From positions 1 to 30,695 of IMG/VR virus record IMGVR_UViG_3300031578_000232: a stretch of DNA of 30,695 bases, one strand, 5' to 3'. The notes under the pieces were generated by a model, which saw only the letters and a list, made by a program, of their open reading frames with translations, was not told where the DNA came from and did no database searches. Source of the DNA: a virus. Below are positions 1-30,695 of this stretch, in pieces. How positions within the stretch are numbered: position 1 is the stretch's first letter; each line of letters opens with the position of its first letter. The position numbers and the translations under genes were made by a program.

Positions 1-959
1 TTAACACCAGCGATATTTAAGTCGGTGCCATCGTGTGCGAAGTCAACATAAATCGTCGGTCTTGTTACAACCCCGCCTGAAGCGTTTCCTATTCGGAAAC
101 TATAACCGTCCTGAATCCAAACAGCCTGCGTTCCTGCGTCAACTACGAACGACCATTCGTAATCTTCAAAACCTCCAGTTCCGGTAGTTCGCAATACGAC
201 CTCGCCGCCCTGAACGTAACTACCTACCTCAACTGCTTGAGTACCATTGAGACCGAATACGGCTAAGTCGCTAAGTATGTCTGAGGTTTCAAGCAGAAAT
301 TGGTTATAAAAAAGATCCCCTTCAACTGGTTTTGCGCCAGCGATAGTTTCAGAACCACCACCCCATTGAGTTGCACCACCAATATAGGCGTTACCGCCGA
401 GGTCGAGCTTTATACCATACTGACCGAGCGAGGGTGTTGCTGCCTCAACACTAAAAGTGCCGTAAGCATCATCGGCAGTAACAGTATAGGAACCACCACC
501 GGCAGAAGTAAGCACTATGTCAAAAGTGTTACTATCCAGATCACCACCTAGTTGCGGCGTTAAGTCCTCGACAACATTTATGGTGCCAGCACCTCTAATA
601 CCTTGGGCCCAGTTAATGGCGGTTGTTCCAATGATAATTGGTAGCGCAGAGGTGACGCGATATACGACAGGCTCGGAAGCATTCACACCAGCAAGCACGA
701 TCGTATTGAGCGTCACATCTCTGTTGCCATCGAAGTCTGCCGAACGATTCCAAGTACTGCTTGTGACATCATAGATGCCGTTTTCAACCGGATTAGTCTG
801 GTCCTTCACAAGGACTCGATCGCCAGAGACAACAGCAACACCGTTGACCGTCTGCACACCATCAAGGACGAGGTTCACATCGGATGCCACCACACAAGGA
901 GATTTGATAGCTAAGCTAGAAACCAACCCGTTAAATCGATCAACAGAATTCCCAACCAT
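1..959 (-). CDS. Tail fibre or tail-spike protein, N-terminal part (cut by window edge)
   Basis: The frame is open from an ATG at 957-959 to the left edge, giving 319 codons with no stop, so the 3' end lies outside the window. Residues of about 15-75 (LVLDGVQTVNGVAVVSGDRVLVKDQ begins this stretch, continuing with NPVENGIYDV and a WNRSADFDG motif) match the N-terminal module common to many phage tail fibres and spikes. Known fibres use this region near the particle-attached end. The rest is Gly/Thr/Val-rich and predicted beta, with no visible catalytic motif. Its ATG overlaps the stop of the upstream 2845-residue gene (TAATG), and a GGTGGA Shine-Dalgarno-like sequence sits about six bases before it. 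Receptor specificity would lie in the missing C-terminal part. The fibre assignment is by motif recognition; whether it also has depolymerase activity cannot be told. Confidence 0.75.
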   Translation of the reverse strand, partial: MVGNSVDRFNGLVSSLAIKSPCVVASDVNLVLDGVQTVNGVAVVSGDRVLVKDQTNPVENGIYDVTSSTWNRSADFDGNRDVTLNTIVLAGVNASEPVVYRVTSALPIIIGTTAINWAQGIRGAGTINVVEDLTPQLGGDLDSNTFDIVLTSAGGGSYTVTADDAYGTFSVEAATPSLGQYGIKLDLGGNAYIGGATQWGGGSETIAGAKPVEGDLFYNQFLLETSDILSDLAVFGLNGTQAVEVGSYVQGGEVVLRTTGTGGFEDYEWSFVVDAGTQAVWIQDGYSFRIGNASGGVVTRPTIYVDFAHDGTDLNIAGV

Positions 960-3900
960 TACTTGTCCACCGTTCCCGTAAAGTATTCATACAAAGCAAC
1001 ATCATCATCGGACATCACGGCCTCGACAAATCTGTTCACCTGTGTCGAAGGCAGATGGAATAGTGTACCACCCACCTTAACTCCAGCCTTAATCGCAGCC
1101 TCGTCAAATTCACCCTGGTCTACCTGCTGGCTAAACTTCCACGTATCCATGACGAGCGCACCAAATGGTGTGTTTCCTGACGCATACTTGGCAGCGTTTA
1201 TCTCTCTCACCATTGGTATGCCTGACGTAACAGACTCAGCCGTCACAGATGCCAGCCATCCAACAACCGATTGATCGTCATCGTCATCTCCGGGTAGTCG
1301 ACCGTACAGGAGAGATGATGCAATGCCTTCAATCATAAACAGCAGGATGTAATCGGTCAGCGCGTATGTCACTGACTTGACGCTGCGATAGTCGGTTCTT
1401 TTGTGTGTTTCATAGGCCAGATTGCCCTTGGCAAGCATGTACGATATTAGCGTTGTCCACATACGAATAAACTGAGACTGCCTTGATCGAGTACCAAGGG
1501 TGCCGCGCTCTATGCCAGATCTATCAGAAAAGAATCCGGACGTCTGTGACGCCTCAACCTGTGTGTCAGCATATATCCCAGCCTTTTCTTCACTAAGGCC
1601 AATCTCGTTGATACCCTTCTCGTAGGCTCCCATCCATGTAGTAACGTCAACTACTGACTGCATCTTTGCAATAGGATAGAAATAATAATGGCCCATGCTA
1701 TCCAGCAAACCCTTCGCTTTTGTGGGTACTGGACCAAAAAATGACTTCAGAAAATTCTGCGTATCCTGAACATCTTTATCCCATGTCTGAAGGACTCCAT
1801 AGCGAGCCTCCATAAACTTCGACTTTTCCATCACCATCTTATAGTTTCCTACTGGATTTGAGATGAACTTGCCGACACCGATCGCATAATTTCGAGAGCC
1901 AATAACCGCGGCAGACTGAAATATTCCAGTAAGCTGCAGAGCCGTAACATAGACGTTGAATGCTAGCTTGGACTTTGTAAAACCAACTCGCGTCCATGCC
2001 AGACTCTTTTCCCAGACAGATTGGGCTGGAAGCTCACCGACCGCAGAGTCGCTAAGCCATAACTTCAGCTCTTTTATCGCAGATAGGTTTCCGGTATTTT
2101 TCGCAGCCCTTTCAACTTCCTTACTATTCAGGATTCGGTTTACTAGATTAACCTCATCGCCAAGCGTCAGATCTCGGATCAGTTCACGAATGTTTGAATC
2201 AATGGTATTGAGGCTTAGCTTAACTATCTTGCCGTGATTATTGAGACGCTCGTAAGTTGCTCCGGCTCTAGTGTTGATGCTGACGTATGTTCCATTCGTT
2301 ACCCGATTGAAGTAATCATCAAAAGCAGCCTCTCGTTGATCCTTCTGCTCACTCTTAGTAGCTATTCCACTACTATGATCGCTGTTGTAGCGGAGAGGAT
2401 GATAGCCGCCACGGACAGATATCATCTCCCCGTCGACAGTTCTAATCTCAAACGGTAATGCCTCTACGCGCTCTGGAGCTATACCGCGGCGCCTCTTCTC
2501 AGTCTCTGCCATCTCTTCATAGAAACTTCCCTCGTAATCCCAGACTGCCTGAACAAACGCCCAATCCCTTTTGTCTAGTCGAGCTAATGCTTGAGCAACG
2601 CCCTGTTCTGGATACGCCTGAGACTCTATGCCGTTTTCATCCGTCAGCGTACCGCCGAGGAGTGCAGCACGATTACCCTCGGTTCCCCAGTTCAGGGCTA
2701 TCGAAAGAATATCTGCCTTGGACATCTTTTCGCCAAGGGTTTCATCTTCAATCTTTTTGGCTAATCCCTTCAGCTCATCATTGCTGTAGTGCTCGCGATA
2801 GATAGCAGCAATATCCTCAGCCGCCTTATGCTGGCGAGGAATAAGTTTCTCAGCGTAGGCACGACGTATAGGTACGACAATCCTCTGAGTTACAGCACCA
2901 AAACCAGATTTATCAAGGATCCTGGCAATGGAGCTGGTACGCAGCCAGTGACCAATGCCTTCCTTAATGCTGCGCTTAATAACCTGACCGCCAGTAGGCT
3001 CTCCGAGTGGGATCTTTTCCTTCTTGCTGTTCTCTCTAATGCTTGTTGCTACGTCGTCAACAGCCTGCTGAATAATAACTCTCTCACCATTTATGACGAT
3101 CTCATACTGCGTCTTGCCTTGGTGTTCAAGCTGCTTGACGACATCCCTAATGCCAGAGAATTCCTCAACCGTAAGCTCTTTCCAGTTTATCCCGCCCGGT
3201 GTTTGAAGTGACTGCAACACAGATTGAGGCACGATGAGAGTGCCATCTTTAACACCATCCATGATTGCCGCAAACATCTCAGCATTAATAGCGTTCTGAT
3301 CGAGCTTCTTGTTCGAGACGTTGCGGAAGTTAATGCCTTCTATTACGGCATCAATCTTCTCAAGAACCCCTGCCTTACCCATTCTGATACGCTTCGACTT
3401 CTTATCAAAACTCTTCAGGTACTTCTGGTCTCGAACGGCCTGCTCCTTAGCTCGTGTTGCAGCACGATATGCCTCGTGATTAATGACCTGCAATCTCTTC
3501 TGAGCATAGGCGTTCTCATAGTCTTTCTTAGCCATAGCCTCAAACGCCAGACGACCAGCCTTACGCTCGGCCATGAGGTAGACATTCGGATTAAGATCAC
3601 GAATACGTTTACCATCAATGATCTTATTTGCCGCTGCCTTGATATGAGCAAGGCTATCGCCAGTCGGAACCTGACCCTTGTTGGCTGCGATCGAACTACG
3701 CTCAGCATCGGTAGCATCCTTCTTGGCCACCGACACAGCTTTGGCATGTTCATTCATCAGCTTTTTAGCGGCCTTCAATTCAACCGCAAGAATTCTTGAG
3801 CGCTTATTGGTATGAACCGCTCTGGTGGCATCATTGATGATGTCAGGATTATTGACTGGATTAGGGTGCGCCTCATCCATTCGTTTCTTGGCCTCATCCT

Positions 3901-6900
3901 TAATGAACTGCTCCATCTTCGGAGCTTTAATCATCGCCTGAATCAACTCATTCCCAGAGTTATAGCCAAACATCATGGCAGCCTCATCGACATTAACTCC
4001 GCCTCCAGCCTGATACACAGAGTACTTGCCGCGGCCCGGTAGGCGCTTCATAAATTCCTTGCCGTAACGATCAACAAGATCTTTACCGCTCAGCTTAAAT
4101 GGCATAATTGGTGGAGTCTCACCATTCGGCAATGTCCCGCGCTGTAGCAGATAGAGAGCACGATAGACCTTCTCCATCTCAGCCTCGGCACGAACCTCAG
4201 CCTCCATCTTTTTAAGTTCCTCACGCCACCATTGCTGCTCAGCCCACTTCTCGGCCTGAATCATCTTATTGGATTCGATGTCGACAATCTCATCATGGGC
4301 TGCTGCCATGCTGGAGCGATACATATCAAATTTTCGCTGGCTAATTCCCATCTCTTCTGCTGTGGCATACAAAGCAACGTAGCCCATGTAATCCTCAGAG
4401 GCCTTAATCTGAGCATCAGTAGCTACCAGCCGATCGAATACACCACGAATCTCGTCGTTCAGCTCCTCACCTGGATTAAGTAACTGAGTGAGTTTTTTGT
4501 AGACCTGAATCATCCAACCCTTGAATGTAGAAAACAGCGGCTGAAGTTCAGCAGTTGGAGCTACGCCCTCACGAAGATAGACTTCAAATGATCTGGCAAA
4601 TAATTCATGCTGATCTGTGCCAACCTCGGAGCGTTTGTTCACGCCAAGGTATTTTAGAATCTTTGTATAGTCATCAATTAGATCTGGATTGGCATCAGGC
4701 ATCTCAGCAAGATCAGCCATCATCTCTAAATAAAGGTGAGCCGACTCATGGAACCAAGACGACAGATCCTTGGACTGAGACAATCGAACCATCGCTCCGC
4801 CTTCTTTCTGGAACGTAATAGATGCTCGGTTCTTATCCTGAAATAGAGTTTGACCCTCCATCGCAGCAACCTTGATTTTCTCAGTAATATCGAAACCGTG
4901 CTGGACGTTTACGAAACCTCTGGTCATGTTGTCGAGCCAATCACGAGCCTCGAGGTAGGTATCGAATCGAGGAGAGATCTGCTTGCGACCGGCATCGGCT
5001 GCCTCTGCCGTAGCAAAGTCCAACACCATTCCGCCACCAGTCCAAGCTGATACATAAAACGCTTCTTTGTCGACGACGCCCTCCACTAATGCACCGCCGC
5101 CTTTACGCTCTATCTTGGCCTGTCGAGGTTGGTCGCCGCCCTCCATCTGGATGCCAAACCGCTTGACCTTTACGCTCTTATCCAGCTTGCTCAATGCTCT
5201 GTTGGTGACGTTGACCATCAGCTCGTCATAGCGCTGACGTAGCCCCTTACCCTCCTCGTCGACCATATCAACAGCAGTCAGGCTTGGCAGACCATCACCA
5301 AAAGCCATGTCATCCCGAATCTCCTCAATGCCCTCCTCATACTCAGCCATCTGGTAGTCGCCACCACCCATACGCACAATCTCACCATTCTGATCGATCA
5401 TAACGTATGCCGATCCGCCCTCCATCCACTTGCGCTCATACGTGCCAATGAACGGGTCGTCATCCTCCAGCACAATCACATTGTCTGGGATCTCGTCGTT
5501 CACAACATCAGACTGGAGCCATACCTGAAAGATGTCATAGGCTGATCTCTTGATATCAATTTGGCGCTTCAACTCCAGCACACGCTCAGCTCCGAACACT
5601 AATTCAAGAGAGTCCATCGTGTGATGTTGACTTTGGATATATCGACCAGTCTCGTCGTAAGTGGCAAGCATCTCGTCACGCGGATCCCATGTGATCTCAC
5701 TGAAATGCTCATTGATGTCGTAGCGTTGCAACTGCTGGGCGCCAGTGGTCCACGTTACCTGATCGTAGCCACCCTCAACTGCCAGCCTGATGATGCGCTT
5801 CATAGCTAGCTCGGCCCATGCGTCACCCTTGAATGGCATGTTCGGAGTTGGGCCACCAGCTTGTATCTTCTCGTTTTCCTTGTAAGCCTCGAGCCATCTG
5901 TTCATTTGGGCGCGTTGTTTCTTGGATAGGTCCTTAACATTTAATAGATTTGAACCGCCCTGCATGGGGGTCCTGTCACCTTCCAGCTTGCCATCCAACA
6001 TGGCGAACTCATTCATCTCTATTTCTACCGACCATTTCCCTCCGGAGTTGGCTTTGAATTTCTCTAGCATAGCCTTGGTTTCAAGTTTTACCTTGCCGAC
6101 CTTATTGAGAGAACGCATCTTCTGTTCATTGGTGTAGTTGTACCCATCAGTCAGGCCAGCCTGATGCAGGTCGCTCTGGGTCTCATCAACATGAAGTATC
6201 TTCTCGCCATTCGGACCCAAACGGTCGTTCACTCTCATCCACGCAATGATATTTTCCTGCGGGAATGCGTGACTATCGAAGTTGACTCCACGAGGCGCGT
6301 CTACAGGCTTATTGTCAATGATGTACTGCTTTGCCTTCTCAATCGTGTCGTATGGATCCTTGGGGATCTGAAATATCTGTGAGATCCGTCGAGCAACCGC
6401 TGAGCGATACGGACTGCTGGCATCGATGTACCAGTATTTCTCATTCTGGCTATCTTCATACTCTCTGCTGTCATTGATTGCTGCTGGAAAACCTATTTCA
6501 TGCAGATCTTCCTGGAGATATTTATAACCGCCAACTGCAGGAACGTGAAGCACGATCTCGCGATGATTTATTGCCATCGACCCGCTAGAAACTGTTGGAA
6601 GAGTCCAGTCTGTCCACCTTACTTGACCAGCCGAACCATCCTCACGCGATTCTTTAAGAAGGTACTCATCAATAGCCATCTCGGCATGGTAAAGGCTCTG
6701 CCCATTTACCCCAGTTATAATATCGAGCCACTCGCCAGTATCGTCGACCTGCACAGATACGTTGCCAGCCTCTAAATCTTCGATAACCGTGAACGAGCTT
6801 CCACCGTTGTAGTTTAGGATTCGAGCGTCATAGACAGTGACGCCCTCCTGCACCTCACCATCCTCGTCTATGTAAAGATCAGAATTTTCCATCGGCTCAA

Positions 6901-9496
6901 AGCTGCCCACGGTAGGATGATCGCCTTCGCCACGATAGAAAGTTTCTGTAACCTGTACGCCACCCTTATCGATGAACTCGATGATCTGATCGCGAGTGAT
7001 AATAAATTTATCGTTATACGGCTTGCCATCAATCCCATCCTGCATAGCCTGATTTAATTCTAAGCCCTCCATCCAGCTCTCAACATCAACAGCATCAAGC
7101 TCCTGCTGCTTGACATTGGGCTGCTTCTTGAGAGTCTCCAACATCTCCCGAATCGTGCCCTTCTCTCTAGGCATTGTTCTGGCCGCAGTAAGCAATCCAG
7201 ACGTCAATCCGATATCCGACTGAAACAGGGTGCGCTCGCCCTTATTGCTAAGCTCCTGGGTGAACTCTGTCAAGGCGTCATGGCGAGTCTGAGTTTCATC
7301 AATGTTCTCGCCGACCTGATACTCCTTGAATACAATGCCGCGCTTCATAAGGATTGCCCTAACATCTGCCGAAGCATCAGTCGGTATAATGGCGCCAGCA
7401 AACTCCTCAAACAGTACGGCTCGTTGTGGCTTAGCCTCAAAGTACGGAACTGGTACGGCCATCCAAAACATTGCCGCTTCCATACCCTCGTCGACTAGCA
7501 GCCCCGGCAGCATCCCATCTGTATCCCTGAATCCCTCACGAACAAGATCCTCTTCAAGATCATTGGCAGTAGGAAGCCCATCTCGCGTTGCCCATCGAAC
7601 GACAGCTCTTCGAGCTGCATCACCAGCCTCGAAATGATCGACGTAACCGTTAGGTCCAATGTTTGTGTAGTAATGAGCAATGTCGCCAATCCATGAATTC
7701 ATCTTTGCTTGAGACTCTTCACGCAAAGCAAAAACGGCATCCTTGTCCTCCATGATAAGTTCAGATCGCTGGCGCATCTGCTCTAGCTTCTTGAAGCGTA
7801 GTGCCGCAACAGCTCGCATTAGACCCTCGTTCATCATGTTATCCATGAACTCAGTTCCCTTGAGCTTTCCAGTCATCGACCTAACGATGTTCTCGAGGTT
7901 GTAATCAACCCACTTGCCATTGACTTTCAGACGGGGCTCGCCAAACATAGAGTTGACTCTTTTTTCTACCCAGTTCTTAAACTCGATCGGCGACGGCGTA
8001 TCCCTACCCAGGGCCAATCCAATAACATTAAGCATTGATTTATTGGTGCCAATGCGTCCGTTTAATAGATCGGTATTCGATAGGGTATCAAGCTCACGAG
8101 TGTTCTTTCTCTTGACATCTTCTTGTAATTCCCTGAACCGCATCTCAGCCAGAGTGCCATCACTGTTGAACAGCCCAGATTCATTGATGTACTTGGAAAC
8201 CTTTTCATTGAGCGTTGACTCATCGGTAAATCGATGTTGGAATCTCTCACGAACAGACTTCTCCATCGCTGCTTTGACAACATCGCCAGCCTTTTTCATT
8301 GTGGCTCTACGACGCGGATCCTCCCACTGATAGTTCAGCTCTCTAAAGCCACCACTAAAAAACTCGACAACTGGTTCATCCCACGACCAAGAAAATTTCG
8401 GAGTTACATCACGCTTGACTGGTGTCAGATCCTCACCAAATACCTCTTTCAGATACCAAGCCTTAACGGCATTACTGTCCATCAAGTGCCACATCATTAG
8501 CTGAGGATTAGGATGGTCCCTACCAGTCAGATCCAGGTAATAACCAAGATTTGACGTATTGCCCTCCCATTCATAAACATAGGGAAGAACATCGCGCCAT
8601 AGAGAATCTCTATCAGCAGCCTTTGGCTTCTTGAAGTCTGGCGATGGGAATCTTGCTGTATAACCATCGGCATCAAAGATTGGAATTTCAGCCGGGTCGC
8701 CAAGTAATTCAGTACCAATAAGAGTGATGTCGCCGAAACCACTAATGTTTCCGCCTTCTTTAATAACCGCTAACGATGGAACAGCAAGGCCTCCCAAGTC
8801 ATCGGCAAACTTCAACTTCTGAGCGTTTAGGTTATGCACAACCATCAGGCGAGGAAGGCCGGACTGGTAGAACGACTTGCCTTCTCTAATATTAAGAATG
8901 GCATCGCGATGAAAGTAGGCTTTCTCAAGCTCTTTATTTAGCTCAACGAATCGATTCTGAATATCAATCTTTCGTTGTTCCAGCTTGCGATACCCGGCAA
9001 CCATCTCGAGCGCGGATCCAGACAAACCAAGATTTTTCAATCCAGCAGTCTCTTTTGACCGGAAAGAAAGCTGAGTCATTGCATCGAGGAGCTGCCTTTC
9101 ATCGGTAACGTCGACATAAGCACCAGTATCCTTATTGGCATTAAGTCGAACACGTTGAACAGCGTGTAAAGCATCTATAACGTCGGTGTATTCGCTCGAT
9201 AGCTTCTTCGCCTCAGTCCTCAATTCCTTTTTTGTTTCTTCAATCTGCTGCAGCTTACGAGCTTGGAATTCAACCAGCTTTGTAATGGTGTTCTCGAAAG
9301 GTGCTAACGTCGCACCTTCATTGCGAGCGCGGTTAGCGATGTCCACAACATTCTGGTAAGCCATGAGCGTTGCAGCTCGAATAGCCTGAGATTCAGTCAT
9401 GCCTGCAGCTAAGGCGTTCTCAATCGCGACCTTCTGGGCATCCGATACCGGAATGCCAGCTCGCTCCATCTTTTTGATGCAATCCTTCAGCGCCAT
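959..9496 (-). CDS. Giant polyvalent protein (2845 aa) with zincin-like metallopeptidase domain
   Basis: This single 2845-residue frame has the layout of phage polyvalent proteins, which are carried in the virion and injected with DNA. Visible modules in order: a conserved N-terminal stretch with HNLNA at 221-225 followed by a GGLAVPSLAV motif; a module at about 700-735 ending in a LFQ motif (757-759), which in these proteins often marks a domain boundary; a conserved module at about 800-1255 with WMEGL, DETQSD near 1104 and WTTGAQQ...RYD near 1248; a second LFQ at 1551-1553; a metallopeptidase domain with HESAH at 1583-1587 and a downstream HELFARSFEVYLREG segment likely giving the third ligand; a Lys/Glu/Ala-rich probable coiled coil at about 1690-2100; a conserved region with LNWGTEGNR near 2260 and YHPLRYN at 2365; and a C-terminal region with KLAFNVYV at 2510 and a hydrophobic helix near 2712-2735 followed by a run of five Asp. 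No methylase, helicase or ADP-ribosyltransferase motif was recognised. Cleavage by the protease domain is inference. Confidence 0.85.
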   Translation of the reverse strand: MALKDCIKKMERAGIPVSDAQKVAIENALAAGMTESQAIRAATLMAYQNVVDIANRARNEGATLAPFENTITKLVEFQARKLQQIEETKKELRTEAKKLSSEYTDVIDALHAVQRVRLNANKDTGAYVDVTDERQLLDAMTQLSFRSKETAGLKNLGLSGSALEMVAGYRKLEQRKIDIQNRFVELNKELEKAYFHRDAILNIREGKSFYQSGLPRLMVVHNLNAQKLKFADDLGGLAVPSLAVIKEGGNISGFGDITLIGTELLGDPAEIPIFDADGYTARFPSPDFKKPKAADRDSLWRDVLPYVYEWEGNTSNLGYYLDLTGRDHPNPQLMMWHLMDSNAVKAWYLKEVFGEDLTPVKRDVTPKFSWSWDEPVVEFFSGGFRELNYQWEDPRRRATMKKAGDVVKAAMEKSVRERFQHRFTDESTLNEKVSKYINESGLFNSDGTLAEMRFRELQEDVKRKNTRELDTLSNTDLLNGRIGTNKSMLNVIGLALGRDTPSPIEFKNWVEKRVNSMFGEPRLKVNGKWVDYNLENIVRSMTGKLKGTEFMDNMMNEGLMRAVAALRFKKLEQMRQRSELIMEDKDAVFALREESQAKMNSWIGDIAHYYTNIGPNGYVDHFEAGDAARRAVVRWATRDGLPTANDLEEDLVREGFRDTDGMLPGLLVDEGMEAAMFWMAVPVPYFEAKPQRAVLFEEFAGAIIPTDASADVRAILMKRGIVFKEYQVGENIDETQTRHDALTEFTQELSNKGERTLFQSDIGLTSGLLTAARTMPREKGTIREMLETLKKQPNVKQQELDAVDVESWMEGLELNQAMQDGIDGKPYNDKFIITRDQIIEFIDKGGVQVTETFYRGEGDHPTVGSFEPMENSDLYIDEDGEVQEGVTVYDARILNYNGGSSFTVIEDLEAGNVSVQVDDTGEWLDIITGVNGQSLYHAEMAIDEYLLKESREDGSAGQVRWTDWTLPTVSSGSMAINHREIVLHVPAVGGYKYLQEDLHEIGFPAAINDSREYEDSQNEKYWYIDASSPYRSAVARRISQIFQIPKDPYDTIEKAKQYIIDNKPVDAPRGVNFDSHAFPQENIIAWMRVNDRLGPNGEKILHVDETQSDLHQAGLTDGYNYTNEQKMRSLNKVGKVKLETKAMLEKFKANSGGKWSVEIEMNEFAMLDGKLEGDRTPMQGGSNLLNVKDLSKKQRAQMNRWLEAYKENEKIQAGGPTPNMPFKGDAWAELAMKRIIRLAVEGGYDQVTWTTGAQQLQRYDINEHFSEITWDPRDEMLATYDETGRYIQSQHHTMDSLELVFGAERVLELKRQIDIKRSAYDIFQVWLQSDVVNDEIPDNVIVLEDDDPFIGTYERKWMEGGSAYVMIDQNGEIVRMGGGDYQMAEYEEGIEEIRDDMAFGDGLPSLTAVDMVDEEGKGLRQRYDELMVNVTNRALSKLDKSVKVKRFGIQMEGGDQPRQAKIERKGGGALVEGVVDKEAFYVSAWTGGGMVLDFATAEAADAGRKQISPRFDTYLEARDWLDNMTRGFVNVQHGFDITEKIKVAAMEGQTLFQDKNRASITFQKEGGAMVRLSQSKDLSSWFHESAHLYLEMMADLAEMPDANPDLIDDYTKILKYLGVNKRSEVGTDQHELFARSFEVYLREGVAPTAELQPLFSTFKGWMIQVYKKLTQLLNPGEELNDEIRGVFDRLVATDAQIKASEDYMGYVALYATAEEMGISQRKFDMYRSSMAAAHDEIVDIESNKMIQAEKWAEQQWWREELKKMEAEVRAEAEMEKVYRALYLLQRGTLPNGETPPIMPFKLSGKDLVDRYGKEFMKRLPGRGKYSVYQAGGGVNVDEAAMMFGYNSGNELIQAMIKAPKMEQFIKDEAKKRMDEAHPNPVNNPDIINDATRAVHTNKRSRILAVELKAAKKLMNEHAKAVSVAKKDATDAERSSIAANKGQVPTGDSLAHIKAAANKIIDGKRIRDLNPNVYLMAERKAGRLAFEAMAKKDYENAYAQKRLQVINHEAYRAATRAKEQAVRDQKYLKSFDKKSKRIRMGKAGVLEKIDAVIEGINFRNVSNKKLDQNAINAEMFAAIMDGVKDGTLIVPQSVLQSLQTPGGINWKELTVEEFSGIRDVVKQLEHQGKTQYEIVINGERVIIQQAVDDVATSIRENSKKEKIPLGEPTGGQVIKRSIKEGIGHWLRTSSIARILDKSGFGAVTQRIVVPIRRAYAEKLIPRQHKAAEDIAAIYREHYSNDELKGLAKKIEDETLGEKMSKADILSIALNWGTEGNRAALLGGTLTDENGIESQAYPEQGVAQALARLDKRDWAFVQAVWDYEGSFYEEMAETEKRRRGIAPERVEALPFEIRTVDGEMISVRGGYHPLRYNSDHSSGIATKSEQKDQREAAFDDYFNRVTNGTYVSINTRAGATYERLNNHGKIVKLSLNTIDSNIRELIRDLTLGDEVNLVNRILNSKEVERAAKNTGNLSAIKELKLWLSDSAVGELPAQSVWEKSLAWTRVGFTKSKLAFNVYVTALQLTGIFQSAAVIGSRNYAIGVGKFISNPVGNYKMVMEKSKFMEARYGVLQTWDKDVQDTQNFLKSFFGPVPTKAKGLLDSMGHYYFYPIAKMQSVVDVTTWMGAYEKGINEIGLSEEKAGIYADTQVEASQTSGFFSDRSGIERGTLGTRSRQSQFIRMWTTLISYMLAKGNLAYETHKRTDYRSVKSVTYALTDYILLFMIEGIASSLLYGRLPGDDDDDQSVVGWLASVTAESVTSGIPMVREINAAKYASGNTPFGALVMDTWKFSQQVDQGEFDEAAIKAGVKVGGTLFHLPSTQVNRFVEAVMSDDDVALYEYFTGTVDK

Positions 9497-9705
9497 TACT
9501 GATTTCTCATATTCAGGAATGCAATGATGATAGCCATTATTTCATCATCTTCCCTGATAATATTTATTTTACGACGCATACCTGGAGGAAACGTCTGACC
9601 CGTTGGAACATCAAACGCAAGCGTCAGATGGCCACGAACCGCCGCTATGCTCAACGGACTGTTCAATGACCCTTGTGTTGCAATCGCTATTGGTGAAATA
9701 GCCAT
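9496..9705 (-). CDS. Small protein of unknown function (69 aa)
   Basis: I do not recognise this 69-residue protein. It has a short N-terminal half rich in Ala, Ile, Ser and Thr, a PPGMRRKINIIRE basic patch in the middle, and a hydrophobic C-terminal helix (IMAIIIAFL). It is held in place by TAATG overlaps on both sides: its start overlaps the stop of the 386-residue appendage gene, and its stop overlaps the start of the giant polyvalent gene. That coupling argues that it is translated. Its position suggests a small chaperone or assembly factor for one of those neighbours, but this is inference only. Confidence 0.6.
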   Translation of the reverse strand: MAISPIAIATQGSLNSPLSIAAVRGHLTLAFDVPTGQTFPPGMRRKINIIREDDEIMAIIIAFLNMRNQ

Positions 9706-10865
9706 TACGGTTGCCTGTCCATCGTTGTGCTGCTGATGCCGTCGCCAGAGAAGTTAATGTCTATGGTGGCATTAGCATCATCAACACCTGTCGGCAGGAT
9801 TGTAATCGAGTTACCAACTTCTAATCCAAGTATGCGCCATATTTCCAAAAGCTGCGTCGTTTGGGCCGCAGTAAGACCATTGCCAGCAGTAACATCGATT
9901 GCCGATAGAGATGCTGAGTCAAGATGGAACTCATGGTTAGCACTGTACGTCGTTACGTTATGAACGATCCGCATGATGACTTTGTTGCTCAATGCCCGAT
10001 CAATATGCCGCTCGTAATAAGTATGCGTGGATTCACTATCAGAGTTTGTATTATCAATAAACCGATCATGTAGCAGTTCCCATGACACCGACTCAACATT
10101 CCAAGCCCACAATTCAAGATAGTGCGAGTTCGGTGCCCCGGTGTAGCGGCCAAAGGTGGTGAACACTCCGGCTCGCTCATCTGCCGACGCCAGATTGAAA
10201 GTGAACTCCATCGTCAGACCGTCAGCAACAGTCTCATCAACCTGCCAGTAGACGTTATCGCGGATGTCAATGTTCGCGGATGTTCCAGTAACCACGGTGC
10301 CAAAGATGACGGTTGCAGAGGCAGGAGTTAAATAGACAGTAGATGCAAAGGCCGACAGGTCTGATTTGGTTGCCAACTCCTCGCCAAAAGTGCCGACAGT
10401 TTCATGCGAAGATGTTTTTGTATTCCAAGTTGTTGCGGCTATATCGAGCTTGTCTTGAGCGGTAACTGCAGACCCTCCAGTCACGAGTACACCAGCAGCA
10501 GAAGTGTTGTTGACCATGCTCACCAGTACGTTAGGCACGAAGATGTCAATGCCGTTGTTGACGTTGACCACGTTGCCGCCGCCCACTGTGAGCGTACCTG
10601 AGACACTAAAACTTTCTATTCTCCACTGGTCGTTTAGCACCACATTTAAGAAGGTGGAAGAACTGCCAGTCAGTGTTACAGGGTTGTAGAAAGTAGCAAT
10701 CGGCGGGAATGGCATTGCTACCACATCATCCTGTGCGTCATGGATGGCTTGCTTCAGGTCGGCGGCAGTAACAACAGTTACCCCAGCCTCTATGTGTATG
10801 TGCTGGGCTATCCAGTCGAACGTGTAGTCTGTTGTTCCGACTGTCACCGTTAGCATATCTGCCAT
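9705..10865 (-). CDS. Tail appendage or fibre-like structural protein (386 aa)
   Basis: The protein starts with a short globular segment (TDYTFDWIAQHIHIEAG, then TAADLKQAIHDAQDD) seen at the N terminus of other phage tail-appendage proteins. It continues with a Val/Thr/Asn-rich beta region to about residue 180, then a more typical globular domain with Trp and aromatic residues (about 200-320) that could be lectin-like. A C-terminal segment (LTAAQTTQLLEIWRILGLE) forms an amphipathic helix common near the end of phage structural proteins. It starts one base after the TAG of the 643-residue gene, with GGA about eight bases before the ATG. No enzyme motif is seen. The structural role is inferred from composition and from its place among fibre genes. 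Confidence 0.55.
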   Translation of the reverse strand: MADMLTVTVGTTDYTFDWIAQHIHIEAGVTVVTAADLKQAIHDAQDDVVAMPFPPIATFYNPVTLTGSSSTFLNVVLNDQWRIESFSVSGTLTVGGGNVVNVNNGIDIFVPNVLVSMVNNTSAAGVLVTGGSAVTAQDKLDIAATTWNTKTSSHETVGTFGEELATKSDLSAFASTVYLTPASATVIFGTVVTGTSANIDIRDNVYWQVDETVADGLTMEFTFNLASADERAGVFTTFGRYTGAPNSHYLELWAWNVESVSWELLHDRFIDNTNSDSESTHTYYERHIDRALSNKVIMRIVHNVTTYSANHEFHLDSASLSAIDVTAGNGLTAAQTTQLLEIWRILGLEVGNSITILPTGVDDANATIDINFSGDGISSTTMDRQP

Positions 10866-10866
10866 G

Positions 10867-12798
10867 CTATTCGTCCAACAGCATGGAAACGGTTGAGCTA
10901 AAACCGCTGACGCTGCTAACTGTGCCTACTATCGTAGCTGCCTGATGATACGGTGATCCTGACGAATCACGTATGAATCCCTTGAATGGCTGACTGGAAC
11001 TAAACGCTCTGGTATCTGATACAACTCCCGCGGCACTTGTTAGGGCATGGATAATCACGCCAGAGGCAACAGGTGATCCGGTAGCTGGACTTACTGTTCC
11101 AGAGTCTACTGCGTAGGTGTAGCTATTCACGCCAGTAACAGTAATGACAGCCACCTTGTTGTAGCCGTTCTGGGTGGCACCGCGTATTACTACGTTAGTA
11201 CCGTCTGGAATCGCATGACCTGTATGCGTGACAGTTGCAGTCCCTGCCGTCTGCGTGATTGTTACCGCATCCTCAAAGGGAAGCGGTCCAGTACCGTCAG
11301 AGGTTTCTATTAGAACCCTGGCGTTTTGCAGATTTGCACCAAGGTAGTTTTTGACGTTTATCGTCGTTGTGACCGGATTGACAACAACCACAACCGTTCC
11401 AGTGCCAGCGTTATAGACTAGATTGGCCGCAAGATTACTGCCATTGATGACGTTTATTGTATATGTTTGTCCACTTGCAACGCTCACCCGAACAGCCTTA
11501 TCCCCATTCACCGTTGTTGAATATCCGGTAAACAAGTTTCCGTCACAGTCGTCTGACCTTGTTGCGGAAATAGTCCCTAAATCAATGGCCCATCCGGTTC
11601 CCCCGGTGTTGGTAAAGTCATGATTTTCTATCTTGTCGAAATCATCCGTGGTCACAAAGGCAACCGAAGTAGCCGTGTTGTGCAGCGATGTCGCACCGCC
11701 TGAAATAAGGTCGCTGGCAGCGGTAAGCGTTACCGCATCACAGTTCGAGAATGACGGATCAGTCAGCGTAATGCTGCCCGGAACGATAGTCTGACACTCA
11801 ATGAACTTGTCACTGGTGCTGGTGCAGAGCGTATTCAGCGTGATTATTTCACCGAACAGGTACGTTGTTCTCAGGCTGGTATAGGCATCGCCAGCGCCAA
11901 GATTTGAGGTAAGCCTGAATGGGACCGCACGAGACACACCCTTGAACGTATAATCAACAAGGTCCAAGTTCGTGACGCCAGTTGTCGCGTCAGCTAGAAC
12001 AATGCGGTAATAGTCAGGTGCTAAGGACGGTACAACTGTCGTGCCGCCTGTGCCGTTGTTCACCGTAAGGTTGGAGAACACCAGCGTACCGAGGCTATCC
12101 TGAATGTAGGTCGTTAATGTCGCCGCGCCAAACGTAAGACACCCTTCCACTTTAAGCGAGCCGCCGACGTTTTGAAGCAGGCCGTATCGAGCAGTATCGG
12201 CAGCAGCGCAATCATCAAACGTGTGTCTTGCTCCTGACGTACCGCCAGTGAATGTTATCCCCTGTCCACCTGTGCCTGATCGAATAGCGTCGAAGTAGCA
12301 ATTCTGCAAGAACGCTTCACCCTTCGACGCACTGATGTTTCCTTCATATCCGATTGAAGTGATGTTTCCAGTTGGCGCAGTACCAACGCTAGCGGCAGGG
12401 CGATCGCCCGGATCGAGGTTCAGAATGTAATGGAACCAGCCGCCCACATAGCCCTTGTCCAACCCGGTGGCAAAGTACAGCGCCGCGCTGCCGCCCAATA
12501 GATACAAGCAGCAGCCACCAACAGCAACATTGCGCACCGGGTACAAGTCACGAAACCAGATATGAAGGTGCGTATCTGTTCGTGTGACGTTGTTACCAGC
12601 ATCAGTGCAACCACGCAGGTTGGCAATCGTCGGACCTGATACAGGACCTACTGACCCGGAGTGGCCAATGGCCGCGCAGTTCGCGCCCTGAAGCTGAATA
12701 ACAGTTTCAGACTGCTGCGCGTTGCCTGTTCCGAGACTCGTTGGAGAGCCCGGATCGAGGACAACATCGGTAAGCTGGCTTGTTAAGGTAATTGCCAT
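10867..12798 (-). CDS. Beta-helix-type appendage protein with C-terminal Ig-like module (643 aa)
   Basis: This 643-residue protein is rich in Gly, Thr, Asn and Val with short strand-turn repeats through about residues 30-470, the pattern of a right-handed parallel beta helix as used in phage spikes and appendages. At about 525-600 lies a module with TQTAGTATVTHTGH, IRGATQNGYNKV and YTYAVDSGTVSPATG. This recurs in many phage structural proteins as a small beta-sandwich. No polysaccharide lyase or hydrolase catalytic motif could be picked out by eye. Its ATG follows an AGGA site by six bases, only eight bases downstream of the preceding gene, so the two are co-translated. It could be a receptor-binding spike, a decoration on the tail, or a capsid appendage. 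Confidence 0.6.
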   Translation of the reverse strand: MAITLTSQLTDVVLDPGSPTSLGTGNAQQSETVIQLQGANCAAIGHSGSVGPVSGPTIANLRGCTDAGNNVTRTDTHLHIWFRDLYPVRNVAVGGCCLYLLGGSAALYFATGLDKGYVGGWFHYILNLDPGDRPAASVGTAPTGNITSIGYEGNISASKGEAFLQNCYFDAIRSGTGGQGITFTGGTSGARHTFDDCAAADTARYGLLQNVGGSLKVEGCLTFGAATLTTYIQDSLGTLVFSNLTVNNGTGGTTVVPSLAPDYYRIVLADATTGVTNLDLVDYTFKGVSRAVPFRLTSNLGAGDAYTSLRTTYLFGEIITLNTLCTSTSDKFIECQTIVPGSITLTDPSFSNCDAVTLTAASDLISGGATSLHNTATSVAFVTTDDFDKIENHDFTNTGGTGWAIDLGTISATRSDDCDGNLFTGYSTTVNGDKAVRVSVASGQTYTINVINGSNLAANLVYNAGTGTVVVVVNPVTTTINVKNYLGANLQNARVLIETSDGTGPLPFEDAVTITQTAGTATVTHTGHAIPDGTNVVIRGATQNGYNKVAVITVTGVNSYTYAVDSGTVSPATGSPVASGVIIHALTSAAGVVSDTRAFSSSQPFKGFIRDSSGSPYHQAATIVGTVSSVSGFSSTVSMLLDE

Positions 12799-12806
12799 AC
12801 CTTTTC

Positions 12807-14552
12807 CTAACTATCCAGTACGCGCGATGCTGCTTGTGTGCCTCCGGTAGAACCAAGTATTGCCACAGTCTCCCACGGCACTATCGGATTTACTGCCGGG
12901 GTTCCGACATAACCATTACGCACCCTCACCAAGAGATTTCGGGGAGCAAGGTAAACCACCGTCACACTCTCCGTTGTGGTAACTGCCTGTTCATCGAGCC
13001 AGGTTGGGAAGTAGTTGTTACCGTTGGCCACCGAATCATTGTCACCCGTACCACTGAAGTTATAGGATGGAATGGTGTACGTCGATCCTGAGTAGCTAGT
13101 GTAAGGAATCTTGACGTAGCGTCCCTCATCATTCTGCAAGCGGATAGAACCCGTTGCTGGAACGTCAGTTGGGATCGCCGTGGTCACAACAATCGAGGTT
13201 ACAGCGGCGCCGTTGATAGGACCGACTACCGTATCGAAGGTCAGATTAAGCAAGCCGCCAGACGCAGGGCCAACCAGAACGTAATCTTCTTGACCACCCG
13301 TAATGTCCAAACCAGTAACATTGAAAGCCACATTGTTCGGCGGGTTAAGTGGGTTGCCATCGAGTGACGTTACGGTGTCATTCACCGCAAGGTCGGCAGG
13401 AAGAATACCCAGACCAAATGCACCAATGATCGCTGAACCAGTGGAAGCTCCAACGAACGGCAGCGAAATCAACTCTGCGGTGACTGTACCTGCTGTCGCA
13501 GTACCCGACCCTGTAATTGTGCCAGTCGGCGGTACACCCGTCAGAAGCTGAATCCACATTTCAGTACCGGCGGTCGTACTATCAATAGCCAATAGCTGAC
13601 CCGTACCACCTGTCCATGTCAGGGCTTCGGGTTCTACAAACGTACCAGCCGGAGCCGAGATTACTACGTGATGGGTAATGCCTCGGAATACGTCACCCGG
13701 AAGGCCATAGAGACTCTGGTCAACATCACGAGCCGGGGTATCAACTCCGATACCAGCAACACGAGACTGAATCCACTTCGCTCGCTCGTAGAATTGATTG
13801 ATCGTAAATGTGGCTTTAGTCCAGTTCGAGTAGTAGAACTCGTTGGTCGTGTCAGAGTTAGCATCAAGAGGAGTGTAGCCTTCGCTGGCATTGACTATCG
13901 TGTCCCACGTAGCAATCGTTCCTGCGGCGGTGTTGTTGTTCAAGTCATTATTCGCGGTTAGTGCGAGTGTATTGTTGCCTCGGTTAGTACCGCCACCAAT
14001 CGAGAACTCGGTGTAGACCGTACCCAACTCTCGCTGCGTACCAACCAAGCGCCGACCGTCAATGTCTACACCAGCAGTACGGACTTTAATTAAGAAGCGA
14101 TGAGTCGTAGAAGATGGAGCATCCGCTACAGCCGTAAGCATCTTGGGCTGGTTCCAGAAGTCATTGATTACGCGCGCACCATTCTGAATAATCTGAATGT
14201 TGGTCGAGTTACCAAAGCACTGGATACCGTCATAGATATCCGCGCCACCATTGTAGGTGATGGACGTATCATAGATGTGTTCTTCTGGACCTTCAGCCGT
14301 GGCCGAGGTCAGGATGTAGCCGTTCAAAAGGCTGACGTTAGTATCCGCGCCGAGTCGCTGAGATGGCACAAGGTCGATAATCGCGATCTGATCGTCACCC
14401 GTATCGGATGGCGCGTCAGCCAAATCCATCAATGCCCTGTGAAGCTCAATACCTGTGACATACGTCGGGGCTGTACCCGCGTGTAAGTCTCCGATGTACT
14501 CGATCTCTTTAGTCGCTCGAGTAATTTTCCAGTCTGCTGCTACCCATGCCAT
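12807..14552 (-). CDS. Phage structural protein, probable tail or appendage component (581 aa)
   Basis: The N terminus (KITRATKEIEYIGDLH, then GIELHRALMDLADAPSDTGDDQ and a LLNGY motif) belongs to a structural protein family seen in many environmental tailed phages, for which I know no assigned function. The rest is beta-rich, with Gly/Thr/Val runs after about residue 290 that look like serial small beta domains. The start is well supported: AAGGAG at 14561-14566 lies eight bases before the ATG, the strongest ribosome site in this half of the window, which suggests high expression. It is the first of three adjacent beta-rich proteins. Identification as a virion protein is by family resemblance; its position on the particle is unknown. 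Confidence 0.6.
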   Translation of the reverse strand: MAWVAADWKITRATKEIEYIGDLHAGTAPTYVTGIELHRALMDLADAPSDTGDDQIAIIDLVPSQRLGADTNVSLLNGYILTSATAEGPEEHIYDTSITYNGGADIYDGIQCFGNSTNIQIIQNGARVINDFWNQPKMLTAVADAPSSTTHRFLIKVRTAGVDIDGRRLVGTQRELGTVYTEFSIGGGTNRGNNTLALTANNDLNNNTAAGTIATWDTIVNASEGYTPLDANSDTTNEFYYSNWTKATFTINQFYERAKWIQSRVAGIGVDTPARDVDQSLYGLPGDVFRGITHHVVISAPAGTFVEPEALTWTGGTGQLLAIDSTTAGTEMWIQLLTGVPPTGTITGSGTATAGTVTAELISLPFVGASTGSAIIGAFGLGILPADLAVNDTVTSLDGNPLNPPNNVAFNVTGLDITGGQEDYVLVGPASGGLLNLTFDTVVGPINGAAVTSIVVTTAIPTDVPATGSIRLQNDEGRYVKIPYTSYSGSTYTIPSYNFSGTGDNDSVANGNNYFPTWLDEQAVTTTESVTVVYLAPRNLLVRVRNGYVGTPAVNPIVPWETVAILGSTGGTQAASRVLDS

Positions 14553-14609
14553 GTCTTTATCTCCTTAACCGATTTTCAGTTCCATCTGTGAGTATTGATG
14601 TTTCCATCA
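14553..14609 (-). promoter_or_regulatory. Short spacer with GNRA hairpin and strong ribosome site
   Basis: This spacer holds a 5-bp hairpin with a GAAA tetraloop at 14596-14609, overlapping the TGA of the upstream 134-residue gene. AAGGAG at 14561-14566 serves the 581-residue structural gene. There is no U tract, so the hairpin is not a terminator. It may stabilise the message end or simply be incidental. Confidence 0.4.
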
Positions 14610-15011
14610 GTGTTTAGTAGCTTGGATTGGAGTAGCAACAACGCGCTGCATGGCTCCACCCTCTGAGCTTCTTTGGATATCAAAAGTGTAAGAAATAGCC
14701 TCTCGTTGAGCATTCGCCTCATGTATCTGAGTCAGAACATCGCGCAGAGGGCCTAAATCTATTGGGCTGCTTGTCCCAAACGTCTTAGACGTTTGAGCCC
14801 GAATCATTTTCTGGAGAGTTGCTAAAACCTCGAGCTGGGACTGGCTTCTAAGTTGGTCTGCAGCCATGCGAGTAGAATTCTGTTCGATCATTTCATTGAG
14901 CTTTTCGATAAGTTCGCCAAATCGCGCTACCTCACGAGTCTCAGGATCGATCTTCAGCTTTGAAGATTCTGACAATTCATGCAGTTCTTTATCTGTGAGC
15001 TTTCTAACCAT
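14607..15011 (-). CDS. Small coiled-coil virion-associated protein (134 aa)
   Basis: The protein is charged and mostly helical. Residues of about 30-85 (FGELIEKLNEMIEQ and onward) form a likely coiled coil. The C-terminal 35 residues contain a YTFDIQRSSEGGAMQRVVATP motif. A similar tail, an aromatic strand followed by a short charged turn and a second strand, occurs at the end of small proteins in the structural clusters of other phages, none with a firm function. It overlaps the end of the 872-residue ejection protein by eight bases. The location suggests a partner or chaperone of the ejection or appendage proteins, which is inference. Confidence 0.6.
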   Translation of the reverse strand: MVRKLTDKELHELSESSKLKIDPETREVARFGELIEKLNEMIEQNSTRMAADQLRSQSQLEVLATLQKMIRAQTSKTFGTSSPIDLGPLRDVLTQIHEANAQREAISYTFDIQRSSEGGAMQRVVATPIQATKH

Positions 15012-17622
15012 TCAGACAATCTGCCAGTTGTTTCAATACGTTACGTTCGTTTACCGCTCTTTCATAAGCATCCTGGGCACTTTCAGTCAGCGTTCCCATT
15101 CGGCCATTTGGCAACACGACTCTATCAGTAAATGTGACATCTTTGAAATTCTGATTTTCAGCCAGCCGCGGTCGCATTGCCTCAGCCCTTGCTAGCATCG
15201 TATCAACATTAACTGGGTCGTTAGTTAAATTCTTACTGGCAGTTGTCATCGCTAATATGAGATCCGTCCATTCGCTCAATGAATTACTATCAGACTGCGC
15301 TAGGGTCTTTACCCCATCCATATACTTGCGAACTTGGGCGTTCGTCATATTGTTGAGATCCAGACCTTCCTGATCGAAAAAGTCCTGTGCCTGCTGGAGC
15401 TGGCCGAGCAACTCCTCAAGATCTTGGTCGACTTTGGCGGTACGGCTAAATACCTGATCGCCACCAAGTTCGCGATCTAAAGCCTCCATCAGTACATTCG
15501 AGTCGTATTCGGAGATATAACCACCCTCATACGCCAACTCAGCAATAGCGTCGATCGACTTCCCAGTCTTGCTGACTGTTCCAGGACGAACCTTATTCAG
15601 GTCCCTAGCCGATAGTTCGCCACCCTGATCCTGTATTCCTCCAACACCCCTAATCATGTCAATTAGGCTGTCACCATAGATATCTCTGGTATGTGGAAAA
15701 TCACCTGAACGAACTCGATCAATAAGGGGATCAAGATCCATATTGATGTCCTCACCAGCCTGAGTCAGTGATGCTGGTAGCTCGCTCGAAATACCAGCCA
15801 GAGTCGATTTATGCAGCTTCATAGGATCAATGCCAGCCTGCTGAGCCTTATTCATAATAACCAGAGAGTGCAGTTGAGCCATCTTTTCAGCGACACTCTG
15901 GCTGTATCGACCGCCGCTAACCAACATGGCGGTTGTATCCTTACTAATTTCATCCTGAACAGTGGTATCAAATTCCTCGCCGAGAGCCTTCTTGATATTT
16001 GCTATGTGAGTGTCTTGTTCGGCAAACCAAGCCTCACTATCTCGCTGCGTCATATCGCCTTCGCGAATACGCAAATCCTTTATTAGACCTCCGTGGTGCT
16101 CCGTAGGCGCGATTTTGTCTATATACGTGGCAAATGGGATCACTATGTCGACATCGGTCGCATTAGACTCTTCTGTGTCGATACCAAGCTCTAATGCGGC
16201 CTGCTCTGGATCTATCCCCTGCCCCTGCCAGTATTTACGCCATCCAGTGGAGTCGACTCGAATCTCGGTCAGGGGCCCTTTCTCCTGAACACGTTCAACA
16301 AACTTCTTCCATGCGGGTTTCGACTTTTCTCTGGTCTCAGAATTTTCAGCCGCATCGCCAAGCTGACGCCACTGTGCTTGCTGCTCCTTGGCTGCCTTGG
16401 CTCGGATAGCGTCTCTTCTGACATTAACCAACGGTCCTGCACTAGCAATAATTCCTACTCCATACATCGTCTTAATGGCAATGTCTTTCATCGAGTCGAA
16501 GTACTCTTCCTGAGTGATTGGCGCCATCTCAGGTCGATTGTCACCAGCGTTTCGGGCTCTGGACTTTAGAATTTCACGAGCGGCTGTCTGTGCAGATTCT
16601 TGTAGAACCTCAGTAGTAATCTCAGTTGCTACACCCTCTCCATACTGCAATGTCATGCGACCAGCAGCCGCCTTGAATGTAGGCTGATTGAATATTTTCG
16701 TAATGTACTTGGCAGTAAGATCCTTCTGAACCTGTCGGAATCCAGGTAAGCGCTTAGTAACTCCGCGAAATCCAAGTTGCTCCAGCGGAGCAGCAACAAT
16801 TCCGTAAACAGTAGCGCCAATCTTTGCATCATGCTCATTAAGTCCAAGCTGAACAAAATCATCATAAGCAAGACCTCGCTCAAGCTGATATGTTGCTTTA
16901 AGTCCACCAGTCAGAAATCCAGCCGTCATACCTGCACTAGCACCTATGGCAGCTCCTGGAATAGCGCCAATGCCGCCAACGGGCGTTGATAGTCCAGCAC
17001 CTGTTGCACCACCGTAAAGCATACCTGCAGCCGCGAAAAGAAGTGCTTCATCAGCACTCTCCTTGGCTATGAACCCCATAATTGGTAGCTGCTGAGCACC
17101 AAGGACTAAGAATTTTGCAAAATGAGAATCTGCTCCAAAGTCATTTGCAGAACCATCCAAAAGCGATCGAAGTTCTTTCATCCTTGGGATGTCACTTGGC
17201 CGCTCGTCACCCGCTAGACGCCGATTAACCATCTTGGCAAGTTCTACCTGACCCTTTCCAGCGTCCCAACCCATCTGTACCTCATCCCAGGTACGCTCGA
17301 CGGCTGTCATGTGCTCACGATCGCGCTCTAAAACGGCTAAGTTGTACGGATCCTCCGCGGCAAATTTGTTGAAAACGGATGCGCCATTTTTTTCGTCAGT
17401 GTATTCGTCGTAATTGAACTGCTGCTTTTTAAGCATCGTCTCGAGGTTATCGAGATCGGAGTCGACTACCTCGCTTGGGAGTTTTGTTGTTGCAGCAACA
17501 TTGAATACACGAGTTGCTCGATCAGGATCGTATTGCAAATCATTGGCTATACTTAGCCGCTGCTTGCGAAGATTTGCATCTTGCTCAGCTCGATACTGTT
17601 CAGAGATTGACAGTTCGGCCAT
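15004..17622 (-). CDS. Internal virion / DNA ejection protein (872 aa)
   Basis: This protein has features of podovirus ejection proteins that leave the capsid and help DNA cross the envelope. After a charged helical N terminus, residues of about 170-246 hold hydrophobic Gly/Ala-rich segments (FAAAGMLYGGATGAG, then GAIPGAAIGASAG) suited to membrane insertion, followed by a long helical region. Near residues 694-722 there is an ELAYEGGYISEYD motif, and the end carries FTDRVVLPNGRMGTLTESA and KQLADCLNG. I have seen segments of this kind in the first part of phage polyvalent proteins. It is coupled to the upstream transglycosylase gene by a TAATG overlap, with AGGTG as ribosome site. The ejection role is inferred from composition and neighbours; no enzyme domain is visible. 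Confidence 0.65.
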   Translation of the reverse strand: MAELSISEQYRAEQDANLRKQRLSIANDLQYDPDRATRVFNVAATTKLPSEVVDSDLDNLETMLKKQQFNYDEYTDEKNGASVFNKFAAEDPYNLAVLERDREHMTAVERTWDEVQMGWDAGKGQVELAKMVNRRLAGDERPSDIPRMKELRSLLDGSANDFGADSHFAKFLVLGAQQLPIMGFIAKESADEALLFAAAGMLYGGATGAGLSTPVGGIGAIPGAAIGASAGMTAGFLTGGLKATYQLERGLAYDDFVQLGLNEHDAKIGATVYGIVAAPLEQLGFRGVTKRLPGFRQVQKDLTAKYITKIFNQPTFKAAAGRMTLQYGEGVATEITTEVLQESAQTAAREILKSRARNAGDNRPEMAPITQEEYFDSMKDIAIKTMYGVGIIASAGPLVNVRRDAIRAKAAKEQQAQWRQLGDAAENSETREKSKPAWKKFVERVQEKGPLTEIRVDSTGWRKYWQGQGIDPEQAALELGIDTEESNATDVDIVIPFATYIDKIAPTEHHGGLIKDLRIREGDMTQRDSEAWFAEQDTHIANIKKALGEEFDTTVQDEISKDTTAMLVSGGRYSQSVAEKMAQLHSLVIMNKAQQAGIDPMKLHKSTLAGISSELPASLTQAGEDINMDLDPLIDRVRSGDFPHTRDIYGDSLIDMIRGVGGIQDQGGELSARDLNKVRPGTVSKTGKSIDAIAELAYEGGYISEYDSNVLMEALDRELGGDQVFSRTAKVDQDLEELLGQLQQAQDFFDQEGLDLNNMTNAQVRKYMDGVKTLAQSDSNSLSEWTDLILAMTTASKNLTNDPVNVDTMLARAEAMRPRLAENQNFKDVTFTDRVVLPNGRMGTLTESAQDAYERAVNERNVLKQLADCLNG

Positions 17623-19931
17623 TACTCACCTTTCAGACGACGAATAATCTCGCTATCGTCCATGCCATTTTCCATAGCAAAAGCCGCTCGCTGTATATCA
17701 AAGTCGTTAACTTTTCCTGTCATTCCAGCTCCACCCATTTCCACTTTAGTTTTTGCTAGCTGTAACAGATACTTATAAACAGTCAAAGGTGAACCAGTGA
17801 TACTTGTTTGCTTTTCATTGATTATTTCAAGCGGGATATAGGCATCATTTTTCTGCTGCACTGTCATTTTGTAAATGGGAATTTTTTTATCAAACCACAT
17901 TCTTCCAGCATCCTCGACCCAAGCCTCTTCTTTCAAAAGTCCGACTAAGATACGATTTTTCGATTCCGGATCAAGTTTTACTGGCGGAGTATGCTTGTTC
18001 TGTTCCCTGACAATCTCAGCCTGCAGGCGCAGCGAAAGAGCAGCAGCAACCTGTTGCTGCTCTGGACTCTGACCATTTTTACCCATGAATCCGTTAGCAA
18101 CAAGAACTTCATTAACCATCAGGTGAGGAGCCTTACCGCCGTCATAAACTGGCGTCTTTTCAGAAGCCTTTAGGGCCAGCCACTCAGACTCAACATCATT
18201 CCACTCTTTTTCGGCAAAAGCGTTGCGAAACCATGGCTGGTAAATATCCTGTTCAACCTTGCCGCCCTGACCGTAAGGTTGCATCCGATTCCATTCCTCA
18301 ACAGACATGGATCCATCACCGGGATCAATAAATGTCGTAACGTCTGGCCATTGCTTATCGTACTGCTTCCGAATTGAAGCCTCTTTCAGGGCGTTGTAAT
18401 GCACTGAGTTCAGGTCCTTCAGCTCATCTGCTGGAACACTCTCAAAGTAGAAGCTCGGATCCTCTTCCATACTCCGATAGGTTTCCTCATATACATCAGC
18501 GCTACGCTTGTTTTTTGACGTCACAACATCATTTTCAGCCTGTCGAGCGTACTGGTCAGCCTGATCTCGAACGGAACCCTGAGAATTATTGGCAATGTAT
18601 TTTTGCTGTTCGCTAAAATTCTCTGGGTAGAGTGTTTGCGCTCTTGTAGCAACATCGTGAGCCTCTATCCTCTTCAGGTTTTCCTTGTCGACCGATATAG
18701 CAGAATCCAGCATCTTTGCTGCAGTATCGGCATGAAGAAAATCAGCAATGGACCCAGTGCCCTTTCCTTGCCGAATGTCCTCTGCGGTTAAAGGTCCAAT
18801 CCCAGAGTTGTATTTTCCATTTGTATTGACAGGTTTTTTACCTTCATTCTCCTGCCAGACAGGAAGTAGTTTGGCAACGTAATTCTGTGTTTCTGCAGGA
18901 GCGTGAGCCAACCAGTCGTCGCCGAATTCCTTTTTTGCTTTGGCAACATTAGTGCCACCCCAGTTATAGGCGGCCAGCGCTGCAGCAGGGTCTCCGAAGC
19001 GTTCGAGCTGCTTGGCGAGATACTTAGTACCGCCCTGAATGTTCTGGTCAGGATCAAGGCGATCCGTAACTCCCATATCATAAGCAGCGTCCTTTCTGAG
19101 CTGCATGAGGCCCTGAGCGCCGGACGCATTTACTGCATCAGGATTGCCACTTGATTCCACATCAATTTGAGCTGCAATCAGCTCAGCCGGTATGTTGTTG
19201 GACTTCGATGCTCTAATGATTGATTCAGAATGGTTTCCGAGTGATGTTCCGTAGCCTGTACGGTAAGACAGCGTATCCTGCAAAAGTGGAATCTGTTCAC
19301 TCTCTGGCATCGCTTCAATAGAGCGTAGCGCCATTTCCTGAGTCATGGATTCACGCTCTTTCGCAGCATCATCGCGACTTACATGACCCTTTTCCTCTCT
19401 TGCGTTTATGACATCTAGCTGGCCAAGAACGAGTCCAACACGATCAGCCTGAGAAGCCCCAGGTAGAGACTTCATCGCAAACTCTTTTCCATCTCTATAG
19501 CGAGCGTCAGATTCGTCAATCTCTTTGATTCTGGAAAGGCCACCAACAGCAATGCCTCCCTGAGCCTGAATAAGATCGCTTTCAGATCCAATTATTGAAA
19601 GATCATCTGGAGCAAGCTGGAACCGTCTTAATACGTCATCTCTAGCCGCCGTAAATTTGCTTGAGTACTTTCCGCCGATCGACTTCCAATCGGGATCGTC
19701 CTTCAAGGAATCTCGAATCTGAAGATCAGCTTGATGAATCTCGTTTCTAGCCAGCGCGTAATTAAGTCTGTCCTTCTTTTCTTTCTTGGCAATGAGCTGA
19801 TTATTGAATTCATCAGTTTTTCTGACAAACTGTTCAGCCAATACTAGGCCACTGGAATCAGGAGAATCCACACGATTGGTTTGCAGAGAAGGTCTCTGGC
19901 CGTAGTCAGAAGCCTGTGGAAGCCTTGGCAT
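17622..19931 (-). CDS. Internal virion protein with lytic transglycosylase (SLT) domain (769 aa)
   Basis: A complete SLT-type lytic transglycosylase domain lies at about residues 235-360. The probable catalytic Glu is E259 in the DVESSGNPDAVN motif, followed by GAQGLMQ at 271-277 and the AYNWGG motif at 321-326. Such domains cleave the glycan between N-acetylmuramic acid and N-acetylglucosamine. In podoviruses they sit in internal virion proteins (as in T7 gp16) that open the cell wall during DNA entry. About 230 residues before and 400 after the domain are charged and helical and probably form the internal core or ejection channel. The ATG has AAAGG nine bases upstream and begins 18 bases after the preceding gene. 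This enzyme acts at entry and is not a lysis endolysin, judging by its context and size. Confidence 0.85.
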   Translation of the reverse strand: MPRLPQASDYGQRPSLQTNRVDSPDSSGLVLAEQFVRKTDEFNNQLIAKKEKKDRLNYALARNEIHQADLQIRDSLKDDPDWKSIGGKYSSKFTAARDDVLRRFQLAPDDLSIIGSESDLIQAQGGIAVGGLSRIKEIDESDARYRDGKEFAMKSLPGASQADRVGLVLGQLDVINAREEKGHVSRDDAAKERESMTQEMALRSIEAMPESEQIPLLQDTLSYRTGYGTSLGNHSESIIRASKSNNIPAELIAAQIDVESSGNPDAVNASGAQGLMQLRKDAAYDMGVTDRLDPDQNIQGGTKYLAKQLERFGDPAAALAAYNWGGTNVAKAKKEFGDDWLAHAPAETQNYVAKLLPVWQENEGKKPVNTNGKYNSGIGPLTAEDIRQGKGTGSIADFLHADTAAKMLDSAISVDKENLKRIEAHDVATRAQTLYPENFSEQQKYIANNSQGSVRDQADQYARQAENDVVTSKNKRSADVYEETYRSMEEDPSFYFESVPADELKDLNSVHYNALKEASIRKQYDKQWPDVTTFIDPGDGSMSVEEWNRMQPYGQGGKVEQDIYQPWFRNAFAEKEWNDVESEWLALKASEKTPVYDGGKAPHLMVNEVLVANGFMGKNGQSPEQQQVAAALSLRLQAEIVREQNKHTPPVKLDPESKNRILVGLLKEEAWVEDAGRMWFDKKIPIYKMTVQQKNDAYIPLEIINEKQTSITGSPLTVYKYLLQLAKTKVEMGGAGMTGKVNDFDIQRAAFAMENGMDDSEIIRRLKGE

Positions 19932-19949
19932 TATTTATTACCTTTCATC

Positions 19950-20492
19950 TTATCCATAGTTCTTGGTAAGTCCCATTACGCCACCGCCACTACCAAGATA
20001 GGATGGTTGTGATAGATTGGCAGTAGTCCATGGGGTACTACTGGCTGATGGAATTTTTGTAGAACCTCCAAATGCACCCGCACCATAGGCAGACAAAACT
20101 GTCGTTGCGGCCTCGATGTATCCGGAATTCAATGCTGCATCTCCTTCCTTCATTGCGTTTTCCGATTTGACGCGATAACCCTCTGCCTCGGTTTCTCCGG
20201 TATAAAGCTGCGAGAAAATTCTGTAATCACCCTCAGCGTTAAGATCGCCAAGAATATTGATTACACCTGGATCATCAACTCCGGCACCGGAAGCTGCAGA
20301 AACAGCTATTGCCCGAGAGTGCATCCTCTCTTTGACAATCTTGTCACCTGCGATTGCAGCAGTCGTCGCGGCCATAGACCGATTACGCGCATCGCGATAA
20401 TCTTCAGCTTGCCCGTATGCTACCTTTCTTGCTTGAGCCCCTTTGTTCAGGGCTGCAACGGCCATCACAGCCAGTATCGCTATCTGAGCCAT
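19950..20492 (-). CDS. Internal virion protein, T7 gp14-type position (180 aa)
   Basis: The sequence opens with a hydrophobic helix (AILAVMAVAALNKG), followed by an Ala-rich amphipathic helical region with RSMAATTAAIAGDKI and GAGVDDPG segments, and ends in a Gly/Ser-rich tail. This matches small internal virion proteins that associate with membranes during ejection, such as the T7 gp14 class, in size, hydrophobic profile and position just ahead of the transglycosylase gene. Its start overlaps the end of the GNAT-like gene by 13 bases, with GGGAG about ten bases before the ATG. Assignment rests on context and general resemblance, not on a diagnostic motif. Confidence 0.65.
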   Translation of the reverse strand: MAQIAILAVMAVAALNKGAQARKVAYGQAEDYRDARNRSMAATTAAIAGDKIVKERMHSRAIAVSAASGAGVDDPGVINILGDLNAEGDYRIFSQLYTGETEAEGYRVKSENAMKEGDAALNSGYIEAATTVLSAYGAGAFGGSTKIPSASSTPWTTANLSQPSYLGSGGGVMGLTKNYG

Positions 20493-20923
20493 CCGTATAA
20501 CGCTCCCTGCAAATGTGTAAACCCAAGTCTATTCAGGATTCTACAGCCTTCCGCATGTTCGGCGACAGCCACCAACGGGCCCTTGTATTCTTCGCAAAAT
20601 TTCATGCTTTCCTTAATAGCTCGCATTACTGTGATCGATCGTAGATAAGGCATTAGCTCAGGAGAAATATCACAGAAGTACTTTCCATAACCATACTCTC
20701 GAACAATGCCAATAATCCCAGCAACCTTACCGTCCATCTCGGCGACTATTGCTTTCATGGTGCCATTTTGTGGTGCACCAAAGAATTCAATTATGTCGTC
20801 CGATCTTGCAGATCTTGTCAGGATCTTCGGGGTGCTGCCCGTGGACTTGAATACTCCACTGACTGCATTTCCGTAATCACTGCTAAAATCGTACAAGGCC
20901 GCGGCGCTGCTGCTTGCAGGCAT
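20480..20923 (-). CDS. GNAT-fold protein resembling T7 gp13 internal protein family (up to 147 aa)
   Basis: From about residue 33 the protein follows the compact GNAT pattern: KILTRSARSDDIIEFF, then MKAIVAEMDGKVAGIIGIV (strands 2-4), a helix, VAVAEHAEGCRILNRLGF (typical end of the acetyl-CoA fold) and a short final strand. T7 gp13-like proteins (DUF2833) have this fold and occupy the same place between tail tubular B and the internal proteins, where they assist virion assembly. Whether this one acetylates anything is unknown. The ATG at 20923 gives a 106-base overlap with the tail tubular B gene, supported by GAGGA nine bases upstream. A start nearer residue 33 would remove most of the overlap, but no good start codon with a ribosome site is seen there. 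Confidence 0.65.
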   Translation of the reverse strand: MPASSSAAALYDFSSDYGNAVSGVFKSTGSTPKILTRSARSDDIIEFFGAPQNGTMKAIVAEMDGKVAGIIGIVREYGYGKYFCDISPELMPYLRSITVMRAIKESMKFCEEYKGPLVAVAEHAEGCRILNRLGFTHLQGALYGWLR

Positions 20924-23577
20924 ATTCGTGAATCCTCATCCCATGTTCCACCAAATGGGAAATCATCCTCATGGTAGGTGGCGTAAATTTGATTAGGCGT
21001 CTGTACTTGCCCTCTCGATACCTTCGGCAAATCTTGAAGATTGTTAAAATCAGGTCCGTATTGAAGTCCCTGATAGTGCATATTTTGGGCAATGAACCCA
21101 ATGCGATTGACCTTCTTCTTTTCTAGCAAACCAATACCCGTCAGTTCGGCCAATTTTGCACTCTTGTATTGAGCGGTATAACCAAGTCCAACAATCACCT
21201 CAGAGGCTGCAACAGCAAGCGCGTTTGTTAAAGCTCCACCAGCAGTCACAACGTCAGTACCGATATCAATACCATCAGCCCAGATAACGACCGTTTCATC
21301 ACGCAGATGTAGAAGCTCGGTTGTAAATGGCGCCGTTGTTGGTGCTCCTGAATAATGAACGAAAGAGTCAGCCATCTTGTTAATGGTGCCTCCTTCCGCC
21401 TCAGACTCGAGCGCCCACTTGCATAGGTGACGCTGATCCGCTCCATTGATAGTGCGCTTTACGACGTAGTAGACCTGATCCTCAACTACACCCGGCAACA
21501 CTGAAACATCCTCAATCATTCCCCCGGCGCCAAGCGAATTAATTTCAACCCAACAAATCACATTCTCAAGACGATCGAACACAAGCATTCCAACGGTTCC
21601 ATCTTCTCGAACGCAATGTACTCGGATGTCAGGTTTCATTTGCACGGCTATTTGAGTAATGCCAACTTTATTGAAATCTGGCGCAAAGATAGACAGATCA
21701 AGCGACTTGTAATCCTGCTCATCGAGATTATAGGTCAGCTCATACAGGCGTTGATTGGTGCGATCAACAAATACACCCCTGGAACTTACCGTTTTGACAT
21801 TGAAGTTGAATGGAGTGAGCGGCTCGTCGAATGAGTTCGACCGTGCACCAAGAGGTGAATTGCCATCAAAATTCCTAGCATCAACATTGGCTGAATTGTC
21901 CGAAGTACCAAAAAGCAGCCGACCCATAGAAAGAAGCCAATGAATAACTCTGATTGGACCAAATCCTATACTTCTGGATATTGGACCGCTGTCACCCTCG
22001 ACGTTATCATCGAACGATTCGTAAGAATCAGAAACGGATCCCCATATTTTATCAAGACCAGCCCACCACAATCGACCTTCATGCAAGGAAACAGCAGTTG
22101 GATAACCCCTAGCCGCTGACCATTCGCCCTCCCACCAATCCTTACTTGGTAAAATGCTGCCAAAGTCCTGCAGGACCTGACCAAATAGTGTCGTAGAGTT
22201 ATTGAAGAATCGTGCACGAAAAATACCCTGAATTGATCCGCCGGTATAAGTGAGCGTGACGGTTGCAGTTCCGGTAGGAACACCTCCAGATTTTGTGCCA
22301 ATCCGATAATAGATTATCTGACCTTCTTGACCGTCCGTATAATTGGTCGATATTGGAGACGTAAATGTAGTGCCTTGATCGCTCCATGGAGCATCACCAG
22401 TAAATGAAAACTGTAGATGAATAGTTCCTGTGAAAGTACCTTCGACAATAATGCCAAATGTTCTGGCAGTGGTAGATCCTGTAACTCTGATCGGGGCTGT
22501 CCACTCATCACCGGGCGCGTTTACATCTGCCGTAACAGTCTGACCTTGAGAGGCAACTCGCCATAATGATCTAAACGTGGCGTGTTCAGCCTTGAATATA
22601 GGTTTTGATGCAGTAAGAGTAATGTCTCCGGCAATAGCTGATGCCTGAAGAGTAATTCCAGAGGTGTTTTGCACTCGAAATGGGCCATCTTCTGGAAGGT
22701 AGTAAGACACTGACCATGAACGTCCATCTCCTCGACGCTCAATTTTAGTAAGCCTCTCAGCGTTGTATTGAAGGCCAGTAAGGTCAGTATTTTTACAGGC
22801 CACATAAATGACATCGCCAGATTGTGTCCACCGTAAATATTTTAAGTCTGTACCGGAATACGCTGTAGGTATATCGAGCAGAGTATTGGTTTTAACGACG
22901 ACACTCTGTACCCATACATCAAACTTACGCTCATTAGAAAGCTCAACGTAATAGTCTCCGGTTGGCGTAAAGGCAAGTACATGAATTCCAGTATCTAGCA
23001 ATGTCTCGGTAACATAGTCATCCAGACTAACCACTGATCCAATCTTAAATCTGACTGGCCCCTCTCTAACACTTACTTCCAGCGCGTGTTCTATTCCGAC
23101 ATCAGTAACTGCGACGCGCTGCCGTATGATGCCGAAATCAGTGCCATCTCCATGTATTTTTGCATCACCAGCGACGTTTAATGCAACACCATTAGTATCA
23201 GATACATCCTGCCAATCGTTTACACCTACCCCAAGAGGTGAGTTAAAACTGGGATCTGTAATGGTATCTACCGTAGCTGGGAAAAAAACTGGTACATCAT
23301 TTATTCTGACGCGCATATAGGTGATACCCATCTCAAGCATCGCCGTATCATCAACGCCAAAGGTGAAAGGTATATTCCTGAATGGAAATGTGGGAAATCT
23401 TCCGCTACCGATATACTCAAGCCCAGGACGGATCATCATCGATCCGAGCACCCGAGGAACCCAGTTAGTCTGGGTCTCGGCAGACATGGCCATACGCTCT
23501 AAATCAATGCGTGATAATCCCCTCGGAGAGATAACTCCCCGATTGAATGCCAGCAGCTCTCTAGTATCGTCAGCCAT
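20818..23577 (-). CDS. Tail tubular protein B / tail nozzle (919 aa)
   Basis: The N terminus is characteristic of podovirus tail nozzle proteins: FNRGVISPRGLSRIDLERM, QTNWVPRVLGSMMIRPGLEY (residues of about 12-55). The centre contains the SLHEGRLWWAGL and SDSYESF segments usual for this family, and the end has EDSRICLQAAAPRPCTILAV. Residues of about 105-230 form an insertion with DPSFNS...DWQDVS at the start and LAFTPTGDYYVELSN near the end, like a carbohydrate-binding-module-type jelly roll. At 919 residues it is longer than T7 gp12 (about 794). It forms the tail below protein A and closes the DNA channel. Start: TAATG overlap with the protein A gene. The C terminus overlaps the GNAT-like gene by 106 bases. 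Confidence 0.88.
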   Translation of the reverse strand: MADDTRELLAFNRGVISPRGLSRIDLERMAMSAETQTNWVPRVLGSMMIRPGLEYIGSGRFPTFPFRNIPFTFGVDDTAMLEMGITYMRVRINDVPVFFPATVDTITDPSFNSPLGVGVNDWQDVSDTNGVALNVAGDAKIHGDGTDFGIIRQRVAVTDVGIEHALEVSVREGPVRFKIGSVVSLDDYVTETLLDTGIHVLAFTPTGDYYVELSNERKFDVWVQSVVVKTNTLLDIPTAYSGTDLKYLRWTQSGDVIYVACKNTDLTGLQYNAERLTKIERRGDGRSWSVSYYLPEDGPFRVQNTSGITLQASAIAGDITLTASKPIFKAEHATFRSLWRVASQGQTVTADVNAPGDEWTAPIRVTGSTTARTFGIIVEGTFTGTIHLQFSFTGDAPWSDQGTTFTSPISTNYTDGQEGQIIYYRIGTKSGGVPTGTATVTLTYTGGSIQGIFRARFFNNSTTLFGQVLQDFGSILPSKDWWEGEWSAARGYPTAVSLHEGRLWWAGLDKIWGSVSDSYESFDDNVEGDSGPISRSIGFGPIRVIHWLLSMGRLLFGTSDNSANVDARNFDGNSPLGARSNSFDEPLTPFNFNVKTVSSRGVFVDRTNQRLYELTYNLDEQDYKSLDLSIFAPDFNKVGITQIAVQMKPDIRVHCVREDGTVGMLVFDRLENVICWVEINSLGAGGMIEDVSVLPGVVEDQVYYVVKRTINGADQRHLCKWALESEAEGGTINKMADSFVHYSGAPTTAPFTTELLHLRDETVVIWADGIDIGTDVVTAGGALTNALAVAASEVIVGLGYTAQYKSAKLAELTGIGLLEKKKVNRIGFIAQNMHYQGLQYGPDFNNLQDLPKVSRGQVQTPNQIYATYHEDDFPFGGTWDEDSRICLQAAAPRPCTILAVITEMQSVEYSSPRAAPRRS

Positions 23578-24221
23578 TATCCGATCAGTTGACCACGATT
23601 ACCGCGGTCTCTACGTCCACTCCTGCCGCGCCTAGAATTGGCCCAGCCCCCCTGTGGCGCGAACTGTGCTGGAGACTCCATTGCATCAGTTCCTTTTGCC
23701 TTTAGAAGCGCTCGTTCAAACTTCGCTTCCATCGTTCTTTCTTTCAAATCAAGACCGGAGATTCTTGGCGCAACTTTGTATGCCAAATAATGCTCAACAA
23801 ACTCCGTAAAATTTGGTGGCCAGAGCGAGTAATCCCCACCAAACTGTAAATCTGATGACACGTACTGCAAGTAAATAATTTCTGTATCGCAAAAAATCCA
23901 CTGAGCTTCATCCGAATACTGAGTAATAGGCATCTTAAACCGTTCGTCGTAACAAACCATCATGGTGCGAAGAAAATCTGCTGGCGGCTTCTCAAAACCA
24001 TATTGATAGCCAAATGCTGGAGTTACTGATGGATTTGCGACGAGCTCTACCGATCGGGCAGCAAAGTTCCATTGCCCCATCTGCAGGCAGCGCTTAACCA
24101 TATCGTTATCCCAAATATCATCGCACTCATAGCGCGGCTCGCGATTCTCAGTCAGATCGGCCAGACGGCGCTCACCAAGGATAGTCAATGCGCCATTGTA
24201 AATCGATAATTGGTCAGTCAT
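23577..24221 (-). CDS. Tail tubular protein A / gatekeeper (214 aa)
   Basis: The sequence opens with QLSIYNGALTILGERRLADLTE and continues with a DDIWDNDMVKRCLQMGQWNFAARSVEL helix and a FVEHYLAYKVAPRIS helix, the standard pattern of the gp11-type tail adaptor that sits under the portal. It ends in an Arg/Gly-rich basic tail (SRRGRSGRRDRGNRGQ), which could contact DNA. The ATG has GGAG six bases upstream. Size is close to T7 gp11 (about 196). It is coupled to tail tubular B by TAATG, in keeping with the two forming one assembly. Confidence 0.85.
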   Translation of the reverse strand: MTDQLSIYNGALTILGERRLADLTENREPRYECDDIWDNDMVKRCLQMGQWNFAARSVELVANPSVTPAFGYQYGFEKPPADFLRTMMVCYDERFKMPITQYSDEAQWIFCDTEIIYLQYVSSDLQFGGDYSLWPPNFTEFVEHYLAYKVAPRISGLDLKERTMEAKFERALLKAKGTDAMESPAQFAPQGGWANSRRGRSGRRDRGNRGQLIG

Positions 24222-24236
24222 GTCTTACTCCAAGCC

Positions 24237-24252
24237 AGCGCATCCCTGCGCT
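24237..24252. promoter_or_regulatory. Small perfect hairpin in spacer before tail tubular A
   Basis: AGCGCA and TGCGCT form a 6-bp stem with a 4-base loop in the 56-base spacer, just upstream of the GGAG ribosome site of the tail tubular A gene. No U tract follows on the minus strand, so it is not an intrinsic terminator. It could affect translation start or message stability. Confidence 0.4.
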
Positions 24253-24277
24253 AATGTTCATTCCTTGATCGGCAATT

Positions 24278-24775
24278 CTACTTAGGTTTAACCCGATCGA
24301 CAGCCATCTGATGATTCAGCGCCGCTCTTTCTGCCAGTGATTTTGACGCGAATCCGTCCTTCATTACCTTTCCGTCACGCAAAAAACGGAATTTATAAAC
24401 CGCACCAGCATAATCAACCGAATAGCGAGATGGCTCTGCGCGAGTTGAAGCATTGCTGCGAAGGTCATAAAAGGTCTTTTTCACAACATGAGCGAATTCA
24501 CGCCCACAGTTTGCAACGTGCAATACCAGCTCCCACTCACCATTGTCCGGGCGAACAATGAGAGTATCGCCAATCGTCATGCGAGTTGAGACATGAGCCC
24601 AGAATCCCTCATCCATGCACTGCTCTGGCGTTACACCAACCGGAACATTAACCCGCAAGTGAGTGTTGTACTCTGCCTCGAGCCCTGTCCTGGAAAGGAT
24701 TACTGGATTAGCCCGAGCTGTTTCGGGTTCGTCGGACTCGACTTCTGGTTCTACTACTTGTGCTGCTTCAGACAT
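24278..24775 (-). CDS. Head-associated protein of unknown function (165 aa)
   Basis: The first 25 residues are acidic and probably disordered (VEPEVESDEPET). After that comes a compact domain with LSRTGLEAEYNTHLRVNVPVGV, an EQCMDEGFWAHVS segment, and LRPNGEWELVLHV-like strands, then a C-terminal basic part. Proteins with this GLEAEYNTHLRV start are found beside capsid genes in other phages without a known function. I place the start at the ATG at 24775, not at a TTG four codons upstream, because GGAG at 24782-24785 lies six bases before it and would fall inside the coding region otherwise. The gene begins just after the terminator of the capsid cassette, so its message comes from readthrough or a start I cannot see. 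Confidence 0.65.
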   Translation of the reverse strand: MSEAAQVVEPEVESDEPETARANPVILSRTGLEAEYNTHLRVNVPVGVTPEQCMDEGFWAHVSTRMTIGDTLIVRPDNGEWELVLHVANCGREFAHVVKKTFYDLRSNASTRAEPSRYSVDYAGAVYKFRFLRDGKVMKDGFASKSLAERAALNHQMAVDRVKPK

Positions 24776-24785
24776 TATCTTCTCC

Positions 24786-24822
24786 AAACAAGAAAGGGGT
24801 AGACCCGAATGAGTCTACCCCT
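24786..24822 (-). terminator. Intrinsic terminator after capsid/decoration genes
   Basis: On the minus strand a perfect 10-bp stem (AGGGGTAGAC with GTCTACCCCT, at 24795-24804 and 24813-24822) with an 8-base loop is followed directly by TTCTTGTTT. This is a classical rho-independent terminator. It lies 33 bases after the stop of the decoration-type gene and just before the ribosome site of the next gene. It would lower tail-gene transcription relative to the capsid, as known in other podoviruses. Confidence 0.85.
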
Positions 24823-24855
24823 CGCATTGTCACGCAGATTACCCGGCTATACCAG

Positions 24856-25116
24856 TTATACCAACGGGATGTCGTTCACATCTGCTGCCGTAGCTGTTAC
24901 TGCCGCTACGAAGTGCAATGACGTCAACGGAGTAGCTGTGTCGGCAACAATAACCAAGTCACCAACCTTCATTCCGAGATCGATGCCGTTACTGAAGTAG
25001 TTAGCTCCATTCACAGTTGCACGAGCGTCTGCTGATTTGTAGGTCCAAATTGCCGGACCCTTCTCACCCATTGCTGGAACCGCTACCTGCGGAGGATTTG
25101 TAGTTGCATAAGCCAT
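24856..25116 (-). CDS. Small capsid decoration-type protein (86 aa)
   Basis: The protein is short and predicted mainly beta: IWTYKSADARATVNGANYF, then SNGIDLGMKVGDLVIV and AVTATAADVNDIPLV. Proteins of this length with the ANYFSNGIDLGMKVGD pattern are often found directly after podovirus capsid genes and are usually described as head or decoration proteins. It begins 12 bases after the capsid stop, with GGAGA about eight bases before its ATG, and precedes a strong terminator, so it should be made in amounts close to those of the capsid protein. A cement role is inferred from this context; direct evidence is lacking. Confidence 0.6.
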   Translation of the reverse strand: MAYATTNPPQVAVPAMGEKGPAIWTYKSADARATVNGANYFSNGIDLGMKVGDLVIVADTATPLTSLHFVAAVTATAADVNDIPLV

Positions 25117-25128
25117 TTCAAAGTCTCC

Positions 25129-25989
25129 TTATGCCGCTGCAAGAGCAGAACCGTCATGTGCTACCAAGCACACACCAGAATTCTGAAGCAGTTGTGAGCC
25201 CATGTAGATCGAAGTGCGGCACCAGCTATAGTCCTGCTCCTCGTCATACCCCGCCCGCGCTTCCAGATCGTCGGAATTGTACGCATGGCCGATTGCAGAC
25301 TTGTGGAACATATAGCATTCCTCAGTCGCAGAGCCAGCGCCACCGCCGCCTGTCAGGTTAGGATGAACGACCCAGTTAATTCCCAACCAGCGATATGCTA
25401 CTGGACGGTCACGCCATGCTGGATCAGCGGCGTCAAAAGGACCATTCATGGTGTAATCGCGAGAACTGAAGTCGTTTTCGCCCATCATGTAGGCCTCGTA
25501 GGCTGGCGTCACAATAAACGTGATGTTGCCATCCCAAGGTACATCGTTGTTACCAAGTACCGTTTTCGCACGGAGAGTACGAAGTGTTGATGCTACTACC
25601 GCCGCACCGATATTCACGGTGCTGGTTGCAAGCTCGCCAAGAATGTCCTGGTCAATCTTGCGATTGATTACGCCCATCGACGTTTTCTGCATGATCGCGC
25701 GCTGGTTTCCCTGCGATGCGAAGATGTTGAAATCAGTCTTGCGTACCAGATCATGCCATTCGACAAGTGTCGCAACGGGCTGGCTGAGGTTATCGCCGCG
25801 AGCCGGAATCAATCCGTTTACGCCGCGAGTCTTAGCGGTTGCTCCGCCAGAGTCAGCTACCAGAAATGTCGCCTGATTACCCTTGATGACCGATTCGGTC
25901 GTGGTAAACGTGCGAATTAATGACTGTAGCTGTTCAAAACCGGAAATGAATTCTTGCCGGTATTGGATTTGAAATGCTGTTTCGGCCAT
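25129..25989 (-). CDS. Major capsid protein (286 aa)
   Basis: The sequence fits podovirus major capsid proteins of HK97-type fold: an N-terminal helical arm (FQIQYRQEFISGFEQLQS), LVRKTDFNIFASQGNQRAIM (long helix region), INRKIDQDILGELATSTVNIG, then a FIVTPAYEAYMMGENDFSSRDYTMNGP region and the WLGINWVVHPNL segment near the end. It has no N-terminal propeptide that I can see. The start has GGAG seven bases upstream, at the end of a 220-base structured leader. The upstream scaffold, downstream decoration-type gene and terminator fit the usual head cassette. T number and copy count cannot be judged from sequence. Confidence 0.88.
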   Translation of the reverse strand: MAETAFQIQYRQEFISGFEQLQSLIRTFTTTESVIKGNQATFLVADSGGATAKTRGVNGLIPARGDNLSQPVATLVEWHDLVRKTDFNIFASQGNQRAIMQKTSMGVINRKIDQDILGELATSTVNIGAAVVASTLRTLRAKTVLGNNDVPWDGNITFIVTPAYEAYMMGENDFSSRDYTMNGPFDAADPAWRDRPVAYRWLGINWVVHPNLTGGGGAGSATEECYMFHKSAIGHAYNSDDLEARAGYDEEQDYSWCRTSIYMGSQLLQNSGVCLVAHDGSALAAA

Positions 25990-26008
25990 GTTGGCTCTCC
26001 AAAAGTTA

Positions 26009-26022
26009 GATTATCCATAATC
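26009..26022 (-). promoter_or_regulatory. Hairpin just before capsid ribosome site
   Basis: GATTA and TAATC form a perfect 5-bp stem with a 4-base loop, ending eight bases upstream of the GGAG. It is AT-rich, so weak, and may keep the ribosome site open or act as the last part of the leader. Confidence 0.4.
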
Positions 26023-26036
26023 CACTGTCGGGGTAG

Positions 26037-26094
26037 CCTGATCTTGCTGACCTTATGGGGTGTCCGATTAGGAGCCATAAGTTTCGGCATCAGG
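26037..26094 (-). promoter_or_regulatory. Two-part stem-loop in capsid leader
   Basis: In the minus-strand message an outer 6-bp stem (CCUGAU with AUCAGG, 26089-26094 and 26037-26042) encloses an inner 7-bp stem (CUUAUGG with CCAUAAG, 26075-26081 and 26052-26058), with asymmetric internal loops of 7 and 9 bases and a 16-base terminal loop. All 13 pairs are Watson-Crick. Two nested perfect stems make chance less likely. Confidence 0.5.
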
Positions 26095-26098
26095 AGCC

Positions 26099-26165
26099 GT
26101 TGGGCGCCGGGGCTCTTACGAGGGTGTCCAGCTAGGTGTGGTAGGCGAAATTTACAGCGCCCAAC
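26099..26165 (-). promoter_or_regulatory. Long-range GC-rich stem in capsid leader
   Basis: GUUGGGCGCUG (26155-26165) pairs with CGGCGCCCAAC (26099-26109) over 11 bp with one G-U, eight of the pairs being G-C. The 45-base interior includes a small CUC-GUAA-GAG hairpin with a GNRA loop. This is the most stable single stem in the leader as judged by eye. Confidence 0.5.
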
Positions 26166-26168
26166 CGT

Positions 26169-26213
26169 TGAATGCAATAGCGGCTGTAACTTAGTTACAG
26201 TCTACTGCACTCA
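26169..26213 (-). promoter_or_regulatory. Long hairpin overlapping the stop of the 54-residue gene
   Basis: A lower 12-bp stem (26169-26180 with 26202-26213, two G-U pairs) and an upper 7-bp stem (CUGUAAC with GUUACAG, 26184-26190 with 26194-26200) are separated by a small internal loop (one base opposite three) and capped by a 3-base loop. It includes the TGA at 26211-26213. No U tract follows, so it is more like an RNase processing or message-end structure than a terminator. Confidence 0.6.
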
Positions 26214-26375
26214 TCCACCTAGCTTCGGTCCCTGTCTTAGAGGTGTTCTGGCCTGACTAGAAGGAGTTGCCGGGAGCGCCATAGTGCCACTAAACCCAGG
26301 AGCTTCTGACTTATCCTTTTTAGTCAGACTTTTGAACCTTTCTGAGGTTTGGATTTTGCTAAATAGACCAGCCAT
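26211..26375 (-). CDS. Tiny Pro/Thr-rich protein before capsid gene (54 aa)
   Basis: Reading the minus strand gives an unbroken 54-codon frame that starts MAGLFSKIQTSERFKSLTKK and ends RQGPKLGG before TGA. An AGGT ribosome site lies about eight bases before the ATG, and the ATG comes five bases after the TAA of the preceding small gene, which supports it as a real gene. It is basic, with a Pro/Ser/Thr-rich second half and no membrane segment. Like the gene before it, it opens with a short M-x-x-L-x-x-K-hydrophobic pattern, so the two may be distant duplicates. Its place between scaffold and capsid suggests a minor head-assembly factor; function is unknown. Confidence 0.55.
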   Translation of the reverse strand: MAGLFSKIQTSERFKSLTKKDKSEAPGFSGTMALPATPSSQARTPLRQGPKLGG

Positions 26376-26380
26376 ATCAA

Positions 26381-26563
26381 TTACCTGCTCAATGTAGTTT
26401 GAATTCCGCCAAGGCTTTTAGACATTCTGGTTCCTGCTGGCCTGCTTGGTGTGTTTGTTGGAGAAGAGGTTGGAGCGGTTGGAGCCCTTCCGGTATATGC
26501 GGCTGATCCAAAACCCTTTGATAACGGACCCCTTGCCCTGACCTTTTTGATTAAACTTCCCAT
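26381..26563 (-). CDS. Tiny basic Pro/Thr-rich protein after scaffold (60 aa)
   Basis: The 60-residue product begins MGSLIKKVRARGPLSKGF and continues with TGRAPTAPTSSPTNTPSRP and a MSKSLGGI segment. It is strongly basic and probably disordered in its second half. An AGGGA ribosome site sits six bases before the ATG, overlapping the end of the scaffold gene, whose stop is 11 bases upstream. Short Pro/Thr-rich proteins occur among head genes in other podoviruses, but I do not know a function for any of them. Confidence 0.55.
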   Translation of the reverse strand: MGSLIKKVRARGPLSKGFGSAAYTGRAPTAPTSSPTNTPSRPAGTRMSKSLGGIQTTLSR

Positions 26564-26573
26564 AAATAATCCC

Positions 26574-27500
26574 TTATTTTGCTGCTTGTTTAATCCGGAT
26601 ATCGTACAGCGATCTCAATCGATCCTGCTTTGCGACATCGTTATTGTATTCTGTCCGATGCTCTTTCATAAACTTTTCGAGATCCTTAATCTCGTCATTC
26701 AGGGACTGTTGAGCAGTAATGCTATCGCCGCCCATTTCCATAACGGGATTAGTGACGCGAGCCAGTGCAGCCAAACCCTTTAGAACATTAGGATCGTTCA
26801 TAAAGGCCCGACCGTCCTGATAGCGGCCATTCAGAATCTGTTCGGCAGCTTCCTTGCCAAAGGTCGACGCAACCAGACCATTGACCAGATTGATGTTGGC
26901 GCGGTAGTCGGGACCCCAATCCGTGCGAAGCTGGTCGTTTGCTTCTGTGGATTGCTGTAAATCCATTTGCGCGATTTGATCTTGCTGCTGTTCGGCAAAA
27001 TTGTTGTACCACTCGATTGCTGCATGAGCGTATTCCGGAGGCGCGTTTTTGGCGTGTAAAGCCCCCATGAAATCCTCGAAGATTGCTTTGTCTTGTTCAC
27101 CAACAACCATTCCTGTAGGTAAATTCTCCAAATATCCCTTCGGTTCTGCCGGAATACCATTGGCTTCGCGATACGCTGCGATGTCCTCCGGCTTAGCTTC
27201 AGGTCCAGGAGGGGCCTTATAGGCGCCACTTGAAATAACTGTACGCTGCTCGCGAAACGCATTACCAAGATCGGCAGCAGAATTATAGCGCTGCAACGTC
27301 GACAAAAACTTGTCGTCATCACCAGCAATCTCTTTGCGCCAGTCTTTGTTTTTCAGGCCATCGAATTCCGTCAGAAAAGCGTCCGGCGTCTCATAAGACT
27401 TCAGCGCCTCAGCACGATCGGCGTTATCGCCGACCAGAGACGTCGACCAATGATCTTCACCGGGATTGATGGTTGTAACTGTTTTCTGTTCTGCTGGCAT
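26574..27500 (-). CDS. Capsid assembly scaffold protein (308 aa)
   Basis: The protein is acidic, Gln/Glu/Ala-rich and mostly helical, the usual make-up of phage scaffolds. Recognisable segments are FLTEFDGLKNKDWR near residue 45, a PPGPEAKPEDIAAYREANGIP linker, LENLPTGMVVGEQDKAIFEDF, and a C-terminal helical part with LNDEIKDLEKFMKEH that would bind the capsid protein. It lies between the Bbp19-like gene and the capsid cassette and starts with a TAATG overlap, AAGGA nine bases upstream. The scaffold guides capsid assembly and leaves the finished head. Confidence 0.8.
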   Translation of the reverse strand: MPAEQKTVTTINPGEDHWSTSLVGDNADRAEALKSYETPDAFLTEFDGLKNKDWRKEIAGDDDKFLSTLQRYNSAADLGNAFREQRTVISSGAYKAPPGPEAKPEDIAAYREANGIPAEPKGYLENLPTGMVVGEQDKAIFEDFMGALHAKNAPPEYAHAAIEWYNNFAEQQQDQIAQMDLQQSTEANDQLRTDWGPDYRANINLVNGLVASTFGKEAAEQILNGRYQDGRAFMNDPNVLKGLAALARVTNPVMEMGGDSITAQQSLNDEIKDLEKFMKEHRTEYNNDVAKQDRLRSLYDIRIKQAAK

Positions 27501-27820
27501 TATGATTGTTCCTTAATTGATCGAGATGCGATTTTATCTGGGTCCGTCCTTGTCGGTGCCGCCTTTAGCATCCATACCAAAGTGGTTCCTGCGTGTCTCC
27601 TGCCTTCAGCAAACGCCGTGGAATACGGATCTCCAGGACGAAAACTTGTGTCGTGTGTACCGAATGCGCGAATCATATACTCCAACGCCATTCTCTGCTG
27701 CCTTTCACTAGCCTGACCCTCCCAGACCGCACGGAGAGCTTGAACTTCAGCTTCCGTGTAGTCCGGACGCGCCAGAGGATCCTGTTTCGGCTTGCAGGAT
27801 GCTACATCCTCCTGAATCAT
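27500..27820 (-). CDS. Bbp19-like phage protein (106 aa)
   Basis: The central part (VQALRAVWEGQASERQQRM, then a YMIRAFGTHDTSF segment, and TAFAEGRRHAGTTLVWML) fits the short Bbp19-type domain named from Bordetella phage BPP-1, where it also lies between portal and scaffold genes. Its function is not established in any phage to my knowledge. The start overlaps the portal stop (ATGA), and the stop overlaps the scaffold start, so the three are translationally coupled. The match is by pattern recognition of a small domain and should be taken as probable. Confidence 0.6.
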   Translation of the reverse strand: MIQEDVASCKPKQDPLARPDYTEAEVQALRAVWEGQASERQQRMALEYMIRAFGTHDTSFRPGDPYSTAFAEGRRHAGTTLVWMLKAAPTRTDPDKIASRSIKEQS

Positions 27821-29439
27821 GCAGCCTGCTCAGCTTGTGAAAAATCTCTCGCCGCCTGACCGCCTGACTTGGCCAGTTCCATCTGCTCCTCAGCTCGAGC
27901 CTGTTCGGCATTCGCCTGCATAATGGCTGCAACCTGATCTTCGGTCCTGAGATGTCGCGCCTCTACGCCGATTCCTTCCAGAGCTGCTCGCAACGCTGAA
28001 TTCGTATCCATGAGAACACCAGCATTCGGATCCAGAGCCATCGCGCGCTCAATGATATCGCTCGATTCGAGGAATGTTGACGCCTCTTTACGCTCGATCG
28101 CATCGTGTAACGGCGAAACAAACTTGAAGTGAATGTTGCGGCCCTGAAGATTGCGAGGAATATCCTGAACAGATCCAAAATAGCCAGCACGTAAAAGACC
28201 GTCGAAGGTGTCCTCACAGAGTTGCCCATTGTATTCGTGCTCCATGGGCTCAAAGAGTGGTAAGGCTGCCCGAACATACTCTTCTACGCGCTGGCCCGTC
28301 TCGAAAGCCGTCATATCACCTTCCGGCGGCGGCAATGTCAGCTTGTTGATGTAAAAAGCCTCAGCAAGCATGGACATCTGATGATCGCGAACCTCATAAC
28401 CCTTCGGCAAACCAGTCCTGTCCTGACTCAATGGCCTGAGAACTTCGCCTTTTCGTTCGTCGTATTCAGAATCGGCCCAGGTAATGCCGCCTGAAAATAA
28501 TTGAATATCGCCCCTGACCGCTTCAGTGGTCGCAATCATCGGTGGACGCACGGACATTTCGCCAGCCTCCAGCAACGTCAGCGACATGGCCTGAAGCAGA
28601 CGAGCGTCCGGCAACCCGGCAACAGCGGCAGGAGAATACGCATACTGTGATCCGGATACTGTCTGCCAACGTGGCAGCGTAAAACCATGACTCATCACAC
28701 CGTATTCGCCCATAATGTGATTGTTCTGAACGTCCAGATACACCAGCATCCATGGGTATTTGGCGCCCTGATCCATCTGCCCACGGTAAACGTCGGTCGA
28801 TACGATCAGCCGCATACAATCAGCCTTAGCGATATTGTCGTTGACCTTTACTCTGGTCATGTTCGGATGAAGATTCAATTTCAGCTCTTTAAGCTGCTTG
28901 ATTGTCGGCTTCCACTTCACATAAATCTCGCCGATCGCACCATCGGCCTTCTCACTCCAAGCAACATCACGAAGATGCCACGTTCGATACAACAGGTGCG
29001 GAACCTCAGCGTTATAAACAATCTCTCGCGAAATACAGCATTGGCCCGTCAGAGCAAAATCAGCATCGCCTTGTGAGGTGGCACGAATGAACTGAGCCTT
29101 GCGATCGTACATCGCAGATCGCTGTCTTTTTGTCGCCCACTGCAACCACGCTTTGTCGGACTGACTTAATGAAGGTTCATCATCAACCGAAATCTCAAAC
29201 CAGTCTTTGGCTCGAGGACGCAACATCGCCGCAAATGAATTGCTCAGGTCACGGTGCACAATGATTGGATAGCTTGAATACAGGTTATCGGCAAATTCCT
29301 CACCAATATAACGATTCACTGTGAAGTCGGCACGTTGCGGGTAGAAATTCTCCGCCAGCTCTTGCCAGAGACTTACTATGGCTTTGCGTTCTGAAAAGAA
29401 CGTCGAGCCACGAATAATCAGATCTTGAGGTCGCATCAT
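27817..29439 (-). CDS. Portal / head-to-tail connector protein (540 aa)
   Basis: This matches podovirus (T7-type) portals: residues of about 15-45 hold SERKAIVSLWQELAENFYPQRADF, followed by VHRDLSNSFAAMLRPRAKDWFEI, a DADFALTGQCCISRE segment, the PRWQTVSGSQYAYSPA stretch near the middle (very typical), and an acidic Gln/Ala-rich helical C terminus that would form the barrel. Twelve copies normally form the DNA gate at one capsid vertex. Two ATGs stand in tandem; the second (29436) lies six bases after GGGG and the first only three, so the second is probably used and the protein then has 539 residues. It starts at the stop of the small linker gene. Confidence 0.88.
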   Translation of the reverse strand: MMRPQDLIIRGSTFFSERKAIVSLWQELAENFYPQRADFTVNRYIGEEFADNLYSSYPIIVHRDLSNSFAAMLRPRAKDWFEISVDDEPSLSQSDKAWLQWATKRQRSAMYDRKAQFIRATSQGDADFALTGQCCISREIVYNAEVPHLLYRTWHLRDVAWSEKADGAIGEIYVKWKPTIKQLKELKLNLHPNMTRVKVNDNIAKADCMRLIVSTDVYRGQMDQGAKYPWMLVYLDVQNNHIMGEYGVMSHGFTLPRWQTVSGSQYAYSPAAVAGLPDARLLQAMSLTLLEAGEMSVRPPMIATTEAVRGDIQLFSGGITWADSEYDERKGEVLRPLSQDRTGLPKGYEVRDHQMSMLAEAFYINKLTLPPPEGDMTAFETGQRVEEYVRAALPLFEPMEHEYNGQLCEDTFDGLLRAGYFGSVQDIPRNLQGRNIHFKFVSPLHDAIERKEASTFLESSDIIERAMALDPNAGVLMDTNSALRAALEGIGVEARHLRTEDQVAAIMQANAEQARAEEQMELAKSGGQAARDFSQAEQAA

Positions 29440-29682
29440 TTACCCCAGTTTGTCGGAGTTCGTGAGAACCGTACCGGCTCTCGATCCTTGGCGCTTTGCT
29501 GCCTTGCGACGCTCGTTACGCTTTAGTAATTCAGCGTCCGGAACATCAGCACCAGCGTAAATCTGGTCCAGCGCATTTTGCTTCTTAGCTGTCTTTTCGA
29601 GATTTATTTCATGCTTTGTCTTGTAGCCCTTAAAGGTGCTCAAATTCCATAACCTAGCACCAGTATTTTTCAATCCAGACAT
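29440..29682 (-). CDS. Small helical protein between terminase and portal (80 aa)
   Basis: From the ATG at 29682 this gives 80 residues: MSGLKNTGARLWNLSTFKGYKTKHE, a basic helical central part and an Arg/Lys-rich end. I choose this start, not one 90 bases upstream, because AGGAG lies six bases before it and the ATG overlaps the terminase stop (TGATG), while the longer form would run into the terminase coding region. The composition (about one third charged, no hydrophobic core) suggests a coiled or DNA-binding helper in packaging. Function is unknown. Confidence 0.6.
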   Translation of the reverse strand: MSGLKNTGARLWNLSTFKGYKTKHEINLEKTAKKQNALDQIYAGADVPDAELLKRNERRKAAKRQGSRAGTVLTNSDKLG

Positions 29683-30695
29683 CAGTGTCTCCTTGAGCCA
29701 CGCCGAGGACCATAATTGACTTGCGGTTGACGCTTTCCGGCCAGTGTACCCACTCTCTGATCCTGCCGCCACGCCGTCGCCATAGTAAGCGCTTTATCGC
29801 CAGCACTCCAGCACATCATAACCGCATCACCGCGGTCTGGCGATCGCCGCAATAACTTCACAACATCCTTCTTCGGCGTCACCTTGATTCCATTCGGAGT
29901 CAATTCCCATGTCGTCGCCGTCAAATCAGATACCAGCATCGGATCATCCGGCAACGCAATCGGGCTGCCACCATCCTGCCCAGGATCAAGAGCCTCACGA
30001 AAACGCCAGATAATCTCCGCACGTTTGTTGAAAAACTTGAGTTTCTTGTCCTCCGTTCGCCGTACCGACGGATCTACCCCAAGATGGCCAACACAAGTCA
30101 CACCATTCTCGGTCAAATGACCGTATGCCTGTGCCCCCGTCGTTTCACCAACATCCAAAACAACCACAGAATCATGCCTGCGATGCTTGATAACCTTCGC
30201 TGCCAAGTCCGTACCGTGCGGCGTTTCTGCCCCCGGCGCGCAAATCAACGGCGCAAACCAGCCATCATGCCGAATTGAGATAGCACTCTCGTCCTTGCCA
30301 CGAGCTCCATCGATACCCATCGCACATTGCGGAATCTGAAACGGCGGATCCGACGTCCAACGACCCTGAGCAAGACGAATCCAGTCGGTCGGAATAACCT
30401 GATCTGAATTGTCAACACGAGCGGCCATGAAGTTGCCATCACGAATCGCACTCCTGAGCGGCTCCGGCAACGCATCCAACTGCGCCGCATAACCTGAATC
30501 ACGATAAAATGGATTGTCGTCCAAGGTCCCAGGTATGAAAGTCCTCGACATCGGAATCAAATACTTGTCACTACCATCATCGTTAAAATTGCCGCTCGGA
30601 ATCTTTACATCAGGACCATCTATCCAAAAGTCCTGACCATCTTCATCCGATACACACCAACGCAATTCACCGGGCTTGGCTGGCTTCGGATACCG
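29682..30695 (-). CDS. Terminase large subunit, C-terminal part (nuclease domain)
   Basis: The frame is open to the right edge, so the N-terminal ATPase half is missing; 337 residues are seen. It begins RYPKPAKPGELRW, followed by a SRTFIPGTLDDNPFYRDSGYAAQLDALPEP segment that links ATPase and nuclease domains in large terminases. The nuclease part shows GIDGARGKDESA (first catalytic Asp) and SVVVLDVGETTGAQAYGHL (second Asp); a third acidic residue is probably in the PDDPMLVSDL region. The enzyme cuts concatemeric DNA and, through the missing ATPase, drives it into the head. The gene stop overlaps the start of the small linker protein (TGATG). Confidence 0.85.
   Translation of the reverse strand, partial: RYPKPAKPGELRWCVSDEDGQDFWIDGPDVKIPSGNFNDDGSDKYLIPMSRTFIPGTLDDNPFYRDSGYAAQLDALPEPLRSAIRDGNFMAARVDNSDQVIPTDWIRLAQGRWTSDPPFQIPQCAMGIDGARGKDESAISIRHDGWFAPLICAPGAETPHGTDLAAKVIKHRRHDSVVVLDVGETTGAQAYGHLTENGVTCVGHLGVDPSVRRTEDKKLKFFNKRAEIIWRFREALDPGQDGGSPIALPDDPMLVSDLTATTWELTPNGIKVTPKKDVVKLLRRSPDRGDAVMMCWSAGDKALTMATAWRQDQRVGTLAGKRQPQVNYGPRRGSRRH

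What the first reader, a model, noticed from the sequence alone, without database searches (positions are those of the whole stretch)
25990..26213. Undescribed structured RNA leader directly ahead of the major capsid gene
In an otherwise gene-packed block this is the only long spacer. It contains four distinct inverted repeats (12+7 bp, 11 bp, 6+7 bp, 5 bp) and no convincing reading frame. It ends at the capsid ribosome site. Such density of pairing is unlikely by chance and suggests an RNA that controls capsid output, message stability or processing. I do not recognise it as any described riboswitch or leader family.
Basis: partly seen in the sequence, partly recalled or inferred. Interest (0 to 1): 0.75.

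Follow-up and report, generated by a model that had tools for sequence, protein, structure and literature searches.

The report
Capsid-gene RNA leader read by scaffold
The spacer ahead of this phage's capsid gene encodes a previously undescribed folded RNA with three copies of one small motif, and the letters of that motif change in step with two amino acids of the neighbouring capsid-scaffolding protein, so the scaffold probably binds its own capsid message and tunes how much capsid is made.

Summary
A conserved leader RNA (about 26144-26001, minus strand) runs from a sigma-70-like promoter to the capsid ribosome site. The first inverted repeat and half of the second lie upstream of the transcript start and are not conserved; they cause most of the low folding energy. 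The proof is comparative: a covariance model from five relatives finds the RNA at 74 capsid genes and nowhere else; 27 of 31 pairs change on both sides. Rfam has no match.

The RNA holds three copies of an internal loop, G[NYAMC]C / G[CY]C, one in a pseudoknot. The copies evolve in concert: M is A in all three or C in all three, switching at least seven times. The putative scaffolding protein, encoded upstream, tracks this: residue 72 is F with A and Y with C (45/45); residue 86 is Q/E with A and R/K/V with C (46/46); simulated traits match this in 0/2000. In a second, distant phage group residue 86 again predicts a loop letter (47/47). Most likely the scaffold binds the three loops and couples capsid translation to assembly. 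Binding and direction of control are inferred.

The parts
26172..26177 (-). -35 element TTGCAT of the capsid promoter (17-nt spacer)
   Evidence: Same position in relatives as TTGACA/TTGTCA/TTGCAT; best promoter score of at least 9/12 in 39 of 49 leaders against 2.6% of shuffles
26149..26154 (-). -10 element TAAATT; transcript expected to begin near 26142
   Evidence: in 36 of 49 leaders the -10 ends 4-5 nt before the aligned leader, so the RNA starts at P0
26001..26144 (-). Conserved leader RNA (covariance model hit)
   Evidence: Model R1, not trained on it: E 3.7e-12; R2: 96.3 bits
26138..26141 (-). P0 5' strand CCAC, pairs with GUGG 26022-26025
   Evidence: CCAC/GUGG replaced by CGAC/GUCG in relatives
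26106..26132 (-). P1 hairpin with module copy 1: X1 = ACACC 26123-26127, Y1 = CC 26111-26112
   Evidence: P1 pairs covary; E 0.0 and 0.02 at two pairs in the tree-based test, helices 2 and 3
26085..26099 (-). P2 hairpin; carries Y3 = CU 26095-26096 and pseudoknot strand CCUGA 26090-26094
   Evidence: P2 nearly invariant inside the main group; pseudoknot strand types CCUGA/UCAGG 26 and CCUGC/GCAGG 9
26052..26081 (-). P3 hairpin with module copy 2, reversed order: Y2 = CU 26073-26074, X2 = ACACC 26059-26063
   Evidence: All seven P3 pairs show change on both sides; best helix in the tree-based test
26031..26041 (-). Pseudoknot strand UCAGG 26037-26041 and module copy 3: X3 = CUACC 26032-26036
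   Evidence: Concerted A/C letter with copies 1 and 2 in 49/49 main-group RNAs
26022..26025 (-). P0 3' strand GUGG
   Evidence: Covaries with 26138-26141
26009..26022 (-). P5 hairpin with UGGA loop
   Evidence: Helix 7: 85.8% of cells paired, five of five pairs with change on both sides
25997..26000 (-). Capsid Shine-Dalgarno GGAG
   Evidence: Sequence; GGAG followed by GCC before the ATG in 37 of 41 main-group leaders
25129..25989 (-). Major capsid protein gene
   Evidence: phrog_3437 major head protein, E 1.1e-56
26574..27500 (-). Putative scaffolding (capsid assembly) protein, proposed binder of the three modules
   Evidence: phrog_3742; same gene position annotated as scaffolding or capsid assembly protein in isolates; residues track RNA type
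27285..27287 (-). Codon of scaffold Tyr72, specificity residue (F with A-type, Y with C-type RNAs)
   Evidence: 27/27 F and 18/18 Y
27243..27245 (-). Codon of scaffold Arg86, specificity residue (Q/E with A-type, R/K/V with C-type)
   Evidence: 28/28 and 18/18 in the main group; R 34/34 against non-R 13/13 by first loop letter in group 2
24794..24823 (-). Intrinsic-terminator-like hairpin closing the promoter-leader-capsid-86aa unit
   Evidence: similar hairpin after the capsid gene in 42 of 51 relatives against 2% of shuffles

Best explanation
A capsid-specific promoter makes an mRNA whose first ~145 nt fold into a compact RNA: a closing helix P0, hairpins P1-P3 and a pseudoknot. It displays three copies of the same internal loop. 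Shown here: the fold, the three copies, their concerted sequence change, and their tight co-change with residues 72 and 86 of the upstream putative scaffolding protein. Inferred: the scaffolding protein's N-terminal helix-turn-helix-like segment (helices 63-69 and 75-90) binds the three loops, and this couples capsid translation (or message stability) to the amount of free scaffold. I think it somewhat more likely that free scaffold licenses capsid synthesis, so that no coat is made without its chaperone, than that it represses it; the direction is not established.
For: RNA reality: model R1 from five relatives recovers 74 leaders, all at capsid genes in the right sense; 19 of 22 long contigs have a hit, one each; 27 of 31 pairs have change on both sides, 0/500 shuffles. 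Concerted copies: columns 22, 87 and 111 are AAA in 28 and CCC in 21 of 49 RNAs, tree-null E 0.0; at least 7 switches on the leader tree with the X strands removed; within-RNA copy distance 0.71 and 0.77 against 1.55 and 2.73 between RNAs in two groups, 0/20000 permutations. Partner: scaffold residue 72 separates types in 45/45 and residue 86 in 46/46 loci; normalised information 1.000 against a simulated 99th percentile of 0.756, 0/2000. Second group: residue 86 is R in 34/34 RNAs with first loop letter C and non-R in 13/13 others, 8 changes on the capsid tree, 0/2000 simulations; F72 goes with M=A in 18/18 and Y72 with M=C in 5/5. Model: 78, 82, 85, 86 and 89 share one face of helix 75-90.
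Against: No binding, expression or RNA-seq data. The protein has no recognised RNA-binding domain. Its scaffold role rests on gene position and annotation of relatives. Predicted Shine-Dalgarno pairing does not differ from shuffles in the main group and is only modestly higher in group 2, so the switching mechanism is unknown. A few distant RNAs have mixed letters (L077 AAU, L198 CAU, L073 UUC). R86 goes with a different loop position in the two groups, so the code is not one simple residue-base contact.
Confidence: 0.78

Rival explanations
1. Linkage only: the leader binds something else (host factor or small molecule), and scaffold residues match its type because neighbouring genes are inherited together.
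For: Scaffold and leader are under 600 bp apart; type has some tree signal for most neighbours.
Against: Only four scaffold columns in one 15-residue stretch track type; columns outside it reach at most 0.35 bits against 0.97. The capsid gene is closer, yet its best column classifies 45/57, and capsids differing by only 4 residues carry different types. The residue-86 link repeats in a second group.
Confidence: 0.08
2. The scaffold-bound leader is not mainly a regulator: it tethers scaffold to the capsid message so that coat is captured as it is made, or it nucleates procapsid assembly.
For: Explains three equivalent sites, placement on the capsid message and scaffold specificity.
Against: No RNA-in-procapsid data; the leader sits at the ribosome site (P5 and the Shine-Dalgarno follow directly), as regulators do.
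Confidence: 0.2
3. Ligand-free leader: structure only protects the capsid mRNA or keeps the ribosome site open.
For: Strong promoter, own terminator, high-output gene; structured 5' ends stabilise phage mRNAs (general knowledge).
Against: Does not explain shared letters in three copies or the scaffold code.
Confidence: 0.05
4. Antitermination (put- or nut-like) RNA that lets RNA polymerase pass the terminator after the capsid gene.
For: Lies just after a promoter and before a terminator in 42 of 51 loci; N/boxB pairs also diversify (general knowledge).
Against: The co-changing protein is encoded in the structural block, not as an early regulator; the terminator fits a short capsid unit.
Confidence: 0.04

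Closest known systems
P22 scaffolding protein (gp8) autoregulation (recalled, not read here)
   Same: A tailed-phage scaffolding protein adjusts synthesis of a head protein after transcription according to free scaffold
   Different: P22 scaffold acts on its own synthesis; here the site is a capsid-gene leader with three defined modules and a residue code
Coat protein operators of RNA phages (MS2, PP7, Qbeta; recalled)
   Same: A virion-assembly protein is expected to bind a structured site in phage mRNA near a ribosome site
   Different: Single hairpin with bulged A, RNA genome, coat not scaffold; here internal-loop modules in triplicate and a DNA phage
Lambdoid N protein / boxB RNA pairs (recalled)
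   Same: Phage-specific RNA motif and RNA-reading residues diversify together
   Different: Arginine-rich peptide on a hairpin loop, antitermination; here internal loops and a capsid-assembly protein
phi29 packaging RNA (recalled)
   Same: Structured phage RNA of similar size tied to the head
   Different: pRNA is a separate transcript on the packaging motor; this RNA is fused to the capsid ribosome site

Membership tests
Any Rfam 15 family | Score at or above the family's gathering threshold | tested here: not met
   No hit in the window, nor in six diverse relatives at E up to 5 beyond two chance matches elsewhere
Structured cis-regulatory leader | Compensatory base-pair changes beyond phylogeny | tested here: met
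Structured cis-regulatory leader | Fixed place in front of one gene | tested here: met
   One copy per genome, always before the capsid gene
Structured cis-regulatory leader | Effect on expression of that gene | not testable with these tools
   No expression data available
Riboswitch (small-molecule aptamer) | Invariant binding core across the class | tested here: not met
   Loop letters vary widely between phages but are shared within one RNA
Protein-operator leader (autogenous type) | Binding site co-varies with residues of an encoded protein | tested here: met
   Scaffold residues 72 and 86
Protein-operator leader (autogenous type) | Measured binding | not testable with these tools
   Needs gel shift or footprinting
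RNA-phage coat operator | Hairpin with bulged A and short loop bound by coat | tested here: not met
   Site is a 5x2 internal loop, and no capsid column tracks RNA type
phi29-type packaging RNA | Separate transcript, not fused to a gene | tested here: inconclusive
   RNA runs into the capsid Shine-Dalgarno in all leaders, which argues against it; transcript ends were not mapped
P22-type scaffold autoregulation | Scaffold changes its own synthesis | not tested
   No expression data; R2 finds only the capsid-gene site in each genome

The most novel reading that the evidence does not exclude
The scaffolding proteins of a large podovirus lineage are sequence-specific RNA-binding proteins with a readable two-residue code (main group: F72 and Q86 go with A, Y72 and R86 with C). 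Each binds a three-site RNA on its own phage's capsid message, so capsid translation or procapsid nucleation is licensed by scaffold, and the code diversifies as a phage-specific identity tag.
Probability: 0.6. Interest if true: 0.93.

Novelty: new variant of a known kind. Interest (0 to 1): 0.88.

Why it matters
How tailed phages balance coat and scaffold is a decades-old question. This would give a defined RNA site, a candidate protein and single-residue predictions that can be tested by exchange mutants. It would also be a natural case of RNA-protein coevolution in which three sites in one RNA switch together many times, useful for deciphering recognition codes and for orthogonal regulator pairs.

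Tried and rejected
Folding energy as proof: rejected, since the signal comes mostly from a non-conserved upstream hairpin. The capsid protein as partner: rejected, its best column classifies only 45 of 57, and capsids four residues apart differ in type. Gene trees of portal, scaffold, tail and small genes: 8-12 type changes each, so whole-gene trees do not point to the partner; only the residue test does. Shine-Dalgarno sequestration as the switch: not supported in the main group, weak in group 2. Rfam, Pfam and PDB searches for RNA or scaffold: no useful match. RNA in HTVC010P, Vibrio 1.254, CKB-S2, EXVC031P: not found. Literature: no report of this RNA or of scaffold binding to a capsid leader in the held library; the 2017 survey of 224 RNAs is not held. 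Partner search over 73 shared gene families: among proteins present in all 12 genomes only the scaffold showed a tight cluster of fully separating residues.

Full report
WHAT WAS CLAIMED AND WHAT IS THERE. The spacer 25990-26213 (minus strand) lies between a small ORF ending at 26211 and the capsid ATG at 25989. As RNA it folds far better than shuffles, z -5.2. Splitting it shows that the outer hairpin at 26169-26213 has z -6.4, while the part from the likely transcript start to the ribosome site, 25997-26142, has z -1.9.

PROMOTER AND TRANSCRIPT. In 49 unique main-group leaders a sigma-70-like promoter is found at a fixed place. Scores of 9 or more of 12 occur in 39 of 49 leaders against 2.6% of shuffles, and in 36 of 49 the -10 ends 4-5 nt before the aligned RNA. 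In the window it is TTGCAT-N17-TAAATT, so the RNA should begin near 26142, at P0. A terminator-like hairpin follows the capsid gene and an 86-aa gene (24794-24823). Such a hairpin occurs in 42 of 51 relatives against 2% of shuffles. The capsid gene thus looks like its own promoter-leader-gene-terminator unit inside the head operon. Start and end sites are inferred from sequence.

THE RNA IS CONSERVED. 307 stretches of viral contigs encode relatives of the capsid protein; 80 were kept. A covariance model built from five close relatives found 74 leaders, including the window at E 3.7e-12, all at capsid genes and in the sense orientation. The refined model found 84. Of 22 long contigs, 19 had a hit, one each; the hit in G017 is weak (E 0.47). 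On the refined alignment 92.5% of cells pair (69.6% in shuffles), 27 of 31 pairs have change on both sides, and slid structures fall to 25-43% paired. That alignment was fitted to the model, which favours the structure. A separate test with a tree-simulated null gave significant pairs in P0, P1 and P3. P2 hardly varies in the main group, so it is less certain. The pseudoknot strands occur as CCUGA/UCAGG (26) and CCUGC/GCAGG (9). Rfam has no match.

THREE COPIES OF ONE MODULE. P1, P3 and the pseudoknot each contain the same internal loop, 5'-G[N Y A M C]C-3' opposite 5'-G[C Y]C-3'. In P3 the strands come in the opposite order, so the copies cannot be kept alike by simple gene conversion of a stretch. 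The strongest signal outside base pairs is between the three M positions: AAA in 28 and CCC in 21 of 49 RNAs, no exception, E 0.0 under the tree null. With the X strands removed, the leader tree still needs at least 7 switches.

A SECOND, DISTANT GROUP SHOWS THE SAME. Leaders of group 2 (capsid relatives of L152; sequences) carry three modules with other letters: CUCAC, GUCAC, CUUC, CUCC, CUCG, UUCA, AUUC, GCACC and more. Again they are mostly the same in all copies of one RNA. Copy 1 against copy 2 within an RNA differs by 0.71 (main, n = 42) or 0.77 (group 2, n = 30) letters, against 1.55 and 2.73 between RNAs; 0 of 20,000 permutations reach this. Two-module versions exist (L088, L197), and the isolate Alteromonas phage ZP6 has two modules with G at M, GGUAGCC/GGUC, after a TTGACA-N18-TATAAT promoter (read by eye, the model R2 does not hit it).

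WHO READS THE MODULES. The capsid protein does not track the type: 13 type changes on its tree, best column 45 of 57, and capsids that differ at four conservative sites have different types. I compared all gene families shared by 12 long contigs, eight A-type and four C-type. Among proteins present in all 12, the putative scaffolding protein upstream of the leader had the only tight cluster of fully separating residues. In 46 loci, residue 72 is F in all 27 A-type proteins covering it and Y in all 18 C-type; residue 86 is Q or E in 28 of 28 A-type and R, K or V in 18 of 18 C-type. With the motif removed, the scaffold tree needs 9 type changes. Traits simulated with 6-10 changes reach a mean best normalised information of 0.53 (99% 0.76), never the observed 1.00 (0/2000). 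The 12 discovery genomes overlap the 46 loci, so this is not a fully independent set.

REPLICATION IN GROUP 2. The scaffold was recovered in 48 of 50 group-2 contigs. At the residue-86 column, R occurs in 34 of 34 RNAs whose loop starts with C, and another residue (Q6, N5, S1, E1) in 13 of 13 whose loop starts with G, U or A. The loop letter changes 8 times on the capsid tree, the best capsid column reaches 0.41, and simulated traits reach 1.0 in 0 of 2000. The loop position tied to residue 86 is N here and M in the main group, so the same residue matters but the contact may differ. F72 goes with M=A in 18 of 18 and Y72 with M=C in 5 of 5, the latter probably one clade. Distant loci agree as well: L076, L078, L087, L097 (F, Q, AAA) and L079 (Y, R, CCC); those with Y and Q, L073 and L198, have mixed letters. 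Loop letters in group 2 were read by eye, and a few RNAs have one deviating copy.

WHAT THE PROTEIN LOOKS LIKE. AlphaFold2 gives an all-helical protein (mean pLDDT 89, pTM 0.56). Residue 72 lies in the turn before helix 75-90, and residues 78, 82, 85, 86 and 89 share one face of that helix. This resembles a helix-turn-helix reading head, but no Pfam, PDB sequence or PDB fold match supports a known RNA-binding family. The scaffold role is inferred from its place between portal and capsid and from annotation of the same gene position in isolates.

MECHANISM. Shown: fold, triplication, concerted change, co-change with scaffold. Inferred: direct binding and its consequence. Coat made without scaffold forms aberrant shells in well-studied phages (general knowledge; [quoted passage not shown] Repression or mRNA-tethered assembly remain open. 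Predicted Shine-Dalgarno pairing gave no clear switch, although a GCC after the GGAG in 37 of 41 main-group leaders could pair with the GGCYCC module strand.

NOVELTY. Protein-bound leaders are a known kind. The 2017 RNA survey most likely to list the RNA was not available.

Noticed in passing
window 26169-26213 (-): Strong hairpin (z -6.4) over the stop codon of the upstream ORF; its centre is a perfect palindrome CTGTAACTAAGTTACAG (26184-26200) just upstream of the -35. L072 has TGTAAATAATTTACA at the same place. Possibly a DNA operator or a read-through RNA end.
   Followed up: partly
window 26381-26563 and 26211-26375 (-): Small ORFs between scaffold and leader are replaced by unrelated small basic ORFs in relatives, many ending in TPL[S/R] or GGTKH..VAS; possibly a shared C-terminal tag.
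   Followed up: no
window 24794-24823 (-): Terminator-like hairpin after capsid plus 86-aa gene, conserved in 42 of 51 relatives.
   Followed up: yes
L217 555-710 (Alteromonas phage ZP6): Strong promoter and two G-type modules ahead of the capsid gene of a cultured phage.
   Followed up: partly
L221 500-701 (Methylophilales phage MEP301) and L223: Other long, promoter-headed capsid leaders of different sequence; may be further relatives.
   Followed up: no
window 959-9496 (-): One 2845-aa ORF fills more than a quarter of the contig; relatives have 1473-2845 aa versions.
   Followed up: no
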